DNA from: Thioclava marina
GTDB lineage: Bacteria; Pseudomonadota; Alphaproteobacteria; Rhodobacterales; Rhodobacteraceae
Reading direction: 5' to 3'
Length of the DNA stretch: 64,000 bases
Assembly: GCF_002020135.1 (NCBI RefSeq)
Contig: NZ_MPZS01000003.1
Location: 496,001 to 560,000, forward strand
Each line of letters starts with the position of its first letter. Position 1 is the first letter of the stretch. Under the pieces are notes generated by a model, which was not told the DNA's origin, ran no database searches, and was given only the letters and a program-made list of their open reading frames with translations. This document shows, piece by piece, positions 1-64,000 of this stretch. Made by a program: the position numbers and the translations under genes.

Positions 1-1194
1 GCCTGGCATCAGCTTGCGGCCATCGGGCAGCTGCGCCGCTTCGGTCATCGCGACTGTGCAGAGGTAGTAGCTTGCGCCGGATTCGTCCTTGGTGGCCGAG
101 GCGGCCACGACGCGCACCATCCCCGCGACTTCGGGGGTCGTGCGCTGGTTGAAGGCGGAGAAGCGCAGGCGGACCGCCTGACCGGGCATGACCTGATCGA
201 TGTCGGTGATCGGCAGGCGCGCCTCGACCATCAGCTCGCCATCGGGCACGATCGCCATCACGCGCTCGCCCGGCGCGATCACGCCGTTGACGGTATGCAC
301 GCCCAGCTCGTTGATCACGCCCGCGATCGGAGCGCGGATCTCGGTGCGCGAGAGCCGGTCGCGCGCGGCCACGGCGCGTTCGTGCAGCTCGGCCAGTTGC
401 GCGTCGATGTCGCGCAGTTCCTTTTGCGCCGCGGTGCGGGCTTGATGGTCAAGCTCGAGAATGCGCAGGTTGGACTCGCTGATCTGGCCCTTCACGCGGG
501 CGATATTCGCTTCGATCTCGCCCGCCACCCCGTCAAGCCGCGCCATGTCGCGCTCGACCTCGGTGATCGCGCCCTGTTCGGTCAGGCCTTTCTTCAACAG
601 TTTGGACAGGCGGGTGTGATCCTCGCCGCGCAGCTTGCGCTCGATGCCGTTCGAATGGCTCTGAGCTTCCAGCGCGCGGATTTCATCATCGAACTGGTCG
701 ATCTGGGACAGCAGCTGATCGCGCCGCAGGGCCTGCATCGAGCGGTCATGGAGCAGCAGCCGACGCTCGCCCTCGGCGATCGCAGCGGTCTCGGGGCTGG
801 CGCCGAAGCCAGCGGGAAAAACGATATCCTCAGTGCTGTCGCGCACCGCGATCAGCCGCGCCTTGCGGCCGGCGAGCTCGCGGATCTGGGTCTCCACGAT
901 GCCGAGTTCGGATTTCAGCTGCGTATCGTCGAGACGCAGTACCACATCGCCCGCCTGAACCCGATCACCATTGTCGACGCGGATCTCGTGAATCACCCCG
1001 CCATCGGGATGCTGGACCACCTTGAGCTGGGATTTCACCGCGACCTGTCCATGCGCGATTACCGCGCCGGAGAGTTTCGCCTGCGCCGCCCAGCCGCCGC
1101 CGACGAGGATCAGAGCCCCGAGGAATGCGGTCGCGAAAAGGATCCGGGCGCGGATCGAGAAGAGTTGCGTCTCTGCGGTATCAACCTTGGTCAT
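1..1194 (-). CDS. HlyD-family type I secretion membrane fusion protein (3' end outside window)
   Basis: This is the periplasmic adaptor of a type I secretion system, linking the inner-membrane ABC exporter to a TolC-like outer membrane channel. Reading leftwards from an ATG at 1194, the protein begins MTKVDTAETQLFSIRARI. One membrane segment follows at about residues 17-36. A lipoyl/barrel-sandwich stretch (GQVAVKSQLKVVQHPDGG, then VLRLDD) comes next, as in HlyD/PrtE/AprE. The frame stays open for 398 codons to the window edge, so the C-terminus is missing. It lies 34 bp downstream of an RTX gene and follows the ABC exporter gene in the same direction, so it is the last visible gene of the secretion operon. 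The family call is secure. Confidence 0.9.
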   Translation of the reverse strand, partial: MTKVDTAETQLFSIRARILFATAFLGALILVGGGWAAQAKLSGAVIAHGQVAVKSQLKVVQHPDGGVIHEIRVDNGDRVQAGDVVLRLDDTQLKSELGIVETQIRELAGRKARLIAVRDSTEDIVFPAGFGASPETAAIAEGERRLLLHDRSMQALRRDQLLSQIDQFDDEIRALEAQSHSNGIERKLRGEDHTRLSKLLKKGLTEQGAITEVERDMARLDGVAGEIEANIARVKGQISESNLRILELDHQARTAAQKELRDIDAQLAELHERAVAARDRLSRTEIRAPIAGVINELGVHTVNGVIAPGERVMAIVPDGELMVEARLPITDIDQVMPGQAVRLRFSAFNQRTTPEVAGMVRVVAASATKDESGASYYLCTVAMTEAAQLPDGRKLMPG

Positions 1195-1228
1195 CGATTT
1201 ATCCCCCCACAGGATGTCGGTTCAGGTG

Positions 1229-3130
1229 TTAAGCGCTGTCTTCGGTGTCGAAGACGAAGCAGGTTTCGTCGAGCTCGTGATGGCCATCGAGTTCGATTTC
1301 GAAGTCGAAATCGTCCTCGTCATCCTCGTCGAGGCTGAACTTGGCTTTCACGATGGTGAATTCCTGCGCGTCCTCCTCGTCGAATTCGAAGGCGATGAAG
1401 ACCCCGCCACGGGCTTCTGCGACCTCGCCGGCGCGGCCCGCGAAGAACATGCGCAAATCGCCATAGCCTTCGCCTGCGGGGTCGATCTCCGAGAAGTCGA
1501 TCCGGTCGCCGGGTTCGAAATCGGTGATCCGGTCATGGCCCTGGCCGTTGTTCTGGACCGCGGCGACGGTGTTGAAGACGAAAAGATCCTCTCCCGCGCC
1601 GCCGGTGAAGGCGTTACAGCTGTCGCTCGCCACGATCACGTCGTCACCCGTCCCGGCCATGACGTTCTCGATGTTCGAGATCGTGGCCTGCGCCCCGCCG
1701 ATCGACAGCGTGCCTGCCATAAGATCGACGCGCGCACCTTCAGCGATCCGGCTCAGATCGAGCGTGTCGCAATCGGCGCCGCCATCGTAGCTGTCGCCGT
1801 CGCATTCTTCGGCAGCGGCGAGCACGATCCGGTCCGCACCATCGTCGCCCGAGACGGTGTCCGCCCCTTCGCCGCCGTCAAGCAAGTCATCCCCGTCTCC
1901 GCCGCGAAGCAGATCGGCCCCGGTGCCGCCAAAGAGGCTGTCCGCCCCGGCGCCGCCGTCGAGATAGTCATTGCCCGCCTCGCCATGCAGCGCGTCATCG
2001 CCCGCGCCGCCAAAGACGAGATCGTCGCCCTCGCCGGCAAAGACGATATCATTGCCGGTTCCGCCATAGATCACATCGGCTCCGAGGCCGCCGATCAGCA
2101 CGTCATCGCCCGCGCCGCCGTCGAGCACGTCATCGCCTTCGCGCCCGTAGAGAATGTCGCGGCCCTCGAGGCCCCGGATCGCATCGCGGTCCGGCGTGCC
2201 GACAAGGAGATCATCCTCCGGCGTGCCCGCGATATCGTGGAAATTGGGTGGCAGGATTTCCACCATTGCGGTCTGTTCGACAGCATATTCGCCATCCGTG
2301 ACGAGATAGGTGATCTGCGCCTCGCCCTCGAAGCCCTGATCGGGCTTGAAGAGCCACGCGCCCTCGGCGTGGGCGATCAGTTCGCCACCCTCCGCGCGCA
2401 TCGACAGGATCGAGAGCGGGTCGCCGTCGGGATCGGTGACCCCGGTCAGCAGAACGGCAGCGAGAATGAAGAAGCTCTCGTCGCGCCAGCCAGGCGACAG
2501 GCGCAGCGGCGATTTCGCTTCGGGGGCGCGGTTGCCTTGGGTGTCGGGCGCATTCGGACCCTCCGGCGCAGACGGAGTGGAGACATTTCCTTCGGGTCCT
2601 CTTTGCGACTTGCGGGCCGCATCGCTGCGCGACGAGGTGAAGACCGGCAATTTCGGAAGGTCAAATTCCGCCAACTCGATGGAATCGGGAAAGAACAGCG
2701 TATCCTCGCCTGCCTCGATCGCGGGTGCGCGCTTGGCATGCCAGCGCTGAGGCGACAGTGCGAAGGGCGCAGGCTTGACACCGGGAAAGAGGATCACGTT
2801 GTCGGGCAGGGCCTCATACACATCTTCCTCGCCCTCGGCATCCCGGGTGGGAGGCATTTCAGGAATGTGATGGTAGACCGCGCTCTCGCCTGGACTGGCC
2901 GGGGCGTCGGGCTCATGGGGTGGGGTCCCGGAATGAGCCTCGACGCCCTCGGCCTTCGCGCCCTCGGGCACGAACAGTTTGCTTGCAACCACTCCCCAGG
3001 CAAGTGCAAGCAAGCCAATCGCGGCGCGACCCGTCCAGACGCGCCGGTCTTCGCCCGTGCGATATTTCTGGTGCGGAGCGGTGGCCGCTTCGTCGTCCGG
3101 AATGCCGAGTTCGAGAGAGTCGCGGTCCAT
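1229..3130 (-). CDS. Membrane-anchored RTX calcium-binding protein
   Basis: A 633-residue protein with an unusual layout. A short cytoplasmic N-terminus precedes a hydrophobic segment at about residues 34-52 with no signal peptidase-like site. A Pro/Glu-rich linker follows, then a cadherin-like domain (around VTDPDGDPLSILSM to YLVTDGEYAVEQ). After that come about a dozen GGxGxDxLx-type RTX nonapeptides (roughly residues 300-450). The acidic C-terminus (FDFEIELDGHHELDET) resembles the type I secretion signal of the neighbouring peroxidase. The gene starts 3 bp after the ABC exporter stop and ends 34 bp before hlyD. RTX repeats fold on binding extracellular Ca2+. The N-terminal segment suggests tethering or retention rather than free release, but this is inference. 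The function is unknown. Confidence 0.8.
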   Translation of the reverse strand: MDRDSLELGIPDDEAATAPHQKYRTGEDRRVWTGRAAIGLLALAWGVVASKLFVPEGAKAEGVEAHSGTPPHEPDAPASPGESAVYHHIPEMPPTRDAEGEEDVYEALPDNVILFPGVKPAPFALSPQRWHAKRAPAIEAGEDTLFFPDSIELAEFDLPKLPVFTSSRSDAARKSQRGPEGNVSTPSAPEGPNAPDTQGNRAPEAKSPLRLSPGWRDESFFILAAVLLTGVTDPDGDPLSILSMRAEGGELIAHAEGAWLFKPDQGFEGEAQITYLVTDGEYAVEQTAMVEILPPNFHDIAGTPEDDLLVGTPDRDAIRGLEGRDILYGREGDDVLDGGAGDDVLIGGLGADVIYGGTGNDIVFAGEGDDLVFGGAGDDALHGEAGNDYLDGGAGADSLFGGTGADLLRGGDGDDLLDGGEGADTVSGDDGADRIVLAAAEECDGDSYDGGADCDTLDLSRIAEGARVDLMAGTLSIGGAQATISNIENVMAGTGDDVIVASDSCNAFTGGAGEDLFVFNTVAAVQNNGQGHDRITDFEPGDRIDFSEIDPAGEGYGDLRMFFAGRAGEVAEARGGVFIAFEFDEEDAQEFTIVKAKFSLDEDDEDDFDFEIELDGHHELDETCFVFDTEDSA

Positions 3131-3133
3131 GGT

Positions 3134-4912
3134 TCACCCCACCGCCTGTTCGCGCGTATCAAGCACCGGGGCAGGGGTGGCGCGCGCTTTGGATTTGGCT
3201 TTCGGCAACGGCTTCGTCTCCACGGAGCGATTCACGATTTCGTCCTTGGGACCGAACGCCACGAGCCTGCCGCCCTGCACGAAGCCCACCAGGTTCACCG
3301 CCTCGAGCGCTTTCGGGCGATGCGCGATCACCACCACGATCCCGCCACGGGCGCGCACCGAGGCGATGGCCTTGCTCAGCGCCGCTTCACCCTCGGCGTC
3401 GAGGTTGGAATTGGGTTCGTCGAGCACCACGAGGAACGGATTGCCGAACAGCGCGCGGGCGAGACCCACCCGCTGGCGCTGGCCGGCCGAGAGGGATTTG
3501 CCGAAGGGGCCAAGCTGCGTCTGGTAGCCATCGGGCAGGTGGATGATCGTCTGATGCGCCCCCGCCGCTTTCGCCGCCGCGACGATGTCTTCATGAGTTG
3601 CGTCCGGGGCGAAGCGCGCGATGTTCTGGGCAACGGTGCCCTCCATCAACGAGACCTCTTGCGGCAGGTATCCGATATGCCTGCCCAGATGATCGGGGTG
3701 CCATTGGTCGAGCGCCGCTCCGTCGAAGCGCACATGCCCGCGCAGAAGCGGCCAGACCCCGACGAGCCCCTTGGCCAGCGTGGTCTTGCCCGAGCCGCTC
3801 GGCCCGATCAGGCCAAGTCCGTCGCCCGCCGTCAGATCGAAGCTCACATCGCCCAGCAGGACGGCGCCAGAGCCCGGTGCGACGACCGTCATCCCCTCGA
3901 CCGAGAAGTTCTCGACCGGGGCGGGCAGTTCGACCATCTCGCCATCGTCCTCGATGGTCGCCAGCGTGTCGCGCAGCCGCATGTGGCTGCGCCGCGCGGC
4001 GACAAAGCCTTTCCAGTTGCCGATCGCCATCTCGACCGGCGCGAGCGCGCGCGAGGCGGCAACCGAACAGGCGATGATCGCGCCAGGCGAGAGCTCTCCC
4101 ACGATCGTGAGATAGGCGCCAAGGCCCAGAAGCGCCGATTGCAGCATCATCCGGGTGACCTTCGACAGCCCGCTGAGCGTGCCGGTGATGTCGCTGGTGC
4201 GGGCGTGCAGGCGCAGGTGCTCGGCATTGGCGGTGTCGAACCGTTCGACCGCGCGGCGCCCGAAGCCCATCGCATGCAGCACATCGGCATTGCGCGTGTT
4301 GGTGTCGGCGATCATCGCACGGGTGACGGAGGCCTTTTGCAGATCGCGTCCCGAGCGGCGCGACAGGATCTCGGTGATGACCGTCAGCGTGATCAGCACG
4401 CAGGCGCCGCCGATGGTCATCAGGCCCAGAAGCGGGTGCAGAATATAAACGAAACCGAGAAAGAGCGGCATCCAGGGCAGGTCCAGAAGCGCGATTGCGC
4501 CCGCGCCCGAGACGAAGCTGCGGATCGTGTCGACGTCGCGGCCACGCTCGAGCGCCTCGGAGGTGGAATAGCCAAAGCGCGGCATTTCGATCGCGACGCG
4601 ATGGGCGAGGGGGGCCAGACGGTTGTCGATCCGTGCGCCGACCCGCACGAGGATCTGGTTGCGCAGCACGTCGAACAAGCCCTGGAACAGGTAGAGCGCG
4701 ATCGCCAGAACCGAGAGCGCCAGCAGCGTCGGAACCGACCCGCTGGTCAGCGCCCGGTCGTAGATCTGAAGCATGTAGAACGAGCCTGTCAGGGCCAGAA
4801 GGCTGATGACGAAGGACAGGCCCAGAAGAAAGGCGATCAGCCCGCGATATCGGCCGAGGCGCTCGGAGACCACCTCTTCGCTGGCCTGGAAACGGCGACG
4901 CTTGTTGCTCAT
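3134..4912 (-). CDS. Type I secretion ABC transporter, permease-ATPase (PrtD/HasD-like)
   Basis: This is a fused half-transporter that exports RTX substrates without a Sec signal. Five to six membrane helices occupy about the first 300 residues. The nucleotide-binding domain shows Walker A GPSGSGKTT, signature LSAGQRQRVGLARAL and Walker B VVLDEPNSNLD, followed by the H-loop (VIAHRP). No C39 peptidase domain precedes it, which fits C-terminal-signal substrates. The frame opens upstream at 4981, but the ATG at 4912 is preceded by GGGAGGATCAC, a strong ribosome binding site, and gives the normal family N-terminus MSNKRRR. It lies between the RTX peroxidase and the anchored RTX protein. The secretion role is certain; the substrate is inferred from neighbourhood. 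Confidence 0.92.
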   Translation of the reverse strand: MSNKRRRFQASEEVVSERLGRYRGLIAFLLGLSFVISLLALTGSFYMLQIYDRALTSGSVPTLLALSVLAIALYLFQGLFDVLRNQILVRVGARIDNRLAPLAHRVAIEMPRFGYSTSEALERGRDVDTIRSFVSGAGAIALLDLPWMPLFLGFVYILHPLLGLMTIGGACVLITLTVITEILSRRSGRDLQKASVTRAMIADTNTRNADVLHAMGFGRRAVERFDTANAEHLRLHARTSDITGTLSGLSKVTRMMLQSALLGLGAYLTIVGELSPGAIIACSVAASRALAPVEMAIGNWKGFVAARRSHMRLRDTLATIEDDGEMVELPAPVENFSVEGMTVVAPGSGAVLLGDVSFDLTAGDGLGLIGPSGSGKTTLAKGLVGVWPLLRGHVRFDGAALDQWHPDHLGRHIGYLPQEVSLMEGTVAQNIARFAPDATHEDIVAAAKAAGAHQTIIHLPDGYQTQLGPFGKSLSAGQRQRVGLARALFGNPFLVVLDEPNSNLDAEGEAALSKAIASVRARGGIVVVIAHRPKALEAVNLVGFVQGGRLVAFGPKDEIVNRSVETKPLPKAKSKARATPAPVLDTREQAVG

Positions 4913-4942
4913 GTGATCCTCCCACCAAGATCTTGAGACTTG

Positions 4943-4976
4943 AAAAAACTGTGCCCGGCGATTTCCACCGCCGGGC
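4943..4976 (-). terminator. Hairpin terminator/attenuator between the peroxidase and exporter genes
   Basis: On the minus strand a perfect 8-bp stem (GCCCGGCG / CGCCGGGC, 8-nt loop) is followed within four bases by TTTTTT. It lies 8 bp after the peroxidase stop. A partial terminator here would let the abundant secreted protein be expressed above the exporter genes, as in other type I loci. Confidence 0.7.
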
Positions 4977-4984
4977 GTCACTCG

Positions 4985-7900
4985 TTAGTTCACCCCGTTG
5001 AAATCAGAGGCGTCGAGCGTGTGACGGCCCGAGAGGTCGAGCTCGAAATCAGCTTCGAGATCGTCATCGACATTGCCCGCGATGATCGTGTGCTCGCCGT
5101 CGTCGCGCATCTCGTAAGAGATCCGCAGCTCGCCCGCCGCGCTGAAATCGCCCGCCGCGAAGAGCACGAAGGATTGCGCCCCGGCCGTGCCCTGATCGGC
5201 GTCAATCCCGCTCAGGTCGATCTTGTCGCCCGGTGCGAAGCCGTTGATCCGGTCGCCATCGGCATCGGCGGCCGAGGCGAAGACGAAGGTGTCGTGGCCG
5301 CCGCCGCCATCCATCACGTTGACCGATCCGTTCGCGATGATCGTGTCGTCGCCGCTGCCGGTGATGACATTCTCGAAGCTGTAGATCTGGTCGGCGGTCT
5401 CGCCGATCATTACCTGGCCGTGGCCGTTGGTGCCGTGGCCCAGATCGACCTCCACCGATTGCGAGATCGCGGCATAGTCCAGCGTGTCGGAGCCTTCGCC
5501 GCCCCAGTAGCTGTCGCGCCCGTCCTCTTCGGTCGCGATGACCATGTCGTCGCCCGCATCGGCAAAGACCATGTCGTCGCCCTTTCCGGCTTCGATCACG
5601 TCATTGCCCTCGCCGCCGAAGATCCGGTCCGCGCCCCCGTCGCCGAAGATCATGTCATCGCCTTCATTGCCAAGCGCGTTATCGGCGCCGCCCCCGGCGA
5701 AGATGATGTCGTTGCCGGCCGCGCCGATGAAGGTCTCGTTGGTGTCGTCGCCCACGAGCACCAGCCCCTCGGGCATCGCGCTCTCGTCCTCATCGGGGCT
5801 GTCGGGATCGGTGCCGTCCTGCGCGCTGCCATGGCGCGCATCGACCAGCACGTCCTGCGAACGCTCGCCGCCCACGAGGACGTTGTCGCCGCCGCCGCCC
5901 CGGAAGACGATCCGGTGATCGGAGGTCAGCTGGGAGATGTCCACGGTGTCGTCGCCATCATCGCCGTTCACGGTGATCGTCGAGTAGTTCAGGCTGGTGC
6001 CCGAGAAGTCACCGACAACCGAGACATTGTCGCCGAAGAACCCGCCAGTATTGCCGCCATCGGGCACGCCATTGCCGTTGTCGGCGGTCACGTCGAGCGT
6101 GTTGATGGTGATTTCCTCGATATTGGCCAGTTCGGCGATCACGTCTCCGTTGCGCGTGATGACGATCTCGGCGGCCGCGTTCTGCACGGTCAGGTTCGCC
6201 GCGATTGCCGCCGCGACCGTGTAGATCACGAAGGTCTCGCGCGAGTTGTTGCCCGTCACGATGAACCGGTCGCCCGCGGCGCCATTGGCCCCGCCATCGA
6301 CGAAGTCGCGCCCGTCGGGCCGTGCCGGATTAAAGAAGTTGCCATTGGTCACGTTCCAGACAATCGAGTCATTGCCCGCGCCACCGGTGATCGTGTCATT
6401 GCCCTCGCGGCCATAGATCGTGGTGTCGTTGGTGGACGCGCTCAGGTCGATCACCTGATCGGTGGCATCGCCGGTGACGATGTCGAAGGTCTCGGTGACC
6501 TGCGTGCCCGAGGGATCGGTCGCCTGGATCGTGGCGCTCAGCGCCTCGTTGTTGCCCAAGCCCCCCGAGACGCGTACCTGATCCTGATTGAACCCGCCGA
6601 GGTAGATGCGCGGATCGCCCGAGACGACTTCGTAGTCAGCCTGAGCGCCGAAGGGCACATCTGCGCTCAGACGCGCGATCGTGCTGCCGCCGCCAAAACC
6701 GCTGCCATTGCTGCCAGTCGCGCTCCACATGATGTCCGACATCGGATCGACGTTCAGCGAGACCGTCTCGCCATCGGCGAACTCGGCCCATTCGACACCG
6801 ACGAGAATATCGACGCCATCGGTCGCGACCGGGTTGCCGTTCTGGTCGGTCGGGCTGCGCAGATCGGTGATCTTCACCGCCTGATGACCGTTCATCGAGA
6901 TCAGCTCGATCCGGTAGTCGTCACGGTTACCCGTATAGACCGCCGTATCGGTGCCGTCCGTGCCGGTATCGCCAAGGATATGGCCTAGCGAGCCGTCCGA
7001 GAACACGACGCGGGTGTCGCCCGTGCCATACCAGTTCTCGATGTAGTGATCGACGGTCACCGACTGGTCGTGACGGTTGTCGCCGATCCAGTAGAGGTTC
7101 GAGTCGACGATCACACTGTCGCCGAAGATGAAATCGGCTTGGCCGGTGCTCTCGTCGCCGCCATCGCCCAAGCCCGTCATCCGATCGTCGCCGCCGCCAC
7201 CGACGAGGTAGTTGTTGGCGCCGTTCGAGCCGATGCCGTTTTCATCCGCGCCGGTCAGATCGTCGTTGTAGCGCGAGCCGACAAGGCCTTCGAGGAAGGC
7301 ATACTGGTCCATCAGGACCGATCCGGTGCCCGCGTTGTTCGAAGTCTGAAGGTTCGCGACCACGTTGATATAGGCGTCCTCGTAAGAGCCGATATCCATG
7401 TCGCCCTCGGTGCCGTCGCCGTTGAATTCGATCACCGGGTTCAACTGTGCCGGACTGTCGCCATTGAGACGGTCGCCATCGTTCGCGGTCGGCCCGAGCC
7501 CGCCTTCGAGCAGGTCATTGCCCGACCCGCCGTTGATGTTGTCGTCGCCCACGCCGCCGACCATCCAGTCGGAGCCGTTGCCGCCGAACATCTCGTCGAC
7601 GCTGTCGCCGCCATCCATGTAGTCGTTGCCGTCTCCGCCCATCATCAGGTCGGTGTCGCCTTCGCCATAGAGACGGTCGTCGCCATCGTCGCCGAAGACC
7701 TCGTCGATGCCGTCGCCGCCATGTACCTCGTCATCGCCCTCGTTGCCATGCGAGGTGTCGAGTACACCGGGGCCCGCGAAGATCGTATCGTTGCCCGCAC
7801 CGCCGAGGATGAAATCGTCATTCTCGTAATCGGTGATGTAGTCGTCGCCGTCGCCGCCATAGATATGGTCGTTGCCCTGCGCGCCCTCGATGCGGTCACT

Positions 7901-10900
7901 GCCCTCATCGCCATAGAGCACGTCATCGCCCAGAGCGCCGACGATGAAATCGTCGCCCGAGAGGCCGATCACGGTGATATGGCCGTCATTGGCCGGGCCG
8001 CCGGGGATGGTCTTCACCAGCGAGACATTGTCGATGAAGGCGATATTTCCGCTCGGCGTCGCGTTCACGATCTCGATGCGATAGCCCATCCCGTCATACA
8101 TCGCGTTGACGGGCAGGGTCTCGAGCGTCACGGTCGCCCATTCGCCCGAGCCGACCACGGTCACGTTCGGATCGAGCGAGGCATCCATCAGATGCGTCTC
8201 GGCCAGAACCGAGCCATCCTCGGCCACGATCCGCACGGTCACGTCGAAATCGTTGTTCTGGGCGCGGTTGCCGATGGTGACGGTCAGGGCATAGGTGTTG
8301 CCCTCGGCCAGCGGTCCGTCGCCATTCTGACGCAGCATCCGGTTGGAGCTGATATAGGCCGCCTGCGAGCCGTCATGGCCTGCCTCATCCATCACATTGG
8401 TCGAGGGATCCCAGATCCCGCCGCCTCCAAGCGCGAGGTTGCCATTCGTGGCCACCGCCAGTTCCCATCCTTCGGGCGTCCCTGCGACCCGAACGCCTGC
8501 ACCATTGCTGGTGACGCCGGGGCCGGTGAAATCTTCGGCCTCGAAGCCAGCATTGGCGAGCGCCACGTCCTTCACCTCGTCGGGCAGGCGTTCCAGCGTG
8601 GCGTTGAAATAGTCGTTGTAGCCGTAGTTATCCGTGCCTTCCGCGACCAGACCGTCACGGGCATTGTCGTGAATGGTCCCGGCGGAGGTCGTGCCGTCGA
8701 GCACATAGGTGGCCGAGGGCGTCGCGAAGGCGTCCGGGATATGCTCGAGCCCGGTGGTACGCATGACCAGATGGGCGAATTGCTCGCCGATGATCTGGTC
8801 GCCCAGGTGATGCCCGACCGGCATCCGGTAGAGATAATAGAAGCGGTCGCCATCCTGCAGGCGCTGCGTGAAGTCTAGAAGGATGAAGCTGAAAGTGGTG
8901 CCGAGCGGGCCGTCGAACATCGCCTGTTCGGCCAGACCGCCGACCCAGAGGTCGATATCCCAGAAGCCCTGATCTCCCTCGCCATCCGAGAGCGTCCAGC
9001 CCTCGCCCGGCGTATAGGTGGGCTCGCCCGAGCCGCGCATGAACATCAGCGCCGCGTCATGCATCGGATCGGAAGCATCCGCCGCCGCATCGAGGATCGC
9101 CTGCGCGGCCTCGCGGATCTGCCACAGCTCGCCCGTGCCCGCCTGATAGGCGTCTCGCGCGGCCTGCAGCCCGAACGTGCCGTCCTCGTCGCGCCCATAG
9201 GCCGCGATGAAGTTCACCAGCGATTCCGGGGTGCGCAGATGTGCCCCGAAATCCTCCCAGCTGTGATAGGGCGCGATGCCCGAGCCGTTGGTGTTGTTCG
9301 AGGTGTTCATCGTCAGCCCGTCGAAGACCTGCTGGCGCAGCTCGTTGAGCGTGGGCAGGCCGACATCGCGACCGCGCGCGATATTGAGCGCGGGCAGGTC
9401 GAGCGGCACGCCGACCAGAGACTGTTGCAGCGCGGCGGTGACGAACTCGTCCATCTCGTTGCCCTGCTGGGTCAGCAACCCCGCCGCGATCCCCGAGGCG
9501 CCATAGACGTCGAACTGATCGGGGTTGAGGAAGACGTCGAACAGTCCCTTTTCGACATAGGTCGGTACATAGCCCGGCTCGCCCGGATTGACGCCGGCCT
9601 CGTCGGTCACGGCGATCTGCACCGTCTCGCGCAGCTGCGAATGGCCGAGGCGGAACACGGCCTGCGCGAATTCGAGGCTGATATTGAGGTTGATATCGGC
9701 CGAATAGGACACGAATTCCGGCAGCGCCGGGTAGAGCGTCGTCATGTATTGGTCGACGGCGATGTGATTGTATTCGCTCTCGGTGATGATGCGCGCGGCC
9801 TGATAGACACGCTCGCCGTCCCAGGTGAGGCTGTCCACGATGCCCTGCACGACCGCATCATCGGTCATGTCGAGGCCCGCCCAGCTGTCGAAGGTCGCCT
9901 GATCGACATCGACGGCCAGCCAGCCCTCGTTCTCGGCGCTCTCGCCGTTGAGCCCGCTGAGATCGTTGCTCGCCACCGCATCGCGCACCGCCGCCATCTT
10001 TACGTTGAGCGCCTGGATGTTGTGCTCTTCGTGGAAGACATGGTGGACGGAGGTGAGCGTGATATTTTCGTTCACCCGGCCATCGCCCGAGACCTTGTGA
10101 CGGGCCAGCAGTTCGTCGTCATAGGTGAAGGTGCCCGCGCCCGGGTCGGAAGCCGGGTCCAGCTCATGGCCCTGGGAGTCGAAGCCCGGCGCCGCGCCAT
10201 GCGCGATATCGAGCAAGATCGCCTGATTGGTGGTGCGCACCTCGCCGATATCGGCGGCTGCGCATTGGCCCTCCATCGCATCCGTGAGCGTCCAGCGCAG
10301 GAACGGGTCGAAACCTGCCGCGGCGAGATCCGCATAGGAGGTGTAGGTTACGCCCCCGATCTCGATCCCGGTGGTCGAGGCGATCGCCTCGAGATCGGCC
10401 ACGCTTTGATCCGAGCGGAAGAGGAAATCGCTTTGCGGCGTGTAGGTGAGACGCCCGATCGCATCGGCATTGATCCACGGGCAGTCGAGTACGTCCGTGT
10501 CGATCAGCTCGATCCCGATCCGCGTCGCGTTGACCTTCATGTCGGCCCAGCTCGCCAGCTCGTTCGTGCCATCGACCATCGTTCCGTCGGGCGCCATGGC
10601 CGGACCCATCGAGACGTCGAGCGCGACCAGATTGCCGCTGGCATCGGCGCGATGCACGGTCCCGTCCTCGGCCCCGTTGATCAGCAGCCCCGTGACCGTG
10701 CCGCTGGCATCGTATTGGCGCACCAGCACGTTGACCGCTTCGTGCGAGCCGTAGGTCTGACTCTGGTCGATCATCAGGCCGGTATTGTTGTTGTAGAGCG
10801 GGGTGACGCCTGGCAGCAGGTTGCCGTTCGCGTCGAAATCCGTATCGGGGTTCGACAGCTTCGCCCGGCTCAGCATCATCATGTTCGACACGCCCGAGAT

Positions 10901-11794
10901 GTAGGACGGATCGGAGGGATCGACCCAGAGCGGATCGTTCGGGCTCAGCGGGATCATCACCACGCCGCCGGTCTTCTGGATGAAGTCCAGCCCGTGATCG
11001 AAGAACTGACCGAAAGCCACGAACCATTCGTTATAGGTCACGCCGCCAAGGATGCCGGGGTTCGGCATGAAGGCGGTGGTGATATCGCCCACGACCGAGT
11101 TCGACACCGCCACGGCCTCGCCGCCCAGGTTGTTCATCGCGGCCACGGCGGCGGGGTTGTAGTTCGGATCGGAGGTGTCGACATTCGAGCTGGTGATGAG
11201 TTGCGAGATCAGGCGCGGGGCGCTGTCCACCACGACCGAGCTGTTGAGAATGTCCTGCGTCGAGCCGTCGGGAGCGAACTGGTATTCCGCCTGGGCATCC
11301 GCCATGAGCGCCATCATCGACATCGCGTCGACGGTCGGCACGTAATCGGCCTCGCCGGGCATGCGGCCCTCGCTATCGGCCACGAACATCGAGGGCGCCA
11401 TCGACATCGGATTGTCGACCAGAACGTCTTTCGAGGTCGCGACGTAATCGGGATCATCGGGCATCCGGCCCTCGCTGTCAGGCAGGATCAGCGTGATCCA
11501 CATCTTCTGCACGGTGGCATAGCTCGTACCGTATTCCAGTTCGGTCGGATGGTTCGTCGCGAACATCCGCAGGAACTCGGTATCGGCCTGACCCCAGTCG
11601 GGATGCACATTGCCGCCGCTCCAGACGATCGTGCCGTCTTCGGCCACCGTGTAGCCGCCCGCGAGGTTGTTGTTTTGCCCCGAGACCTCGCGCACACCGT
11701 TCGGGTCGAGCGCGCTCGTGAGCCGTGAATAATCGTTGAGGATATTCACCTGTTGCAGAAGATAGTCGAGATCGGCTCCGGCAAGATTGATCAT
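4985..11794 (-). CDS. Giant RTX haem peroxidase (animal-peroxidase superfamily), type I secreted
   Basis: A 2269-residue exported peroxidase. The animal haem peroxidase core spans about residues 230-900. The residues known from myeloperoxidase are visible: distal Gln263, Asp266 and His267 in GQFFDHGLDF; the Arg573/Glu576 pair in GRVNENITLTSVHH; the proximal His718 in FRLGHSQLRETV; and the ARGRDVGLPTLN block. The haem-ester Asp and Glu are kept, and the myeloperoxidase Met position is Asn577. A jelly-roll-like region (about 1100-1250) follows. RTX nonapeptide blocks lie at about 1270-1500 and 1960-2110, and the C-terminus FELDLSGRHTLDASDF is a type I secretion signal. There is no Sec signal peptide. 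The start is preceded by AGGGGGTTAC. Family members such as Pseudomonas putida PehA are secreted peroxidases linked to colonisation; the substrate here (halide or phenolic) is unknown. Confidence 0.92.
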   Translation of the reverse strand: MINLAGADLDYLLQQVNILNDYSRLTSALDPNGVREVSGQNNNLAGGYTVAEDGTIVWSGGNVHPDWGQADTEFLRMFATNHPTELEYGTSYATVQKMWITLILPDSEGRMPDDPDYVATSKDVLVDNPMSMAPSMFVADSEGRMPGEADYVPTVDAMSMMALMADAQAEYQFAPDGSTQDILNSSVVVDSAPRLISQLITSSNVDTSDPNYNPAAVAAMNNLGGEAVAVSNSVVGDITTAFMPNPGILGGVTYNEWFVAFGQFFDHGLDFIQKTGGVVMIPLSPNDPLWVDPSDPSYISGVSNMMMLSRAKLSNPDTDFDANGNLLPGVTPLYNNNTGLMIDQSQTYGSHEAVNVLVRQYDASGTVTGLLINGAEDGTVHRADASGNLVALDVSMGPAMAPDGTMVDGTNELASWADMKVNATRIGIELIDTDVLDCPWINADAIGRLTYTPQSDFLFRSDQSVADLEAIASTTGIEIGGVTYTSYADLAAAGFDPFLRWTLTDAMEGQCAAADIGEVRTTNQAILLDIAHGAAPGFDSQGHELDPASDPGAGTFTYDDELLARHKVSGDGRVNENITLTSVHHVFHEEHNIQALNVKMAAVRDAVASNDLSGLNGESAENEGWLAVDVDQATFDSWAGLDMTDDAVVQGIVDSLTWDGERVYQAARIITESEYNHIAVDQYMTTLYPALPEFVSYSADINLNISLEFAQAVFRLGHSQLRETVQIAVTDEAGVNPGEPGYVPTYVEKGLFDVFLNPDQFDVYGASGIAAGLLTQQGNEMDEFVTAALQQSLVGVPLDLPALNIARGRDVGLPTLNELRQQVFDGLTMNTSNNTNGSGIAPYHSWEDFGAHLRTPESLVNFIAAYGRDEDGTFGLQAARDAYQAGTGELWQIREAAQAILDAAADASDPMHDAALMFMRGSGEPTYTPGEGWTLSDGEGDQGFWDIDLWVGGLAEQAMFDGPLGTTFSFILLDFTQRLQDGDRFYYLYRMPVGHHLGDQIIGEQFAHLVMRTTGLEHIPDAFATPSATYVLDGTTSAGTIHDNARDGLVAEGTDNYGYNDYFNATLERLPDEVKDVALANAGFEAEDFTGPGVTSNGAGVRVAGTPEGWELAVATNGNLALGGGGIWDPSTNVMDEAGHDGSQAAYISSNRMLRQNGDGPLAEGNTYALTVTIGNRAQNNDFDVTVRIVAEDGSVLAETHLMDASLDPNVTVVGSGEWATVTLETLPVNAMYDGMGYRIEIVNATPSGNIAFIDNVSLVKTIPGGPANDGHITVIGLSGDDFIVGALGDDVLYGDEGSDRIEGAQGNDHIYGGDGDDYITDYENDDFILGGAGNDTIFAGPGVLDTSHGNEGDDEVHGGDGIDEVFGDDGDDRLYGEGDTDLMMGGDGNDYMDGGDSVDEMFGGNGSDWMVGGVGDDNINGGSGNDLLEGGLGPTANDGDRLNGDSPAQLNPVIEFNGDGTEGDMDIGSYEDAYINVVANLQTSNNAGTGSVLMDQYAFLEGLVGSRYNDDLTGADENGIGSNGANNYLVGGGGDDRMTGLGDGGDESTGQADFIFGDSVIVDSNLYWIGDNRHDQSVTVDHYIENWYGTGDTRVVFSDGSLGHILGDTGTDGTDTAVYTGNRDDYRIELISMNGHQAVKITDLRSPTDQNGNPVATDGVDILVGVEWAEFADGETVSLNVDPMSDIMWSATGSNGSGFGGGSTIARLSADVPFGAQADYEVVSGDPRIYLGGFNQDQVRVSGGLGNNEALSATIQATDPSGTQVTETFDIVTGDATDQVIDLSASTNDTTIYGREGNDTITGGAGNDSIVWNVTNGNFFNPARPDGRDFVDGGANGAAGDRFIVTGNNSRETFVIYTVAAAIAANLTVQNAAAEIVITRNGDVIAELANIEEITINTLDVTADNGNGVPDGGNTGGFFGDNVSVVGDFSGTSLNYSTITVNGDDGDDTVDISQLTSDHRIVFRGGGGDNVLVGGERSQDVLVDARHGSAQDGTDPDSPDEDESAMPEGLVLVGDDTNETFIGAAGNDIIFAGGGADNALGNEGDDMIFGDGGADRIFGGEGNDVIEAGKGDDMVFADAGDDMVIATEEDGRDSYWGGEGSDTLDYAAISQSVEVDLGHGTNGHGQVMIGETADQIYSFENVITGSGDDTIIANGSVNVMDGGGGHDTFVFASAADADGDRINGFAPGDKIDLSGIDADQGTAGAQSFVLFAAGDFSAAGELRISYEMRDDGEHTIIAGNVDDDLEADFELDLSGRHTLDASDFNGVN

Positions 11795-12045
11795 TGTAAC
11801 CCCCTAAGACCTGCGGGCCTGCATCGCAGACCCAGATACACCCATCGCCGGATGCTTGATCGTCGGAGAGTTGAAACGAGACGGCCGCATCTTCCTGCGC
11901 CGATCATCTCGCCGTCACCCCCACAAGCACGGCGCTTTCCCGTATTCCATGACGCCACGGAATGACCGGGACGAAAATTGTCTTAGGTCCAACGAGTTTT
12001 TCCCCTATGGTCGGGAACGGTCTTCGCCAAAGGACGGATGGGGCG

Positions 12046-13524
12046 ATGCGACTAAGGTCTGGTGTCGATGCGGCGAAGGTCGGATTTGCCGGCAGTTTCG
12101 CCCGCTGGTTACGGAACCCGCTGAGATGGTTTCTCGGCATCTCCCTGTCGTCGCAATTCCTTGTCGGTCTTGGCCTCGTCCTCAGCCTTGCGCTGGCCTC
12201 ACTCGCCTATTGGATCAATACCCGCGCGACGACGCGACTTCTGGATGCGAGTGCCGATACCGCGGCCTTCTACATGCAGAACCTGTTGCAGCCGCATGTT
12301 CAGACGCTCGGGCGCGGCGAGCCGCTGCACCCGGTTGATCTGGTGGCGCTGCACAATCTGACAAACGCGTTTCGCGACCAGGGCCATTTCCTCGCGATCA
12401 AGATCTGGAGCCGTGATGGCAAGCTGATCTTCTCGCCCAAGGAGCATGTCGTCGAAGCCCATCCCGACAACGAGATATTCGAGGCGCTGGAGGGCAATGT
12501 GCTCGGCCGATTTCCCGATCTCGGCGATTCCGCGCATGATGCCGAGCGTGCGCTCGGCGTGAAGCTGTATGAAATCTACGCCCCGCTGCGCGACCTCGAG
12601 ACCGGCTCGATCCTCGCGGTGGGCGAGTTCTACCAGAATGCCGATGTCATCCGCGCGGCGCTCGTGAATTCGGCCACCAGGACCTGGATGTTCGTGGCGC
12701 CGCTCGCGCTGACCGTTTTCACCATGCTCTTCCTGATCGTGCGCCGGGGGAGCCTCACCATCGAGCGCCAGAATGCCGAACTGCGACGTCAGTTCAGCGA
12801 GCGCGAGCAACTGCTCATGCGCAATTCGGAGCTGCATCGCTCGATCGCGGAGGCTTCGCAAAAGGCCGCGGGCATTGACGAACTGTCCAAGCGGCGCATC
12901 GGGTTGGAGCTGCATGACGGTGCGTGCCAGCTTCTGTCTTATCTCGTCTTGGAGATCGACCGGCTCGAGCGTGTGATTCGTTCGCCGAATGGTGCCGATG
13001 CCTCGAAGGCGGGCAAGATCGTTGACGAAATCGGAAAGGTCGCCCGCGACACGATGACTGAAATTCGTGCGATTTCGCGTGGCCTCGTCTCGCCGCATCT
13101 CGGCGCTGCGAAAGACCTTAATGTCCTGCTCGAAACGATCGCGAGCGATCACAAGCGCCGGACCGGTGCCGAGGTCGCGCTGGAGCTTGCACCGGACCCG
13201 CCCGACTTTCCCGAGACCACGCGATTGACCCTTGGCCGGATCGTGCAGGAAGCGTTCACCAATGCGGCGAAACACGCCCCCGGATCGAGCGCGAAAATCG
13301 AGACATATCAGAGTGATGGCTCGTTCGTCGTCCGGGTCTCCAATAGCGGCTCGGATGCGGCCGCCGAAGCCATGCAGCCGTCCGAGGGCGGGGATGGCGG
13401 GCTTGGCCTTCCGGGGATGACCTTCCGTGCGCAATCTCTGGGTGGAACGCTGGAGTTTCGCAAGCTCGCACCGCGCGGCGCGCAGGTGATCTGCCGCGTT
13501 CCGATCGAGGCCGAAGCGGACTAG
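12046..13524 (+). CDS. NarL-type sensor histidine kinase
   Basis: A membrane sensor kinase of the HisKA_3/NarX class. Two membrane segments (about residues 29-53 and 214-233) enclose a periplasmic sensor region of about 160 residues. A coiled coil follows (IERQNAELRRQFSEREQ), then the phosphoacceptor helix RRIGLELHDGACQLL (His near 290). The HATPase domain shows the N-box EAFTNAAKHA and the G-box GDGGLGLPGM. The open frame extends back to 11962, but the ATG at 12046 has AAGGA upstream and yields a compact N-terminus. It is divergent from the RTX peroxidase operon across a 251-bp intergenic region and lies upstream of a NarL-type regulator, its likely partner. The stimulus is unknown. Confidence 0.85.
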   Translation: MRLRSGVDAAKVGFAGSFARWLRNPLRWFLGISLSSQFLVGLGLVLSLALASLAYWINTRATTRLLDASADTAAFYMQNLLQPHVQTLGRGEPLHPVDLVALHNLTNAFRDQGHFLAIKIWSRDGKLIFSPKEHVVEAHPDNEIFEALEGNVLGRFPDLGDSAHDAERALGVKLYEIYAPLRDLETGSILAVGEFYQNADVIRAALVNSATRTWMFVAPLALTVFTMLFLIVRRGSLTIERQNAELRRQFSEREQLLMRNSELHRSIAEASQKAAGIDELSKRRIGLELHDGACQLLSYLVLEIDRLERVIRSPNGADASKAGKIVDEIGKVARDTMTEIRAISRGLVSPHLGAAKDLNVLLETIASDHKRRTGAEVALELAPDPPDFPETTRLTLGRIVQEAFTNAAKHAPGSSAKIETYQSDGSFVVRVSNSGSDAAAEAMQPSEGGDGGLGLPGMTFRAQSLGGTLEFRKLAPRGAQVICRVPIEAEAD

Positions 13525-13729
13525 ATCTTTCGCCCGGACAGATCGAAGGGCGTATGCGGGTAATCCCCAATAGATATCCTTCAAATGTCTTTTTTAATTG
13601 AGATTATTCTCGGTCGCTTCATTCTTGAGAGACTGGGGAAAGATGATCTCGCTACGAATAGTCCGGTGAACGAGCCGGATCGCGTTGGGGTGACGCTGCG
13701 GCGAGATCATCGCAAAGGGGTAATTTGAA
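13525..13729. other. AT-rich spacer between kinase and regulator genes
   Basis: This 205-bp gap is clearly more AT-rich than its surroundings, with T-runs near 13585-13610. It separates two genes that usually overlap or abut. No coding frame is convincing. A separate promoter for the regulator is the simplest reading; no strong -35/-10 pair was identified. Confidence 0.4.
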
Positions 13730-14401
13730 ATGGCTCATTTTGTGGGAACGACCGCTTGCATCGTCGATGACCATCCGATTTTTCGGCAGGGTCTTTGCGC
13801 TGTCTTGAATGAAACGCTCGAAATCGAAGTACTTGCGCAGGGAGGGAGCGCAGCCGACGCGGTCGAACTCACGCGCCGCCAAAGTCCCGATATCATGATC
13901 CTCGATCTCACGATGCCCGGCGGCGGGCTGAATGCACTGCGTGCGATCATGGAAAGCGATCCGTCGATGCAATGCATCCTGCTGACCGCCTGCGACGATC
14001 CCGAAACCGCAATCGAGGCGATGAGCGCAGGGGCCAAGGGCTACATCCTCAAGGGGGTCGGTGTTGCGGAACTGGAAGCGGCGATCGACGCGATCCTTCA
14101 TGGCGGCACGTTCGTGTCTCCCAACTTTGCCGCGGCGCTTCTGCAAGCGGCGCTCTCGGGGCAGGAGAGGGACGACAAGGGGGGCGCTCTCACGCATCGC
14201 GAGATGCAGGTTCTTCGCGAGCTGGAACGTGGCAAGACCAATCGCGAGATCGCAAAACGCCTCGCGATCAGCGAGAAGACGGTCAAGTTCTACATGACGA
14301 ATATCATGCAGAAATACGGGGTGAAGAACCGGCTCGAAGCGGTGATCGCGCATCGTCATGCGCATGAGCGCGCGCTCTCGGGACAGACGCGCCTGTCATA
14401 G
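13730..14401 (+). CDS. NarL/FixJ-family response regulator
   Basis: A 223-residue DNA-binding response regulator. The receiver domain has the acidic pair in VDDHP, the phosphoacceptor Asp59 in DIMILDLTMPG and the conserved Lys in KGYILKG. The C-terminal LuxR-type helix-turn-helix reads LTHREMQVLRELERGKTNREIAKRLAISEKTVK in two parts. AAGGGG lies about 10 bp before the ATG. It is the expected partner of the upstream kinase. Its targets may include the divergent peroxidase operon, but this is inferred only from position. Confidence 0.9.
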   Translation: MAHFVGTTACIVDDHPIFRQGLCAVLNETLEIEVLAQGGSAADAVELTRRQSPDIMILDLTMPGGGLNALRAIMESDPSMQCILLTACDDPETAIEAMSAGAKGYILKGVGVAELEAAIDAILHGGTFVSPNFAAALLQAALSGQERDDKGGALTHREMQVLRELERGKTNREIAKRLAISEKTVKFYMTNIMQKYGVKNRLEAVIAHRHAHERALSGQTRLS

Positions 14402-14493
14402 GCGCGGCTCCGTTGCCACCATTGCAATGACGCAAGGGTGCTTTGCCGGGCGTCTGGTCGGACTGAGTGATTGCCGCCCTGAGTGCGGCCCGC

Positions 14494-15411
14494 TCATGTC
14501 GTGGTCTCGCGAATACGTGCCGCCTCGTGGAGCATCTCCGTCAGATGCACGATCTCGGGCCGCTCAGTCATCTCGCGTTTCATCGTCAGTCCCACGGCGC
14601 CGGACATGAACTGAGCAGTAAGTGGCAGGCTGATCAGCTGCCCTGAATCGAGTTCTCGGGCGATCACCCCGCGCGAGATGAACCAGAGCATGTCGGAGTT
14701 CTCGAGCAGGCCGAGGCCGGTGGCGAGTGAGACGGTCTCGATCGTGCAGCGCGGCTCGGTGATGCCCTGTGCACCCAGATAATCGTCGACGATCCGCCGG
14801 ATGATCGCACCGCGGGTGGGCAGGATGAGGTCGCAATGGCGCAGCGCCTCGGCGGCGCTCGCTTGCGCGAAAGGATGGCCGCGCCTTGCGGCGAGGATCA
14901 CCTCTTCTTCGTAGAGGAAATCGAAACGCAGACCGGGCATGTCGGCGGCGGCGGGCATCCGGCCGATCATCAGGTCGAGCGCGCCCGAGCGGATCCTATC
15001 GAGCAGGTAGAGGTTCGGCCCGGTGCTGATCGAAAGCCGGATGCCTGGGCGCGATCGGGTGAAGGCCAATGCGACCCCCGGAAAGAACGACCCCGCGACG
15101 GTGGGAAGGGCGCCGACATTGACCACATCCCCCGCACCATCGCCGCTCAGCGCGGCCGCCCCGGCCTCCAGCTCGTGCAGCGCCTGGATCGCGTGACGAC
15201 GGAAGGTCTCGCCGGCAGGGGTCATGTGCAAGCGCCGCCCACGCCGTTCCAGCAATGCCCCGCCCAGCATCTCCTCCATCTCGGAGAGCGTCTTCGACAG
15301 CGCCGGTTGCGAAATTCCCTGCTTGCGCGCGGCAGCAGAGACGCCCCCGGCCTCGACCGTGTCGAGGAAGGCGCGGATGTGACGAAGCTTGAGACCCTTA
15401 TGTATGGTCAT
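14494..15411 (-). CDS. pcaQ: LysR-family transcriptional activator of the pca operon (PcaQ-like)
   Basis: A 305-residue LysR-type regulator. The N-terminal winged helix-turn-helix lies at residues 8-65 (LRHIRAFLDTVEAGGVSAAA, then SQPALSKTLSEMEE). The substrate-binding domain follows (LSISTGPNLYLLDRIRSGALD). In alphaproteobacteria PcaQ responds to beta-carboxy-cis,cis-muconate and gamma-carboxymuconolactone and activates pcaDCHGB. Divergent placement 76 bp from pcaD fits this exactly. The gene name rests on context and family resemblance. Confidence 0.87.
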   Translation of the reverse strand: MTIHKGLKLRHIRAFLDTVEAGGVSAAARKQGISQPALSKTLSEMEEMLGGALLERRGRRLHMTPAGETFRRHAIQALHELEAGAAALSGDGAGDVVNVGALPTVAGSFFPGVALAFTRSRPGIRLSISTGPNLYLLDRIRSGALDLMIGRMPAAADMPGLRFDFLYEEEVILAARRGHPFAQASAAEALRHCDLILPTRGAIIRRIVDDYLGAQGITEPRCTIETVSLATGLGLLENSDMLWFISRGVIARELDSGQLISLPLTAQFMSGAVGLTMKREMTERPEIVHLTEMLHEAARIRETTT

Positions 15412-15444
15412 GGGGTTATGGATTAGCGTGCATTTTGTATTTGG

Positions 15445-15462
15445 CTCAAGCGAAAACTTGAG
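15445..15462. promoter_or_regulatory. Inverted repeat in the pcaQ-pcaD intergenic region, candidate operator
   Basis: CTCAAG-N6-CTTGAG is a perfect 6-bp dyad in an AT-rich stretch 25 bp upstream of the pcaD start. It does not match the ATAACC-N4-GGTTA type box described for rhizobial PcaQ. It could be a PcaQ site variant or bind another regulator. Confidence 0.35.
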
Positions 15463-15487
15463 AAAATATTATGCGGGGAGGAAGAGA

Positions 15488-16273
15488 ATGCACGCGCTGA
15501 CATTCGACTGGGGACATGTTCATTTCCGTGAGGACGGAACTACGAATGGACTCCCCATCATTTTTCTGAATTCGCTCGGCACCGATCTTCGGATGTGGGA
15601 AGGGCTCGTCGCGCCGCTTGGGGCGCATCGCTTGGTGCGGATGGACAAGCGCGGCCATGGGCTCAGCGCGCGCTCGCCAGAGGCACCGACGATCTCGGAT
15701 CTCGCAAGCGATGCCTTGGCGGTCGCCGATCATCTCGGGATCACGCGGGCGGTTTTCGTCGGTTGTTCGATCGGCGGGATGATCGCGCAGGAGATCGCGC
15801 GCATCGCCCCCGAGCGGGTTACGGCGCTGGTGTTGACCAACACCGCCGGAAAGATCGGGACGGAAGAAAGCTGGGCCGAACGGATCGCGGCGGTGCATCA
15901 GCAGGGCCTGCCCGCGATGACCGAGGGGATTCTCGCTCGCTGGTTCGGTCCCGGGTTTCGCGCAAGCGCCGATTGTGCGCTCTGGGCCACCGAGGTCTCG
16001 CGCTGCGACCCCGATGGATATGCAGGCTCCTGCGAGGCGCTTGCGAGGGCCGATCTGCGCGCGGCGCTGCCGAAGATCGCGGCGCCCACGCTGGTCATCG
16101 CGGGTGGCCATGACGGCGCGACGCCGCCCGAGCAGGTGCTCGGGATGGCGGCGCTCATCCCCGGCGCGCGCGCCGAACTGATCGAAGAAGCGGGCCATAT
16201 TCCGGCAATCGAACGGCCAGGCAACGTGGCCCGCCTCATCACCGAATTTCTGAAGGAGCACGATCTTGTCTGA
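15488..16273 (+). CDS. pcaD: 3-oxoadipate enol-lactonase
   Basis: An alpha/beta hydrolase of 261 residues that hydrolyses 3-oxoadipate enol-lactone to 3-oxoadipate. The nucleophile elbow VGCSIGGM places Ser94, and the C-terminal GHIPAIE supplies the catalytic His. The frame is open from 15389, but the ATG at 15488 (MHALTFDWG) has GGGAGGAAGAGA directly upstream. It is the first gene of the pca operon and overlaps pcaC by 8 bp. Confidence 0.93.
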   Translation: MHALTFDWGHVHFREDGTTNGLPIIFLNSLGTDLRMWEGLVAPLGAHRLVRMDKRGHGLSARSPEAPTISDLASDALAVADHLGITRAVFVGCSIGGMIAQEIARIAPERVTALVLTNTAGKIGTEESWAERIAAVHQQGLPAMTEGILARWFGPGFRASADCALWATEVSRCDPDGYAGSCEALARADLRAALPKIAAPTLVIAGGHDGATPPEQVLGMAALIPGARAELIEEAGHIPAIERPGNVARLITEFLKEHDLV

Positions 16274-16640
16274 CCGTTATGAAGCCGGGATGGAGACGCG
16301 CCGCCGTGTGCTCGGCGATGCCCATGTGAACAAGGCCGACGCCTGCAAGACCGAGTTCGACGCGCCGTTTCAGGAGTTCATCACCGAGGGCGCCTGGGGT
16401 TCGGTCTGGTCGCGCCCCGATCTGACCCCGCGCGAGCGCTCGATCGTGACGATCGCGCTCTTGGCCGCGCAGGGCAATCATGAGGAGATCGCGATGCATA
16501 CCCGCGCCACCGCCAACACGGGTGCGACGCCCGCGGATCTGCGCGAGGCGATGCTGCATGTCGCCGTCTATGCGGGCGTGCCGCGCGCCAATCACGCGAT
16601 CAAGATCATCAAGGAAACGCTGAAGGAGATGGGACAATGA
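16266..16640 (+). CDS. pcaC: 4-carboxymuconolactone decarboxylase
   Basis: A 124-residue protein of the CMD family, which decarboxylates gamma-carboxymuconolactone to 3-oxoadipate enol-lactone. Family blocks are present ([18 protein letters not shown] and [17 protein letters not shown]). The start is a TTG at 16266 with AAGGAG upstream inside the end of pcaD, giving MSDRYEAGM. The stop overlaps the pcaH start (ATGA), so the genes are translationally coupled. Confidence 0.93.
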
Positions 16641-17359
16641 CCGGCCGCCTGATCCCGCGAGAAGCGGGCATTCACCCGCCCGCCTTCACGCCCACCTACA
16701 AGACCTCGGTGCTGCGCAGCCCGCAGCGCGCGCTGATTTCCTTCGACAGCTCGCCCAGCGAGGAAACCGGTCCGACCTTCGGTCATGTGAAGCTCGGTGC
16801 GCTCGATAACGACCTGCTGCTGAACTATGCCCGCCCCGGCGCAAGCGCCATTGGCGAGCGGATCATCGTGCATGGGCGGCTTCTGGACGAGAACGGCCGC
16901 CCGATCCCCGGCGCACTGATCGAGATCTGGCAGGCCAATGCGGGCGGGCGTTACCGGCACAAGAAGGACGGCTATCTGGCGGCCCTCGATCCCGATTTCG
17001 GCGGTTGCGGGCGCACCATCACCGGCGAGGATGGCTCTTATGCATTCCGCACCGTGAAGCCCGGCGCCTATCCCTGGCCGAACGGGCCGAACGAATGGCG
17101 CCCCGCCCATATCCATTTCTCGATCTTCGGGCACAGCTTCGGCCAGCGCCTGATCAGCCAGATGTATTTCGAGGGCGACCCGCTGATCGCGCGCTGTCCG
17201 ATCGCGCAGACCATTCCCGACAAGGCCGCGCTCGACCGCCTGATCGCGGGCCTCGACATGAGCGAGACGAAACCGATGGACGCGATCGCCTACCGGTTCG
17301 ACATCGTGCTGCGTGGTCATCGCCAAACCCTGTTCGAGAACCGTCCGGAGGGCATGTGA
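16637..17359 (+). CDS. pcaH: Protocatechuate 3,4-dioxygenase beta subunit
   Basis: The iron-bearing beta chain of the intradiol ring-cleavage dioxygenase that converts protocatechuate to 3-carboxy-cis,cis-muconate. The 240-residue length is normal. The four Fe(III) ligands can be placed: Tyr106 (GGRYRHKK), Tyr145 (PGAYPWPNG), and His158 and His160 ([11 protein letters not shown]). It starts in an ATGA overlap with pcaC, and its TGA overlaps the pcaG ATG by one base, which fits stoichiometric synthesis of the two subunits. Confidence 0.96.
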
Positions 17360-17958
17360 TGGCGCAACGTCCCGAGAAACTGATCCTCACGCCCTCGCAG
17401 ACGGCGGGGCCTTACGTCCATATCGGCCTCGCGCCGGAAGCCTGCGGGATCGAGGATGCCCCCGTTGCGACGCTGGGCCGCGAGATCGCCGGGCCGGGTG
17501 CGAAGGGCGAGCGGATCACCGTGACCGGCCGCGTCGTCGATGGTGGCGATCTGCCGCTGCGCGATTGCCTGATCGAGACCTGGCAGGCAGATGCCTCGGG
17601 GATCTATTCCGGTCATGCGGGTGCCGATCCCGAGGTAGGAGGCTTTGGCCGCATCGCCGCCGATTTCGGCACGGGCGAGTTCTCCTTCGAGACGATCAAG
17701 CCGGGCGCGGTGAGCCTCGGCGCGGATCGCGCGGTCCCGCCGCATATCTCCTTCTGGATCTTCGCGCGTGGCATCAATCACGGGCTGCATACGCGGATGT
17801 ATTTCCCCGAGGACGATCTGTCGGGCGACCCGCTTCTGGGTCGCATCGAGCATCGCGACCGGATCGCGACCATGGTCGCCGAAGCCACCGGCCCGGGCGA
17901 ATACCGCTTTGAAATTCGCCTGCAAGGCCCGGGTGAAACCGTCTTCTTCGACATCTGA
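17359..17958 (+). CDS. pcaG: Protocatechuate 3,4-dioxygenase alpha subunit
   Basis: The 199-residue alpha chain pairs with PcaH in the dioxygenase. It shares the intradiol fold (LTPSQTAGPYVHIGL; DCLIETWQADASG; PPHISFWIFARGINHGLHTR in blocks) but lacks the full iron ligand set, as is normal for alpha chains. The start ATG at 17359 overlaps the pcaH stop by one base. A longer frame beginning at 17005 is antisense-free read-through of pcaH in another frame and is not used. Confidence 0.95.
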   Translation: MAQRPEKLILTPSQTAGPYVHIGLAPEACGIEDAPVATLGREIAGPGAKGERITVTGRVVDGGDLPLRDCLIETWQADASGIYSGHAGADPEVGGFGRIAADFGTGEFSFETIKPGAVSLGADRAVPPHISFWIFARGINHGLHTRMYFPEDDLSGDPLLGRIEHRDRIATMVAEATGPGEYRFEIRLQGPGETVFFDI

Positions 17959-17961
17959 GCC

Positions 17962-18800
17962 ATGACCCCAGACCCCTGCATCATCTGCGTTGCGATCACC
18001 GGTTCCGTGCCGAAGAAAGCCGACAACCCGGCCGTGCCGATCACGATCGCCGAGCAGATCGAGTCGACCCATGCCGCTTTCGAGGCGGGCGCGACGATCG
18101 CCCATTGCCATGTGCGCGGCGAGGATGGCGCGCCCAGTTCCGACCCCGACCGTTTCGAGCGGCTGATGGAAGGGCTGCGCAACCATTGCCCCGGCATGAT
18201 CGTGCAGCTCTCGACCGGCGGGCGCTCGGGCGCGGGCAAGACGCGCGGCGGGATGCTGCCCTTGCGTCCCGACATGGCCTCGCTGTCGGTCGGTTCGAAC
18301 AATTTCCCGACACGCGTCTATGAGAACCCGCCGGATCTCGTCGACTGGCTGGCAGCGGAGATGAAGACCTACAACGTGCGTCCCGAGATCGAGTGCTTCG
18401 ATCTCAGCCATATCTTCCAGGCGGCCAGGATGGTGCGTGACGGGCGGCTGCCCGCCAATGTCCATGTGCAATTCGTGATGGGCGTGAAGAACGCGATGCC
18501 GGTGGATCGCGCGGCCTTCGATTTCATGCGCGAGACCCGTGCGCGGCTCTTGCCCGAGGCGACGTGGTGTGCCGCCGGGATCGGACCGGGGCAGATCACG
18601 ATCAACGAATGGTGCGTCGAGACGGGCGGGCATTGCCGCACCGGACTCGAGGACAATATCCGGCTTGATCGCGACACGCTCGCCCCCTCGAACGCGGCGC
18701 TGGTGAAGCGCGTGGTCGATCTGTGCGACAGGGCGGGCCGTCCCGTCGCGACTTGGCAGCAGGCGCGAGAGTGCCTTGCATTGCCGCTGCGGGAGGTCGC

Positions 18801-18804
<4 letters not shown>
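17962..18804 (+). CDS. Beta-keto acid cleavage enzyme (BKACE, formerly DUF849), probably acting on 3-oxoadipate
   Basis: A 280-residue zinc enzyme of the 3-keto-5-aminohexanoate cleavage (Kce/BKACE) family. These enzymes condense a beta-keto acid with acetyl-CoA to give acetoacetate and a new acyl-CoA. Zinc ligands His48 and His50 lie in AHCHVRGEDG, with QLSTGGRSG and the EDNI motif near the end. It starts 3 bp after pcaG and its stop overlaps the pcaB start. Family knowledge: some members use 3-oxoadipate, producing succinyl-CoA and acetoacetate. Inference: it replaces PcaIJ/PcaF here, since neither is in the cluster. The exact substrate is not proven by sequence. Confidence 0.88.
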
Positions 18805-21289
<2,485 letters not shown>

Positions 21290-21337
21290 CAAGCGAAATC
21301 GCCCCCGCGCGAGGGGCATATAGGGAGGAAAACAAGA

Positions 21338-22387
21338 ATGAAACATCTCAAACTGGCCGGGCTGACCGCTGCCGCCGTCCTTTGGGCGAGCGGCGCGATG
21401 GCGGAACAGATCACATTGAAACTGCATCACTTCCTCGGCGCGAAGGCTCCGGTGCAGACGCAGATGCTCGAGCCGTGGGCAAAGCATGTGGAGGAGCTTT
21501 CCAACGGCAAGGTCAAAATCGAGATCTATCCGGCGATGACGCTGGGTGGTCGCCCGCCCGAGCTGGTGCAGCAGGTGCGCGATGGCGTCGTCGATCTGGT
21601 CTGGACGCTCAATGGCTACACGCCGGGCTTGTTCCCGCGCACCGAGGTCTTCGAGCTGCCGACCGTGTTCGACAACGACCCCGCCGCGACCAACCTCGCG
21701 ATGCGCGCGATGTTCGACGGCGACCTGAAGCAGGAATACGAGGATAAGGGCCTCGAGGTGATGTTCCTGCACGCGCATGCGGGCAACGGCATCCACACGG
21801 TCGATACGCCCGTGCATTCGCCCGCCGACGTCAAGGGCATGAAACTGCGCACGCCCTCGCGCACCGGTGCCTGGGTGATCGAGGCGCTCAACGCGCAGCC
21901 CGTCGCGATGCCGGTGCCCGAACTGCCGCAGGCGCTTTCCAAGAAGGTTGTCGACGGTGCGCTGATCCCGTGGGAAATCATCCCCGCGCTCAAGCTTCAG
22001 CAGCAGACCAAGTATCAGATCGAGGGTCAGGATCACTGGCGTCTGGGCACCTCGATCTTCCAGGTGTCGATGAACAAGGCGAAATGGGACAGCCTTCCCG
22101 ACGATGTGAAGGACGCGTTCCGCAAAGCCTCCGACGAAGAGTGGCTCAAGCAAGTCGGCCAGATCTGGCGCACCAGCGACGACAACGGCATCAAGGCCGC
22201 CGAAGCCGATGGCAACGAGCTGATCACTCTGAGCGCCGATGAAACCCAGGCGTTCAAGGACGCGATGCAGCCTGTGGTCACCCGTTGGGAGGACGAGGTG
22301 AAGGGGCAGGGGATCGACGGTGCCGCCCTCGTGCAGAAGGCGCGTGAGCTGACCGCCGAAGAAGCCAAGACCCTCGCGGGTCAATAA
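21338..22387 (+). CDS. TRAP transporter substrate-binding protein (DctP family)
   Basis: A 349-residue periplasmic solute-binding protein. A signal peptide (about residues 1-22, ending ASGAMA) precedes the DctP fold (LKLHHFLGAKAPVQ; the conserved Arg region KLRTPSRTGAW). TRAP systems use ion gradients to import organic acids. It begins 48 bp after pobA with AGGGAGGAAA upstream. Linkage to pobA/pca suggests 4-hydroxybenzoate or a related aromatic acid as ligand; this is inference from neighbourhood. Confidence 0.92.
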   Translation: MKHLKLAGLTAAAVLWASGAMAEQITLKLHHFLGAKAPVQTQMLEPWAKHVEELSNGKVKIEIYPAMTLGGRPPELVQQVRDGVVDLVWTLNGYTPGLFPRTEVFELPTVFDNDPAATNLAMRAMFDGDLKQEYEDKGLEVMFLHAHAGNGIHTVDTPVHSPADVKGMKLRTPSRTGAWVIEALNAQPVAMPVPELPQALSKKVVDGALIPWEIIPALKLQQQTKYQIEGQDHWRLGTSIFQVSMNKAKWDSLPDDVKDAFRKASDEEWLKQVGQIWRTSDDNGIKAAEADGNELITLSADETQAFKDAMQPVVTRWEDEVKGQGIDGAALVQKARELTAEEAKTLAGQ

Positions 22388-22405
22388 GACGGAGCGGCGA
22401 CGATC

Positions 22406-22888
22406 ATGCATTCTCCCATCGAAACCTTCCTGCGCAAGACGATCTACTTCTGGGCCCTTGCCGGGGGTGGAATGCTGGGCGCGATCGTCGCCGTGAATGT
22501 CTGGACCGTGCTGGGCGGCTTCATCGGACTTCCCTTCGCGGGGGACTTTGAGCTGACCGAAATGGGGGTCGCCATCGCGGCCTTCATGTTTCTGCCCTAC
22601 TGCCAGCTTGCAGACCAGAACGTCACCGCCGACATCTTCACCTCGAAGCTGAGCGCGGCGGTGCAGCGCCGGTTCTCTGCGATCGCTTCGGTTCTGGCGC
22701 TTGCGTTTGCGGCGCTGCTGCTATGGCGGATGTATCTGGGAATGCTCGATCAGAAATCCTATTCGCTCGCCACCACGATCCTGCAGATCCCGGTCTGGTG
22801 GGCCTATCTTCCTGCGCTGGCCTCGCTTGCGCTTCTCTTCATCGCGGCGGGGCTGAGCCTGCGCGACAACTGGACGGGGCGCGCCTGA
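22406..22888 (+). CDS. TRAP transporter small permease (DctQ family)
   Basis: A 160-residue membrane protein with four hydrophobic segments, as in DctQ. The conserved features are an amphipathic N-terminus, GDFELTEMGVAIAAFMFLPYCQL in two parts, and VTADIF. It lies 18 bp after the binding protein gene and overlaps the large permease gene by one base. Confidence 0.92.
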   Translation: MHSPIETFLRKTIYFWALAGGGMLGAIVAVNVWTVLGGFIGLPFAGDFELTEMGVAIAAFMFLPYCQLADQNVTADIFTSKLSAAVQRRFSAIASVLALAFAALLLWRMYLGMLDQKSYSLATTILQIPVWWAYLPALASLALLFIAAGLSLRDNWTGRA

Positions 22889-24246
22889 TGGACCCGATCA
22901 CCCTGGGCCTTCTCGGCCTGCTCATCCTTGTTGCCCTGATCGTCGCACGGGTGCCGATTGCCTATGCGATGATCGTCGTGGGCGCCGGCGGCACCGCGAT
23001 CATCAACGGCCCCGCCATCTTGCTCAGCCAGCTCAAGACGCTCGGCTACGGCCAGTTCTCGATCTATGACCTCTCGGTCGTGCCGATGTTCGTCCTGATG
23101 GGCGCGCTGGCGACCAAGACGGGCCTGTCGCGCGACATGTTCCGCGCCGCAAACGCCTGGTTCGGCTGGATGCGCGGCGGCACGGCAATGGCGGCGATCG
23201 CGGCTTGTGCGGGCTTTGGCGCGGTCTGCGGCTCCTCGCTCGCGACCGCCTCGACGATGGGCAAGGTCGCCCTGCCGGAGCTGGAGCGCTACAATTATTC
23301 GCCCGCGCTTGCGACAGGTTCGGTCGCGGCAGGCGGTGTGCTGGGCATCCTGATCCCGCCCTCGGTGATCCTTGTGATCTACGCGGTGATCGTCGAGGCC
23401 AATATCGTGACGATGTTCATGGCCGCGCTGATCCCCGGCCTGATCGCGGTCGTGCTGTTCCTCGTGACCATCGCGATCTATGTCCGCCTCGTACCCGGTG
23501 CAGGCCCCGCGCAAGGCGTGAGCGACCGGGCTGAATTCTGGTCGGCGACCCGTGGCGTCCTGCCGGTGCTTGCCATCTTCGGGGTGGTGATCGGCGGGAT
23601 CTATGCCGGTCTCTACAACCCCACGCCCGCCGCGGCGATCGGCGTCTTTGCCGTTTTCGTCTATGGCCTTGCGCGCGGGTTGATGAGCCGCGAGGCGCTG
23701 CGCTCCTCGATCCTCGAGACGGCAGGCACGACGGGCATGATCTACCTGATCCTGCTGGGCGCCGAACTGCTCAAGATCTTCATGTCGCGCGCGGGAGTTC
23801 CGCAGGCTGCGGCGGATATGGCGGTGAATTCCGGTCTGCCGCCGATGGCCGTGATGGCGATCTTGTTGATCGCACTTATCGTGCTGGGCTGTCTGATGGA
23901 CTCGATGTCGATGATCCTGCTGGTGCTGCCCTTCTTCTGGCCGGTTCTCGTCGAGATCAACGGCGGGCTCTACCAGATGGCCGATGGCTCGGGCTTCGGT
24001 CTTTCGACCGACGAGCTGAAGGTCTGGTTCGGCATCCTTGCCCTCGTGGTGGTGGAATTGGGGCTGATCACGCCCCCGGTCGGGATGAACGTCTTCGTCA
24101 TCTCCGCGCTCGCGAAGAACGTGCCGATGGGCACGACCTTCCGCGGCGTATTCCCGTTCTTCTTGTCAGAGCTCGTCCGCGTGGCGCTATTGCTCGCATT
24201 CCCTGCTTTGACACTTTGGTTGCCCCGCTTGTTGGGGGGCGCCTGA
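22888..24246 (+). CDS. TRAP transporter large permease (DctM family)
   Basis: The ion-coupled transport channel, 452 residues with about 12 membrane segments. Typical DctM blocks are visible (VPMFVLMGALATKTGLSRDMF; AGFGAVCGSSLATASTMGKV; GILIPPSVILVIYAV; ELGLITPPVGMNVFV), each shown here only in part of its full context. The ATG at 22888 overlaps the DctQ stop. It is the last gene before the tRNA-Asn island region. Confidence 0.93.
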   Translation: MDPITLGLLGLLILVALIVARVPIAYAMIVVGAGGTAIINGPAILLSQLKTLGYGQFSIYDLSVVPMFVLMGALATKTGLSRDMFRAANAWFGWMRGGTAMAAIAACAGFGAVCGSSLATASTMGKVALPELERYNYSPALATGSVAAGGVLGILIPPSVILVIYAVIVEANIVTMFMAALIPGLIAVVLFLVTIAIYVRLVPGAGPAQGVSDRAEFWSATRGVLPVLAIFGVVIGGIYAGLYNPTPAAAIGVFAVFVYGLARGLMSREALRSSILETAGTTGMIYLILLGAELLKIFMSRAGVPQAAADMAVNSGLPPMAVMAILLIALIVLGCLMDSMSMILLVLPFFWPVLVEINGGLYQMADGSGFGLSTDELKVWFGILALVVVELGLITPPVGMNVFVISALAKNVPMGTTFRGVFPFFLSELVRVALLLAFPALTLWLPRLLGGA

Positions 24247-24263
24247 GTCCCTCGACAAACACT

Positions 24264-24298
24264 CAGCCCCTCGGAGTTTTCATGGATCGGAGGGGCTG
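24264..24298 (+). terminator. Hairpin after dctM, probable terminator
   Basis: CAGCCCCTC and GAGGGGCTG form a 9-bp stem with a 17-nt loop 17 bp after the dctM stop. There is no T-run, so it may be Rho-assisted or only an mRNA-stabilising stem. Confidence 0.45.
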
Positions 24299-24343
24299 TG
24301 GGTGTCGGTTGCGCAAACCGGAAGACGAGAAAGACGCCCCAAT

Positions 24344-24480
24344 CCGCCGCGCGCAGTGAGGAAGGTCGGTTGGCGTGTGTGCATTTGCTGCACCAAGCCG
24401 TTCTGGAGTGAGGACACCACCCGCCAACGCCTGTGTGGCGAGTGCAAAGCGCCTCCGAAGGTGCAGAGACGAACACCATA
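24344..24480 (+). pseudogene. 3' remnant of the island zinc-ribbon gene
   Basis: Translation ending at the TAA at 24478-24480 gives VRKVGWRVCICCTKPFWSED and on to RLCGECKAPPKVQRRTP. This matches the C-terminus of the intact protein ending at 34534 with a few substitutions. Both CxxC pairs are preserved. The 5' part is missing; upstream sequence is unrelated and abuts the dctM hairpin. It indicates that most of a sister element was deleted. Confidence 0.75.
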
Positions 24481-24603
24481 ACCGTCGCGCGGAGTGGCAG
24501 CGACGGAGCGGTCTCGCCAACCGCCCGAGGCATAGCGGTTCAGTCCCTCGTTAAACGCAACAACCGCAGTCAGGGCGGGGTAACTCCTTTCCCCGTGACC
24601 TGT
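24481..24603 (+). ncRNA. Conserved structured non-coding block of the islands (left copy)
   Basis: There is no credible reading frame. The block is nearly identical to 34534-34656, with only a handful of changes, while adjacent coding sequence has diverged more. Self-complementary pairs include CCGTCGC/GCGACGG (24482-24506), GCGGT/ACCGC and GGGG/CCCC near 24578-24596. It runs directly into an 11-bp terminator stem. A small RNA, a packaging site or an origin-like element are all possible. Confidence 0.35.
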
Positions 24604-24638
24604 AAGCGCCTCGGGAACATGGCTTCCGGGGCGCTTTT
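24604..24638 (+). terminator. Intrinsic terminator at the end of the left repeat
   Basis: The stem AAGCGCCTCGG pairs with CCGGGGCGCTT (11 bp with one G-T) and is followed by TTTT. It overlaps the stop codon of the convergent DUF4145 pseudogene, so it may act in both directions. Confidence 0.75.
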
Positions 24639-25421
24639 ACTTGCCGTCGCGCTTCTCAATCGCTTTGCGTGCATCTTCCGGGAGCGCCGCGTAGACCTCA
24701 TCAACGTGCTTGGGTTCGGAGATCATCTTTTCCACGATCAGATTGAGTAGCCGGAAGAGGCTTTCAGCGGTCGCCCTATCGTCCTTGAGGTCGATCTGAC
24801 CGGGGTGGACAGCGTTGTTCCCAACCACCCGCACCACATCGAGGGCCTTCTGAATGCGAGGGTCGAGGCCGCCTGCAACAAGGGCTTTGATGTCGTCGTT
24901 GATGTTCTTGCCCGGCTGACCGAGGTGCTTGCACAATTTCTGGATGCCGAGACGGTGAGAGCCGCCGCCCCTCTAGCCGACAGGTCAAGGATAGTGCTGG
25001 CCTCATCGTAGTCCCGGCGAATTTCCTCTGGCATGTCGGGGTTGGCAGGCGGTGCTTCCCCCCGCGTAGGGTAGACTAGACGGTCATAGATCCAGACGCT
25101 GATCTGGTCGCAATTGTAGCATCGCGAAATACTGACGTTGTTTAGGTCGAAGTCGACGTATTGGCTCTTCTTCCTTTTTTCTAGGTAGGGGAAGCCCTTA
25201 CCCATCTTGTTCGCCCAGTCGGTCATCTCCTGCTTGAATTCGCGGTCCTCGATGTCGTCGAAGTTGAACTGCTTAGCCCCTTTTTCGCCTACCACCGTGG
25301 GCAAGGGGTAGTCTCGGCTCCTGGGCTCGCCGAAGGCCGCGTACCAGAATTGTGTACACAGGGCGCTACAGTGCGGGCAGTTGAAGGCGGTCTCGTTGAC
25401 CGAGGGGGAAACGTATTTCAT
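24637..25421 (-). pseudogene. DUF4145-type protein gene, frameshifted
   Basis: The N-terminal part (ATG at 25421, MKYVSPSVNE) carries two zinc-ribbon CxxC pairs (CPHC and CYNC), typical of DUF4145 proteins. The domain then continues in another frame: [20 protein letters not shown], then [17 protein letters not shown], to a TAA at 24637. Adding one C in the minus-strand run CTCACC (about 24955-24961) restores [12 protein letters not shown], the expected helix. It is either a real inactivating deletion or a sequencing error. DUF4145 proteins often accompany restriction and other defence genes. It lies between the sister-element repeat and its att copy, in the position of end cargo. Confidence 0.75.
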
Positions 25422-25519
25422 GCGCAAGCCACTGAATCGAAACGAGGGTTACTGAAATCTAGCACGTTGGATGTGGCAACGAAACCGAACGTCGACGTTT
25501 GCTTGCTAATTGGTTGCTA

Positions 25520-25632
25520 GGTAGGTCTGGAACTACAAAGACCGCCAGTGGCGGTCTCGGTAAGTAGCTGCTTTTATTTGAGATTTTGGCTCCGGCGGTA
25601 GGGATCGAACCTACGACCAATTGATTAACAGT
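25520..25632. repeat. Left copy of the 113-bp tRNA-Asn-derived repeat, including attL
   Basis: This aligns without gaps to 34740-34852 (offset 9220) with about 7 mismatches. The last 46 bp (25587-25632) are identical and equal the tRNA-Asn sequence from the anticodon loop to the CCA end. The rest contains the terminator hairpin found downstream of the tRNA. It is the left junction of the integrated element and also the relic right end of the older sister element. Confidence 0.9.
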
Positions 25633-25784
25633 ATCGGGCGGGCGAGCTATACCCAGCTCTATGTTCCTATATGTAGCTATATTTATTAACGATTTCAGTT
25701 GCTTGGCTCGAACGATAAGCCCTAAGCAAATAGCTCGTAGCTATATCGCTCGTGCTTACGACTTGCTTATGAGGAGCCAAGACC

Positions 25785-27098
25785 ATGCCCAAGCCGACCT
25801 CGAAACACCCGCCCGTGAAGCTCACCAAGGGCTACGTCGACCGCATCAAGCCCGGTCCCAAGGACGAGTTCCATTGGGACACCGACACCAAGGGGTTCGG
25901 CGTCCGCTGCACCCCCACAGGCAAGCTCACCTTCGTCGTCCAGGGGCGCCCGAACCCCGACAAGCCCGCTGCCCGCATCACCATTGGTCCCTATGGCGTG
26001 TTCACCGTGGACAATGCGCGCGTCACCGCCCGCGAATACCTGCTCGACATGGCCAAGGGTATCGACCCGCGCGCGGTGAAGAAGCAGGAGCAGGCAGAGG
26101 GGGTGACGCTGAAGGAGGTCTATGACAGCTACGTCAGCCGACCCGGCAAGCTCAAGGCGAGCACCCGCCAGTGGTATGGGTTCTACGTCACCAAGGTGTT
26201 CGCTGACTGGCAGCATCGCCCTGTGGTGGAGATCACCCGCGACATGGTGCGGGAGCGGCACGGCAAGATCATGGCCGAGGGCCTGCCGGGGAAGAAGCGT
26301 AAGGGCGGGGCACCGGCCAGCGCCAATAGCGCAATGACCGTGCTGCGCATCCTGCTCAACTACGCCGCCGACGAGCACGAGCTTGCCGATGGCACGCCGT
26401 TGATCCCCGTTAACCCGGTTCGCGCGATGAAGCGTCACTGGGCACCGGCAGGGGACCGCAGCGAGTGGTATATCCCCTTCGACCGGGTCGGGGCGGTCTG
26501 GAACATGCTGCATGAGGCGCGCGCCACGGCACGCAACCGGGATGCACGCGCCGGGGTCAACTACGTCATGTTCCTGATGCTGGTTGGCCGACGCCGTGGG
26601 GAAGCGCAGAGTCTCCGTTGGGACGAGGTTCACATCGACCGCGACGACCCGTCCGCGTCTTACTGGTTCCTCCGGGACCAGAAGTTCGGCAAGCCGGTGC
26701 GGTTGCCCCTGTCGTCTGCTGCGATTGCGGTGCTCGACGCTTGCGAGCGGGTCGAGGGGAATGACCATGTGTTCCCGAGCAGGGGTAAGAGCGGCCACAT
26801 CCGCGATCCTCGCGCGACATTCGACAGGGTGGACAAGGCGGCCGGGCGAAAGGTCGGGGCACACGGGCTGCGGCGCACGCTGGTCAATGTCGCGCAGAGG
26901 GAGTTTGATATTGAGCGGTTTCGCATCAAGATGCTGGTCGGCCACCAGCCGGACGCGAGCGACGTGACCGCGCGCTATTACACCGACTTGTCCGACCTGA
27001 CGTTCCTTCACCCGGTCATTGAGACCGTGGGTGAGTGGGTCGTGCAGAAAGGTCGGGTCGCGGCAGGCGAGAACGTGGTGTCGCTGCGGGCTTCGTGA
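25785..27098 (+). CDS. Tyrosine recombinase/integrase
   Basis: A 437-residue site-specific recombinase that would insert and excise the island at tRNA-Asn. The N-terminal DUF4102-like arm-binding region (GFGVRCTPTGKLTFVVQGR) is followed by a SAM-like core-binding domain. The catalytic domain shows Arg near 268 (LVGRRRGEAQSLRW), HGLRR near 361-364, GHQ near 386 and Tyr near 396 (ARYYTDL). GAGGAG precedes the ATG. It lies 153 bp inside attL and reads into the element. Confidence 0.95.
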   Translation: MPKPTSKHPPVKLTKGYVDRIKPGPKDEFHWDTDTKGFGVRCTPTGKLTFVVQGRPNPDKPAARITIGPYGVFTVDNARVTAREYLLDMAKGIDPRAVKKQEQAEGVTLKEVYDSYVSRPGKLKASTRQWYGFYVTKVFADWQHRPVVEITRDMVRERHGKIMAEGLPGKKRKGGAPASANSAMTVLRILLNYAADEHELADGTPLIPVNPVRAMKRHWAPAGDRSEWYIPFDRVGAVWNMLHEARATARNRDARAGVNYVMFLMLVGRRRGEAQSLRWDEVHIDRDDPSASYWFLRDQKFGKPVRLPLSSAAIAVLDACERVEGNDHVFPSRGKSGHIRDPRATFDRVDKAAGRKVGAHGLRRTLVNVAQREFDIERFRIKMLVGHQPDASDVTARYYTDLSDLTFLHPVIETVGEWVVQKGRVAAGENVVSLRAS

Positions 27099-27189
27099 GG
27101 GGTGAACCCGGCGCTGCAATTTGTTCCAAGCTTCAATTGAACCACTACTGATAGTGTCGTATAGGTGCTGATCTACATAGGAGAGTAGT

Positions 27190-28122
27190 TTGTCGTTCCT
27201 GCCGCGCGCGATTCGTCCAAAAGCCCCGCCGATCAAGACACAAGGCATCAAAACCAAAGTCGTACCATTGATTGCCCGCTCTATCGTGTGGGATGGTGAG
27301 GGACGGTGGATAGAGCCGTTCCTTGGGTCCGGCGTCGTGGCGCTGAACATCGGCCCGCAACGAGCCGTTCTTGCAGACACCAACGAGCACATGATCGACC
27401 TCTATCGCGGCATTCAAGATGGCGCGATCAACGGGCGCTCGATGCGGCAGTACCTCGAACGCGAAGGCTCCGAACTACTCGACAAAGGCGAGTCGCATTA
27501 CTACGCAGTGCGCGAACGCTTCAACGAGCACGGCGATCCGTTCGACTTCGTGTTCCTGAGCCGCTCCTGTTTCAACGGCATGATGCGGTTCAACAAGAAG
27601 GGTGGGTTCAACGTGCCTTTCTGCCGAAAGCCCGAACGCTTCCGGCCTGCGCTCGTGACCAAGATCGTGAACCAAGTCGAGTGGGCGCGGGGAGCGATGG
27701 AAGGCAAGGACTGGGATTTTGTTGTGCAGGACTGGCGAGCAACGATTGCGTCGGCGAAACCCGGCGACATGATCTACTGCGATCCGCCTTACGTTGGCCG
27801 GCACACGGACTACTACAACGGCTTCACCGACGAGGAATCCGACGACCTTGCACGGGCGCTGATCGCGACCGATGCGTCCTTCGCTCTGTCGAACTGGCTC
27901 GAGAATAAGTACCGCCGCAACGAATATGTCGACCGCTGGTTCTCAAGCCACCCGCAGCGAACCATGTCGCACTTCTATCATGTCGGTCCGCAAGAGGCCT
28001 TGCGGAACGAGATGACCGAAGTGGTGATCCTATCAACGTGTGCGGCGGCTGAGCCTGTTGAGGAGACGCAGAAGGAGTCTTCGCTACCCCTGTTTGAAGC
28101 TGCGGAACTCACCGATGTTTGA
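27190..28122 (+). CDS. Type II adenine-specific DNA methyltransferase, EcoRV-type (predicted GATATC)
   Basis: A 310-residue D12-class N6-adenine methyltransferase. Motif I reads WIEPFLGSGVVALNI and the catalytic motif IV is DPPY in YCDPPYVGRH. Blocks such as PPIKTQGIKTKVVPLI, SRSCFNGMMRFNKKGGFNVP and FCRKPERF resemble M.EcoRV. The start is a TTG at 27190 with AGGAGAG upstream. It faces a gene that is plainly an EcoRV homologue, and the two overlap tail to tail by 39 bp. It would protect host GATATC sites. Family call is certain; specificity is inferred mainly from the partner enzyme. Confidence 0.92.
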   Translation: MSFLPRAIRPKAPPIKTQGIKTKVVPLIARSIVWDGEGRWIEPFLGSGVVALNIGPQRAVLADTNEHMIDLYRGIQDGAINGRSMRQYLEREGSELLDKGESHYYAVRERFNEHGDPFDFVFLSRSCFNGMMRFNKKGGFNVPFCRKPERFRPALVTKIVNQVEWARGAMEGKDWDFVVQDWRATIASAKPGDMIYCDPPYVGRHTDYYNGFTDEESDDLARALIATDASFALSNWLENKYRRNEYVDRWFSSHPQRTMSHFYHVGPQEALRNEMTEVVILSTCAAAEPVEETQKESSLPLFEAAELTDV

Positions 28123-28821
28123 AAAGTCGCTGCGGTCAGCTTTCGTGCGACCGTAGGCGCGCCAGTAGGCAAGGAACTCGTCCTCGGATTCGAACGGCCC
28201 ATTGCCCGCGCGAAAATCTTCAATCGTGCCGTTGATGGAGCCGATGTTAGTGGTGTTACCGCTGCCCGCACGGTCGGACGAAATGCGCCATTTCTCCTGC
28301 ACAAACACCTCGACATTGCCGAAGGGCAGCGGAATGTCGGTTAACTGGTCGACCGAGAACTTGTGCTCAGCTTGCGCTTTCTTCTCCGCGATCCGATTGT
28401 AAACGAACCCGATCACCCAGTGTTCCGCGTAGTGATCGAACGGGAAGACAATGTTCTTCTTCTCGTTTCCAGGCCGGATGAAACTGGTGTAGCCGCCGAG
28501 GGTATAGCTGAACTTGTCGTCGTCGTGAATGCGGTAGGTCGTCTTCACGTCGACGGCGATCTTGCCCATCGCGCCAATGCCTCTGTGGAAAGTGAAGTCC
28601 GGGTAGTGGTTCTGCACGGTCGGTTCGAGGCATTCATACCCAAGCGCTTTCGCCGTCGCATAGACTGCGGGGCGGCTGACCAACTCGAAGATGGTGCTCA
28701 GGACCTTGGTGTCTGCGCCGAGCGGATATACACATCCGGACTGATCCACGATGCCGCAAACGCCATAGCTGTCAGCCAGTTTGTCCAGCTCGTTCGTCAA
28801 AGTTTCCTGTAGTTCTGACAC
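28084..28821 (-). CDS. Type IIP restriction endonuclease, EcoRV homologue (predicted GATATC)
   Basis: A 245-residue enzyme, the same size as R.EcoRV. Active-site residues are conserved: Pro74-Asp75 in QNHYPDF, and Asp91 and Lys93 in AVDVKTTY (EcoRV D74, D90, K92). The DNA-recognition R-loop GSGNTTNIGS (186-195) and Q-loop QN (70-71) match EcoRV as remembered, so blunt cleavage at GATATC is predicted. Other shared blocks are YPLGADTKVLSTIFEL, YTLGGYTSFIR and EDEFLAYWR. The start is a GTG at 28821 behind GGAGG. It is convergent with its methylase gene; no controller (C) protein gene is seen. High GC suits long residence in this lineage. Confidence 0.95.
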   Translation of the reverse strand: MSELQETLTNELDKLADSYGVCGIVDQSGCVYPLGADTKVLSTIFELVSRPAVYATAKALGYECLEPTVQNHYPDFTFHRGIGAMGKIAVDVKTTYRIHDDDKFSYTLGGYTSFIRPGNEKKNIVFPFDHYAEHWVIGFVYNRIAEKKAQAEHKFSVDQLTDIPLPFGNVEVFVQEKWRISSDRAGSGNTTNIGSINGTIEDFRAGNGPFESEDEFLAYWRAYGRTKADRSDFSNIGEFRSFKQG

Positions 28822-29167
28822 CTCAGCCTCCGAGATTCTATCTATTTTCTCAAGACTTATCGAAGGAAGCTGGTCGGGTCAAAATGAACCGAGCGCGGAA
28901 GCACTGTGATGGGCGCAATGGGAGGGGATTTATCCATGTGCAGAAAGAGCTTGCTCGACCTAGTCGCGGCAACGTATAGGTACGTATGCCCTCAGCTAAA
29001 TGAGGGTCGTGCCGGAGACGGGGCACACTAAGAATACTGTCTCCGAGATCCGATGAAGCAAGGGTAGCCAGTCCCCCAGGGCATCGGACACTGCCAGATC
29101 GGCATTCGGCCTGATCTGGTGCTGGTGACCACAGCGCAAGCCAACACTTGTCGCCGGAGTCACCTGA
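28822..29167. other. Intergenic region without a supported gene
   Basis: This 346-bp region separates the endonuclease start from the HTH gene. An open minus-strand frame here has no family resemblance or start signals. It should hold the endonuclease promoter (minus strand) and the promoter of the replication module (plus strand); none was located with confidence. Confidence 0.4.
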
Positions 29168-29491
29168 ATGACCCAAACGATTGATCTGAACGACCTGCTG
29201 ACCAATGAGGACGCGGCGCGCCTCCTTGGCATCAAACCCACCACCCTCGAAATGTGGCGCTACCTCGGGAAAGGACCGCCCTTCCTGAAACTCGGTGACG
29301 TGCCGCAGTCGCCCGTCCGCTACCTGCGCTCGGCAGTCATGGCTTGGCTGGCTGAACGCTCCTACCGCAACACCAGCGAAGCGACCGCCGCGATGCGCGT
29401 TGCCCCGGTGAAGGTCGCGCCCGGTGCAATCCCCGGTCCTTGGACGAACGGGAAACGCAACGTCAACCAGTCGGGCGGTGCATCGGAATGA
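29168..29491 (+). CDS. AlpA/excisionase-like helix-turn-helix protein
   Basis: A 107-residue protein whose N-terminal 65 residues form a MerR-like winged helix (LTNEDAARLLGIKPTTLEMW, then SPVRYLRSAVMAWLAE). The Ala/Pro-rich tail is disordered. Such proteins act as excisionases or early activators in P4-like and integrative elements, here between the restriction-modification pair and the primase. Which of these roles it has cannot be told from sequence. Confidence 0.8.
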   Translation: MTQTIDLNDLLTNEDAARLLGIKPTTLEMWRYLGKGPPFLKLGDVPQSPVRYLRSAVMAWLAERSYRNTSEATAAMRVAPVKVAPGAIPGPWTNGKRNVNQSGGASE

Positions 29492-29633
29492 AATTGCTGT
29501 CGAACTTTGAAGTGACGGTTCGTCGGCAAGCCTGCCGTAAGCCCACTTCACGAAAACAGCCGGGCGCTGAGCACACCCGGCTGTCGATCGTCTACCCCTG
29601 CCAACAGCCTGATACGAGGAAGGACTGGTCGGC

Positions 29634-31715
29634 ATGGACACGGTAACAGAACCGGCGATCGGTCCGCAAACGAACGCAACCTTCCCCACCTTCACCGCGA
29701 TGCAGGCGGTCCGCCGCTGGCTGATCGCCGCGCCCGACAAGGTGCCGCATTATGCCAACGGGACGAAGCGGCATGGCACGCTGGACACGCCCGCCGACTG
29801 GCAGCAACTCGTGAGCTATAGCGAAGCGCGCTCGGCACGGGACGCGAGGGGCGAAGGCTGGATGCTCGGTTTCGCCCTCGGTCCTGATGGCACAGGCGGA
29901 CATTGGCAGGGTATCGACCTCGACAGCGTGGATCAGAACCGCCTCGCGGGTTTGGCGAACGATGCCCCCGGATACGTCGAGGTCAGCCCGAGCGGTCAGG
30001 GCGCGCACGCCATCGGCTACGGTCGGTCCTTCACTACGTTGGGGTCCAACGGCAGCGGGATCGAGGCATACGCGGCGGGGCGCTACTTCACCGTCACCGA
30101 GCACCCCATCAGGGATAGCGGCACGGTCTGTCTGGCCAGCTATGTTGAGCAGGCGCTTGCGCCTCGGCATGGTGCCGCGCGTGCACAGAGCGCCGGGAAC
30201 GTGGAGACGGTGCCTGTCGATGCCAAAACGGTGACGGAACTGCGCTCCGCGCTCATGCACATGCCCGCCGACGAGTATCACCTCTGGGTGCGGGTCGGCA
30301 TCGCACTGCGCGAGCTTGGCGCGACCGGGCGCGGACTGTGGCTTGAGTGGTCCGCCACCTCGGAGAAGTTCGACCCGAAGCAGGCCGCCCGCAAGTGGGA
30401 GACCTTCAACCCGACTGGCACAGGCTATCAGGCCGTGTTCGCTGAGGCGCAGCGGCAGGGGTGGGTGAACCCGGCAAGCGGTGCCGCCCAGCTTGGCGCA
30501 CCGGCCGCAGCCCCGTCACCCGTTGAGAGTGCCACTGACCTTCTGACGCGGCTGAGCGTGGACTGGACCGACGACGAGGACGACGAGGTGCCCGACATTG
30601 TGGACGGACTGGTGGCTGACGAGGACGTGACGCTGCTTGGCGGGCACGGTGGCGTCGGCAAATCGTTCCTCGCCTTGCAGATGGCGTGCGCCGTGGCGCT
30701 TGGTGAGACCGTGCTTGGCTGCGATACGCGGCAGGCACGCGTCCTCTACTACTCAGCCGAAGACGGTCGCAAACGGCTGAAACGCCGCCTGCGGCGGGTC
30801 ACGGAGACCTTCGACTACGACCCCGAGGGGTTGCAGGGCAACCTCCTCGTGCTCGATGCCAGTGAGCTTGAACCGCTCTACGGTGAGGAACTGAGGGACG
30901 TGGGCACGGCGGGCAGGGTGCTTATGATGAAGAACCTCGGGGACACAGGCACCTTCCGCAACCTGCAAGCGATGGTCGAGCGCTTCGACCCGCAGCTTGT
31001 GATTGTCGATGGTGCGTCCGACACCTTTGACGGGAACGAGATTGCCCGCCGCGAGGTGCGCGCGTTCATCAAGCTCCTGCGACAGGTGCACCCGACCCGG
31101 AAGATCGGAGTGCTGCTGATGGTCCACATCGACCGGGCCAGTGCGCGCGGCTACGGGTCCAACGACGATGGCTATGCAGGCAGCGCGCAATGGCACAACT
31201 CGTGCCGCCGCCGGATGTATCTGCAACAGAAGGTCGAGAAGGACGACGATGACGGGTCGATCATCAGCGAGAGCTTCTTGCTCCGGGTGATGAAGAACAC
31301 CGATGGCAAGCCTGTGCCAGACCGCGAGTTGGCGCGCGACAACAACGGGCTGTGGCAGGCAGGGGTGCACATTGGAGGCGACCTGGCGGGTGAGCAGCAA
31401 CAAGACGTGCGCGAGGTGATCGCCACGCTGATCCGCGAATACTATGAACGGGAGGAGTTCATCAGCGCGTCTTTGGCGGCGAACGCACCAACCGGCGCGC
31501 ACGCCAGCCTTAGCGGTGACCCTCGGTGGCCGCGCAAACTGCGGAGGGCGAAGCAGACGAATGAGGTGCTGCGCGACATGGTGCGCGACGGCATCCTTGC
31601 CAAGGAACCCTACAAGCGACCGAACCGGACCACCGGCGAGCGGTGGATGGTGCAGCGCGACCCGAGCAAGCCCTTTGAACGGAACGCACACGGTGCACAC
31701 AGTGGCACACGGTAA
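29634..31715 (+). CDS. Primase-helicase replication protein (prim-pol/PriCT-2/RepA-like AAA)
   Basis: A 693-residue protein likely to replicate the excised element. The N-terminal prim-pol-like region carries WQGIDLDSVD (metal-binding Asp pair) and SPSGQGAHAIGYG. A PriCT-2-like helical region lies at about 195-285 (ALMHMPADEYHLWVRVGIAL). The C-terminal RepA/RecA-like helicase has Walker A GGHGGVGKS near 337-345 and Walker B LVIVDGASD near 456. The C-terminal winged-helix-like tail is basic. GAGGAAGG lies 12 bp before the ATG. The domain set recalls the P4 alpha protein in role, though not in order. Confidence 0.85.
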   Translation: MDTVTEPAIGPQTNATFPTFTAMQAVRRWLIAAPDKVPHYANGTKRHGTLDTPADWQQLVSYSEARSARDARGEGWMLGFALGPDGTGGHWQGIDLDSVDQNRLAGLANDAPGYVEVSPSGQGAHAIGYGRSFTTLGSNGSGIEAYAAGRYFTVTEHPIRDSGTVCLASYVEQALAPRHGAARAQSAGNVETVPVDAKTVTELRSALMHMPADEYHLWVRVGIALRELGATGRGLWLEWSATSEKFDPKQAARKWETFNPTGTGYQAVFAEAQRQGWVNPASGAAQLGAPAAAPSPVESATDLLTRLSVDWTDDEDDEVPDIVDGLVADEDVTLLGGHGGVGKSFLALQMACAVALGETVLGCDTRQARVLYYSAEDGRKRLKRRLRRVTETFDYDPEGLQGNLLVLDASELEPLYGEELRDVGTAGRVLMMKNLGDTGTFRNLQAMVERFDPQLVIVDGASDTFDGNEIARREVRAFIKLLRQVHPTRKIGVLLMVHIDRASARGYGSNDDGYAGSAQWHNSCRRRMYLQQKVEKDDDDGSIISESFLLRVMKNTDGKPVPDRELARDNNGLWQAGVHIGGDLAGEQQQDVREVIATLIREYYEREEFISASLAANAPTGAHASLSGDPRWPRKLRRAKQTNEVLRDMVRDGILAKEPYKRPNRTTGERWMVQRDPSKPFERNAHGAHSGTR

Positions 31716-31800
31716 GCTTTGTGCCAGCGCGTGCACACTGTGCCGCGCCCCGGCACACAGTGTGCGGGGGTATATAGGGGGGACACTGTGCAGTGCCGCT
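31686..31800. other. Cluster of GCACAC/GTGTGC palindromes, candidate replication origin
   Basis: Five GCACAC motifs (31686, 31695, 31705, 31733, 31753) and their complements form overlapping dyads, including the perfect GCACACAGTGTGC (31753-31765) and GCACACTGTGC (31733-31743). They straddle the end of the primase-helicase gene. Iteron-like sites beside a replication gene suggest an origin. No function is proven. Confidence 0.4.
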
Positions 31801-32057
31801 TGGTGCCACCCTCTACGCGCGCGCGTGGTGCCCCACTCCGCCGGGTCGGAACGTAACGGCACGCCTCGCTCCTGTGCCCGCAACTTGCCCGCCTCAGCAG
31901 GCGATGGCGTGGACCCATTGACCATGAGTTAGTTGTTCCGACCCATGTGGATCAGACATAACACATTGATATGAAATGCAAATTCGCTTGTAGAGACCGA
32001 AGAGGGCGCCGTAGCGTAAGCCTACGACAAGCCCCTACTGAGACAAACGAGGATCAA
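31801..32057. other. Non-coding stretch between the palindromes and the next island gene
   Basis: No supported gene. The last 120 bp are more AT-rich and probably hold the promoter for the 32058-34534 gene run. Confidence 0.35.
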
Positions 32058-32804
32058 ATGTCCACCGAGATCAACACGTCGATCACCGCCGACCTTCACC
32101 CCGACACCTTCCGTTCGCAGGTCGGCGTGGATGATGACACCGCACCCTTCATCGCCCCGGCGGTCGAGGCGTTCGAGAGCGCCTATTCCTACCTCGGCAG
32201 CATCTACGCCGTGCGCGAAGCCGCGTTCAGCGACCCGACGCTGACCCCCGAAGCTGCGCTGCTCCGCACCGACGACCACGCCAACGCCAAGCTGGCCGCT
32301 GTCACGCAGAAGTTCGACAGCACCATTGCGCAGTTCACCCGCAGCATCAAATCGCTGGAAAGTGACCTGAGCGCCAGCGTGAAGGAGCAGGCGGGCAAGA
32401 TGGTGAGCGGCGAGGTGCGCGCCCTGATGCAGAAGTCCCCTGACCGCGTTGCGCTGCTTGAAAAGGCGCTGGCCGAGAAGGACGAGGAAGTGCTGTCCGC
32501 CGTGCTGGGCGCGCCGCCCATGCTCAGCGGCTTGAGCAAGGAACTGCACGCCACCTTCCTCCGCGCCTACAACGAGCAGCGCAAGCCCGAGACGACCAAG
32601 CGCCTCAACGCGCTGACCGCTGCCCTCACGCAGCTTGAGAACAAGGGCGGGCTGGTGCTGCGTGAGATGGAGAAGGCAGTCGGGACGGTCCCGGTCCTCA
32701 AGCAGGACAAGGCGGGTGTGACGCGCATCGTCGGGAAGGTCACGCCCCGCGAGGTGCGCGAGAAGCGCAACGCCTCTGCCAAGGTCTACCGGCAGCACGC
32801 CTGA
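32058..32804 (+). CDS. Island protein of unknown function with coiled-coil segments
   Basis: A 248-residue acidic protein of no recognised family. The frame opens at 31971, but the ATG at 32058 has GAGGATCAA upstream and gives MSTEINTSITADLHPD. It is rich in Ala, Glu, Lys and Leu, with heptad-like stretches (about residues 80-130 and 185-220). No signal peptide or membrane segment is seen. It heads a run of small, mostly overlapping genes between the primase-helicase and the zinc-ribbon gene. Position would suit a structural, scaffold or regulatory protein of a satellite, but this is speculation. Confidence 0.75.
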   Translation: MSTEINTSITADLHPDTFRSQVGVDDDTAPFIAPAVEAFESAYSYLGSIYAVREAAFSDPTLTPEAALLRTDDHANAKLAAVTQKFDSTIAQFTRSIKSLESDLSASVKEQAGKMVSGEVRALMQKSPDRVALLEKALAEKDEEVLSAVLGAPPMLSGLSKELHATFLRAYNEQRKPETTKRLNALTAALTQLENKGGLVLREMEKAVGTVPVLKQDKAGVTRIVGKVTPREVREKRNASAKVYRQHA

Positions 32805-32829
32805 TCTGCCCAGTTGATAACAGGTTGCC

Positions 32830-33279
32830 ATGACTGACGAAAACCAGACCGAACCACATGAGCCGACCCACGGCCCGGATGGACGCTTCCTTCCGGGTCG
32901 GAGCGGCAACCCTCGCGGTCGCCCACCGGGACCGTCGAAGCAGCAAGCGCTTCTGAACAAGATGCTGGACGAGGCGAATGGCATCCTCGACGCCGTTATC
33001 GCCAAGGCACACGAGGGCGACCCGAGCGCCGCCGCGCTGGTGCTGTCGCGCATCGTGCCATCGCTCCGCAGCCAGATGAAGACCGTCCAGTTCGACCTCG
33101 ACCCCTCGCTGCCGCTGGCCGCCCAGGTCGAGCAAGTGTTGCTCGCTATCAGCACCGGGCAGCTCGCGCCCGATGTGGGTAAGCAGCTCATCGAGGCAAT
33201 CAGCGCGCTGGGCAACATCCGTGCGCTGGAAGACCTCGAAAGCAGGTTGGCAATTCTGGAAGCCAAGGAGATTCGATGA
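32830..33279 (+). CDS. DUF5681-domain protein
   Basis: A 149-residue protein beginning with the DUF5681 signature (GRFLPGRSGNPRGRPPGPSK), a Gly/Arg/Pro-rich motif common in phage-derived and integrative-element genes, often close to terminase genes. The C-terminal half is helical, with a hydrophobic repeat (AQVEQVLLAISTGQLAPDVG). It lies 25 bp after the preceding gene and overlaps the next by 4 bp (ATGA). A DNA-binding or small-terminase-like role is possible. Confidence 0.8.
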   Translation: MTDENQTEPHEPTHGPDGRFLPGRSGNPRGRPPGPSKQQALLNKMLDEANGILDAVIAKAHEGDPSAAALVLSRIVPSLRSQMKTVQFDLDPSLPLAAQVEQVLLAISTGQLAPDVGKQLIEAISALGNIRALEDLESRLAILEAKEIR

Positions 33280-33665
33280 TGGAAAGCTGTGCGACGATGT
33301 TTCAGGGACGGGTGGCGACCCTCGCACCGGGGCATGGCGACCTGTTCGTGCTCACTCTTCTGGGCGACCGGGTGCTGGCCTATGAACCGATCACCGTCTA
33401 CGACCGCGCAGTGCGGCGCGCCAACGAACTGGCGAAGGTCCGCAGCGAGCGACCGTTCACGGTCAAGGTGCTCGCCCTCAGCGGCAGGGAAGCGCGCAAG
33501 CTGCTCGGCATCAGCGGTGGCATCAGCAGCCTCGCCCCGCACGAGTACGCCGAGCTTCGCGAGCAAATCCGCGCCAACTGCATTGCGGCGCTTGAGACGT
33601 GCCGCGACCCACACGTCATGGCGGATGCCTATGACGTTCTGCGCTGGCTTGGAGCGGTGCAATGA
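33276..33665 (+). CDS. Small island protein of unknown function
   Basis: A 129-residue protein, MMESCATMFQGRVATL onwards, with no recognised domain, membrane segment or signal peptide. Start and stop both sit in 4-bp ATGA overlaps with neighbours, so it is translated as part of the island run. The mix of beta-like N-terminus and helical C-terminus (EYAELREQIRANCIAAL) is all that can be said. Confidence 0.7.
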   Translation: MMESCATMFQGRVATLAPGHGDLFVLTLLGDRVLAYEPITVYDRAVRRANELAKVRSERPFTVKVLALSGREARKLLGISGGISSLAPHEYAELREQIRANCIAALETCRDPHVMADAYDVLRWLGAVQ

Positions 33666-33964
33666 GGCGCGAACCGAACGAACTCCCCTTTACGGGTCGC
33701 TCATGGGATGCCCCCGCGCAGCGACGGGCACAGGTGCCAGAGGAAGACCGGCGCGTCACCTACCACATGGGGCGGGCATATCTGAACGAATCCAGCATCC
33801 GCGACCCTGACCATTCCGTGCAGCCCGCCGACATGCGCGCGCTGCGGGAACTGCACGCGGGCGCGGGGCGGGATCGGCAAGCCCACAAAGACGCCAACCT
33901 TGCTGCCGCGCTGTGCCTCGGTGCCGCGCTCAAGGTGTTCAAGGGCGAGGCGGACGATGAGTAG
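33662..33964 (+). CDS. Small island protein of unknown function
   Basis: A 100-residue, Arg- and Asp-rich soluble protein (MRREPNELPFTGRSWDAP) with no recognised family. The tail AALCLGAALKVFKGEADDE is helical. It is coupled to its neighbours by an upstream ATGA overlap and an 8-bp overlap downstream. Confidence 0.68.
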   Translation: MRREPNELPFTGRSWDAPAQRRAQVPEEDRRVTYHMGRAYLNESSIRDPDHSVQPADMRALRELHAGAGRDRQAHKDANLAAALCLGAALKVFKGEADDE

Positions 33965-34157
33965 CGCACGGTCACTACTGACCCGTGTCGCTCGGCTTGA
34001 AGCAGCACGCGCACCCAAGCTCTCGCGCATCGCCAAGGCCTACGGCAGCTTCGACGCCTTCGCTGAGCAGGTGCGCCGGGACATGGAGGCCGGGGTGCTG
34101 GACCGCGACTTTCCGCTTCCGCACCTCGAACGGTGGGAGCGCGAGAAGCTGTGCTGA
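33957..34157 (+). CDS. Small basic island protein of unknown function
   Basis: A 66-residue protein starting at the ATG at 33957 inside the end of the previous gene (MSSARSLLTRVARLEAARAP). The frame opens earlier, but an overlapping start fits the neighbours. It is highly charged and predicted helical (FDAFAEQVRRDMEAG). No family recognised. Confidence 0.6.
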   Translation: MSSARSLLTRVARLEAARAPKLSRIAKAYGSFDAFAEQVRRDMEAGVLDRDFPLPHLERWEREKLC

Positions 34158-34534
34158 CGGACGAACCTGCATGGCTGGTGGCATGGCGCGAGGGGCGCAC
34201 CGCGCCCGCAGCCCCGGCACAGCGCGGCGCACAGCCGCTGGCCGGGGTGGCTCAAGGGGGTAGCCGCGCGAAACCCCAAGCCCGCGCTGCAAACGGCGCA
34301 AATCGGGGGTCGTCGGGTTTCGCTGAACCGGGGTTCGAGGCATGGCGCTTCGACGGTGGCAAGCGACGGGAAGCTGTCCTTGATCTGGACCACAACCCGC
34401 CGCGCGTAGTGAGGAAAGTCGGCTGGCGCGTGTGCATGTGCTGCGCCAAGCCTTTCTGGAGTGAGGACACCACCCGCCAACGCCTGTGTGGCGAGTGCAA
34501 AGCGCCCCCGAAGGGGCAGAGACGAACACCATAA
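34151..34534 (+). CDS. Zinc-ribbon protein of the island
   Basis: About 127 residues. The first 80 are Ala/Pro/Gly-rich and low complexity. The C-terminus holds a treble-clef or zinc-ribbon-like module, CMCC then CGEC about 20 residues later (WRVCMCCAKPFWSED / RLCGECK), and a basic tail. The start is uncertain: GTG at 34151 has GGAG 11 bp upstream and a 7-bp overlap, while GTG at 34133 gives six more residues. The C-terminal 45 codons recur at 24344-24480. A nucleic-acid-binding role is likely; nothing closer can be said. Confidence 0.65.
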   Translation: MLTDEPAWLVAWREGRTAPAAPAQRGAQPLAGVAQGGSRAKPQARAANGANRGSSGFAEPGFEAWRFDGGKRREAVLDLDHNPPRVVRKVGWRVCMCCAKPFWSEDTTRQRLCGECKAPPKGQRRTP

Positions 34535-34691
34535 CCGTCGCGCGGAGTGGCAGCGACGGTGCGGTCTCGCCAACCGCCCGAGGCATAGCGGTTCAGTCCC
34601 TCGTTAAACGCAACAGCCGCAGTCAGGGCGGGGTATCTCCTTTCCCCGTGACCTGTAAGCGCCTCGGGAACATGGGTTTCGGGGCGCTTTT
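34397..34691 (+). repeat. Right copy of the 295-bp direct repeat
   Basis: Partner of 24344-24638 with no gaps. Here the zinc-ribbon gene is intact, and the terminator is followed only 48 bp later by the tRNA-derived repeat, whereas the left copy has about 830 bp of cargo in that position. Confidence 0.88.
34535..34656 (+). ncRNA. Conserved structured non-coding block of the islands (right copy)
   Basis: Nearly identical to the left block, differing at only a few bases. It carries the same CCGTCGC/GCGACGG stem and GGGG/CCCC pairing. It begins right after the zinc-ribbon stop codon and ends at the terminator. Confidence 0.35.
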
Positions 34692-34693
34692 TT
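34657..34693 (+). terminator. Intrinsic terminator at the right end of the island
   Basis: AAGCGCCTCGG pairs with TCGGGGCGCTT, followed by TTTTTT. It would end transcription of the replication and small-gene module before the tRNA. Confidence 0.8.
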
Positions 34694-34739
34694 GTTGAAC
34701 GAGTCAGCGTGGCCGCGTGTGCTTATGACCTGCTTATGG

Positions 34740-34852
34740 GGTAGGTCTAGAACTACAAAGACCGCCAGTGGCGGTCTCGGTATGTAGCTGTTTTTATTGG
34801 GATTTTTGGCTCCGGCGGTAGGGATCGAACCTACGACCAATTGATTAACAGT
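34740..34852. repeat. Right copy of the tRNA-Asn-derived repeat, including attR
   Basis: Matches 25520-25632. Its last 46 bp are part of the intact tRNA-Asn, so integration kept the tRNA functional, as is usual for tRNA-targeting integrases. Confidence 0.9.
34755..34777 (-). terminator. Terminator hairpin of tRNA-Asn
   Basis: AGACCGCCA/TGGCGGTCT forms a perfect 9-bp arm pair followed on the minus strand by TTTG, 30 bp beyond the tRNA 3' end. The same hairpin is copied at 25539-25557. Confidence 0.6.
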
Positions 34853-34881
34853 CAACTGCTCTACCGCTGAGCTACGCCGGA
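34807..34881 (-). tRNA. tRNA-Asn (anticodon GTT)
   Basis: A 75-nt cloverleaf with encoded CCA. The acceptor TCCGGCG pairs with CGCCGGA, the D arm has AGCTCAGCGGTAGAGC, the anticodon loop CTGTTAA gives GTT, and the T loop reads GGTTCGATCC. Its 3' half is the attachment site of the island. Confidence 0.97.
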
Positions 34882-34952
34882 ACACGAGGGGGTGTATAGA
34901 AAGCTCGAATTGGGTTGTCCAGAGGGTTCTTGCGAAAAAATTCATCCTTTCG

Positions 34953-35825
34953 TCACGTCAGCGAAAACAGCGCCTTGGGATGCAGGTGTGGGGCAGGGGT
35001 CACCAGGGTTTGTTGCGTCATTTCAACGAGATGGGCGAAGACGTTTCGCTCGGCTGCGGGCAGGAGGGCGGGCGGGATATCGGTGTAGATGGCTTGCGTG
35101 AGGGCGTGGGGCGTCGCAGGCCGCCGGCGCAAGTTTTCCAGGATCTGGACGCTTCGGGACTCGCGATGGGCGCGCTGCTCGGAAATGAGCCCGCGCGGGT
35201 CCGAAACGGGCGCGCCGTGGCCGGGGTAGAGGATGCGGGGGGTGAGTGCGTCGATACGCTCCAGAGAGAGGTAGTAATCGCTCAGATCTCCATCCGGGGG
35301 AGAGATCAGCGTCGAGGACCATCCCATCACCACATCGCCGGTGAGCACCGCATCGCCCAGCACGAAACTCAGATGATTGCAGAAATGGCCCGGCGTATGC
35401 AGCGCGGTGACCTGCCAGTCGCCATGCGACAGCGTTTCGCCATCGCCGAGTGGCTCGTCGGGGTGAAACCCGTGATCGACGCCTTCGCCGCCGCCCGCCA
35501 TGCCGGCCGCGGCCAATTCGGCCATGATCGGCGAGCGACCGGCCTCGGGCGGCCCGAAGGCCAGAACCGGGGCGCCCGTTGCGTCGGCAAGAAGCCGGGC
35601 GCCGGGAGAATGGTCGAGATGGGCATGGGTCACGAGGATATGGCTGATGCGCTCGCCCCGCGCGAGACCGTCGAGAATCGCCTGAAGATGCGCGGGGTCG
35701 GCCGGGCCGGGATCGACCACACCGACCGCACCGGTCCCGATCACGTAGCTGCAGGTGCCCGTATAGGTCATCGGCGAGGGGTTGGGCGCCACGATCCGCC
35801 GCAGGCCCGGCTCGAGTTCTTCCAT
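34953..35825 (-). CDS. MBL-fold metallo-hydrolase (LACTB2-like)
   Basis: A 290-residue metallo-beta-lactamase-fold hydrolase with the metal motif THAHLDHSPG (HxHxDH) and further His ligands in HTPGHFCNH and YPGHGAP. The C-terminal winged-helix-like LACTB2 region is visible (HRESRSVQILENL). The frame runs far upstream, but the ATG at 35825 has GGAGGGAAAG before it and gives MEELEPGLRRIVAPNP. It is divergent from a sensor kinase gene only 36 bp away. Substrate unknown. Confidence 0.9.
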   Translation of the reverse strand: MEELEPGLRRIVAPNPSPMTYTGTCSYVIGTGAVGVVDPGPADPAHLQAILDGLARGERISHILVTHAHLDHSPGARLLADATGAPVLAFGPPEAGRSPIMAELAAAGMAGGGEGVDHGFHPDEPLGDGETLSHGDWQVTALHTPGHFCNHLSFVLGDAVLTGDVVMGWSSTLISPPDGDLSDYYLSLERIDALTPRILYPGHGAPVSDPRGLISEQRAHRESRSVQILENLRRRPATPHALTQAIYTDIPPALLPAAERNVFAHLVEMTQQTLVTPAPHLHPKALFSLT

Positions 35826-35861
35826 CTTTCCCTCCGCTTTGGCCGACGCTAGGGTTCTGCC

Positions 35862-37196
35862 ATGAATTTTCGCTGGCTCAAACAGGTGATGCCGCGCGGG
35901 CTTTACGGGCGGGCCGCGCTGATCCTCATTTTGCCGGTCGTCACGATCCAGCTCGTCGTCTCGGTCGTCTTCATCCAGCGTCATTTCGAACGCGTCACGC
36001 GGCAGATGACCGAGGGCATGGTGCGCGAGATCGTCCTGCTCGATCAGGTGGTGACGAAGGCCGCGACGATCGAGGCCGCACGCGAGCGCCTTGCAGAACT
36101 CGACGAAGCGCTTGGATTCATCACCGTGCTGCCCGCTCCCGCTTCGGTGGCGAAAAACCGCGGTGACCGGCGCAAGTTTCTCGACTTGACCGGGATCGTC
36201 GTGCTCTCGACCCTGCACGAGAACCTGCCCGCGATCCGCTCGATCGATCTTGTGAGCGATGACAACAAGGTCGCGGTGGCGCTCGAGACCCCGAAGGGGC
36301 TTTTGTCGGTGATCTTTCCGCGGGGGCGGGTCTCGGCTTCGAACCCGCATCAGTTGCTGGTGCTGATGGTCTTCGTGTCGATCCTGATGACGCTGATCGC
36401 CTATCTGTTCCTGCGCAACCAGTTGCGGCCGATCCTGCGGCTCGCGCGGGCCGCCGAGGCATTCGGCAAGGGGCGCAACGTGGATTATCGGGTGTCGGGG
36501 GCCACCGAGGTGCGTTCGGCTGGTTCGGCCTTCCTCGACATGCGTGCGCGCATCGAGCGACAGATCGAACAGCGCACGCTGATGCTCTCGGGGGTGAGCC
36601 ATGACCTGCGCACGCCGCTGACGCGGCTGCGGCTGGCGCTCTCGATGATGCCCGAGAGCCCGGATGTCGAGGCGATGGAGCGCGATGTCGACGAGATGGG
36701 CCGCCTCGTCGACGCCTTTCTCGATTTCGCCCGCGAAGGGGCGACGCAGGGCAATCCCGAGACGCTGGAGATTTGCGGTTTCGTGCGCGGTGTCGTCGAG
36801 GATGCGCAGCGCGCGGGCCAAAAGGTCACGCTTGTCGGCTGCGAGGGGGGCGAGACCGCGACTTTCCGGCCCGATGCGCTGCGCCGCGCCTTTGAAAACC
36901 TTATCGGCAATGCCAATCGGTATGGCGAGCGCGCAGAGGTGACGGTCTCGATCGGCAAGACGGGATGGCGAATCGCGGTTCATGACGACGGGCCCGGCAT
37001 CGCGCCGGAGCGGCGCGACGAGGCGATGCGGCCCTTCACCCGGCTCGATCCTGCGCGCAATCAGGATCGCGGGCAGGGCGTGGGTCTGGGGCTTTCGATC
37101 GCCGCCGACATCCTGCGCAGCCATGGCGGGTCGCTGAAACTCGGGCATTCCGAACGGCTTGGCGGATTGATGGCCGAAATGATCCTGCCGCGCTGA
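35862..37196 (+). CDS. EnvZ-like sensor histidine kinase
   Basis: A 444-residue inner-membrane kinase. Membrane segments lie at about 18-38 and 167-186 with a periplasmic domain between. A HAMP region follows (LRPILRLARAAEAFGKG), then the H-box LSGVSHDLRTPLTRLRLAL, N-box FENLIGNANRYGE, G1 DDGPGIAPE and G2 GQGVGLGLSIA. No response regulator gene lies beside it, so its partner is elsewhere. The resemblance is to EnvZ, which senses envelope and osmotic change; the signal here is not known. Confidence 0.9.
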   Translation: MNFRWLKQVMPRGLYGRAALILILPVVTIQLVVSVVFIQRHFERVTRQMTEGMVREIVLLDQVVTKAATIEAARERLAELDEALGFITVLPAPASVAKNRGDRRKFLDLTGIVVLSTLHENLPAIRSIDLVSDDNKVAVALETPKGLLSVIFPRGRVSASNPHQLLVLMVFVSILMTLIAYLFLRNQLRPILRLARAAEAFGKGRNVDYRVSGATEVRSAGSAFLDMRARIERQIEQRTLMLSGVSHDLRTPLTRLRLALSMMPESPDVEAMERDVDEMGRLVDAFLDFAREGATQGNPETLEICGFVRGVVEDAQRAGQKVTLVGCEGGETATFRPDALRRAFENLIGNANRYGERAEVTVSIGKTGWRIAVHDDGPGIAPERRDEAMRPFTRLDPARNQDRGQGVGLGLSIAADILRSHGGSLKLGHSERLGGLMAEMILPR

Positions 37197-37316
37197 CCGC
37201 TGGCCGCGCACCCAACCCTTTCGCTGGCCTGCGGAGCGCCTTTCCGCTATCTCCCGATCCGCTCTTGCGACCCGTGCGTGGGACGCGCATTGTGACGAGT
37301 GAGTGACATGGCCTAG

Positions 37317-37345
37317 TTGAATGGGCGCCATACGCCTCCTAGATA
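37317..37345 (+). promoter_or_regulatory. Candidate promoter of lon
   Basis: TTGAAT and TAGATA are separated by 17 bp, ending 72 bp before the lon start. The CCTAGATATTG context also partly resembles RpoH (heat-shock) -10 elements, which would suit lon. Not conclusive. Confidence 0.4.
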
Positions 37346-37417
37346 TTGGGTTGAACAGGGAAGGGACGTGGCTGCCGAAAATCGGGGCCGGACCCTTCTG
37401 CCAGAAAAGGAACGCCG

Positions 37418-39832
37418 ATGACCGAATTCACCTCAGTCACCCATCCGGTCCTGCCGCTGCGCGACATCGTGGTCTTCCCCCACATGATCGTGCCGCTCTT
37501 CGTCGGGCGCGAGAAATCCGTGCGCGCGCTCGAAGAGGTGATGGCCGAGGACCGTCAGATCTTGCTCGCGAGCCAGATCGACCCCTCGCAGGACGACCCT
37601 GACACTGACGGGATCTTCCGCGTGGGCGTGCTCGCCAATGTGTTGCAACTGCTCAAACTGCCCGATGGCACCGTGAAAGTGCTCGTCGAGGGCAAGAGCC
37701 GCGTGCGCATCACCGATTTCGTGCCCAACGACAACTATTTCGAAGCCGAGGCCGAGGCTCTGATCGAGACCGAAGGCGACACCGAGACGATCCGTGCGCT
37801 GCTGCGCTCGGTCGCCGAGGAGTTCGAGCGCTACGCGAAGATCAAGAAGAATATCCCCGAAGAGGCGCTCTCGGCGGTGGCCGACGCTACCGAGGCCGAC
37901 AAGCTCGCCGATCTCGTCTCGGGCCATCTGGGCCTCGAGGTGGAGCAGAAGCAGGAGCTTCTGGAAACGCTCAACGTCTCCGAGCGCCTCGAGAAGGTCT
38001 ACGGGCTGATGCAGGGCGAGGTCTCGGTTCTGCAGGTCGAGAAGAAGATCAAGTCGCGCGTGAAGACGCAGATGGAGAAGACCCAGCGCGAGTACTACCT
38101 GAATGAGCAGATGAAGGCCATTCAGAAGGAACTCGGCGATGGCGAGGACGGCCAGAACGAGATCGCCGAGCTGGAAGCGCGCATCGAGGCCACGAAGCTG
38201 TCGAAAGAGGCGCGCGAGAAGGCCGAGGGCGAGCTGAAGAAGCTCAAGTCGATGTCGCCGATGTCGGCCGAGGCCACCGTCGTGCGCAACTATCTCGACT
38301 GGATGCTGTCGATCCCGTGGGGCACCAAATCCCGCGTGAAAAAGGATCTGCTCAAGGCGGAGGAGATCCTCAACGCCGATCACTACGGCCTCGAGAAAGT
38401 CAAGGAGCGCATCGTCGAGTATCTCGCGGTGCAGGCGCGTTCGGCCAAACTGAAGGGCCCGATCCTCTGCCTCGTCGGCCCGCCCGGCGTGGGTAAGACC
38501 TCGCTCGGCCGTTCGGTCGCGAAAGCCACGGGGCGCGAGTTCATCCGCATCTCGCTCGGCGGCGTGCGTGACGAATCCGAGATCCGCGGCCACCGCCGGA
38601 CCTATATCGGCTCGATGCCGGGCAAGATCATCCAGGCGCTGAAAAAGGCGAAGACCACGAACCCGCTCATCCTGCTCGACGAGATCGACAAGATGGGGCA
38701 GGACTTCCGTGGCGACCCGGCCTCGGCCATGCTCGAAGTGCTCGATCCCGAACAGAACGCGACCTTCGTCGATCACTATCTTGAGGTGGAATACGACCTC
38801 TCGAACGTGATGTTCCTGACCACGGCGAACTCCTACAACATGCCGGGCCCGCTTCTGGACCGGATGGAGATCATCTCGCTCGCGGGCTACACCGAGGATG
38901 AGAAGCGCGAGATCGCGAAACAGCACCTGATCCCCAAGCAGATCAAATCGCACGGGCTGAAGAAGGGCGAGACCGCGATCACCGATGGCGCCCTGACCGA
39001 CGTGATCCGCTACTACACCCGCGAGGCAGGTGTGCGGAACCTCGAGCGCGAGATCGCCAAGCTCGCCCGCAAGGCGGTGACCGAGATCATCAAGTCGAAA
39101 GGCGAGGTCAAGTCGATCACCATCGACGAGGATAAGGTTGGCGACTACCTGGGCGTGAAGCGCTACCGCTACGGTCTGGCCGAGAAGGAAGACCAGGTCG
39201 GCGTGGTGACAGGTCTGGCCTGGACCTCCGTTGGTGGCGATCTGCTTCAGATCGAGGCGTTGCGCCTGCCGGGCAAGGGCCGGATGAAGACCACCGGCAA
39301 GCTGGGCGACGTGATGAAGGAATCCATCGACGCGGCGTCGAGCTATGTCCGCTCGGTCGCGCCCGAATTCGGCATCAAGCCGCCGCGCTTCGAGAAGTGG
39401 GACATCCACGTTCACGTGCCGGACGGGGCGACCCCGAAGGACGGCCCCTCGGCGGGTCTGGCGATGGTGACCTCGATCGTCTCGGTGCTGACCGGAATTC
39501 CGGTGCGCAAGGATATCGCCATGACCGGCGAGGTCAGCTTGCGCGGCAATGCGATGCCGATCGGCGGGTTGAAGGAGAAGCTGCTCGCGGCTCTGCGCGG
39601 TGGCATCAAGACCGTCTTCATCCCCGAAGAGAACGAGAAGGACCTCGCCGAGATCCCCGACAACGTGAAGGAAGGGCTCGAAATCGTACCCGTCACCCAT
39701 GTGAAAGAGGTTCTGGCCCGCGCGCTGGTGCGCCAGCCCGAGCCGGTCCATTGGGATGAGGAAGCCGAGGAGGCCGCGGCTGCGGCTGCCGCGGCGGCCA
39801 AGACGGACGGGCAGGGCGCAACCGCGCACTGA
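37418..39832 (+). CDS. lon: ATP-dependent Lon protease
   Basis: An 804-residue cytoplasmic AAA+ serine protease that degrades misfolded and regulatory proteins. The N-terminal LON substrate domain ([19 protein letters not shown]) is followed by a coiled-coil region. The AAA+ module shows Walker A GPPGVGKT near 356 and Walker [10 protein letters not shown]. The protease domain has catalytic Ser near 677 ([10 protein letters not shown]) and Lys near 720 ([11 protein letters not shown]). AAAAGGAA precedes the ATG. Length is typical. Confidence 0.97.
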
Positions 39833-39854
39833 TCCCTCACGCTGATGACAAATG

Positions 39855-39891
39855 AAACGCCCGTTGCCCGCGCAACGGGCGTTTTGCTTTT
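39855..39891 (+). terminator. Terminator after lon
   Basis: AAACGCCCGTTG and CAACGGGCGTTT form a 12-bp stem followed by TTTTGCTTTTT, 23 bp after the lon stop. Confidence 0.9.
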
Positions 39892-39942
39892 TCGTGCGGA
39901 TATGGCTAAGTTATTATAAAAGCGCCGAAAACAGGAGCCGAA

Positions 39943-40377
39943 ATGGCCAAGGGCAGCACGCCCAGCACCTCCAGACCGCGCAGCCGAACGAAAGGGCCGA
40001 GCACGAAGCGCAAAATGGCCCCGAAATCTGCCGCCTCGCTCACGCCTGCGTCGCAACCCGCGCCTGCGCCCGATCCGGTCATCATCTTGCGGAAAAAGAG
40101 CTTCGTGGAGCGCGTCATGGTCGAGGGCGGCGTCAGGAAGGGCGAGGCGCGCCAGATGACCGAGGCCGTGCTGAAGGTGCTGGGAGAGGCGCTCTCGGAG
40201 GGGGAAGAGCTCAACATTCCGCCGCTTGGCAAGCTCAAGATCAACCGCCAGTTCGAGAAGAATGGCGACGAGATCCTGGTGGTCAAGCTGCGCCGCAAGG
40301 GGGCGGATACGACTGACGCGGGGGCGTCTGAAAAAAGCGATCAAAACCCTCTTGCGGACCCCGGGGAGGGACGCTAA
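39943..40377 (+). CDS. HU/IHF-family DNA-binding protein with N-terminal extension
   Basis: A 144-residue histone-like protein. Residues 50-120 match the HU fold (KKSFVERVMVEGGVRKGEAR; LNIPPLGKLKINRQFEKNGD). The first 45 residues are a Lys/Ser/Pro-rich extension (MAKGSTPSTSRPRSRTKGPS), seen in some alphaproteobacterial HU relatives. The beta-arm RNP core typical of HU is shortened, so DNA bending may differ. It follows the lon terminator and precedes tRNA-Val. Confidence 0.85.
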   Translation: MAKGSTPSTSRPRSRTKGPSTKRKMAPKSAASLTPASQPAPAPDPVIILRKKSFVERVMVEGGVRKGEARQMTEAVLKVLGEALSEGEELNIPPLGKLKINRQFEKNGDEILVVKLRRKGADTTDAGASEKSDQNPLADPGEGR

Positions 40378-40392
40378 AACGCGCGCCACGGA

Positions 40393-40467
40393 GGGCGATT
40401 AGCTCAGCGGTAGAGCGCATCGTTCACATCGATGATGTCGGGGGTTCAAATCCCTCATCGCCCACCA
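40393..40467 (+). tRNA. tRNA-Val (anticodon CAC)
   Basis: A 75-nt cloverleaf with CCA encoded. The acceptor GGGCGAT pairs with ATCGCCC, the anticodon stem CATCG/CGATG encloses TTCACAT (CAC), and the T loop is GGTTCAAATCC. Confidence 0.96.
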
Positions 40468-40575
40468 TCCCCCCTCCTTCACATTATGAAACGACGGGTG
40501 TGCCCCGGCGCTGCACGCGCGCGCACTGCCGGGAATGAACCTGTTTGGGGCAGGGTGCGTACGCCCGAATTCGCC

Positions 40576-41406
40576 TTACTGGCTTCGCTTGCGACCGATG
40601 CGCGACACGGTTCGGTCAAAGGCATAGCCCACCGGCGTCGGCTCGAGCTTGTCATTGACGAGATTGATCTGCGGCTGGCGCCCGTTCCACTGATAGGGAT
40701 TGGCGGCATACCAGGCGTGACGCTCGATGAATGCCAGCCCCTCCATCATCTCGATCGCTGCTGCGGCAAAAGCCGCATTTTGCGCATAGCTGACCTTGGC
40801 GGGCCGGTTCCAGTCGACATAGGCGAATTCGGTCACCCAGATCGGGCGCTTGTATTCGGCATGGACCTTTTGGAGCCACCGCTTGAACTCGGCCACGTTG
40901 CCATTGGTCGAATAGTAATGCACCGCCATGAAGTCGACCCGCATTCCGCGCACCTCGACCTCATCCATGAAACGGCGCTGCCAGGAATTGGGTCCGAGCG
41001 TGCCGTCTTGCGTGGTGGCGGGGCTACCAAGGCGCAGCCCGCGCGCTTCGAGTTTCGGCCAGAGCTTGATCGCCTTCGCGACCGAGATCGCGCTGCCCGC
41101 TTTCAGATCTGCGTTGTCGGGTTCGTTGAAGCCGAGAAGCGTGCGCACCGGCGTATCCGACACGATCCGGGCATTCACATCTGCCACATCGCGGATCATC
41201 GGCACGAATTCGACCGAGCGGTTGGCGTTCGACTTGCTCCACATCTGATCGGGACGCCAGTTGTAATACCAGCTCACCGCGGGCGCGTTCTCGATCCAGT
41301 TGATCATCGTGTAGCTGGCATTTTCCCAGGCACCGACACCGATCCGCGCCGCATTCGATTGCATGGGCATGAGCATGAGTCCTGCCAAAAGGAATTGCCT
41401 GATCAT
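40576..41406 (-). CDS. Secreted glycoside hydrolase, GH128/Asl1-like
   Basis: A 276-residue protein with a signal peptide (about 1-19, ending QSNA). The TIM-barrel fold of the Asl1/GH128 family is indicated by the acid/base Glu in LLGFNEPDNAD and the nucleophile Glu in RPIWVTEFAYVDW, with DFMAVHYY between. GH128 enzymes hydrolyse beta-1,3-glucans. It stands alone between tRNA genes. The substrate in this organism is not shown by sequence. Confidence 0.85.
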   Translation of the reverse strand: MIRQFLLAGLMLMPMQSNAARIGVGAWENASYTMINWIENAPAVSWYYNWRPDQMWSKSNANRSVEFVPMIRDVADVNARIVSDTPVRTLLGFNEPDNADLKAGSAISVAKAIKLWPKLEARGLRLGSPATTQDGTLGPNSWQRRFMDEVEVRGMRVDFMAVHYYSTNGNVAEFKRWLQKVHAEYKRPIWVTEFAYVDWNRPAKVSYAQNAAFAAAAIEMMEGLAFIERHAWYAANPYQWNGRQPQINLVNDKLEPTPVGYAFDRTVSRIGRKRSQ

Positions 41407-41781
41407 CCGCCGACGTCGCCTCTCACGTTTTTTGCAACCCTAGCGGGCAATTCTGCCGATTTTGAGGCGAAATTGCGGAGCGCCGAGCGGACGTGCAAGA
41501 TCCCGCCGACTCGGGGGTGCGGAATGCCCGGAAATCAGGCAGGACACAAGTTCTGGTGGGGCGTCAGGGCGTCGTCCACGAGTGGCTGTGGGTGATGGGA
41601 ACTGCCGCGGTCTCCCGAGGTAGTCGCGATTCCCCTGCAATTCATGATGCAACTTGGTTGAATCGGCCCAATTTTCCCAATGAGGCAGGCAGCCAACAAT
41701 GCCTCCGCAGCGCTTCGTTAGAGCGATGCAGGTGCCAAGCGCGACGCGCCAATGCGAATGCCCAGGACGAGTGAGGGGAAG
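41407..41781. other. Intergenic region with no supported gene
   Basis: The 375 bp between the hydrolase start and tRNA-Ser hold only short open frames without starts or family resemblance. The promoter of the hydrolase gene should lie near its right-hand start. Confidence 0.4.
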
Positions 41782-41871
41782 TGGCGGAGAGACAGGGATT
41801 CGAACCCTGGGTGGGCTCACACCCACAACGGTTTTCGAGACCGCCCCGTTCGACCGCTCCGGCACCTCTCC
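41782..41871 (-). tRNA. tRNA-Ser (anticodon CGA)
   Basis: A 90-nt class II tRNA with long variable arm (TGTGGGTGTGAGCCCAC region). The acceptor GGAGAGG pairs with TCTCTCC, the anticodon loop CTCGAAA gives CGA, and CCA is encoded. Confidence 0.95.
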
Positions 41872-41981
41872 GCATCGGTGGTCGTTTTGGTAGAGCGGGA
41901 TTTATCGCCCCGCGCGGTGGCTTGCAACCCGTTTTTCGGAAATTTTTTGCAAGCGTTCGCGCGGGGCGTTTTTCTCGGGGA

Positions 41982-42728
41982 TCAGCGCATCCGCAGCGCG
42001 CCGTCGAGGCGGATCACCTCTCCGTTGAGATAACCCGAGCGGATGATGAAACCGGCCAGTTCGGCGTATTCGGTCGGCTCTCCGAGGCGTTTGGGGAAGG
42101 TGACCTCGGCGGCGAGGCTGTCCTGCACATCCTGCGGCAAGCCTTTCATCATCGGTGTCCCGAAAATCCCCGGCGCGATGGCGCAGACACGGACACCTTG
42201 CGTGGCCAGATCGCGCGCGAGCGGCAGGGTCATCCCTGCGATACCGCCCTTGGACGCTGCGTAGGCGGCCTGGCCCTTCTGCCCGTCGAATGCAGCGATG
42301 GAAGCGGTGTTGATGATCACGCCGCGCTCGGGGCCCTCGTTTTTTGCCATCTCGGCGGCGGCAAGGCGCAGCACGTTGAATGAGCCGACGAGGTTGATGT
42401 CGATCGTGCGCCGGAAGCTCTCGAGCCGGTGCGGACCGTCACGCCCCACCACGCGTTCACCCGTGGCGATGCCCGCGCAATTGACCAGCGCGTCGATTCC
42501 GCCCATCGCCGCGACCGCCACGGCGATTCCGGCGGCGACGCTCTCCTCGGAGGTCACGTCGACCTCGGCGAAGGTCGCGCCGATCTCGCCCGCCATCGTT
42601 TCGCCCTGAGCGCGGTCACGGTCGAAAATCGTGACCTTTGCCCCCGACTCGGCGAGATGGCGTGCCGTTGCCGCGCCGAGACCTGAGGCCCCGCCTGTCA
42701 CCACCGCCCTGAGTGCCGTCAACTCCAT
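41982..42728 (-). CDS. Short-chain dehydrogenase, 3-hydroxyacyl-CoA dehydrogenase type 2-like
   Basis: A 248-residue NAD-dependent SDR. The cofactor motif is TGGASGLG, the NAG motif VNCAGIA, and the catalytic Ser, Tyr and Lys lie in INTASIAAF and AAYAASKGG. The pattern resembles HSD17B10-like 3-hydroxyacyl-CoA dehydrogenases (GVIINTASIAAFDGQKGQAA). GGGAGGATCAC precedes the ATG. No fatty acid oxidation genes adjoin it, so the substrate is only a family-level guess. Confidence 0.88.
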   Translation of the reverse strand: MELTALRAVVTGGASGLGAATARHLAESGAKVTIFDRDRAQGETMAGEIGATFAEVDVTSEESVAAGIAVAVAAMGGIDALVNCAGIATGERVVGRDGPHRLESFRRTIDINLVGSFNVLRLAAAEMAKNEGPERGVIINTASIAAFDGQKGQAAYAASKGGIAGMTLPLARDLATQGVRVCAIAPGIFGTPMMKGLPQDVQDSLAAEVTFPKRLGEPTEYAELAGFIIRSGYLNGEVIRLDGALRMR

Positions 42729-42966
42729 GTGATCCTCCCAGAAATGAACATATGTTCAATAATCTCTCTCGCGCAGTCTTTTGTCCAGTCATTGCAGAGG
42801 CTTTCACATGCGCAGAAAAGCGCTGGATTGATCACATTTCGGCAAGTCCCCGCCGAGCCTCGGAACCGGGTGCATTGACTGTGAATTTAGGAAGCATAGG
42901 TCCGTGCAACGGATCTGATCCAAACATCTCGAACGAGGGATGAACCCTCAGACAGGAGAGAGAAAC

Positions 42967-43575
42967 ATGAAACGGATTATCGTGACTTCGAGCATTCTGG
43001 CGCTGACCGGCACGGCGGCGCTGGCGGGCGGGTATACCGCTCCGCAGACCGAGGCGGTCGTGACGCCCGCACCGGTCGTTGTTGCTCCGGCCAACTACAA
43101 CTGGAGCGGCTTCTATGGCGGTGCCCAGCTGGGCTACGGCAAGGCGCAGGACGCGATCGAGGCCGATGGTGTCGTGGGCGGTATCCACGGCGGCTACCTC
43201 AAGGATTTCGGCAATTTCGTCCTCGGTGGCGAGCTGGCCTATAACGCCGCGAACCTGAAAGAGACGATCAACGACGGCGAAACCACGACCACCGCCAAGG
43301 TCAAGAGCATGACCGATCTCAAGGCGATCGGCGGCGTTCCCTACCAGAACATGCTGTTCTACGGCACGCTCGGCGCCTCCTACGTGGATGCCGAAGTGGG
43401 TGGCACCAGCTACTCGGATACCGTGCCGCTGGTCGGTCTGGGCATGAAATATGCCATCAACGACAAGTGGTCGGTGGGTGGTGAGCTCGATCATCGCATC
43501 GGCAACAACTTCGACGGTACCACGAACGATCTGAACACCACGACGCTCGCGCTGACGGCGTCCTACAAGTTCTGA
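42967..43575 (+). CDS. Outer membrane beta-barrel protein (Omp25/OmpW-like porin family)
   Basis: A 202-residue outer membrane protein. A signal peptide covers about residues 1-21 (ending TAALA). The mature part has alternating strands (WSGFYGGAQLGYGKAQ; NFVLGGELAYNAANL) and ends in the barrel-insertion signal ALTASYKF with terminal Phe. The ATG at 42967 has CAGGAGAG upstream; an earlier in-frame ATG at 42940 lacks this. Small barrels of this type are abundant in alphaproteobacterial envelopes. Confidence 0.9.
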   Translation: MKRIIVTSSILALTGTAALAGGYTAPQTEAVVTPAPVVVAPANYNWSGFYGGAQLGYGKAQDAIEADGVVGGIHGGYLKDFGNFVLGGELAYNAANLKETINDGETTTTAKVKSMTDLKAIGGVPYQNMLFYGTLGASYVDAEVGGTSYSDTVPLVGLGMKYAINDKWSVGGELDHRIGNNFDGTTNDLNTTTLALTASYKF

Positions 43576-43641
43576 TCCTCGGCGATCTGAAAGCAAGATT
43601 GGCGGGCGGAGGCGATGGTCTCTGCCCGTTTTCATGCGCGG

Positions 43642-44484
43642 CTACCAGCGCCCGCTGGCCCCGCCGCCGGAGGAGTGACCTCCACCGAAACTCCCGCCCG
43701 AAGATCGGCCGCGCGTAGGGATCGTGAAACTCTCGCGCCCGGTCCAGCCGCAATGCGGACAGCGGCGGATCCAGACGCCCTGACCGGTCGTTTTCCGGGT
43801 GGCCTGCGTGCTGATCTCGCGCGTGACATCGAGGCCGCGACGGCCGCAATTTGGACACCGCGTGAACCGCCCGCGCAATCGGCGTCCGAGCAAGATCACG
43901 GCCGCGGCGAGCCCGAAGACGACAAACACCGCGTAGCGCAGGATCTTGTCGAGAACCCCTTCTGCCCGGTCGGGCGACGGCTGCGGCGGCAGACCTTGCG
44001 CCCAGCGATCGGCGATCCGGGTGATGATCTCGTCGCTGCCCGCGAGGATGCCGGTGGGCAGATCGCCGTCGCGAAACGCGGGCAGGATCACGGTGCGGAT
44101 GATATCCTGCGCGGGGATGTCGTATTCGGGGCTGTAGCCAGAGCCGAGTTCGATGCGCACCTCGCGATCCTGCACCAGCACCATCAACAGGATGCCGTCA
44201 TTGCGCTCGGCATTTCCGATCCCCCAGCCGTTGAAAAGCCGCGTCGCGAAGCTCTCCAGGGAGGGCGCGGGGTCGTAATCGGAGCGCGTCGGCAGGGTGA
44301 GCACGGTGAACTCGATCCCGGTCTTTTCACGCAGCTCGGACAGCTTCGCATCGAGCGCATCGCTTTGCGCGGGCGCCAGGACATTCGCGAAATCATTGAC
44401 CCCGAGGGTTTCATAGGCGGGGTAGGGCGTCGCTGCTGCAAGGCCGGCCCAGAGGATCAGAACAAAGGTCAGAACGAAGCGCAT
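43642..44484 (-). CDS. TPM-domain membrane protein
   Basis: A 280-residue protein with a signal peptide (1-19). The TPM_phosphatase domain lies at about 29-150 (VNDFANVLAPAQSDALDAKL; GWGIGNAERNDGILLMV; RIELGSGYS). A membrane helix follows at about 184-203, then a cytoplasmic zinc ribbon (CPNC / CPHC) and a Gly/Ser-rich tail ending SSGGGASGRW. It is the last gene of a ppk2-tetR-TPM run, 24 bp after tetR. Its biochemical role is unsettled for this family. Confidence 0.87.
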   Translation of the reverse strand: MRFVLTFVLILWAGLAAATPYPAYETLGVNDFANVLAPAQSDALDAKLSELREKTGIEFTVLTLPTRSDYDPAPSLESFATRLFNGWGIGNAERNDGILLMVLVQDREVRIELGSGYSPEYDIPAQDIIRTVILPAFRDGDLPTGILAGSDEIITRIADRWAQGLPPQPSPDRAEGVLDKILRYAVFVVFGLAAAVILLGRRLRGRFTRCPNCGRRGLDVTREISTQATRKTTGQGVWIRRCPHCGWTGRESFTIPTRGRSSGGSFGGGHSSGGGASGRW

Positions 44485-44508
44485 GATACCTCCAGTGCCT
44501 GGAGGGCG

Positions 44509-45117
44509 TCACCCCGGCGGGATGAGCCCCAACCCGCGCAGGTAAACCCCGATCCCGCTTTCGAGCAGATCCTCGGGCGCGAAGGGGGAGCGGTTGCCCT
44601 CGCGCGCGTACAGCTCGACCACACCATGGCTCATCGCCCAGATATGGGCGGCCACCATCGCCGCGGGCGGGCGTTTTTCTGGCGGGACATGTTCCATCAG
44701 CGCGCGCGTCGCCCGCTCCATCGCGGCGCTGGATTTCGAGGCCACGGCGGAAATCTCGGGCGAGCGGTTGGGCGAGATGCCGCTTTCGAACATCGCCATG
44801 TAGTGACCGGGATATTTCTTCGCGAAAGCCAGATAGGCCCGCCCGACCGAGGAAAACGCTGCCAGAGCCGAAGGTTTTCCCTCATGCCAAGCGTGTTCCA
44901 GGAGGTCACCGAAGATCAAGTATCCCTGACGCGCGCATTCCGCGATCAGATCCTCGCGGCCGGCGAAATGGCGATAGACTGCGGCCGGGGTGACGCCCGC
45001 GCTTTTCGCAGCCTCCGAAAGCGTGAACCCGGTCGGGCCCTTTTCCTCGATCAGCTTCAGCGCGGCGCTCACCAGCGCCTGACGCAGGTTGCCGTGATGA
45101 TAGCCTTGCTTAGACAT
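44509..45117 (-). CDS. TetR-family transcriptional regulator (WHG domain)
   Basis: A 202-residue repressor. The HTH is at about 10-57 ([27 protein letters not shown], quoted in two parts: [20 protein letters not shown] and AGREDL). The C-terminal ligand domain is of the WHG type ([15 protein letters not shown]). Its start overlaps the ppk2 stop by 8 bp, so it probably autoregulates the ppk2 operon. Confidence 0.9.
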
Positions 45118-46006
45118 TCAGAACGTCGATGCCGCCGCAGATCTTCTTGTCGATCTCGCCGATCGCATCCTTGTCCTTGCGCGCGTAATCGACCGCGTTC
45201 AGCACCGTCTGGATCGCCGCGATGCGCGCGCGCTTCTTGTCGTCCGAGCGGATCACGGTCCAAGGTGCGTGTTTGCTGTCCGAACGCTCCAGTGTCTCCT
45301 GGATCGCGGCGGAATAGGCGTCCCAGCGCTTGAGGCCCTCGACATCGATCCAGCTCAGCTTCCATTGCTTGAGCGGGTCGCTCTCGCGCGCGAGGAAACG
45401 GCGCAGCTGTTCGGCACGGTCCACGTTGAGCCAGAGCTTGGCCAGCGTCACCCCGTCCTCGACCAGCATCTTCTCGAAATCGGGGAGCTGGTGGAAGAAA
45501 TGCTCGCGCTGCTGGGGCGTGCAGAAGCCGAAGACATGCTCGACCACGCCGCGGTTATACCACGAGCGGTCGAACATCGCGATCTGACCCGCCGCGGGCA
45601 GCCAATCCACATAGCGCTGGAAGTACCATTGCGTGGCCTCGGTCTCGGTGGGTTTGGGCAGCGCCACGACATAGGCCGAGCGCGGGTTGAGGTTCTCCCG
45701 CATCCGCCCGATCGTCCCGCCCTTGCCGGCCGCGTCGCGCCCCTCGAAGATCACCGCGAGCCGCTTGCCGGTCTCCTTGACGTCCCAGAACATCTTGACC
45801 AGCTCGACCTGAAGCGCCTCCATGTGGCGGTCGTATTTCTTGCCCTTCAACTCTTCGTCGTAAGGGTATGATTTGGAAAGGATATCATCCTTGTCCGACA
45901 TCGTGATCGCGTCGCGAATTTCCTTCGGCGCCTCGGTTTCGAGGAATTTAGTGATATCGCCGACGAAAGGGATCTCGAAGGGGGTTTCGTTCTTGTCCTT
46001 GGCCAT
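45110..46006 (-). CDS. ppk2: Polyphosphate kinase 2
   Basis: A 298-residue PPK2-family enzyme that transfers phosphate between polyphosphate and nucleotides. Walker A is [13 protein letters not shown] and Walker B is [17 protein letters not shown], with the lid region [16 protein letters not shown]. It is a single-domain class I-like member. GAGGAG precedes the ATG. It leads an operon with a TetR regulator and a TPM protein. Confidence 0.93.
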
Positions 46007-46092
46007 CGCCGTCTCCTCGTTTCGCGCAGTATGGGGTGGCGTTGCGGGCGGCGCAAGAAGCCAGCACGCGACGCCTTTGGTTCGGGGGCGAT

Positions 46093-46127
46093 GCCTCCGG
46101 CGGAGATATTTGGGTCAAGAAGAAGGG
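46093..46127. repeat. Copy 1 of a dispersed Rhodobacterales intergenic repeat (degenerate)
   Basis: GCCTCCGGCGGAGATATTT followed by GGGTCAAGAAGAAGGG, matching the left arm of the repeats at 58934 and 62609. The right arm is eroded (CCCCAAATCTTCCGC at 46143-46157). It lies between ppk2 and the hydrolase gene. Confidence 0.65.
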
Positions 46128-46162
46128 AGGGGCCTGTGTTCCACCCCAAATCTTCCGCTTGC

Positions 46163-47116
46163 TCAGTCGTTGTGGAGGCGGGCCGCGACGCGGTCGACGG
46201 CGGCCACGGTTTCCTCCAGGGCGACATGCGGCAACATATGCCCGACCCCCGGGAGAGAGACCAGTTCGGCCCCCGGGACCTGGCGGGTGAAGGGGACGGC
46301 ATGGATCTGCTCGCCCACGATCATATCGGCAGAGCCATGAAGCGATATCACCGGCAGGTCGAGATCGGGGTAATGCGGTATTAGAGCCGCGATCTCGTCT
46401 TTCAGCGACGCGCGCTGGCGGGCATTCACCCGCATCGTCCGGGCGCGCAATGTCATGCCGGGGCCGAACCACTCGGCATAGCCGTCGGGCATGTCTTGCG
46501 GCTCGAAGACCGAGGCGACCTCGGAGCGCAAGAGATCGGGGGGGGTCCAGGCAGAGATCAGCGGCACCGCGATCGCCTGGCCCAACGGCGGCGTAGTGAT
46601 CTGGTAGAGTGCTGGCAGCGGGTCCTCCCAGGTCTGCGAGGGGGCGGCCACCGGAACCAGCGCCGACAGGGTACCGGGTCGCGTGACCGCCCAGGCGATG
46701 GCGACAGCCCCGCCATAGGAATGCCCAAGGACGATCGGATCGCGGGCACCGGCTTCGGCCACGGCGCGTTGGAGAAGCTCTGCCTGCGCGGTGATCGAGT
46801 CGCCCTCCAGCGGGTCGGACCAGCCGAAACCCGGCCGGTCGGGCACGAAGACGCGGTACCGCTTGGCCAGCTCCGGCGCGAGATCGAAGGTCAGCGCGCG
46901 CGCCGAGCCCGACGCGCCGTGGATCAGGACCAGATCCGGCCCCTGAGCGCCCATGACGACCATATGCACGCGCTGGCCGCCGACCTCGACGAAGATCCCG
47001 TCGGGCGGATAGGCGGCCTCGGCGCGGCTCGCGCGCCAGGAGGCGACGCTCCAGGTGGCCCCGCCGAGCGCGAGGGCGATGAGGGCGATACTAGCGGCCA
47101 ATCTCTTCCAGATCAT
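46163..47116 (-). CDS. Membrane-anchored alpha/beta hydrolase
   Basis: A 317-residue alpha/beta hydrolase. An N-terminal hydrophobic segment (about 6-24) anchors it or serves as a signal. The oxyanion block [12 protein letters not shown], nucleophile elbow [11 protein letters not shown] and terminal [11 protein letters not shown] supply the catalytic machinery. The ATG at 47116 (MIWKRLAAS) lies inside the end of metA, with AGGGAAC upstream; the frame extends further but through metA coding sequence. Coupled expression with metA is likely, but a functional link is not evident. Confidence 0.85.
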
Positions 47117-48011
47117 AAGGTGTTCCCTGGTAGATCTCGTTGATCCAGTTGCCGTAGAGCAGGTGGGCATGGCTCTTCCACCGGTTCGTGGGCACACGGC
47201 TCGGATCGTCGTCAGGGTAGTAATTCAGCGGCACGTTGATCGGCTTTCCCGCCGCCACGTCGCGTTCGTATTCTTCCTTCAGCGTGCCGCTGTCATATTC
47301 GAAATGGTTGAAGATATAGAGCGCGCGATGGGCGCGGTCTTCGACCAGACAGGGGCCGGTTTCGTCCGAATGCAGCAAGGTCACCATGCCCGCGGCTTCC
47401 AGCTCGTCGCGTTTCATCTCGGTCCAGCGGCTCACCGGGATCAGCAGATCGTCGGAGAAACCCCGCAGGTAGGGCGAGGCGGGCGCGCAATTGCGATGTC
47501 GGAAGCAACCGAAGGCCTTGTGATCGAGCATGTGTTTTTTCACGCCGTGGAAGTGATAGGCCATCGCCATGCCCCCCCAGCAGACGCCGAAAGTGGAGAA
47601 GACATGGCTTTGCGTCCACTCGAGGATCCGAGTGAGCTCTTCCCAGTAAGTCACTTCTTCGAAAGGCAAATGTTCGATCGGGGCGCCGGTGATGATGAGC
47701 CCGTCGAACTTTTCGCCCGTCGCCGCGACCTCCTCGAAGGGCCGGTAGAACTCTTCCATGTGCTCGGCCGCGGTGTTGCGCGTCTGGTGGTCGGTGATCC
47801 GGATCAGCTGGAAATCGATCTGGATCGGGGTCGCGCCGATGAGCCGGGCGAACTGGTTCTCGGTCTGGATCTTTTTCGGCATCAGGTTCAGCAACCCGAT
47901 GCGCAAGGGCCGGATTTCCTGACGCATCGCGCGTTCGGGCGTCATCACCATCACGCCTTCCCGCGACAGGATGTCGAAGGCGGGGAGGTTCTCAGGAAGC
48001 GTGATCGGCAT
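47091..48011 (-). CDS. metA: Homoserine O-acetyltransferase of the MetA family
   Basis: A 306-residue enzyme of methionine synthesis that acylates homoserine. The nucleophile Cys144 lies in [14 protein letters not shown], and the catalytic His is in [10 protein letters not shown]-flanked C-terminal blocks ([11 protein letters not shown]). In this family a Glu at the position following TGAP-hydrophobic selects acetyl-CoA, while Gly selects succinyl-CoA. Here [10 protein letters not shown] has Glu113, so acetyl transfer is predicted (metAA type) despite the common succinyltransferase label. The 52-bp leader shows no clear riboswitch. Confidence 0.9.
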
Positions 48012-48063
48012 TGTTTTCAGTCTCTTGCGGGTCGAAGTTCAAGTAAAGTCGTCGCGGCACGCC

Positions 48064-48918
48064 TCAGACGGGAAGCGTATCCGCGATCAGCGATGTAAAA
48101 TCTTTTCCGTTGCGGACAAGGTAAAGATCCTCGGCGCGGATCTTCACCCCCCAGTTTTCTGCCATCGCCGCATAGCGCGGCTGACGATGGGCGAGCGCCT
48201 GCGCATAGGTCCAGCGCACGAAGTCATCGGGATCGACCTTGTCCTCGGCGACGCCTTTCAGGTCACGATATTCGGTCCATTTCGCGGCGAGGAACTGCGG
48301 CTGATAATACATCGGCTTCGGCGCCCGGTCGAAACGTTTCACCAGCTCTTCGGTATGTGCGTCCGAGCCCTCGATCCAAACCATCAGCAAATTTTGCGAC
48401 AGCGCGGTGAGGATCGGGTCCTCGGGGTCTTCGGGATCGACCACCTCGCAGATCGAACCACCGGAATCGCACAGGAAATTGCCGATGCCGTAGATGTCCT
48501 CGGCGCGCTCGATGAAATGCTTCGTGTCGAGCAGCGCCGCCATCTCGGCCTCGCGATGCTGGGTCTGGCGGTGCAGATATTCGTCAAAGGGCAGGCCGCC
48601 CTTGGCCGGATCGCCGGGCTTGCCAAGATAGGTCGAGAGCGGCGCGAGGTTCTCGAAGGTGATGTTCGAGGCGATATAGACCGAGTCCGACAGCAGAAGT
48701 TCGGCGAGGAAGGGGTTCTTCATCGCCTCGCGCTTGAAGTTGTCAGCGATATACTCGCCCATGTAGCGCGTGCCGATGCGGTAATCGACGGAGTAGTGAA
48801 ACCACCCCTCGTCACGCAGCAGGTTCGCCGCCCAGGTCTTGCCCAGCCCCGACATGCCAAAGAGCGCGACGCGCTTCTTTTCGGCGCCCAGCCACTCTGC
48901 GCGATTGGAATAGATCAT
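48064..48918 (-). CDS. P-loop ATPase of unknown function
   Basis: A 284-residue cytoplasmic protein with Walker A FGMSGLGKTWAAN near the N-terminus and no other catalytic signature recognised. Acidic and aromatic blocks (YRIGTRYMGEYIADNF; GNFLCDSGGSICEVVDPEDP) look conserved in style. The in-frame ATG at 48930 lacks a binding site, whereas the ATG at 48918 has AGGAACCGG before it, so 48918 is chosen. It lies between eamA and metA in the same direction, with about 50 bp on each side. Confidence 0.78.
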   Translation of the reverse strand: MIYSNRAEWLGAEKKRVALFGMSGLGKTWAANLLRDEGWFHYSVDYRIGTRYMGEYIADNFKREAMKNPFLAELLLSDSVYIASNITFENLAPLSTYLGKPGDPAKGGLPFDEYLHRQTQHREAEMAALLDTKHFIERAEDIYGIGNFLCDSGGSICEVVDPEDPEDPILTALSQNLLMVWIEGSDAHTEELVKRFDRAPKPMYYQPQFLAAKWTEYRDLKGVAEDKVDPDDFVRWTYAQALAHRQPRYAAMAENWGVKIRAEDLYLVRNGKDFTSLIADTLPV

Positions 48919-48969
48919 CCGGTTCCTCATTGGTCTTTGGCCCCGGTTTAGCCTGCGCGCGCGGGCGCG

Positions 48970-49896
48970 TCACGGGGTTTTGGCGGGTGCGACGCGTTTG
49001 CTCGGGCGGCGATTGAGGATCATCAGCCCCAGCGCGAGCAGCAGAAAGCCCGCGCCCTCGGCCCATCCGAGGCGCTCGTCATAGACCGCCCAGCCCGCGA
49101 CGATGGCAACCGGCGGGATCAGCAGCGTCACGAGTGCCAGATTGGCCGCGCCCGCAAGCGCAAGGATGCGGTAATAGAGCAGGTAGGCCAGAGCGGAGCA
49201 GCCAAAGCCGAGCCAGAGCATCGCAAACCAGACCGAGGGCGCGTAGTCTAGGCTCGGCATGCCCTCGGTGATCAGAAGGATCGGCAGGGTCCAGATCGCT
49301 CCACCCGTGAGCATCCCGGCCGCAGCAACTTCGGGTCGTAACCCCTTGATCGCAAATCGCGCATAGGCGCCTGCGAACCCGTAGCTCAACGAGGCGCCAA
49401 GGATCGCAAGCTGACCTGCCGATGTGAGGTCAAAGCCTCGCAACGCATCCGGCCCGATTGCCACCACGACGCCAGCAAAGCCGATCGCGATGCCGGTCAT
49501 CTTGCGCGGGCTCAGCCGCTCGTCCGCAAAGACAAGGGCCGCGATCAGCGCGCCGAAGATGGCGGTGGAGGCGTTGAGGATCGAGGCGAGGCCGCTATCG
49601 ATATGTTTCTGCCCCCAGACGATCAGGGAAAAGGGAATGGCGTTGTTGAGAAGCCCCATGATCAGGAACCGCCCGAGATAGCGCGGATCGCGTGGGACCG
49701 GCAGGTTTCGCACCGCGACCCAGATCCAGAGCAAGACCGCGCCTCCCAAGACGCGCAGGAAGACCACGGTGGCCACGCCTGCGCCTTCGAGCGCGGCGCG
49801 GTTGCTCAGGAAGGACGAACCCCAGATCAGGGCGAGCCCACCAAGGAGCGCCCAGGCGAGCGGAGAGATCGAGAGGGGATCGGGCGTCTGTTTCAT
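48970..49896 (-). CDS. EamA/DMT-superfamily transporter
   Basis: A 308-residue inner-membrane protein with ten hydrophobic segments in two EamA repeats (LGGLALIWGSSFLSNRAAL; ILGASLSYGFAGAYARFAI). Such proteins export metabolites or amino acids. A Pro/Arg-rich cytoplasmic tail (NRRPSKRVAPAKTP) ends it. Substrate not predictable. Confidence 0.9.
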   Translation of the reverse strand: MKQTPDPLSISPLAWALLGGLALIWGSSFLSNRAALEGAGVATVVFLRVLGGAVLLWIWVAVRNLPVPRDPRYLGRFLIMGLLNNAIPFSLIVWGQKHIDSGLASILNASTAIFGALIAALVFADERLSPRKMTGIAIGFAGVVVAIGPDALRGFDLTSAGQLAILGASLSYGFAGAYARFAIKGLRPEVAAAGMLTGGAIWTLPILLITEGMPSLDYAPSVWFAMLWLGFGCSALAYLLYYRILALAGAANLALVTLLIPPVAIVAGWAVYDERLGWAEGAGFLLLALGLMILNRRPSKRVAPAKTP

Positions 49897-49956
49897 GCCC
49901 CGAGCGATAAGCCCGAGCCGCGTCCCGCGCCACCCGGATTTTGCTCATTGGTCAAG

Positions 49957-49985
49957 AAAAAGCCCCGCGCGAGGGCGGGGCTTTT
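49957..49985 (-). terminator. Terminator of the fadL-like gene
   Basis: AAAAGCCCCGC and GCGGGGCTTTTT on the minus strand form a GC-rich stem with T-run 26 bp after the stop at 50011. It is symmetrical enough to work in both directions. Confidence 0.88.
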
Positions 49986-50010
49986 CGGTTCGTTGTGGAT
50001 CGGACGCGGA

Positions 50011-51102
50011 TCAGAAGTTGATCCCGACGCGCACGCCAGCGCCCCAGCCCGAGTTGTCGGTGAAAACGCCGCCATACGGGACGTTGTCGATTGCGGTGTA
50101 ATAGTTGGTCTTCGCATCGCCGATATCGACATAGCGGATGCCACCGGTAACCTTGATATTGTCGGTTGCCTGATAGCTTGCAGCCAGCGAAACGGACTTG
50201 AAGCCATCGGTCGGACCGAGGTTGCCAGTACGCTCGCCGGTATGCTTTTCATAGCCGAACATGACGGCCCCGGACCATTGTTCGTTGAAGCGACGGCCGA
50301 CCCCGATGTTATAGGTGACCGTGTTGTCGCCATAATCGACAAGCGAGGCGCCGGTCTGGCTGTAATACCCTGCCGGCGTGATGTCGAACTGCGTCCAGTG
50401 AACCCAACGCACCGAGCCCATCAGAAGGGTATCCTTCGCGATGCCGGTCTGGAATTCGAGATTCACCGATTCCGGAATGGTCGTCGAGAACGGAAGGCTC
50501 GGGTTGCCCATCTCGGTCACGCGGAAGCTGTGCTTGATCTTCGAATTGTAGGTCAGCGCAACGCGCGCCGCGATTTCAGGCTTTTCCCAGGCCGCGCCGA
50601 TCACGTAGCCGAAGGCGGAGTCCGACGAGGTGTTCATCGTGTAACCGTTCGACAGCGTCACCTTGCCCTTGACGCTCTCGCTGCGGATGCCGCCATAGAC
50701 CGAGAAATTGTTCGGAAGCTTGTAGCGAAGCAAGCCCGTCACAGCCGACGAGTAGATGGCCGCTTTCGAACCCGCGAGCGGGTAGGGCGCGGTCGAAGGA
50801 TAGTTCACCTTCGCGCCGACCGGCTGGTCGACGACGATCGCCAGATCCCACTTGTCGCTGAGAGCTTGCTTGTAACCGAAGCTGAACGTCCCGTAGCCCG
50901 GAGCCATGTCGCCGGATTTCGCGGCCGGATTTGCCTCGAAGCTGCCCGAAACATTCGGATTGAACGCGCCGAAGTTCAGTTCGAGGTAGTTGCCTTTTTC
51001 AAACAGAATGCCGGCCGATTGGGTCGAGCGTTCGACCCCGCCTGCATGGGCGATGCCGGCGCTGAGCGCGAGCACGGCCGCAGAAGTCATAACACGTTTC
51101 AT
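50011..51102 (-). CDS. FadL/OmpP1-family outer membrane transporter
   Basis: A 363-residue outer membrane beta-barrel for uptake of fatty acids or other hydrophobic compounds. A signal peptide (1-20, ending GIAHA) precedes the FadL N-terminal pattern (GVERSTQSAGILFEKGNYLE). The barrel strands end in GAGVRVGINF with terminal Phe. GAGGAACAAT precedes the ATG. It stands as a single transcription unit with its own terminator. Confidence 0.92.
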   Translation of the reverse strand: MKRVMTSAAVLALSAGIAHAGGVERSTQSAGILFEKGNYLELNFGAFNPNVSGSFEANPAAKSGDMAPGYGTFSFGYKQALSDKWDLAIVVDQPVGAKVNYPSTAPYPLAGSKAAIYSSAVTGLLRYKLPNNFSVYGGIRSESVKGKVTLSNGYTMNTSSDSAFGYVIGAAWEKPEIAARVALTYNSKIKHSFRVTEMGNPSLPFSTTIPESVNLEFQTGIAKDTLLMGSVRWVHWTQFDITPAGYYSQTGASLVDYGDNTVTYNIGVGRRFNEQWSGAVMFGYEKHTGERTGNLGPTDGFKSVSLAASYQATDNIKVTGGIRYVDIGDAKTNYYTAIDNVPYGGVFTDNSGWGAGVRVGINF

Positions 51103-51278
51103 ATTGTTCCTCTTCCCTAACGTGTTGTCCTGGTTCCCTGAGCCGACGCTATCATCCGAGGGATGTGAATCAATCAGGCTTCTAGTTTGACGTGGCGTAT
51201 GGGCGGGTTGACGCTACGGAGCCTGTGTCCATCGCGCCACGTTTTTTGACGCTTACGTCAACTTTCGAACCAGGGAGT

Positions 51279-51452
51279 TCAGAAAAGCCCCGAATAAAGC
51301 GTGATTGCGAGCAATCCCAACCACAGTGCGGAACCGATGAGGGCGACACCCGCAGGCACCCATGGGGTGAGGCGCGGGGCTTTGAGGTTGGGGAACTCGT
51401 CTGCGCGTTGCTCCGGAAGGCGAGGGCGTCGGCCGGGTTCGTCTGAGCGCAT
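51279..51452 (-). CDS. Small single-pass membrane protein
   Basis: A 57-residue protein, MRSDEPGRRPRLPEQRADEF and on, with a Pro/Arg-rich cytoplasmic part and one membrane helix at the C-terminus (GVALIGSALWLGLLAITLYS). The ATG at 51452 has AAAGGCGA upstream; the longer frame to 51554 lacks a site. It is divergent from the acyltransferase gene 70 bp away. No family is recognised; similar short tail-anchored proteins are common in Rhodobacterales. Confidence 0.6.
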   Translation of the reverse strand: MRSDEPGRRPRLPEQRADEFPNLKAPRLTPWVPAGVALIGSALWLGLLAITLYSGLF

Positions 51453-51522
51453 GGTTCGCCTTTCGGTTGAATGTCGCGCTCCAGTTAAGCCCATCTTAGT
51501 GAAGCCCGCGTTAACAAAAGAC

Positions 51523-52416
51523 ATGGATCGGTTTGCGTGGCAGGTTTGCGCCAAGAGCGCTCGGGACTGGGAAACGGCGCTCGAGGCGCTGGAGCCTGTC
51601 CGTGCGCCGGCGTTCCAGCAAGGCGCGGTCTACGGCGCGATCGCCGAGGCAGCAGGCCGCCGTGTTGCGCGGCTGGAATTGCGGAGCTCCGGCAGGCAGA
51701 TCGGGCTTGTGCAGATGATCGGGCGGGCAGGGCTCTGGCTGATCTCGCGGGGGCCGGTCTTTGCGCCCGATCTCACGGCGGTGCAACAGCGGGCGGCCTT
51801 GCGCGCGTTGGCGCAACGCGTGGGCGTGGTCCTTGCAACGCCCGAGCTGCCGGTCGCGGGGGCGGGGCTGATCCCGCTCGTCACGTCGCGCCATCAGGCG
51901 ATCTGGGATCTTTCGCTTGGTCCCGAGGCGCTACGCGCAGGGATCACGGGGAAATGGCGCAACAGGCTTTCGGCGGCGGAGCGGGCGGGCCTCGTGCTGT
52001 GCCGCGAGACCGACCTTGCCGGGGTGCTGGAACAAGACAGGGCTCAGCAGCGCGCGCGGGGATATCGCGCTTTGCCACCTGGCTTTACCCGGAACTGGTC
52101 GCGGATCGCGCCGGAGGATCTAATGGCGCTGCGTGTCGAGACCCCGGGCGGGCAGCGGATCGCGGCGGGGATCTTCCTGATCCACGGAACGGGGGCGAGC
52201 TATCACATCGGCTGGAGCGCGGATACCGGTCGCGCGGGCAGCGCGCATAACCTGATGCTCTGGCAGGCGGCGTTGCAATTGCGGGCGCGCGGGGCGCGCC
52301 AGCTCGATCTCGGCGCCGTCGATGGTGAGGAAGGCACGGGGCGGATGCGGTTCAAGCTTGGCACCGGGGCGCGGGCCGAGCGGCTCGGGCAAACCTGTTG
52401 GGTATTGCCGGGTTAA
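51523..52416 (+). CDS. GNAT/FemAB-like acyltransferase
   Basis: A 297-residue protein with the Acetyltransf_6 (FemAB-like GNAT) layout: GKWRNRLSAAERAGL, then RIAAGIFLIHGTGASYHIGW and a C-terminal block ARQLDLGAVDGEEGTGRMRFK. Such enzymes transfer acyl or aminoacyl groups, sometimes in envelope or polysaccharide modification. The frame opens at 51301, but the ATG at 51523 (MDRFAWQV) lies just outside the divergent small gene and is preferred. Substrate unknown. Confidence 0.8.
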   Translation: MDRFAWQVCAKSARDWETALEALEPVRAPAFQQGAVYGAIAEAAGRRVARLELRSSGRQIGLVQMIGRAGLWLISRGPVFAPDLTAVQQRAALRALAQRVGVVLATPELPVAGAGLIPLVTSRHQAIWDLSLGPEALRAGITGKWRNRLSAAERAGLVLCRETDLAGVLEQDRAQQRARGYRALPPGFTRNWSRIAPEDLMALRVETPGGQRIAAGIFLIHGTGASYHIGWSADTGRAGSAHNLMLWQAALQLRARGARQLDLGAVDGEEGTGRMRFKLGTGARAERLGQTCWVLPG

Positions 52417-52491
52417 GTCCTGCCCGAAATGCACGAAGGCGAGGCCGGGGCCTCGCCTTCGCGAAAAGTGATCAAATCGAACGGTGTGGCT

Positions 52492-53247
52492 TCATTCGGC
52501 CTTGCGCTCTTCGGCCACCATCTGCGCCATTGCCGCTTCGGGCGCATAGCCGCGCAGCAGCTGGCCACCGATCACGAAGGCGGGCGTGCCCGAGATCGCC
52601 ATGCGTTGCGCGAGCTGGTAGTTCTGGCGCAGCACATCGGTCACGGCTTCGTCGTTCATCGCCTTGACGATCGCGTCGGCATCGAGCCCCTGATCCTTCG
52701 CAAGCGCGGTGAGGCTTTCGATGGTGAGGCTGCCGCGCATCGTCATCAGCGCATCATGCACTTTCTCGTAAGCGTCGTTCCCGGCGATTTGCTGGACCGC
52801 CACGGCAAAGCGCGCGCCAAGCTCGGATTCCTGACCGAGGATCGGGAACTCCTTCACGATGAAGCGGATATTGCCGTCGTTTTTCAGAAGGTCGCTGACC
52901 TCTGCATAGGCTTTCTTGCAGTAGGTGCATTTGTAATCCATGAACTCGACGATGGTCACGTCGCCCTCGGGATTGCCGCCGACCCAGCTGTAGCCGTCTT
53001 CGAAGATATCCTTCGCATTGGCCTTCACGAGCTGCGCGTCATTCTCGACCTGCTGGGCCTGCTGCTTGGCTTCCAGCTCGTTGATCGCCTCGACGAGAAC
53101 TTCGGGGTTCTTCATAAGGTAGTCGCGCACGGCCTCGCCGAAAGCGGATTTCTGCGCGTCGCTCATTTTCGAGAAATCGAAATCCTGCGCGGGGGCGGCA
53201 GAGGCGAGGGCTGCGAAGGCGGTCGCGGCCAGAAGCGTGCGGAGCAT
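52492..53247 (-). CDS. DsbA-family periplasmic thiol-disulfide oxidoreductase
   Basis: A 251-residue exported thioredoxin-fold protein. The signal peptide is about 1-20 (ending AAPA). A helical N-terminal extension (DYLMKNPEVLVEAINEL) precedes the redox motif Cys107-Thr-Tyr-Cys110 in FMDYKCTYCKKAY. The cis-Pro loop is ISGTPAFVIGG. This is the Com1/DsbD-gamma-like form common in alphaproteobacteria. The frame runs upstream to 53349, but the ATG at 53247 begins the signal peptide. Confidence 0.92.
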   Translation of the reverse strand: MLRTLLAATAFAALASAAPAQDFDFSKMSDAQKSAFGEAVRDYLMKNPEVLVEAINELEAKQQAQQVENDAQLVKANAKDIFEDGYSWVGGNPEGDVTIVEFMDYKCTYCKKAYAEVSDLLKNDGNIRFIVKEFPILGQESELGARFAVAVQQIAGNDAYEKVHDALMTMRGSLTIESLTALAKDQGLDADAIVKAMNDEAVTDVLRQNYQLAQRMAISGTPAFVIGGQLLRGYAPEAAMAQMVAEERKAE

Positions 53248-53413
53248 GAGGCGTTTCCTTTGATCGGGGCAATTTCGCTTGCGTGCAAACTGGCGTTTCG
53301 GCGGCCAAGGTTCAAGGGCTTGTGAGAGCGGCACCGCGTCGCGTCGCATTGACGGGGCGGGGCGTGTGCCCTAACCCCCGAGGCGAAACGGTCACGAATT
53401 CGGGAGTTTGGTC

Positions 53414-54559
53414 ATGCGGCAGTCGAAACGCGGACAGGTGGAACCCTTCATCGCGATGGATGTGCTGCGCATGGCGGCCGAGGCCGAGGCCGCGGGGCGC
53501 GATATCGTGCATATGGAAGTGGGCCAGCCCTCGACCTCCGCGCCGAAAGCCGCAAAGCGTCGCCTGGCCGAAGCGCTCGAACATCAGCCGATGGGCTACA
53601 CGGTGGCGCTTGGTCTGCCCTACCTGCGCGAGGGCATCGCGCGGCTCTACAAGCGTTGGTACAATGTCGATCTCGATCCGGCGCGCGTGGTGATCACCTC
53701 GGGCTCGTCGGGCGCGTTCCAGCTGGCGTTCACGGCGCTGTTCGATGCGGGCGACAAGGTAGGGCTGGGTGAGCCGGGCTATCCGAGCTACCGCCAGATC
53801 CTCAAGGCCCTCTCGATCGAGCCCGTCGGCATCCCGACCGAGGCGCAGAACCGCTATCAGCCCACGCCGGAAGAAATCCCCGACGATCTGCAAGGTCTGA
53901 TCGTCGCCTCGCCCGGCAACCCTTCGGGGACGATGCTGGGCAAGCCCGAACTGGAAGCGCTGATCGAGCATTGCGCCGCGCGCGACATCGCCTTCATTTC
54001 GGACGAGATCTATCACGGGCTGCAATATGACGCCCGCGCGGTCTCGGCGCTGGAGATCACCGACGATGTCTTCGTGATAAACTCCTTCTCCAAGTATTTC
54101 TCGATGACTGGATGGCGCGTGGGCTGGATGGTCGTGCCCGAAAGCCACCTGCGCACCGTCGAACGCCTTGCCCAGCACATGTTCATCTGCGCTCCCCATG
54201 CGAGCCAGGTGGCAGCCCTGGGCGCGCTGGAAAGCATTGAGGAGATGGAAGGCCATGTCTCGCGCTATGCCGAGAGCCGTGCGCTGTTGCTCGAAGAGTT
54301 GCCGAAGATGGGCTTCACCCGGATCGCACCGCCCGACGGTGCGTTCTATCTTTACGCCGATGTCTCCGAGCTGACCGAGGACAGCGCGGCATTTGCCGGC
54401 GAGATCCTCGAAAGCGTCGGCGTGGCCGTCACCCCGGGGATGGATTTCGACCCTCATCGCGGCAAGCAGACGATCCGGATCTCCTACGCGCAAAGCCCCG
54501 AACGGGTCGCGGAAGGCGTCCGCCGGTTGCGGGAGTTCATGGCGAAGCGGAACGGGTGA
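53414..54559 (+). CDS. PLP-dependent class I/II aminotransferase
   Basis: A 381-residue cytoplasmic aminotransferase. The cofactor Lys lies near residue 226 in NSFSKYFSMTGWRVGW. The phosphate-binding GSSGAFQL, substrate-binding SPGNPSGTM and SDEIYHGL (PLP-ring Asp and Tyr) blocks and the C-terminal Arg (RISYAQSPER) are present. GGGAG sits 9 bp before the ATG at 53414; a TTG two codons earlier is less likely. Amino acid specificity cannot be read from sequence. Confidence 0.92.
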   Translation: MRQSKRGQVEPFIAMDVLRMAAEAEAAGRDIVHMEVGQPSTSAPKAAKRRLAEALEHQPMGYTVALGLPYLREGIARLYKRWYNVDLDPARVVITSGSSGAFQLAFTALFDAGDKVGLGEPGYPSYRQILKALSIEPVGIPTEAQNRYQPTPEEIPDDLQGLIVASPGNPSGTMLGKPELEALIEHCAARDIAFISDEIYHGLQYDARAVSALEITDDVFVINSFSKYFSMTGWRVGWMVVPESHLRTVERLAQHMFICAPHASQVAALGALESIEEMEGHVSRYAESRALLLEELPKMGFTRIAPPDGAFYLYADVSELTEDSAAFAGEILESVGVAVTPGMDFDPHRGKQTIRISYAQSPERVAEGVRRLREFMAKRNG

Positions 54560-54703
54560 GCCGGGCGAAAGTGGCCTTCCAGTGGAAGGACGCTTCGGCG
54601 AACGCGCGAGGCTGGCCCGGGCGGGTCGTCCGGACAAGCTGCGCGCCACGTCGCTTTCCAGCCGCACCGCCAGCCGCTATAGTGCCCGAAAAACGAGGCA
54701 TGA

Positions 54704-55918
54704 ATGGTCGGGCGGTTCCTTCTTCTTCTCGCGACGCTTCTCGCGTTGACGCTGCCGGCGCGCGCGCAGGATTTCTCTGCGCTTGCGCGTTACGAGCCAG
54801 AGCGTAGCGCGATTACCCAGCAGGGCGGACAGACCGAAATCACGCTCGGGATCAGTCAGCCTGTCATCTACCGGGTCTTTCTTCTGGCTGCGCCTTACCG
54901 GCTCGTCGTGGATTTCCGCGAGGTGAATTTCGGCACCAGCACGCCGCAGGAGCTTCTGGGCGGCGCCGACGCGATCACCAATCTGCGCTGGGGCGCGTTT
55001 CGTCCGGGCTGGTCGCGCATGGTGGCCGAGCTCGACGGTCCTGTGCGGCTCGTGAGTTCCGAGGAGCGCACCGAGGGCGAGACCGAGATTCGCATCAAGC
55101 TCGAGCCTGTGCCGGTCGAGAAATTCACCCCGCGCAAGGGCGCCGCCGACAGCGCGCTGTGGGATCTGCCACAGCCCGCGCAGGTGTCGAACGCGCATCG
55201 CCGTCAGGATGGCGCGCGCCCGCTGGTGGTGGTGCTCGACCCTGGACATGGCGGGATCGACCCGGGCGCCGAGGATGGCGGCACGCGCGAGGCTGATATC
55301 GTTCTGGGCTTTGCCCGGCAGCTGCGCGACCAGCTGCGCCGGGCCGGGATGACGGTTGTGATGACGCGCGATCAGGATGTCTTCGTGCCGCTCGAGACGC
55401 GGGTGACGGTCGCACGGGCGGCCGGGGCGGATCTGTTCGTCTCCCTGCATGCGGATTCGATCGCGGAGGGGCAGGCGAGCGGTTCGAGTATCTATCGGCT
55501 CTCCGATCATGCCGAGGATGACGCGACCCGCAAGCTTGTGGCGCGCCATGACCGCGATGACATCCTCGCTGGTGTCGATCTGGACGGGCAGGGCGATCAG
55601 GTGGCCCATGTCCTCGTCGATCTTGCGCGGCGCGAGACGCAACCGCGCTCGCTGCGGCTTTCGCAGGTGCTCGCGGGCGCAATCAAGGGCGCGGGGCTGC
55701 ATATGCACAAGCATCCCGTGCAGGGCGCGGATTTCTCGGTGCTCAAATCCCCGGACATTCCCTCGGTTCTGATCGAACTTGGGTTCTTGTCCTCGCCCGC
55801 CGATCGCAAGCGTCTCCAGGATCCCGACTGGCGCGCCCGCATGGCCGCGGCGATCACCCGCGGTATCGAGAGCTGGGCGCAATCGGACGCCGCGGAAGCG
55901 AAACTCCTGCGCCAGTAA
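54704..55918 (+). CDS. N-acetylmuramoyl-L-alanine amidase with AMIN domain (AmiC-like)
   Basis: A 404-residue periplasmic cell-wall amidase that cuts septal peptidoglycan. The signal peptide is 1-21 (ending PARA). The AMIN targeting domain is at about 35-130, then an Amidase_3 domain with zinc ligands His in VLDPGHGGIDPG, Glu in TREADIVLGF and His in VSLHADSI, and the catalytic Glu in LIELGFLSS. It is directly upstream of mrcA in the same direction, though mrcA has its own promoter. Confidence 0.94.
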   Translation: MVGRFLLLLATLLALTLPARAQDFSALARYEPERSAITQQGGQTEITLGISQPVIYRVFLLAAPYRLVVDFREVNFGTSTPQELLGGADAITNLRWGAFRPGWSRMVAELDGPVRLVSSEERTEGETEIRIKLEPVPVEKFTPRKGAADSALWDLPQPAQVSNAHRRQDGARPLVVVLDPGHGGIDPGAEDGGTREADIVLGFARQLRDQLRRAGMTVVMTRDQDVFVPLETRVTVARAAGADLFVSLHADSIAEGQASGSSIYRLSDHAEDDATRKLVARHDRDDILAGVDLDGQGDQVAHVLVDLARRETQPRSLRLSQVLAGAIKGAGLHMHKHPVQGADFSVLKSPDIPSVLIELGFLSSPADRKRLQDPDWRARMAAAITRGIESWAQSDAAEAKLLRQ

Positions 55919-56013
55919 TCACCCGCGAAAACGGGGTTTACGGGCGGCCATCCGCTCATCGAGCGGGAAAGTGATCGCTTGAACCCTTCTCGCAAGCGGG
56001 AGCGCACATTACT

Positions 56014-56042
56014 TTGACCGTCACGAATGCGCGATGTATAGG
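56014..56042 (+). promoter_or_regulatory. Sigma-70-type promoter of mrcA
   Basis: TTGACC and TATAGG are separated by exactly 17 bp, ending 49 bp before the GTG start at 56092. This excludes the earlier in-frame start at 56014 as the translation start from this promoter. Confidence 0.75.
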
Positions 56043-56091
56043 CAGGCGCGACGGGGCGGACCTGCGCGCCTCGAGACAAAAGGTGGCATCA

Positions 56092-58656
56092 GTGATCCGT
56101 TTCATTCTCGGTTCGATCGGCGGCGTTTTCTCCTGGGTCGTCACAGGCCTGTTCTTTGCCGCGCTCACGATCGGGGCGATCTTCTGGATCTATTCGCGCG
56201 ACCTGCCGAGCTATGACCAGCTCGCGCAGTATCGTCCCAAGACGATCTCGCGGATCTATAATGGCGATGGCCGCCTGATCGACGAGTTCGCCGACCAGCG
56301 CCGCCTCTTCGTTCCGATCCGCGACATGCCGGATCTGGTGAAGGGTGCGTTCATCTCGGCCGAGGACAAGAATTTCTACTACCACCCGGGGTTTGACCCG
56401 CGCGGCATCATCGCGGCGATGGTGACGGCGATGAAATCGGGCGGGCGTGACGTGCGCGGCGCCTCGACCATCACCCAGCAGGTGACGAAGAACCTTCTGC
56501 TTTCGTCGGACCGCTCGGTCGAACGCAAGATCAAGGAGCTGATCCTGTCCTCGCGCATCGAACATGTGCTGAGCAAGGATCGCATCCTCGAGCTCTATCT
56601 CAACGAGATCTATCTGGGGCAGAACTCCTATGGCGTGGCCGCCGCCGCGCAGACCTATTTCAACAAGACCCTCTCGGAGCTGAGCGTCGGCGAAGCCGCT
56701 TACCTCGCGGCGCTGCCGAAGAAGCCCGCCGATCTGCACCCGGTGCGCGATTACGAGACCGCCGTCCTGCGCCGCAACTACGTGCTGCGCCGGATGTTCG
56801 AGGATGGGCGCATCGACAAGGCCACGATGGAGGCCGAGCAGCAAAAGCCGCTGAAGAGCGTGCAGAACGGCGATTATGCGCCCTTCCGCGCGCAGATGCC
56901 CCCGCGCGATTACTTCACCGACGAGATCCGCCGTCAGCTGTCGAAAAGCTTCGGCGAGGAAGAGTTCTTCGGCGGCGGCCTTACGATCCGCGCGACCGTG
57001 AACCCCGACCTTCAGGCGCAGGCCGCCAAGGCGCTTCAGAACGCGCTCGAGAAATACGATCGCGAGCTGGGGATCTGGCGCGGCACCGGGGTGAAGATCC
57101 CCGAGGACAAGCTGGGCAAGGAAGCCGACTGGCGCGCCGCCCTTGCGGATGTGCCCACCGACAAGGCGCCGCGCGATATCGTCGGCTGGCATCCGGCGGT
57201 GGTGCTGGGCTTCGAGGGCGGCTCGGCCCGGATCGGCATTGAAGGCATCGAGGAAGACAATGACGGCCACTGGATCCCGCCCGAGGATGTGACCTGGGCG
57301 CGCAAGCAGCTCAAGGACGGCAAGCTCGCGGGCCGCGCCAAGACCGCGCAGGATCTGCTCGAGATCGGCGATGTGGTCGAGGTGCGCGCGATGACGAAGG
57401 ACGCCGACGGCTCCTTCATCCGCTGGACCCTGCGCCAGGTGCCCAAGGTCGAGGGCGCCTTCATGGCGATGGACGTCAATACCGGACGTGTTCTCGCGAT
57501 GCAGGGCGGTTTCTCCTACCAGTCCTCGGTCTTCAACCGCGCGACCCAGGCGATGCGCCAGCCCGGCTCGAATTTCAAACCCTTCGTCTATGCCGCGGCG
57601 CTGGATTCGGGCTTCTCGCCTGAGACGATCGTGATCGACGCGCCGATCGAGGTGAACACGCCGCAAGGCCTGTGGCGCCCGAAGAACGCGTCCAACAAGT
57701 ATTACGGGCCGACGCCGATGCGCACGGGTCTGGAGCATTCGCGCAACCTGATGACGATCCGTATCGCGCAGGAAATCGGCATGGATACGGTCGCGGCCTA
57801 TGCCGAGAAATTCGGCGTCTATGACCATATGCGCCGCTTCCTCGCCAATGCGCTCGGTGCGCAGGAAACGACAATGTTCCGCCTGATTTCGGCCTATGCG
57901 ATGTTCGCCAATGGCGGCGAGCGGGTGGAGCCGACACTGGTCGACCGCGTGCAGGACCGCTACGGCCGCACGATCTACCGCCACGACCAGCGGAGCTGTG
58001 ACAACTGTTCGGACCCGAACCTTCCCGAGGGGCAGGGGCCGCAGATCACCTCGAACCGCGAGCAGATCATCGACCCGATCACCGCCTATCAGATGATCTC
58101 GCTGATGGAAGGCGTGGTGAAGCGCGGCTCGGGCTACGGCGTGAAACTCCCCGTCCCGGTCGCGGGCAAGACCGGGACCACGAACGACGCCAAGGACGTG
58201 TGGTTCACCGGCTTCACCAGCAATATCGTGGCCTCGTGCTACATGGGCTATGACAATCCGCGCTCGCTGGGTCGGCATGCCTATGGCGGCACGCTTTGCG
58301 TCCCGGTTTTCAACGAGTTCATGAAAGAGGCGATCAAGGATTTCGGTGGCTCGAAATTCAAGGTGCCGCCGGGTGGCAACTGGGTGAAATTCAACCGCTT
58401 CACCGGCGAGCGTCTTCCCGACAGCGCGACGGGCGATTTCGTGCAGGCCGAATATCTGCGCCCGGGTCAGGACATGACGGGCCTCGGCGCGCTGATCGTC
58501 GATGGTGGTTTCGCGATGGGCGCGAACCTGCCGCTCTTTGCCCGGGGTGAGACCGACGATCGCGGCTCGACCACGGTCACGACGTCGACCGGCCAACAGA
58601 AAGTGATCCCGAAGAAGGCCGATTTCGGCACGCTTTCGGCTGGCGGGCTTTACTGA
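56092..58656 (+). CDS. mrcA: Penicillin-binding protein 1A, bifunctional transglycosylase/transpeptidase
   Basis: An 854-residue inner-membrane enzyme that polymerises and cross-links peptidoglycan. A membrane anchor lies at about 10-32. The GT51 domain shows FISAEDKNFYYHPGFD, GASTITQQVTKNLLL and ELYLNEIYLGQNSYG. The transpeptidase domain has SxxK in QPGSNFKPFVYA, SxN in EHSRNLMTI and KTGTT near 692. An OB-like insert lies between (about 330-450). The start is taken as GTG at 56092 with AAAGGTGG upstream, downstream of a good promoter. Length is typical for PBP1A. Confidence 0.95.
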   Translation: MIRFILGSIGGVFSWVVTGLFFAALTIGAIFWIYSRDLPSYDQLAQYRPKTISRIYNGDGRLIDEFADQRRLFVPIRDMPDLVKGAFISAEDKNFYYHPGFDPRGIIAAMVTAMKSGGRDVRGASTITQQVTKNLLLSSDRSVERKIKELILSSRIEHVLSKDRILELYLNEIYLGQNSYGVAAAAQTYFNKTLSELSVGEAAYLAALPKKPADLHPVRDYETAVLRRNYVLRRMFEDGRIDKATMEAEQQKPLKSVQNGDYAPFRAQMPPRDYFTDEIRRQLSKSFGEEEFFGGGLTIRATVNPDLQAQAAKALQNALEKYDRELGIWRGTGVKIPEDKLGKEADWRAALADVPTDKAPRDIVGWHPAVVLGFEGGSARIGIEGIEEDNDGHWIPPEDVTWARKQLKDGKLAGRAKTAQDLLEIGDVVEVRAMTKDADGSFIRWTLRQVPKVEGAFMAMDVNTGRVLAMQGGFSYQSSVFNRATQAMRQPGSNFKPFVYAAALDSGFSPETIVIDAPIEVNTPQGLWRPKNASNKYYGPTPMRTGLEHSRNLMTIRIAQEIGMDTVAAYAEKFGVYDHMRRFLANALGAQETTMFRLISAYAMFANGGERVEPTLVDRVQDRYGRTIYRHDQRSCDNCSDPNLPEGQGPQITSNREQIIDPITAYQMISLMEGVVKRGSGYGVKLPVPVAGKTGTTNDAKDVWFTGFTSNIVASCYMGYDNPRSLGRHAYGGTLCVPVFNEFMKEAIKDFGGSKFKVPPGGNWVKFNRFTGERLPDSATGDFVQAEYLRPGQDMTGLGALIVDGGFAMGANLPLFARGETDDRGSTTVTTSTGQQKVIPKKADFGTLSAGGLY

Positions 58657-58691
58657 CCGCCGCCGCGCGGGGGCCGGCAAGGCATTGCGAA

Positions 58692-58718
58692 GGGGCGCCG
58701 GAAGGGCGCCCCTTTTTT
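58692..58718 (+). terminator. Terminator after mrcA
   Basis: GGGGCGCC and GGCGCCCC form an 8-bp stem followed by TTTTTT, 35 bp after the mrcA stop. Confidence 0.93.
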
Positions 58719-58933
58719 GATCGTGCTCGTGCGGGTCAGACAGGTCAACGGCCCGATGGGTGTTCGGACGGGCAACATGCGCCGCTGCGCCCGCGAGTTC
58801 GGCACGCGAGCCAGATCCTGACCGACGTGTTCTTCCCCTTGCGCCTTCAATGCCAGGGCGAGTGATCGCAACCCGCCCGAACCGATGCCCGGTGGTGCAG
58901 CCCATAAGGCCAACGGAGGGTGCGCAAGACCCG

Positions 58934-59054
58934 GCCCCGCGAGGGGCGTTGCCCCTCTGGCCTTCGGCCATTCACCCCAAGATATTTGGATCAAGAAGAA
59001 GGGCCCTTCCGGCCCGCTCTTCGCGTTGGCGAAAATATCCCCGCCGGAGGCTCC
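58934..59054. repeat. Copy 2 of the dispersed intergenic repeat
   Basis: The left arm GATATTTGGATCAAGAAGAA (58981-59000) and right arm GCGAAAATATCC (59030-59041) are imperfect inverted relatives, flanked by GC-rich hairpins (GAGGGGC/GCCCCTC) and by CCGCCGGAGGC. It fills the gap between mrcA and the convergent penicillin acylase gene. The remaining 150 bp of the gap, 58719-58933, hold no supported gene. Confidence 0.7.
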
Positions 59055-59070
59055 CCAACCTGACGGGCGC

Positions 59071-61551
59071 TCAGCGGCCGGGCGTCGGCTCCGTCGGCAC
59101 AAGATGCGTGATGCCAGTCGCGGCCGCCCGGGCGAGCGCGGGATCGAGCGACATCGGGATATATTCGCCCGAGCGCCAGAGCTCCGACAGGTCGTCGTAG
59201 TGGCGGCTCAAGGGATGGCCCGATTGCCCGGTCGAGATGATGAAAACCGAGCTGTCCGGGTCGGCGAAATCAAGCACTTCACGATAGCCAGCAGCGTGGA
59301 CATTGGCGTAGCTGTCAGGGCCCTCGCCGCCGCGCGTGCGCCCGCGCATCAAGGTGAAATCACCGCCAGAGGTCGACTGCCGGATATTCACGAACCATTT
59401 CAGCCCCGGAACCTTGCCGAGTACCGGATTGTCCTGTTCGGCCATATGCGCATCGCCCCAGCGCCAGCTCTCGAGATTGGGGCCATATTTCTTCGACAGA
59501 TCCAGAAGGGCCGCGTCGAGGGACTGGCGCGCGATATCGGTGCAGGTCTCTTTTGGTGCGGATTGGATGACGTCACACCAATGGCTGGCCCCCTGCGTGT
59601 CACGGAAGACTCGTTCGATGAAGACCGGCTCGAGATGGTCGAATTTCTTCGCCAGCGGCCCCAGTTCGTCGCGGATCAGCCGGTTTTGCAGCTCGCGCAT
59701 CCAGGCGGCGTAGATCAGCGGCTCGGGCAGGTGTTCGCTCATCTCCCCGTCCCAGCTCGCGAGCATCTCCAAGGCGCGCTGGCGCATCCGTTCGGGCGTG
59801 CCCTCGGGGGCGGGATCACCGGTGAACCACAGGTTCGCGCCCACGAGCGGCAGCAACCCGCGCGCGGCGGGCGAAACCGTATCCAGCTGCGCCGAGATGA
59901 AGCTGTCGCGCGAATGCACTTCGCGCTCGCCCATGAGCTTGCTCAGCCGCTGGATGCGCTGCGTATCCCCCCAGTTGAAGGAGACGTTATAGGGGAAGGG
60001 CCGGTCCACCGTCTTGTTGTTGGTGTTGACCACGATCCCGCCCTTGGGGTCGATGAATTGCGGATTGTCCTTGAAGGGCAGGTAGCCCTTCCAGTGGTTC
60101 TCGGGTTTCCAGCCGGCATTGGGCATTCGGCCTTGCGTGTCATTGGCCGGATCGCGCAGCGGGATCTTTCCGGCGGTGACCAGCGCCACCCCGTTCTGAT
60201 CGGCGAGCGTGATATTCTGCGCGGGCACGACGACCTGCTCGGCCGCCTTGAGTGCCTCGGGGATCGACTGGGCGCGCATCAGCTCCATCGCACCGGTCAG
60301 CGTCGTGTCATGGGGCTCAAACGCGGTCCAGCTGAGCGACACCACCGAATTGGGCGGGGTGACCGTGGCGAGGTCGAAATGGCTGCCGGGAAGGACGGGG
60401 CCGTTGTCGGTCCAGCGCAGGGTCAGCGTGACGGGGGTGGCATCCTTGACGTTGACGATCACGCGCCTGGTGCGGAAGGATTTCCAGCCATCGGCCGTGC
60501 GGTATTTCGTCGGATCGTCGGGGTCGAGCTCTTCGATATGCAGATCCTGGTCGTCCACGTAAGCGGTGGTCAGCCCCCAGCCGAGATCCTTGTTGCGCCC
60601 CGAGAGAACCAGCGGCATCCCCGGAATGGTGCCGCCGATCACGCCACCCGATTGCAGCTGAAGCCGCGCGAGATACCAGATCGAAGGGGCAGTCAGGCCC
60701 AGATGCGGGTCATTGGCCAGGAGCGAGCCGCCCGCGGCCGAGCGGTCGGGTGCGGCCGCCCAGGCATTCGAGGCACCCGCCATGCCGCGCCCGGGGAAAG
60801 GCGACAAAAGTCCCTCGGGAGCGGTGCTCGCAGTCTGGATCCCGCGGGGCATCTCGGGAAAGAGGCTCGCATAGGCGGGAAGGGCGGCCACCGCCTGCTG
60901 CGGATCGTCGGGCATCACGTCGCGCACCAGATCGGGCCCGGCCAGCGAGACACGCGCGCGCAGCACCTCGTCCTGAAGCTGGCTCGAGAGCTGCACGGCC
61001 ATCAGCTTCATGATCGCGATGGAATCGGCGGGCGTCCAATAGGCGATCTTGTTGTCGAAGAGGAAGAACTCCGGCGCGCCGCGCCCCATCGCGCCCTGAT
61101 TGACGATCTCGATCCACTGGTTGACCCCGCGCGCATAGGCCTCGAGCGCCTTGCGGGTGTAATCGTCCTGTGCCGAGACCGAGGACAGCGCCGCATCATA
61201 GAGACCCAGCCGCCGCATCAGCTCGTCGGTCTTGAGCGTCTCGGCTCCGAAGACCTCCGAGAGCCGCCCCTGCACCGTGCGCCGCAGTAGCGTCATCTGC
61301 CAGAGCCGGTCCTGCGCATGAGCAAGCCCCAGCGCAAAATAGACATCCGGGTCGTCCTTGCCGAAGATATGCGGCACATCCTCGGTCGAGCGTACGATCT
61401 CGACCGGCGCGCTCAGCCCCGTCACCTCATAGGTGGCGCTGTAATCAGGCAGCGAGCGCGAGGCGAAATAGTAAACGAGACCGCCCAGCACGACGACACA
61501 TGCGATCACGGCGATGAGGAGCCGCACGCCCCAGCGAAAGACCTTGTACAT
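59071..61551 (-). CDS. Penicillin acylase family protein (Ntn hydrolase)
   Basis: An 826-residue N-terminal nucleophile hydrolase. A membrane or signal segment lies at about 8-28. The alpha-subunit part includes VEIVRSTEDVPHIFGKDDPD and LGLAHAQDRLWQM. The beta-subunit nucleophile Ser follows the self-cleavage site in GMAGASNAWAAAP. Members deacylate penicillins, N-acyl homoserine lactones or other acyl amides; substrate cannot be told here. The ATG at 61551 has AGAGGAAC upstream; the frame to 61632 adds an unlikely Arg/Gly-rich N-terminus. Confidence 0.9.
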   Translation of the reverse strand: MYKVFRWGVRLLIAVIACVVVLGGLVYYFASRSLPDYSATYEVTGLSAPVEIVRSTEDVPHIFGKDDPDVYFALGLAHAQDRLWQMTLLRRTVQGRLSEVFGAETLKTDELMRRLGLYDAALSSVSAQDDYTRKALEAYARGVNQWIEIVNQGAMGRGAPEFFLFDNKIAYWTPADSIAIMKLMAVQLSSQLQDEVLRARVSLAGPDLVRDVMPDDPQQAVAALPAYASLFPEMPRGIQTASTAPEGLLSPFPGRGMAGASNAWAAAPDRSAAGGSLLANDPHLGLTAPSIWYLARLQLQSGGVIGGTIPGMPLVLSGRNKDLGWGLTTAYVDDQDLHIEELDPDDPTKYRTADGWKSFRTRRVIVNVKDATPVTLTLRWTDNGPVLPGSHFDLATVTPPNSVVSLSWTAFEPHDTTLTGAMELMRAQSIPEALKAAEQVVVPAQNITLADQNGVALVTAGKIPLRDPANDTQGRMPNAGWKPENHWKGYLPFKDNPQFIDPKGGIVVNTNNKTVDRPFPYNVSFNWGDTQRIQRLSKLMGEREVHSRDSFISAQLDTVSPAARGLLPLVGANLWFTGDPAPEGTPERMRQRALEMLASWDGEMSEHLPEPLIYAAWMRELQNRLIRDELGPLAKKFDHLEPVFIERVFRDTQGASHWCDVIQSAPKETCTDIARQSLDAALLDLSKKYGPNLESWRWGDAHMAEQDNPVLGKVPGLKWFVNIRQSTSGGDFTLMRGRTRGGEGPDSYANVHAAGYREVLDFADPDSSVFIISTGQSGHPLSRHYDDLSELWRSGEYIPMSLDPALARAAATGITHLVPTEPTPGR

Positions 61552-61688
61552 CCGGTTCCTCTGACCTCGTTCGTCCCGGCCTCTGGTTGACGTGCCCGGT
61601 TGGGGCGTTACTAGTTGAGCGCGACACCACAATCAACGCGCCTGCGCCATTGGACGCGGGGTTTCGCGATCACGCAAGGGAGAGGTCT

Positions 61689-62561
61689 ATGGCAAAAGTT
61701 GCATTTCTGGGGCTCGGAGTCATGGGCTATCCGATGGCGGGGCATCTGAAGGCTGCGGGGCACGAGGTGACGGTCTACAACCGGACCGCCGCGAAGGCCG
61801 AGGCATGGGTGGCTGAACATGGCGGGGCAGCGGCCGCAACCCCGCGTGAGGCAGCCCAAGGCGCCGATTTCGTGATGTCTTGCGTCGGCAATGACGATGA
61901 CCTGCGCGAGGTCTGCCTCGGCAAGGACGGGGCGTTCAAGGGGATGAAGACCGGCTCGGTCTTCGTCGATCACACGACGGTTTCGGCGGCGGTGACGCGC
62001 GAGCTTTCGGGCGAGGCTGCGGGGCATGGCGTGGCCTTCATCGACGCGCCGATTTCGGGCGGTCAGGCAGGCGCCGAGAACGGCCAGCTCTCTGTCATGT
62101 GCGGGGGCGACGAGGCCGCTTACGCCAAGGCCGAGCCGGTGATCGCGGCCTATGCCAAGATCTGTCGCCGCCTGGGCGAAAGCGGCGCGGGCCAGGTGAC
62201 CAAGATGTGCAACCAGATCGCGATCGCGGGTCTTGTGCAGGGGCTGGCCGAAAGCCTGAACTTCGCGGAGAAGGCCGGTCTCGACATTCCCGCGGTCGTC
62301 GAGGTGATCAGCCAAGGCGCGGCAGGTTCGTGGCAGATGGCGAACCGCTACGAGACCATGGCGAAGAACGAATTCGAATTCGGCTTCGCGGTGGACTGGA
62401 TGCGCAAGGATCTCGCGATCTGCCTGAAAACGGGCGACGAGATCGGTGCTTCGCTGCCTGTGACCGCACTGGTCGACCAGTTCTACAAGGATGTTCAGGC
62501 GATGGGCGGCCAGCGTTGGGACACGTCCTCGCTGATCGCGCGGCTGCGCAAGCTGGGCTGA
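61689..62561 (+). CDS. 3-hydroxyisobutyrate dehydrogenase-family NAD(P)-dependent oxidoreductase
   Basis: A 290-residue beta-hydroxyacid dehydrogenase. The Rossmann motif is GLGVMGYPMAGHL, the substrate-binding block DAPISGGQAGAENG, and the catalytic Lys lies in VTKMCNQIAIAG. The family includes 3-hydroxyisobutyrate, tartronate semialdehyde and glyoxylate/succinic semialdehyde reductases. AAGGGAGAGG precedes the ATG. It is divergent from the penicillin acylase gene. Which substrate applies is not decided. Confidence 0.9.
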   Translation: MAKVAFLGLGVMGYPMAGHLKAAGHEVTVYNRTAAKAEAWVAEHGGAAAATPREAAQGADFVMSCVGNDDDLREVCLGKDGAFKGMKTGSVFVDHTTVSAAVTRELSGEAAGHGVAFIDAPISGGQAGAENGQLSVMCGGDEAAYAKAEPVIAAYAKICRRLGESGAGQVTKMCNQIAIAGLVQGLAESLNFAEKAGLDIPAVVEVISQGAAGSWQMANRYETMAKNEFEFGFAVDWMRKDLAICLKTGDEIGASLPVTALVDQFYKDVQAMGGQRWDTSSLIARLRKLG

Positions 62562-62608
62562 GGGCAAGGCGCGCGGCCGCCCCGTTGCCGGGGCGACATC
62601 TTTATCAA

Positions 62609-62755
62609 AGGCGGGGGCGCTGCCCCCGTCGCCCAGGGGCGACTCCCCCGAGATATTTCGATCAAGAAGAAGATCAGGGACGGATGCTCTTCGAGTTGGC
62701 CAAAATATCCCGGGGGTGAGGCGCGGAACGCGCCGAGGGGGCAGCGCCCCCTTTT
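62609..62755. repeat. Copy 3 of the dispersed intergenic repeat
   Basis: GATATTTCGATCAAGAAGAA (62651-62670) and CAAAATATCCC (62700-62710) form the two arms, set inside outer hairpins GGGGGCGCTGCCCCC and GGGGGCAGCGCCCCC. A T-run follows the right hairpin. It occupies the gap between convergent genes, suggesting a terminator-like use. Confidence 0.72.
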
Positions 62756-62809
62756 TGCGCCCCGCATCGTTTGCCGAGCAGGGTGGACGCAAGCCCTGAG
62801 GTCGCCACA

Positions 62810-62838
62810 AAAGCAAAGGGCCCCACGCGGGGCCCTTC
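62810..62838 (-). terminator. Terminator of ssb
   Basis: On the minus strand AAGGGCCCC and GGGGCCCTT pair perfectly around a 4-nt loop and lead into TTTGCTTTTG, 5 bp after the ssb stop. Confidence 0.88.
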
Positions 62839-62842
62839 GTCA

Positions 62843-63361
62843 TCAGAACGGGATCTCGTCGTCGAAATCGGGACGACCGCCGCCGCCGCCGCTCGAGCCG
62901 CCCGAGGAGGGGCCGCCATAGCCGCCGCCCTCGTCATAGCCGCCCGAGGACGGCCCGCCGTAGCCGCCGCCCGAGCCGCCACCGTAACCACCGCCTGAGC
63001 CACCGCCTTCGCGGCTGTCGAGCAGCGTCAGCTCGCCGCGATAGGGGCGCAGCACGACTTCGGTCGAATAGCGGTCCTGACCGGATTGATCCTGCCATTT
63101 GCGGGTTTCGAGCTGGCCCTCGATATAGACCTTCGAGCCCTTGCGCAGGTATTGCTCGGCGATCTTGGCGAGCGGCTCGGAGAAGATCGCGACCGAATGC
63201 CATTCGGTGCGCTCCTTGCGCTCGCCGGTGTTGCGGTCGCGCCAGTTCTCGGAGGTGGCGATGCGCAGGTTGCACACCTTGCCGCCGTTCGAGAAGGTCC
63301 GCACTTCCGGGTCGCGCCCCAGATTGCCGACCAGGATGACCTTATTGACGCTGCCTGCCAT
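62843..63361 (-). CDS. ssb: Single-stranded DNA-binding protein
   Basis: A 172-residue SSB. The OB fold occupies about residues 1-112 ([36 protein letters not shown]). A Gly/Ser/Tyr-rich linker of about 50 residues follows, with repeated [11 protein letters not shown] units. The acidic tip DFDDEIPF recruits replication and repair partners. It is a single gene with its own terminator. Confidence 0.96.
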
Positions 63362-63619
63362 GCGTTCCTCCGCCTGCGATTCTCAAATTGACCCTCAAGG
63401 GTATAGAGCAGCCTTCCGGCAGCGCCTAGGGGCTGCGCCTCGCTCAACCGTGACGGAAACCGGCAAGAACCCGCGTGCATCTTTGGTTTGAGAGGCCGAT
63501 TTCGCGGCGCTCTGCAACCTCGCTCCGATGGCGGGGGGCGGATTGGCGGTGCAGATCGTTGCACACCGGTTCGGGATGATCCCGGCCGGCCCATCACCCA
63601 AGACATGAGGATTGAGCCC

Positions 63620-63877
63620 ATGAAGAAACTGACCCTGATCGCTGCCGCTGCCCTGATCGCCGGCACCTCCGCGCTGCCCGTTCTGGCCGAGCAGCCCGTC
63701 GCGCAGGACAAGGCCGACAAGCTCGGGGCCGAGCTGAAGGCGCAAGGCTACGAGGTGCGCCGGATGGAGATGGAAGACGGCTATATCGAGGTTTACGCGC
63801 TCAAGGATGGCAAGCGCATGGAGCTGTATTTCGACTCCAACCTCAAGCAGGTGACTCGCAAAGGTGACAACGGCTGA
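63620..63877 (+). CDS. PepSY-domain periplasmic protein
   Basis: An 85-residue protein with a signal peptide (about 1-23, MKKLTLIAAAALIAGTSALP). A single PepSY domain follows (KLGAELKAQGYEVRRMEMED, then YEVYALKDGKRMELYFD-like strands). The ATG at 63620 begins a clean signal sequence with GAGG upstream; an ATG at 63605 is also in frame. PepSY proteins often accompany two-component or cytochrome genes. The next gene starts 87 bp later in the same direction and may be its partner. Confidence 0.85.
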   Translation: MKKLTLIAAAALIAGTSALPVLAEQPVAQDKADKLGAELKAQGYEVRRMEMEDGYIEVYALKDGKRMELYFDSNLKQVTRKGDNG

Positions 63878-63964
63878 TCGCCGGTCCCTACCTGCCGCGG
63901 GCCGGGGCATTCCCGGCCCGCAAGCTGCCCTCGCTGATACCGAACCAGAAGAAGGAGCCTGCGC

Positions 63965-64000
63965 ATGGCCATCGAAGACGCCAGTTTCACCGATTTTTCC
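63965..64000 (+). CDS. Start of an unidentified gene (3' end outside window)
   Basis: An ATG at 63965 preceded by AGAAGGAGC opens a frame MAIEDASFTDFS that runs to the window edge. Twelve codons are too few for a family call. Confidence 0.5.
   Translation, partial: MAIEDASFTDFS

Follow-up and report, generated by a model that had tools for sequence, protein, structure and literature searches.

P4-like satellites integrate at tRNA genes and carry AlpA and primase-helicase genes along with defence cargo; sid, psu and delta are the P4 genes for capsid size and decoration. In the portion of PMC6092414 that sets out their organisation, PICIs have an integrase gene at one end, AlpA in the Gram-negative ones, and a replication protein followed by an origin; some carry terS, accessory genes lie between the integrase gene and the regulator or at the 3' end, and the E. 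coli PICI presented there is without TerS and has cos sites. The PICMIs of Vibrionaceae, in the sections of PMC10803314 that deal with their gene content, are small elements with an integrase, AlpA, a DUF3987-type primase and anti-phage cargo; they adjoin fis and have no capsid-remodelling genes and no identifiable packaging genes. Capsid-forming PICIs are mentioned in the same sections of PMC10803314.

In the window, that is, the whole 64,000-nucleotide stretch of Thioclava marina DNA analyzed here, an island of ~9.3 kb (E1, 25584-34852) stands beside its integration target, a tRNA-Asn (GTT) gene on the minus strand (34807..34881). The direct repeats of the tRNA 3' half, initially described as 46 bp, are exact and extend to 49 bp: attL (25584..25632) is a perfect copy of the 3' half and attR (34804..34852) lies inside the tRNA gene, neither having a strand. 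These repeats, which provide a specific attachment site, sit within a larger 114-column match of 94.7% (25520-25632 and 34740-34852). E1 contains an integrase gene, an EcoRV-type restriction-modification (R-M) system, AlpA, a primase-helicase gene, a palindrome cluster and six small genes, followed by a structured block with its terminator. Pfam analysis confirmed the tyrosine integrase at one end (Arm-DNA-bind_3 and Phage_integrase; 25785..27098, plus strand) and the AlpA-like HTH_17 regulator or excisionase (29168..29491, plus; PF12728, 4.5e-9; phrog_66). The next gene (29634..31715, plus), initially labelled a prim-pol/helicase, does encode a primase-helicase with PriCT_2 and AAA_25 domains in Pfam, and relatives of this protein are 83% and 73% identical; because no archaeo-eukaryotic prim-pol domain was reported, primase-helicase is the safer name. 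Directly after it, a genuine cluster of CACAC(A/T)GTG palindromes (31690..31800, no strand) may act as a replication origin. The identical motif follows the primase gene in one relative (L010), and a different repeat is found there in another (L011, a Sinirhodobacter locus). The integrase, AlpA-type regulator and replication protein of E1 stand in PICI order.

A broken relative of E1, absent from the initial annotation, lies in tandem immediately to its left. This remnant, E2 (24302..25632, no strand), retains a fragment of gF (24302-24481), a pseudoknot (24526-24567), a PD-T7-4/DUF4145-type cargo gene on the minus strand with a broken frame (24738-25427), and an att copy. E2 and E1 share their end block, with 94.7% identity over 302 bp.

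The expectation that the island carries defence cargo was borne out. A D12 class N6-adenine methyltransferase of type II R-M (27190..28122, plus; PF02086, 4.5e-35; PADLOC MTase_II, 1.2e-152) is convergent with a gene for an EcoRV-type restriction endonuclease (28084..28821, minus; PF09233, 3.1e-52; PADLOC REase_II, 1.6e-80). The EcoRV site GATATC does not occur in E1, against 1.1 expected from composition, a difference that is not telling alone. Among 13 cargo proteins scanned across E1, E2 and the relatives described below, nine gave clear defence-family matches, one a weak match and three none. The clear matches comprise the E1 R-M pair and the E2 PD-T7-4-type gene in the window and, in relatives, a retron type VI RT, PDC-M34A and B, a PtuA-like ATPase, a DndB/DpdB-like protein and a TIR protein.

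Comparison with other genomes identified ten relatives that, together with E1, keep the order integrase, AlpA, gA277, DUF5681, and that differ in replication genes, cargo and tRNA sites. End repeats of 20-53 bp were found in nine of the ten members tested, and the lengths of these nine range from 8539 to 9886 bp (8.5-9.9 kb). The replication gene is swapped among members between PriCT_2/AAA_25, AAA_25-only and DUF3987 types, the last found in L115, L118, L119, L034 and the viral contig G646. More distant relatives (L121, L137-L142) keep gA277, mostly with an integrase gene, and DUF5681 was not detected in them. None of the ten E1 proteins scanned (all except gE67) matched TerL, portal, capsid or tail genes in Pfam and PHROG, or relaxase and conjugation genes in Pfam, in agreement with the initial annotation. 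In the ten relatives, no virion family appears among the 25 families listed of the 31 Pfam families matched by 101 ORFs, each of the other six being matched by one ORF, and blastp of 688 ORFs against 55 TerL proteins, one portal and one capsid protein gave no match. The proposal of a satellite-like family in Rhodobacterales stands because these relatives, whether integrated at tRNA-Asn or at a different tRNA gene, share the core order and differ in cargo, and because no virion family, let alone a full set of prophage structural genes, turned up in these scans.

The six small genes form a cassette on the plus strand. The first, gA277 (32058..32804), encodes an all-helical protein and is more widespread in the family than any other gene; its start was set at 32058 by comparison with relatives, the longest ORF beginning at 31971. 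It is followed by the DUF5681 gene (32830..33279; PF18932, 3.9e-10), the conserved genes gC129 (33276..33665), gD100 (33662..33964) and gE67 (33957..34157, small), and gF133 (34133..34534), whose C-terminal CxxC...CxxC motif is zinc-ribbon-like, as first noted. No Pfam family scored above its cut-off for gA277, gC129, gD100 or gF133, and the only PHROG match of gF133 is a short one to phrog_13335 (unknown function, 4e-5). Neither gA277 nor gF133 had a match in 50,697 phage records, and gA277 had no plasmid match. The profile used to locate gF in relatives was rebuilt from four clean sequences, an earlier one having drifted to match DUF5681 proteins as well. A fold search with gA277 gave no significant PDB match, the hits being helical bundles and pores at E 0.16 or worse.

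Judging from the genomic neighbors of its homologues, the DUF5681 gene probably encodes a small terminase (TerS). In viral contigs the homologues often lie just upstream of the large terminase gene (at least 39 of 80 loci kept). At 54 of these loci, an ORF of 300 aa or more lies within -80 to 1000 nt downstream, and 39 of the 54 ORFs match PHROG phrog_2 (terminase large subunit), 29 match Pfam Terminase_6N and 17 match Terminase_3; the other 26 loci are without a qualifying ORF. In two Vibrio phages, the gene after the DUF5681 homologue is annotated as terminase large subunit. Because homologues so often adjoin the large terminase, a small terminase is probably supplied by the island itself, as in some PICIs. 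Several observations fit this less well: phages Kc259 and Skarpretter have an extra gene between the DUF5681 homologue and TerL that could be the true TerS; a DUF5681 protein has been reported in the structural proteome of a phage, a poor fit to TerS; and searches with the DUF5681 model gave nothing significant in PDB and a best E of 2.1e-3 in the viral library. No TerL match was obtained at 17 additional DUF5681 loci from this bacterial family; 11 have an integrase match upstream, in keeping with a satellite, and one (L211) has a capsid-like match on the opposite strand, which counts against it. The assignment supplies a functional hypothesis for a domain named in one paper of the literature searched.

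The cassette is closed by the structured block (34535-34693, plus), which ends, as the initial annotation had it, in a hairpin and T run resembling an intrinsic terminator (34657..34693, plus). Its core is an H-type pseudoknot (34579..34620, plus) that recurs at the ends of other elements and was found in nine of the 11; none was detected in L018, and L034 ends before the block position. Both stems show compensatory changes, with 65/65 cells for S1 and 82/104 for S2, values that none of 20,000 shuffles reached; these counts derive from 13 copies, of which two are identical (L119, L120) and some more are closely related. After deduplication to nine copies, 9 of 20,000 shuffles reached the value for S1 and 4 that for S2. 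The underlying alignment was curated by eye, which favors the structure, and MAFFT alignments made without structure shifted some stems by one column. An automatic search for the best pseudoknot in each sequence settled on different sites in most members, with no consistent advantage over shuffles; it was replaced by alignment of the conserved core and pair counting. No Rfam match at gathering score was obtained for the window block, L010, L118, L136 or L164. A model built on S1 only from six seeds (R1) failed to recover L115 and the copy in the window, and it scored L016 and L021 weakly; of its four weak genome hits, L163 is probably false, no cassette gene having been found there.

Most likely, the pseudoknot is the 3' part of a transcript, a regulatory or packaging-related RNA, the role being a guess. 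A more ambitious proposal, which we offer only tentatively, is that the end block represents a new class of pseudoknotted RNA of Rhodobacteraceae satellites that acts in trans with gE, the zinc-ribbon protein gF and TerS, for example by directing the helper terminase towards satellite DNA or by silencing the helper; packaging redirection in these satellites would then be RNA-assisted. It is unlikely that the block is instead a DNA site, for packaging or as a replication or recombination accessory, or a terminator with chance inverted repeats, and involves no RNA. Such a site would suit the terminal position of the block, a conceivable place for a pac or cos site, and nested minimum-free-energy folds of five members are no better than shuffled sequence (z -0.21 to -0.82), as computed with a program that cannot score pseudoknots; against it, the two interleaved stems both covary, and they contain a few G-U pairs, which a DNA cruciform would not be expected to favor.

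Taken together, these data point to E1 being a phage-dependent, TerS-bearing satellite of PICI type, a reading to which we assign a probability of roughly 0.7. Counted in its favor are the tRNA att repeats, the integrase, AlpA and replication protein, the TerL-neighbor homologue, the swappable defence-family cargo, the uniform size, and the lack of any recognized virion gene. A helper phage would induce AlpA, the integrase and AlpA would excise the island, and the primase-helicase would replicate it from the palindrome origin; the DUF5681 small terminase would then recognize island DNA and divert the helper's large terminase and capsids, and the EcoRV-type system may shield the host, and hence the island, from competing phages.

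It is rather improbable that E1 is an integrative defence island moving without a specific helper, through generalized transduction, gene transfer agents or rare mobilization, with DUF5681 and the rest of the cassette serving as regulators or plasmid-like maintenance genes. In favor of this, gene transfer agents are typical of Rhodobacterales, an order that also abounds in phages; there is no known helper, the one terminase family sought in the host genome, Terminase_6N, leading to one place (C1:386245); and most of the small genes are without a phage homologue. Yet the frequency of DUF5681 homologues next to terminase genes in phages speaks against such an island, and packaging would agree with the uniform size and with the presence of dedicated replication genes. 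Finally, a decayed prophage that lost its virion genes, for which the TerS-like gene, the integrase and the primase, TerL, portal and capsid genes adjoining the cassette in G646 might be cited, is very improbable and was rejected: no virion gene was seen in the E1 proteins or relatives scanned, independent decay is unlikely because eleven elements share one compact gene set and one size, and the satellite part of G646, spanning AlpA through a pseudoknot block of its own (the integrase end being lost at the contig end), lies wholly before the capsid genes and excludes them.

The satellite family is apparently unreported, the literature searched containing no description of such Rhodobacterales satellites. 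Its members carry interchangeable anti-phage genes in a phage-rich order, and the covarying pseudoknot adds a new, testable component to satellite biology.

Among the known systems, P4-like satellites share tRNA integration, AlpA, a primase-helicase and defence cargo with E1. However, neither P4-type capsid-size nor Psu genes were matched among the ten E1 proteins (Pfam, PHROG), and with no P4 marker the P4-like classification was rejected; the likeness drawn in the initial annotation holds for the satellite-like character, whereas the gene content is closer to the PICI and PICMI plans. Capsid-forming PICIs may be likened to G646, in which a satellite cassette adjoins primase, TerL, portal and capsid genes, but none of these last three families was matched in the E1 proteins scanned. 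PICIs resemble E1 in the integrase at one end, AlpA, the replication protein and the placing of accessory genes between integrase and regulator; the repeats after the E1 primase-helicase gene may correspond to the PICI origin, and the putative small terminase to the terS of some PICIs; no PICI interference gene was recognized in the ten E1 proteins (Pfam, PHROG), and, unlike the PICIs in the portion of PMC6092414 cited above, the E1 family integrates at tRNA 3' ends in Rhodobacteraceae and has the gA-gF genes and the pseudoknot block. The PICMIs, as far as those sections of PMC10803314 describe them, share small size, integrase, AlpA, anti-phage cargo and, with some members, the DUF3987-type primase. 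In contrast to their position at fis, E1 lies in tRNA-Asn and other members, of ~9 kb, at tRNAs, and in this comparison the cassette with the putative TerS-like DUF5681 protein and the pseudoknot block belong to the E1 family only.

The window element (25584-34852) is bounded at one end by a tRNA-Asn gene (34807-34881, minus strand) and at the other by a copy of the 3' half of this tRNA (25584-25632); the direct repeat, initially annotated as 46 bp, is perfect over 49 bp. Also present, as the initial annotation had described, are an integrase at one end, an AlpA-like HTH protein, palindromes, six small genes including a DUF5681 gene, a structured block and a terminator. The order is integrase, D12 adenine methyltransferase, EcoRV-type endonuclease (convergent with the methyltransferase gene), AlpA-like HTH, primase-helicase, a palindrome cluster between the primase-helicase gene and the small genes, then gA277, DUF5681, gC129, gD100, gE67 and gF133 (with CxxC...CxxC at its C-terminal end), followed by the block and the terminator. 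The methyltransferase and endonuclease identify the proposed defence cargo, and the proposed prim-pol/helicase stands as a primase-helicase with PriCT_2 and AAA_25 domains, no prim-pol domain being among them. The reported absence of virion and conjugation genes was borne out in 10 of the 11 proteins (all but gE67), where Pfam and PHROGs gave no match to virion, relaxase or conjugation families. The hexamer GATATC occurs 26 times in the whole 64-kb window, compared to 6.9 expected by composition, and is absent (0) from the element bearing the EcoRV-type system.

Core-gene profiles run on the ORFs of fetched loci were used to recognise relatives. Eleven elements (the window element and L010, L011, L016, L017, L018, L034, L115, L118, L119 and L136) share one order and orientation of integrase, AlpA, gA277 and DUF5681, and L116, L117, L120, L021 and the viral contig G646 hold incomplete members. 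By primase-helicase, two close relatives lie in named genomes. L010 comes from an alphaproteobacterial MAG, sits at tRNA-Pro and shares 83% identity; L011 sits at tRNA-Asn and shares 73%. The gA277 gene was present in 9 of 394 sampled genomes of the bacterial family and in 13 of 390 of the order; the two sets of genomes overlap in part, and among the 13 several matches are distant. Att repeats of 20-53 bp were found in nine of ten members examined (L034 is outside this set), enclosing 8539-9886 bp in these nine; for L016, no att repeat was found and no tRNA lay within the fetched stretch. Relatives with the same gene order and different cargo occur at tRNA-Asn, as had been anticipated, and also at other tRNAs, the sites across the family being tRNA-Asn, Pro, Arg, Met and Ser. 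The metallo-hydrolase and sensor-kinase genes next to the window element are also the neighbours of its relatives at tRNA-Asn, L011, L115, L136 and L116. Nine other genomes of the host genus also match the window region or its tRNA, and in all six loci that reach past the tRNA (L216-L219, L222 and L223) homology ends at 34799-34807, the tRNA 3' end, a break of the kind seen at an integration hotspot. More distant elements with gA277 were observed at L121 and L137-L142, with an integrase match in six of the seven and no DUF5681 cassette detected. A small reverse-strand protein (PLPLYL...ARAGRIRAL), similar in three members, lies ahead of gA277 on the minus strand of L115 (9747-10037 of the reverse-complemented locus), L034 (9540-9944) and L010 (11342-11704), and was not seen in the window.

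The replication gene is interchangeable across the family and is of three types: PriCT_2/AAA_25 in the window element, with close homologues in L010, L011 and L016; AAA_25 only in L018; and DUF3987 in L115, L118, L119, L034 and G646. Ten cargo proteins from relatives, a set that includes L120 and L158 from outside the 11 elements, were scanned for defence families with PADLOC. Matches comprised a retron type VI-like reverse transcriptase (L119), the candidate pair PDC-M34A/B (L017), a PtuA-like ATPase (L016), a DndB/DpdB-like protein (L120), a CAP12-type TIR protein (PDC-S35; L158) and, weakly, a ParA-type ATPase (L018), while three of the ten had no match (140 aa in L119, 238 aa in L120 and 357 aa in L118).

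Full structural genes in relatives, which would mean a decayed prophage, were looked for, and none turned up among the Pfam families shown or by blastp. For 101 script-selected ORFs (>=100 aa, inside the elements of ten relatives), 31 Pfam families matched, and the 25 of these shown include no virion, terminase or tail family; at 1e-4, blastp linked none of 688 element ORFs to 55 TerL (large terminase subunit) proteins, a portal protein or a capsid protein. The 18-kb contig G646 (IMG/VR 3300048858_000133; loci L164/L166) combines both kinds of gene. Its first part, in which the contig end truncates the integrase end, reads AlpA, DUF3987, cargo, gA277, DUF5681, gC, a small gene, gE and pseudoknot, and its second part encodes a primase (PriCT_2 and DUF5906), TerL (gpA type), portal, protease/capsid and integrase. 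No tRNA was found in the pieces examined, and the contig may pair a satellite with an adjoining capsid-forming island or prophage.

The structured block following gF133 proved to be shared. Thirteen copies (12 elements or fragments and the remnant E2) align, in an alignment curated by eye, as an H-type pseudoknot downstream of gF or gE. All 65 cells of stem S1 (CGNNN/NNNCG), which occurs with four arm types, are paired, and the interleaved stem S2 pairs in 82 of 104. None of 20000 shuffles of partners among sequences reached either value; with nine deduplicated copies, the S1 and S2 values were reached in 9 and 4 of 20000, respectively. Slid registers pair 20-31 of 65 cells for S1 and 22 to 40 of 104 for S2. 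Seven further copies, located by model or pattern, form 3-5 of the 5 S1 pairs and 5-7 of the 8 S2 pairs, L159 using G-U pairs; this S2 pairing is largely independent, because the search model contained S1 only, although for the L164 copy the pattern itself fixed several S2 letters. Nested folding energies of the block are ordinary, which, like the curation of the alignment by eye, counts against the pseudoknot. The window block had no Rfam match at gathering score (nearest non-tRNA E 0.14), and L010, L118, L136 and L164 gave nothing but tRNAs at that score. The pseudoknot is present in 9 of the 11 elements; it was not detected in L018, and L034 stops short of its position. A genome search with the model, which misses the window's own copy (recognised by alignment), matched 10 of 275 genomes. 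Nine matches have E below 1e-5, four being the known members L116, L117, L118 and L017. Traces of gE or gF lie upstream of the new matches L158, L160, L162 and L161, that of L161 coming only from a drifted gF profile, and none was detected upstream of L159. Of four weak matches besides, one was inspected and judged false. Downstream of the pseudoknot, L119 and L120 share an apparently structured non-coding stretch with tails about 76% identical, followed by a gene of 140-152 aa.

A DUF5681 profile search of IMG/VR passed 93 loci, of which 80 were kept; one of these, L035, lies on the same satellite contig as L034. In 54 of the 80, an ORF of >=300 aa begins -80 to +1000 nt downstream, with no such ORF in this range in the other 26. 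Because 39 of these 54 ORFs match phrog_2 (terminase large subunit), TerL neighbours DUF5681 in at least 39 of the 80 loci; Pfam assigned Terminase_6N to 29 of the 54, Terminase_6C to 23 and Terminase_3 to 17, with overlap. Among 22 GenBank phage records with a DUF5681 match, four were inspected: the annotated terminase large subunit directly follows DUF5681 in two and is separated from it by one gene in two. The AlphaFold model has four helices (mean pLDDT 82.7) and no significant PDB match. The one paper naming DUF5681 in the literature searched places it in a phage's structural proteome, which fits a terminase poorly. In the same bacterial family, DUF5681 matches occur in 39 of 285 genomes, satellites included. 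Comparison with the 55 TerL proteins found no TerL in 17 loci fetched from the weaker group of these matches; an integrase match lies upstream in 11 of the 17, and L211 alone shows a capsid-like match, on the opposite strand. Six that were mapped (L199, L203, L205, L207, L208 and L212, all Rhodobacteraceae) are short integrase-replication-DUF5681 elements without a gA277 or TerL match, with replication families identified in L205, L207 and L212, and are possibly further satellite families. A gene resembling a small terminase subunit (TerS) without TerL is what a packaging hijacker of the phage-inducible chromosomal island (PICI) type would carry, and by this analogy we infer a packaging function. 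The family probably brings its own small terminase.

To the left lies another, broken member of the family (E2, 24302-25632), arranged in tandem with the window element. The end of gF, the block and the terminator are repeated at 24337-24638 (94.7% identity over 302 bp), and the att region at 25520-25632. Between these repeats lies a DUF4145-type gene with a PADLOC PD-T7-4 match (24738-25427, minus strand), whose relative in Sinirhodobacter sp. WL0062 (L011) is an open frame of 269 aa. Against the latter, the window protein shows a 95% match across residues 1-158 and, in another frame, a 97% match for its final 72 residues; since the two parts match in different frames, the gene is frame-disrupted relative to L011. 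The open relative was observed to occupy the same position as in the window.

Among the literature matches listed for satellites in Rhodobacter, Rhodobacterales, Rhodobacteraceae, Alphaproteobacteria and Roseobacter, judged by titles and abstract openings with subscription journals mostly outside the coverage, no such family was described, in agreement with the initial annotation's proposal of an undescribed satellite-like family in Rhodobacterales, now comprising 11 elements. Likewise, none of the matches listed for satellite RNAs with pseudoknots resembled that of the block, and the covarying pseudoknot is undescribed. These elements form a real, recurring, PICI-like satellite family. In the available text of PMC6092414, PICIs carry int, AlpA, a replication gene, an origin and sometimes terS; the Vibrionaceae satellites termed PICMIs, as described in the available text of PMC10803314, require int, alpA and prim, are located by fis and are without capsid-remodelling genes.
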